Made by a program: the position numbers and the translations under genes | Shown here: piece after piece, positions 1 to 8,501 of the stretch | Layout: every line of letters starts with the position of its first letter | Position numbering within the stretch: the stretch's first letter is position 1 | DNA from: an uncultured Candidatus Altimarinota bacterium | Lineage (GTDB): Bacteria; Patescibacteriota; Gracilibacteria; BD1-5; UBA6164 | Reading direction: 5' to 3' | Length of the DNA: 8,501 nucleotides | Assembly: GCA_937864995.1 (NCBI GenBank) | Contig: CALMDL010000257.1 | Location: 1 to 8,501, forward strand | The notes under the pieces: model-generated | Seen by the model: the letters and a program-made list of their open reading frames with translations, nothing else | Told to the model about the DNA's origin: nothing | Databases searched by the model: none

Positions 1-93
1 AAAGGTTGAAATAATATAAATTCAATTAGATCTCTACTTAGATTGTATTGAGTAAAAACAAGTAAAAGAATAAATTTAAAAGTTTTAGATTAA
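1..93 (+). CDS. C-terminal tail of an unrecognised upstream gene (partial)
   Basis: The first reading frame of the window stays open from base 1 to a TAA at 91-93 when TGA is read as glycine, giving 30 residues that end in RLYGVKTSKRINLKVLD. The other two plus-strand frames close within about 20 bases. The tail is basic and mixed in character with no membrane helix, and I do not recognise a family. It ends 16 bases before the next start, so the two genes could be in one transcript. With so short an open stretch in AT-rich DNA, chance is a real alternative. Confidence 0.45.
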
Positions 94-109
94 TATTAAT
101 TATTAAAAT

Positions 110-541
110 ATGATAGTAGAAACAGCATATGCAATAGAAACTGGAGCTTCAATATTTTCAAATAATATGGAGTTTTGAGATTTTGTTCTGTTAGCTATTT
201 CAATTTTCGTTTTAGCATCTTGAATGTTTTCAATTTTATTCATTCTATGGGGGTGATTATTATTGATTTTATCTGGAGGTAAAGATGAAAAAATCAAACC
301 TGCTATAAATACAATTAGATATGCAGTTATCTGAATAATAGTAACTGTTTTTACAATATTTGTATTTCCAATATTTTGAAGATTATTAGGACTTGATGTT
401 GAAAAATATGCAGAACCTAAAAGAATATTTGAAAAAATAGAAGAAATTTGAGTTAAACTTTTTTGAAATTCATCATCAGTGGATACTGTAAATACTATAA
501 ATGATATAGATACACTTCCTTCAGACTTTTCAGATTTATAA
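110..541 (+). CDS. VirB2/TrbC-like two-helix membrane protein
   Basis: The 143-residue product (table 25) has two strong hydrophobic helices at about residues 25-54 and 69-88. They are joined by a short polar loop with SGGKDEKIKPAINTI, followed by a charged tail of about 55 residues. A helix, then GG-D-E-K-IK, then a second helix is the layout of the VirB2/TrbC pilin-like proteins common in Patescibacteria, and the operon at 4842-7178 carries the same unit. No cleavable signal peptide is evident, because the first 24 residues are only mildly hydrophobic. ATG 110 is chosen because an in-frame TAA lies at 104-106. About eight glycines are written TGA. No Shine-Dalgarno sequence precedes the start. 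The role is inferred to be an envelope or secretion-apparatus subunit. Pilin assembly has not been shown, and the conserved two-helix fold could equally be a small membrane scaffold. Confidence 0.75.
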
Positions 542-542
542 T

Positions 543-572
543 AAAAAACAGAGGTTTTATCCTCTGTTTTTT
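543..572. terminator. Bidirectional Rho-independent terminator
   Basis: The arms AAAAAACAGAGG (543-554) and CCTCTGTTTTTT (561-572) pair perfectly around the six-base loop TTTTAT. Because the A-run and T-run are symmetrical, the hairpin can end both the plus-strand gene stopping at 541 and the convergent minus-strand gene, whose stop codon is at 572-574. Confidence 0.88.
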
Positions 573-991
573 TATATGCTTATATCTTTTTTAAATAAAA
601 AATAAATCCATTTTTGAAATATAGTCATTTCTTTTGTATCGGTATTATTTATATTTTCAGTTTCTATTATTTCTTTTACTTCTTCTCTATATTCATCAAT
701 TTCTTTTGTAAATTTATTATATTTATCTTCACTAGTTAAATAAATAACTTTTTCACCTCTATTTTTAAATCATTGCTCTTCTTTTAATATTTTGTTTTTA
801 TAAGCAGTTGAAGTTTTGTATTGTATGATTTCACTTGCTTTAATTATTTTTGTTTCTATTTCTTTGTTTAGTGTAGTTATATAATCTATGTGAGAATTTA
901 TTTTATATTCATTGTATTTAAACCTTCCAATCAATAGTAAAATATACAAAGTTATAACTATCATTATAAGAAAAACATATTGTTTTTTCAT
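572..991 (-). CDS. FtsB/DivIC-like septum formation initiator
   Basis: This 139-residue protein has a short cytoplasmic start (MKKQ), one transmembrane helix at about residues 5-22 and a charged, probably coiled-coil segment at about 28-60. The stretch ILKEEQGFKNRGEKVIYLT follows at 68-86. It matches the end of the coiled coil in FtsB/DivIC proteins, where a conserved Gly and a PGE-V-Y turn occur. FtsB and DivIC bridge early and late division proteins at the septum. A hydrophobic patch IFQKWIYFLF (124-133) near the C-terminus may contact the membrane or a partner. The glycine at residue 74, in the diagnostic motif, is written TGA, so the standard code would cut the protein in half. It is divergent from the FecR gene, with 63 bases between the two starts. 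The family match rests on architecture and one motif, so an unrelated single-pass coiled-coil protein is possible. Confidence 0.68.
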
Positions 992-1041
992 ATTTTTTGA
1001 GTTTTAAGATTTTTTATATAATATATATGTGTTTACTATCT

Positions 1042-1054
1042 TATAATACTTATA
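1042..1054 (+). promoter_or_regulatory. Candidate leaderless promoter for the FecR gene
   Basis: A perfect TATAAT at 1042-1047 is followed by only seven bases before ATG 1055. Normal spacing would put transcription start at or next to the A of the start codon, giving an mRNA without a 5' leader. No convincing -35 box is seen 15-18 bases upstream. TATAAT occurs by chance in DNA this AT-rich, so this is a suggestion only. Confidence 0.4.
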
Positions 1055-2242
1055 ATGCAAAAAATAGAAAATAAATTTATATATTTTATATTGATTTTAC
1101 TTGTTTTTATAATTTGATTTTCAATATATATATCTTTGTTCAAAAAATGAGTTGATAGAAACTCATATGTTGAGTTAATAGAATGAGAAGCATATGTAAA
1201 TGATGTGTTTTTGGTTAAAAATCAAAAACATAAACTTACATTAAATGATATTGTTAAAACTACAAAAGAAGAATCACTTGCAATTATTGAATGGTGAGAT
1301 TGAAGTGTAACAAGACTTTGATGAAATACTTCAGTTCAAGTTAATGAATTATATGTTTCTAATAATAAAGAAAAATTAAATATATCTTTTGAATTAATGA
1401 ATTGAAAAACATGGTCAAATGTAATTAGTTTTGTACCTGAAGATTCATATTTTAAACAAACTTTTGCCGATACTGAAGCAGCTGTTAGATGAACTATTTT
1501 TAATGTAGATTTAGAAAAAGATTATTTATATGTTGTGGATCATAAAGTAGAGTTAACAAAATCATCTTGAGACACTATTGTTGTTGATGAAAAAAAGCCT
1601 ATTTCATTATCTAATTTTACATTTATTCAATTAGAAGAATTTATAAGAAGTATTAGAGATAATGCATTTGATGAATTAAATAGAAAATTTGATATTGAGT
1701 TATTAAATAAATTAAAATTAGAGTTACAAGCAAAAATTAATAATTTAGTTGCTTTAAGTAATAGTAAAGTTGAAAATTTATCTATAGAAGATAAAACAAA
1801 ACTTTATAATGAATTATTGTCTTCGTATCAAGAATTAAATTTTGTTTCCTCAGAAGATGATAAACAACTATTTAATTTAAAGCTTTCAATTAAAGAAAAA
1901 CTTTTAAATATTGCTCCAGAAAATGAAAAAAAAGCAATTGTAGAGAGTTTTGTTTATGACTTAAAGGATTCTATAGCAACAAAGAGTTATGATTCTTTAG
2001 ATTGAATTTTAACAGTAATAAATTCTAATTCTAATTATGTTGATATTAAAGAACAAGTATTACCATATCTAGAAAAAATTAATTTGGTAGATAGTGTTAA
2101 AGAATCACTTTTAAATAATATAAATTTATTAAAAAATACTTTTTGATCTAATGATTCAAATGTGTTAGAAAAAATTTCTGAAGTGGAAAACTCTGCAAAA
2201 ACTGTTATTTGAGATAAAATTAATACTTTAATTAATAATTAG
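1055..2242 (+). CDS. Membrane-anchored FecR-domain protein
   Basis: The 395-residue product starts with a transmembrane anchor (about residues 9-28). A FecR domain follows at about 37-180, with AIIEWGDGSVTRLGGNTSV at 77-93 and EAAVRGTIFNVDL at 141-153. Both are typical FecR-fold beta-strand motifs. Residues 190-395 are mostly helical and charged and match nothing I recognise. The TM-first order places the FecR domain outside the cytoplasmic membrane. The codons for E-W-G-D-G are GAA TGG TGA GAT TGA, so TGG (Trp) and TGA (Gly) are used side by side with different meanings. The gene lies 6 bases upstream of the CHASE2-adenylate cyclase. FecR genes next to CHASE2 cyclases are known in other bacteria, which supports a joint envelope-sensing role. 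The ligand is unknown. ATG 1055 is the first start; no Shine-Dalgarno sequence is present. Confidence 0.82.
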
Positions 2243-2248
2243 TAAATT

Positions 2249-4366
2249 TTGAGTAATAAATTCTTACAAAATAGAGTTGTTTTAACTATATTTATTTCAA
2301 GTTTTATACTATTTTTAGTTTTGATATTAAGTAATCCTTTTTATGTTATAAATGAAAAAATAAAATCATTTATAATAAAAACTAAAAATGAAATATATAT
2401 ACTAGATGAAACAAAAGTAAATCAACTTATAAACAATGATATAGTTGTTGTTACATTTGATGAAAAAACTTTGGATAAATTGTGATTTCCAATTTCTAGA
2501 AGAGATTATAAGCCAATTATAGAAAATTTAAATAATGCATGAGCAGAAATAATTGGTTTTGATATAATTTTTGCAAATAATAATAATTTAGATCCAGAAT
2601 GAGATGATATTTTTGCACAAGCAATAAATTCTGCATGAAATGTAGTATTATGATGAGCAATTATTTCTAAATCATTTAGTTGAGAGACTTTGGGAATAAT
2701 TGAAAAACCATTGGATAAATTTTTATCTTGAGCTTTATCTTTTGGTTATTATCAACCAAATGTAGATACTAAAACAAATATGGTAACAAGTTTTAGACCA
2801 TCTACTAATATATATAATTCAGATAAAACAATTTCAAATTACACACATTTTAGTATTTCTATATTAAAAGCATATTTTTCAAGAATTTATAATAAAGATT
2901 TTATAAATTATGAATTTAAAGATTCAGATTTTTATTATGTAAGACCAGATTATAAAATACCTTTTTTACTTTCTTGAGCTAAAGATGTATTGGTTAATTT
3001 TATACCATTACCAGAAACAAAAGAAAATAAATATTCTAAATTCCCCTCTTATTCATTTTTAGATGTATATGAGAATAAGATAAATCCAAAAGATTTTGAA
3101 TGAAAGATTGTTTTAATTTGAGCAACAGCTAAAGGAATTAAAGATATATTTGAAACTCCGAATGGTATAGAATATTGAGTTTATGTTTTAGCAAATGTAA
3201 TAAATACTATATTAACTAAAAATTATTTATTATATTTGGATAAAAACTTAGAGATTTTATTAATATTTACTCTTATTTTATTATCAGTTTATTCTAATTT
3301 GTCTCGTTCTGGATATGTTTTAGTATTTAGTAATATAGCTATTACCTCTATATTTTTAGTTATATTTCCCATAACTATTCTTATATTTACATCATATCTT
3401 TTAAATCATTTATTTGAATTGTTTTTCGCACTTGTTTTATCTCTTACTATTTCAAATACAGTAAAATATATAGTTGAAAATAAAAATAAAAATAAATTAA
3501 ATAAAGCTCTTTCAGAATATGTATCAAAGGCTATTGCTGATGAAGTATTATCAAATTCGTGAAAAATAAATCTTGATTGAGAAAGAAAAAATTTAGCAAT
3601 TTATTTTTCTGATATAGAATGATTTACTACAATTTCAGAAAAATTTGAACCAGAAGAACTAGTTGCATTTCTTAGAGAATTTTTATCGGAAATGTCTGAT
3701 ATAATAATGGATGAGAAATGATTTATAAATAAATATGAATGAGATGCTATAATGGCACTCTGGTGAGCTTTTACTCCTTATGATAATTCAGCATACAATG
3801 CATGTATTTCAGCTTTATACCAACAAAAAAGACTTTTAGAATTAAATGAAATATGGTGAAAACGTGGCTTTTCTACAATAAAAGTTAGAATTGGTTTACA
3901 TACTTGAGAGGCAATTGTGTGAAATATATGATCATCATGAAGAAAAATGGAATTTACTGCTCTTTGAGATAGTGTTAATCTTGCTTCTCGTTTAGAATGA
4001 GTAAATAAATTTTATTGAACATATATATGTGCAAGTGAAACAATATACGAAGAAGTAAAAGATCAATTTGAGTTTAGGTATCTTGATAAAATCAGAGTTA
4101 AATGAAAAAGTAAGCCTATAAAAATATACGAATTATTATGATTAAAGTGAGAAGTTAGTGATAATATTTTAAATATAAGAAGTTTATTTGAAGATGCTTT
4201 AAATTTATATAATTCAAGAGATTTTTTATCAGCAAAAAATTCATTTTTAGAATTAATAAAATTATGAGATAATGCTAGTAAGTTTTATTTAGAAATGTCA
4301 GAATTTTATATTAAAAATCCTCCTTCTGTTGATTGGGATGGGGTTTCTGAAATGAAATGAAAATAA
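2249..4366 (+). CDS. CHASE2-domain class III adenylate cyclase
   Basis: This 705-residue membrane enzyme is expected to make cAMP from ATP. It has an N-terminal helix (about 11-29) and an extracytoplasmic CHASE2 sensor (about 60-325). The sensor contains VVVTFDEKTLDKLG near its start and KIVLIGATAKGIKD then YGVYVLANVINTIL near its end. Three or four membrane helices follow (about 334-412), then the cyclase domain (about 445-630). The metal-binding aspartates are D455 (FSDIEGFT) and D499 (KYEGDAIMAL). K495 and T570 are the adenine-selecting pair usual for class IIIb cyclases. N577 and R581 (GDSVNLASRLEG) stabilise the transition state. The C-terminal NPPSVDWDGV is typical of CHASE2 cyclases. 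By my hand count about three quarters of the glycines are TGA. The start is TTG 2249, because a TAA lies at 2243-2245 and no ATG precedes the first helix. It is co-transcribed with the FecR gene. Confidence 0.94.
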
Positions 4367-4373
4367 TAAAAAA

Positions 4374-4408
4374 AATTAGTCAAAAAAAATTTGACTAATT
4401 TTTTTTTT
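4374..4408 (+). terminator. Rho-independent terminator of the FecR-cyclase operon
   Basis: An 11-bp stem AATTAGTCAAA (4374-4384) pairs with TTTGACTAATT (4390-4400) around five A residues. A run of T residues follows to 4408, and flanking A and T runs lengthen the stem. It lies 8 bases after the cyclase stop codon. Confidence 0.87.
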
Positions 4409-4417
4409 ACATATAAT
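4391..4417 (+). promoter_or_regulatory. Candidate tRNA promoter overlapping the terminator
   Basis: TTGACT (4391-4396) and TATAAT (4412-4417) are separated by 15 bases and lie about 21 bases before tRNA-Glu. The -35 box sits in the descending arm of the cyclase terminator, so one sequence may end one transcript and start the next. The spacer is short (17 is usual) and T-rich. Confidence 0.5.
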
Positions 4418-4438
4418 TGGTTTTGCAATAAGAAATGA

Positions 4439-4513
4439 GCGGCTATCGTCTAGTGGTTAGGACATCGGGTTTTCATCCCGGTAACCGGAGTTCGATTCTC
4501 CGTAGCCGTACCA
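4439..4513 (+). tRNA. tRNA-Glu(TTC), CCA encoded
   Basis: The 75-nt cloverleaf has acceptor GCGGCTA pairing with TAGCCGT (first pair G-U). The D arm contains GTCTAGTGGTTAGGAC, and the anticodon stem TCGGG/CCCGG encloses the loop TTTTCAT with anticodon TTC at 4472-4474. The T arm is CGGAG-TTCGATT-CTCCG. The discriminator A is followed by a genomically encoded CCA. It resembles bacterial glutamate tRNAs closely. Confidence 0.95.
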
Positions 4514-4537
4514 AATACTTATTGCTATTTTTTTTAT

Positions 4538-4612
4538 CGCGGAGTGGAGAAGTGGTATCTCGTCGGGCTCATAACCCGAAGATCATAGGTTCAATTCCTA
4601 TCTCCGCAACCA
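4538..4612 (+). tRNA. Initiator tRNA-fMet(CAT), CCA encoded
   Basis: Anticodon CAT is at 4570-4572 in the loop CTCATAA. Two hallmarks mark it as the initiator rather than elongator tRNA-Met. The first acceptor position is an unpaired C facing A (CGCGGAG against CTCCGCA), and the anticodon stem carries three consecutive G-C pairs (GGG/CCC). CCA is encoded at 4610-4612. It follows tRNA-Glu by 24 bases and is probably co-transcribed with it. Its last 21 bases and the 6 bases after it recur at 4759-4785. Confidence 0.94.
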
Positions 4613-4618
4613 AATTAA
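4592..4618 (+). repeat. 27-nt direct repeat, copy 1 (3' end of tRNA-fMet)
   Basis: This copy runs from the tRNA T loop through the encoded CCA and six bases beyond. It is identical over 27 nt to 4759-4785. Repeats that restore a tRNA 3' end are the usual footprint of integrase-mediated insertion (att sites), but only about 140 bases lie between the copies. Confidence 0.9.
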
Positions 4619-4622
4619 AATG

Positions 4623-4664
4623 AAAATAAAGCATTGTTATAAAAAATAACGATGCTTTTATTTT
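4623..4664 (+). terminator. Rho-independent terminator after the tRNA pair
   Basis: AAAGCATTGTTAT (4628-4640) pairs with ATAACGATGCTTT (4646-4658) around five A residues, with one T-G wobble. A T-rich tail follows to 4664. It begins 11 bases after tRNA-fMet and probably ends the tRNA transcript. Confidence 0.8.
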
Positions 4665-4670
4665 ATCTTT

Positions 4671-4766
4671 AGGAATTGAAAAGGAGGGTTTTTCTGTAAG
4701 AAAAATTTTATTGTGACGAATAGGAACAATAAAAACGGGTGTCCGACCTGAAAGGCGACAATTCCT
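4671..4766 (+). ncRNA. Putative small structured RNA between two terminators
   Basis: The segment is bounded by a perfect 8-bp pairing, AGGAATTG (4671-4678) with CAATTCCT (4759-4766). Inside are two more hairpins, TTTTTC/GAAAAA (4689-4694 with 4700-4705) and TTTTATTGT/ACAATAAAA (4706-4714 with 4726-4734). A G/C-rich piece at 4737-4757 includes CCTGAAAGG. It carries AAGGAGGG (4681-4688), the only Shine-Dalgarno-like string I found in the window, but with no gene behind it. The following 19 bases copy the tRNA-fMet 3' tail including CCA. A plus-strand terminator lies at 4791-4827. No promoter is obvious, and I do not recognise an RNA family. It might instead be the remnant of a small inserted element. 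Confidence 0.35.
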
Positions 4767-4785
4767 ATCTCCGCAACCAAATTAA
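4759..4785 (+). repeat. 27-nt direct repeat, copy 2 (duplicated tRNA-fMet tail)
   Basis: This copy is identical to 4592-4618 and includes a second CTCCGCAACCA tail. The bases upstream do not resemble the rest of a tRNA, so this is not a second gene. Its first eight bases also form the closing helix of the putative RNA at 4671-4766. Confidence 0.9.
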
Positions 4786-4790
4786 GTATT

Positions 4791-4827
4791 AAAAAAGAAA
4801 GTGAAAAATAAACTCACTTTCTTTTTT
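4791..4827. terminator. Bidirectional Rho-independent terminator
   Basis: AAAAAAGAAAGTGA (4791-4804) pairs perfectly over 14 bp with TCACTTTCTTTTTT (4814-4827) around a nine-base loop. A- and T-runs on both sides allow it to stop the minus-strand pilin-like operon, whose last stop codon is at 4842-4844. It can also stop any plus-strand transcript through 4671-4785. Confidence 0.88.
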
Positions 4828-4841
4828 TTGTTATAAATTTT

Positions 4842-5285
4842 TTATTTATAAATCCATGGAGCAATTATTTGTAAAATTGGACCACTTAATAATAATAAAA
4901 TTAATCATATTAGAGTGGCTACAATTCTTTTTTTAGAATCATCTTTCATTGATTGATCAATTCATCACATACTATATAATATACCATTATATACTATAAA
5001 TAATACTCAACTTAACAATGCAATATATGTAAAATATTTTATTATATTACCAAGCATTTTTACTATTTGTGTAGCTCATTTCTCAACTTGACAATCATAT
5101 AATGCAGGATTTCAATTTTCATCTCTAATTATTTCTCATTTTTTATTTTTTACCTCATCACAAGTAACTCATGGTACTTTTTCTGTAACTCTAACTTTTA
5201 CTGTATCTCAAGATGCAGCAAAACTATAATTTATTTGAAATAATAAACTAGTTATTATGATTATACTTAATATTATTTTTTTCAT
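4842..5285 (-). CDS. Exported single-unit VirB2/TrbC-like protein
   Basis: The 147-residue protein begins with a clear Sec signal peptide (MKK, hydrophobic core, likely cleavage near residue 24 after SFAA). An extracytoplasmic stretch of about 50 residues contains two cysteines (about C42 and C65) that could form a disulfide. Two membrane helices (about 79-104 and 121-144) flank the loop MGGIDQSMKDDSKKR. Signal peptide, two helices and a short polar loop make the VirB2/TrbC pilin-like architecture. It is the last gene of a three-gene operon, and its ATG starts one base after the upstream stop (TAA-C-ATG), so translation is probably coupled. It carries one unit where its two upstream neighbours carry three each. 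It could be the structural subunit while the larger ones act as scaffold, but this is conjecture. Confidence 0.78.
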
Positions 5286-5286
5286 G

Positions 5287-6189
5287 TTAGAAGTTCATTA
5301 AATCATATAAAAATATATAAGAAACAAGTAATATAGCTGTTGCTAATACAGTATTTACAACTATACTTTTTCATTTTTTTGCTTTCTCCTCATCTCAACC
5401 TGATGTTATATAATAATATCATGCAAGAGTTAAGAAAAATATAGCAATAGGTCAAGCTAAGAATAATGCTAAGTTTGCAATAGTTTCAAAAATATCTTTT
5501 CAAGCAGAAATTTCTCCTTTATATGCAAATTTTTGCCAAGCTTCTATAAATCAAACAAATATTAGTCATATAACTGACCATATTATTTTATTTTTTGCTT
5601 CAGTAACTTGTTCTTCTCTTCATCTTGAAGAAATTATTTTTAATCATGCAATAATTATAATAGTAATTGCTAATCATACAAGAATAATTTCTAAAAATTT
5701 TATAACAGTGTTATTTAAAGTTATGACAAAAACATCAGTATTTATAAATAAATTTGTAGTTGATGTTGATATGTCATTACTCCAAGAGCTTCAAATTCAT
5801 CAATTTACGGTTGTTTTATCTCATTTTACAGCATTGTATATAGTTCAAGGCATATTTATAAAAAATAAACCTATAGCACTATACCAAATTGATCTTTTAG
5901 CATTTGATAATGATTCTTCATCTGTTCACATAGACATTATCATTTGTGCTCAAGAATATACTAAATATATAAGTAGTATTCATGAAAAAACATATTTTAT
6001 TTTACCTAATATAGTAAAAGAAACATATGAAACAGTATCTGATATATCTGAACTAGATCAACTTATAACAATTGATTTTTCATTTGTTATTCCATCTAAT
6101 CATTTTACATTTCAAGCATAAGTATCTGTTATTATAAATATGCTAAATAACGCAATGAGTGTTAGAATTATTTTTTTTGTAATTTTCAT
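5287..6189 (-). CDS. Three-unit VirB2/TrbC-like polytopic membrane protein
   Basis: The 300-residue protein has a signal peptide (likely cleavage near residue 25, TYA-GN) and three copies of a two-helix unit. The inter-helix loops are SMGTDEESLSNAKRS (86-100), SSRGREEQVTEAKNK (187-201) and TSGGDEEKAKKGKS (262-275). Each loop has hydrophobic helices on both sides. The third copy is closest to the VirB2/TrbC-like consensus seen in Patescibacteria. Ser/Thr/Asn/Gly-rich linkers (about 124-150) separate units 1 and 2. No cysteines are present. Most glycines in the loops and helices are TGA. ATG 6189 is the only sensible start. No Shine-Dalgarno sequence precedes it, only a TATAAT-like stretch and A-rich bases. 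It is the middle gene of the operon, 14 bases after its paralogue. The function is unknown; an envelope part of a type IV secretion-like machine is inferred. Confidence 0.78.
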
Positions 6190-6203
6190 ATTTTTTAATT
6201 ATA

Positions 6204-7178
6204 TTAAATAATTGCTTCTGGCCTTAGTAAGAATGTAAGTATAAAATAATTCATTATTAGAATTGCTATTCATATAACTATATATACTATAGAACTTTTT
6301 GCTTTTGCTAATTTTTCTTCATCTCAAGCTGAGAATAATACTTGAATTCAAGCATATACTATCATTAGTATTACTGCAATTCATACAAATCAATTCATCC
6401 AATTTATTATTTTTACTATTATTTCTGATAATCAAGAAATTTGGTTTTCAGCATTACAATTACTTCAATTTATTTGAAAAATTCAAAGTATAGTCATCTC
6501 ATTACAATCCACTTTTCAATAACTTGCATTTACTATTTCTTTTGCTAATTTTACAACTATAAATCATATTAATCAATAGAAAATACTCATTTTTCATGTT
6601 TTTACTTTTTCTTCATCTCAATTTGCAGTTATTATTGAATAAAATGCATAAATTGCAATTAATATAAAGAAAAACGAAGCAGCAGTTTCAAGTATTTTTA
6701 TAATAGGACTTATTAAGTTTTTAGTTAAATTATTTGCAAGTACTCATCATACATCTTTTGCATAAAGAGTATTAATCGCATAAAACGATATTTGCATCAC
6801 TATTATTCAAATAGTAATCCACATTATTCATTTTTTAAAATTTCAAACTTCTTCTTCAGTATTTTCTGAGAATATTAATTTAACAACAAGTATTAAAAAA
6901 TATAATCCAGATAATATATAAAAAATAGCTTTTAAGTCTTTTGCAACAGAGAACAAAAGATAATATATTGATCTCTCTCATTCTGTTCATACTTTTATAT
7001 CTCAATTTGTTCATAATTGATTTAAGTAATCATTTGTAATTCCATTTCATCAGCTATTATTTCATATTGTAACATTATTTGCTGTTGGAACATAGTTGAT
7101 ATCTAGAGAGTAAGCACTATTTAGATTTATAAATAAGTAACTTGAGAATACCAATATAGTTATGATTAATTTTTTCAT
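6204..7178 (-). CDS. Three-unit VirB2/TrbC-like polytopic membrane protein, paralogue
   Basis: The 324-residue protein has a signal peptide (likely cleavage near residue 24, SAYS-LD) and a Gly/Asn-rich exported stretch (about 25-65). Three two-helix units follow, with loops FSENTEEEVGNFKKG (103-117), TANGDEEKVKTGKMS (184-198) and FSAGDEEKLAKAKSS (282-296). Two cysteines, C225 and C241, lie in the segment between units 2 and 3 and could pair. It shares its plan with the next gene, so the two probably arose by duplication of an already tripled gene. It is first in the operon, downstream of the coupling ATPase and separated from it by a terminator and a possible promoter. ATG 7178 directly precedes the signal peptide. 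No family name fits the full length; the single units resemble VirB2/TrbC. Confidence 0.78.
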
Positions 7179-7204
7179 GAATATTTATTAAAAATTATTA
7201 CTAT

Positions 7205-7210
7205 ATTATA
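7205..7210 (-). promoter_or_regulatory. Candidate -10 box of the pilin-like operon
   Basis: Read on the minus strand this is TATAAT, 26 bases before ATG 7178. It lies between the terminator at 7235-7266 and the first operon gene, where a promoter would be expected. No good -35 is visible at normal spacing, so confidence is limited. Confidence 0.4.
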
Positions 7211-7234
7211 ATATCACAATTATTTTTAAAATAC

Positions 7235-7266
7235 AAAAAACAGATAGTTTTATCTATCTGTTTTTT
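7235..7266 (-). terminator. Rho-independent terminator after the coupling ATPase
   Basis: AAAAAACAGATAG (7235-7247) pairs with CTATCTGTTTTTT (7254-7266) around the loop TTTTAT. On the minus strand it follows the ATPase gene directly, and its edge touches the stop codon at 7266-7268. The loop and flanks match the terminator at 543-572. Confidence 0.87.
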
Positions 7267-8501
7267 TATTCTGGCATAATTCAAAGTCTTGCTTCTATTT
7301 CCATATCAACATATTTCTTTTTTCTACCATATTTTTTTCTACTATATTCTCTTATTATATTTGCAACATCCAAGTTTTTATAATTGTTATCCCATATTGT
7401 TTTTAAGTCAAATGGTCTAGTTGTTGCATTATCTATGTTTAATTTACAATAAGCAGTAAAATTGGCAATTCATATAATATCTTGTTGAGACAATAGAGGA
7501 GCATATTCTTTTTCCATATATTCAGCATCATCCGCACCTACCTTAAAACTCATTATTGTTCAGGCATTACCAAAAACTGCATCTTTAATACTCGGTTTAT
7601 CTCATTTTTGTCAGCTATTTCCTCATATTTGAGCAATGAATTGGTGAGCCATAACTAAAGCTAAATGATATTTTCTGGCTTCTGATAATATTTCTCAAAA
7701 TGTTTCAGTTGCAAAGTTTTGAAACTCATCAACATACATATAAAAATCTTTTCTCTCAGGTTCAGGTATATCAGCTCTACTCATAGCTGCCATATTTACT
7801 TTTGATACAAATATCAAACCAAGTAATTGTGCATTCAATGCTCAAATTTTACCTTTTGATAAATTTACTAAAAGTATTTTTCTATTATCCATCATATCTC
7901 TAATATTGAATGCAGATTTTGGTTGTCCTATAATATTTCTAATAGTCGTATTAGTAATAAATGGTCCAAACTTACTTGAAAAATAAGGAATCATTTCTTG
8001 TTTTTCTCTTTCTCAAGTATTAGCATATTCATGTTCCCAAAATGATTTAACGACAGGATTTTTTACTTTAGACACTTTGTATTTCATAAAAGCATCGTCT
8101 ACAAATAGCCTTGGAACATCTATAAGTGTACCACCATCTTCGACATCTTCCATAAGTGTCAAACATCCATTTCTAAAATAGTGTTGTATTCTAGGACCGA
8201 AAACCTCATCTCAGAATATTTTTATAAATATTTCAGTAGCATCCATTGCTGCTCTATCCATTTCTCTTTTTCTTATTTCAGGATCTGTAGATATTACTTC
8301 TAGCATATTTAATCACATTGGTCTTTCATCATCACTTGGATCAAAAATAATTACATCTTTTGCTCTTTCTTTAGGTGTAAAAGCAAGTACATCTTCGACA
8401 AGGTCTCCGTGAGGATCAATTACACAAACTCAATCACCATTCCGGACATCTTGTCTAGCAAGATATCATATAAAAACAGATTTTCATCCTCAAGATTTTC
8501 A
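7266..8501 (-). CDS. VirD4/TraD-like type IV coupling ATPase (partial, N-terminus missing)
   Basis: The visible 411 residues begin inside the Walker A loop (GKSGGGKS, residues 1-8) and run to the true C-terminus. After it come VCVIDPHGDLVEDVL (25-39) and GLNMLE, then NLSKGKIGALNAQLLG ahead of the Walker B strand FYMYVDEFQNFAT, whose D258-E259 coordinate magnesium and activate water. LSEARKYHLALVMAHQ follows, with Q287 in the sensor position, and then VFGNAGTIMSFKVGADDAEY. These are the signatures of the TraD/VirD4 hexameric ATPases that feed DNA or protein into type IV secretion channels. Proteins of this type are also widespread in Patescibacteria without a conjugative element. Three of the four Walker A glycines are TGA. 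Any N-terminal membrane helices lie beyond the right edge. The neighbouring pilin-like operon supports a secretion-type role, although a chromosome-pumping relative cannot be excluded. Confidence 0.9.

Follow-up and report, generated by a model that had tools for sequence, protein, structure and literature searches.

The window, a stretch of 8,501 nucleotides that makes up an entire contig (G000:C257), belongs to a genome of 1.21 Mb in 355 contigs that is 85% complete. Its reading frames are open only when TGA is read as glycine. Where an organism name accompanies homologues of its genes A and B, or their loci, that name is Candidatus Gracilibacteria, and all eight loci recovered in a scan of named genomes are titled Gracilibacteria. 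On the minus strand, a VirD4/TraG-type ATPase gene is followed by A, B and C, with 14 bases separating A from B and a single base separating B from C. The features are as follows.

7266..8501, minus strand: VirD4/TraG-type ATPase gene, truncated to 411 aa by the edge of the window and contig
7235..7266, minus strand: terminator-like hairpin separating A from the VirD4 gene, a consensus match only
6204..7178, minus strand: gene A, 324 aa, an export-signal-like N-terminus (judged by eye) and three T4SS_pilin units, 1, 2 and 3, at residues 65-142, 148-222 and 247-320
5287..6189, minus strand: gene B, 300 aa, an export-signal-like N-terminus (judged by eye) and three T4SS_pilin units, 1, 2 and 3, at residues 47-124, 148-226 and 227-300
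4842..5285, minus strand: gene C, 147 aa, a single T4SS_pilin unit at the C-terminal end
110..541, plus strand: an additional one-unit T4SS_pilin protein, 143 aa, at the opposite end of this same locus

The truncated ATPase scores 45.2 bits against T4SS-DNA_transf, for which the cut-off is 20.1, and its uncut relatives are about 810-982 aa long. Since a terminator-like hairpin precedes A, A-B-C may form a separate transcription unit. Elsewhere in the window (1055-4366, plus strand), a FecR-type gene precedes a CHASE2-guanylate/adenylate cyclase gene; both share the A-B-C locus in 10 of 20 loci of the window's family, some of these loci being short. The 3′ end of a tRNA-Met gene together with the bases that follow it (4592-4618) recurs 167 bases downstream (4759-4785) as 27 identical bases, a pattern that integration next to a tRNA would leave, unless the copy is the remnant of a tRNA.

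Pilin-type units and predicted hairpins

A preliminary description of this DNA had read A and B as neighbouring genes with three VirB2-like units apiece, and the third gene of the operon as carrying one. The frames bear this out. A Pfam search places PF18895 (T4SS_pilin) three times in A, three times in B and once in C, with whole-protein scores of 70 bits for B (E 1.8e-19), 66.7 for A (E 2e-18) and 28.9 for C, against a cut-off of 26.6. Three units per protein in A and B also emerge with a profile derived from units of the window itself. When the six A and B units are scored singly in the search of their own genome, they reach 16.7-25.6 bits, each under the PF18895 cut-off, and this single-unit search at E<=1 also produces matches in 11 of 14 control genomes, one of them over the cut-off. 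The related model NF045849 (Mbov_0395 family pilin-like conjugal transfer protein) takes A at 44.5 against a cut-off of 40, with B just below at 39.1. PF04956 (TrbC/VirB2) has no match in A, B or C at E<=1, and it recognizes the A homologue P0073 (32.6 against 27.9 bits), with P0104 below the cut-off at 26.4. The proposed kinship with VirB2/TrbC is thus supported by PF18895 over its cut-off for all three proteins, by NF045849 for A and by PF04956 for the homologue P0073. A VirB2 protein is expected to carry one two-helix hairpin per polypeptide; A and B carry three units and three predicted hairpins. A PHROGs search returned no match.

The loop motif claimed for every unit, G-D/E-E-(K/Q), fares less well. 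It fails for unit 1 of A (N-T-E-E-E), for unit 2 of B (G-R-E-E-Q) and for C, which is without E-E, and across the orthologues counted E-E is common in the loop, not universal. A steadier mark is the lysine seven residues after the first glutamate, present as K in 225 and as R in 14 of 255 units.

AlphaFold2 models of both proteins as monomers contain the repeated helical hairpin that the preliminary description had proposed, three in each, at modest confidence. The input alignments held 113 (A) and 115 (B) sequences, drawn from 120 listed hits each, of which 112 were used for A and 114 for B. In the model of A, three pairs of long helices follow an N-terminal helix (mean pLDDT 62.8, pTM 0.35); B has the same arrangement (mean pLDDT 70.7, pTM 0.46), with its second helix broken at residue 113. 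The packing of the units against one another in these models is unreliable, its confidence being low. A Foldseek search of the PDB with A and a VIA-align search with B gave only unspecific helical proteins, with no pilin, VirB6 or other T4SS chain among the matches listed for either low-confidence model, and a sequence search of solved structures found no convincing match.

A and B are predicted to be membrane proteins exported by Sec, their N-termini having been judged by eye, with the lysine-rich turns of the hairpins in the cytosol and the linkers outside. This predicted topology draws on the family and the signal-like N-terminus more than on charge: the turns hold on average 2.7-5.1 K+R and 2.8-3.5 D+E, and with acidic residues about as many as basic ones the charge argument is weak. 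The linker between units 2 and 3 of A carries two or more cysteines in 108 of 113 sequences, which agrees with its placement outside.

The six units are not alike. In the outer portion of the second helix, unit 1 of A has Gln in 25 of 25 sequences, unit 2 Lys/Arg in 25 of 25 and unit 3 Asn/Ser in 25 of 25; in B, unit 1 has Asn in 29 of 29 and unit 2 Glu/Gln in 27 of 29, while unit 3 has no polar residue at that depth but keeps an Asn closer to the turn (N279, conserved in 111 of 115). Five of the six unit positions retain a buried polar residue of their own. A salt bridge between the Lys/Arg of A unit 2 and the Glu of B unit 2 was considered but is not claimed, the sister families being mostly acidic there in both genes. 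Two A orthologues have long N-terminal extensions, in frames of 600 aa (L070:7163-8965) and 485 aa (L118:7717-9174), the former with weak thrombospondin type 3 repeat matches below the cut-off.

Conservation, neighbourhood and history of the fused triples

The pair of fused triples is no local oddity but is conserved across the order. In its 60 genomes, the window's own included, A is matched in 59 and B in 58, and in the subset with completeness of 90% or more and contamination of 5% or less both are matched in 42 of 42. Near-full three-unit matches (at least 230 of 324 residues for A, at least 250 of 300 for B) occur in 55 and 56 genomes of the order, respectively; matches are partial only for A in G017, G032, G048 and G057 and for B in G046 and G059, while G010 has neither gene matched and G057 has no B match. 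As a rule, a genome has a single long match to A and a single long match to B. The window-derived profile finds three units in 119 of 121 A sequences and 120 of 121 B sequences, each set being the window's own protein and 120 listed homologues (the best 120 of 131 for A and of 163 for B); the three exceptions have two units.

Gene neighbourhoods were sampled at 28 A loci and 32 B loci, out of 59 genomes with an A match and 58 with a B match. All 28 A loci have a VirD4-family gene adjoining A, upstream in 27 and downstream in one (G044); the upstream gene of G025 is a 62-aa fragment at a contig end. In G036 (L069:5416-11504), two different VirD4-type ATPase genes flank A on the same strand. B is followed by a one-unit gene at 30 of 32 loci (exceptions G015 and G058). 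The proposal that A and B are tandem paralogues holds in the window's family, where they are adjacent at 19 of 20 B loci (exception G015), but not in sister families f2 and f3, where B lies apart from A at 12 of 12. At 10 of those 12 loci a PilT-type gene directly precedes B (exceptions G036 and G042); next to A, the sole PilT-like gene labelled is that of G054, which has 37.6% identity and lies on the other strand. Since B-C stands apart from A in f2 and f3 and together with it in the window's family, VirD4-A and B-C seem to be two modules, which in the latter stand side by side. Homologues of PrgI, of a TrsD-like protein or of the VirB6 candidate discussed below are labelled in none of the loci of the order that were read. 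The window's genome has four further sites with one-unit T4SS_pilin genes (L017:8942-10947, L019:7880-8622, L020:2334-2828 and L018:11651-12043): a row of four, a row of two, a single gene beside PilC/O/N-like genes, so labelled from reading the sequences, and another beside PrgI.

The arrangement extends beyond the order into other families of the class, which were read with TGA as stop and where multi-unit genes frequently occur as adjacent pairs. Fifteen such genomes were examined, chosen because a search had matched them: at the threshold applied, 3+3 units are present in 12, 3+2 or 2+3 in two, and fewer in one. The unit-bearing gene that comes next codes, in 10 of these genomes, for a giant protein of 1488-1673 aa (1074 aa where a contig end truncates one of them) whose single unit lies close to the N-terminus; in that of G137, the one tested, Pfam finds PKD repeats in the remainder. 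Among 117 genomes of the class, the order included, a profile of the three-unit gene matches 110 at E<=1e-12, where a match may be to a single unit; the match covers at least 225 of 315 positions in at least 76 of the 117, and two matches of such length lie side by side in at least 51 of them, in 15 families, so the tandem of three-unit genes is not due to chance. The seven unmatched genomes all belong to family f140 (G359, G373, G387, G390, G397, G400 and G413), in which every other genome has a single match (best E 4.1e-21 to 7.1e-13); a lineage-wide loss of three-unit genes is possible there.

Outside the class, the 18 best-scoring loci are rows of mostly separate one-unit genes. In 16 of them (without G219 and G308, near contig ends), the rows comprise 4-8 units on one strand with a median of six, numbers that are no census, as the loci were chosen by score. 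Two-unit fusions occur in G296, G303 and G168. By eye, the members of these arrays show no clear order when set in gene order against unit positions 1-2-3.

The triple probably predates the gene pair. In profile-profile comparison, same-position units of A, B and the two adjacent class genes match one another best: their mean score is 75.1, against 64.0 averaged over every labeling, and of the 216 labelings two reach that value, the true one and another at 75.3. The likeness across genes is most simply read as an initial formation of the triple, followed by duplication of the entire gene. Unit 3 shows this likeness most clearly and also resembles the lone unit of the giant proteins; unit 1 of A shows it least. 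A and B form separate clades, supported at 100/100 and 100/100 in a first tree and at 100/100 and 100/99 in a second, which retained 16 of the 25 A sequences and 18 of the 29 B sequences. The second tree and the unit profiles omit seven doubtfully placed rows from the class (two each from G105, G165 and G301, one from G326). In the best tree A groups with the downstream gene of the sister families' pair (support 91/74), with alternatives at p-AU 0.39 and 0.215. One shared duplication may account for the pairs of the order and of the sister families, its alternatives not being rejected by these tree tests.

A candidate membrane complex and its alternatives

The constant VirD4 neighbour of A points to type IV secretion. 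The window's genome also encodes PrgI and a VirB4-type ATPase (P-loop_TraG, 88.3 against a cut-off of 25.8 bits). In nine of nine genomes VirB4_CagE has matches, with best E values of 3.4e-28 to 3.9e-37 and all below the cut-off of the model; the same search picks up 13 of 14 control genomes as well, one of them above the cut-off. The distance from A to the VirB4-like match is 3.4 kb in G045; in the other eight of the nine genomes the match is far off or on another contig. DNA import as the sole function was considered and set aside: ComEC is present in nine of nine genomes, so DNA import need not depend on the A-B-C system.

At about an even chance, A, B and C constitute a collar or channel base of fixed stoichiometry in the cytoplasmic membrane, on which the VirD4-type ATPase acts. 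The three proteins would act jointly, the three-unit proteins assembling with the one-unit C, and would be the equivalent of the row of about six mostly separate pilin genes in other Patescibacteria. Because three hairpins are linked and are not interchangeable, the product would be a defined hetero-oligomer and no homopolymer filament; it is the position-specific polar residues together with the linkage that argue for non-interchangeable places. VirD4 would then feed protein or DNA through or past the collar during contact with a host cell. The separation of B from A at all 12 f2 and f3 loci counts against taking the joint complex as proven; the remoteness of the VirB4-like match in eight of nine genomes, the absence of PrgI, TrsD-like and VirB6-candidate homologues from the order's loci that were read, and the low confidence of unit packing in the models also weigh against the assembly. 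The PilT neighbour in f2 and f3 suggests cooperation with type IV pili. The preliminary suggestion of a ring or scaffold rather than a filament is in this light plausible, the units being diverged and position-specific, and we infer the assembly itself.

The filament is nonetheless the alternative to be weighed first. A and B may be pilus subunits, the fused triples polymerizing, alone or mixed, into a VirB2-like filament for host attachment, and a fused protein could still polymerize. All units do fall within a pilin family, and other T4SS_pilin genes coexist in the same genome. The pilins of solved pili, however, consist of one hairpin, whereas here three units are linked; the unit positions have diverged, five of six keeping a polar residue of their own; and genomes usually hold one long A and one long B match. 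Such a filament appears rather unlikely, even though PMC12102498 and PMC12857230 treat the Patescibacteria arrays as putative pilins.

It is decidedly doubtful that A, B or both replace VirB6/CedA, three pilin hairpins having fused into a six-helix channel subunit. Six long helices are predicted in each of A and B. According to PMC9905601, the N-terminal part of CedA, a protein of six or seven helices, is homologous to the pilin CedA1, with VirB6 and VirB2 likewise related at a lower score; and PMC12102498 reports that VirB6 homologues are lacking from the class Gracilibacteria in its own definition of that class. Against this, PF04610 (TrbL/VirB6) has no match in A or B at E<=1, and the order has another VirB6 candidate, with relatives in nine of nine genomes and a length of 753 aa in G005. 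That candidate scores 26.1 bits against TrbL (cut-off 25.9) in one test and has no match in another; a TrbL search of the nine genomes matches in two, over the cut-off in one, and in 4 of 14 controls too.

More improbable still is that A, B and C have left type IV secretion to serve type IV pili (PilT-driven twitching or DNA uptake) or to anchor surface proteins, PKD stalks among them, for while PilT-type genes precede B in f2 and f3, a one-unit homologue sits beside genes read as PilC/O/N and the class has a giant PKD protein with one unit, A keeps its VirD4-family neighbour at every locus sampled and has a PilT-like gene labelled beside it in G054 alone, on the other strand.

A more specific form of the collar is conceivable, if quite unlikely. 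The VirD4 motor is hexameric, and A and B might close on it into a 3+3 pseudo-hexameric ring of non-identical hairpins, with C as an outer cap or adhesive arm; the system would then be a covalently linked channel of pilin parts and a living intermediate between VirB2 and VirB6/CedA. The multi-hairpin proteolipids (c subunits) of the V/A-type ATPases likewise join several two-helix hairpins in one chain and sit in a membrane ring; they belong to an unrelated family, and the likeness to A and B, should these form a ring, would be one of working principle only.

Closer relatives are known. PF18895 and NF045849 describe the same family as the units of A, B and C, so the unit, contrary to the preliminary description, does have a named family. 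Both models cover a single unit (71 and 80 positions), unlike A and B with three diverged fused units, twice over. VirB2 arrays of 2-11 pilin genes occur across Patescibacteria according to PMC12102498, where PF18895 is among the profiles used, and PMC12857230 describes an essential six-pilin array in Southlakia epibionticum. As these sources present them, the arrays resemble A and B in pilin profile, in their diverged pilins in a row, in phylum and in their link to a T4SS, but they are genes in tandem, whereas here 3+3 units are covalently joined and a seventh is supplied by C. The archaeal Ced/Ted systems, as described in PMC9905601, share with A and B a polytopic protein of six or seven helices related to a two-helix pilin, alongside a VirB4/HerA-type ATPase; CedA is reported to be pilin-like in its N-terminal part only, and A and B are built of pilin units throughout. 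Fused triples go unmentioned in the T4SS-repertoire section of PMC12102498, and no description of a fused three-unit pilin plan was found in the open-licence literature searched. The unit family and the Patescibacteria pilin arrays are known, the fused-triple architecture is undescribed as far as searched, and its function is proposed here from the evidence above.

In the one Patescibacterium tested, type IV secretion is reported to be essential for epibiotic growth, and its six diverged 'pilins' have been read as a possible pilus (PMC12857230 and PMC12102498). The 3+3 fusion with its position-specific residues argues for distinct hairpin places in a defined complex. PMC9905601 states as open which came first, the VirB2 pilin or the VirB6/CedA pore, and on this question the fused triples may offer a handle.
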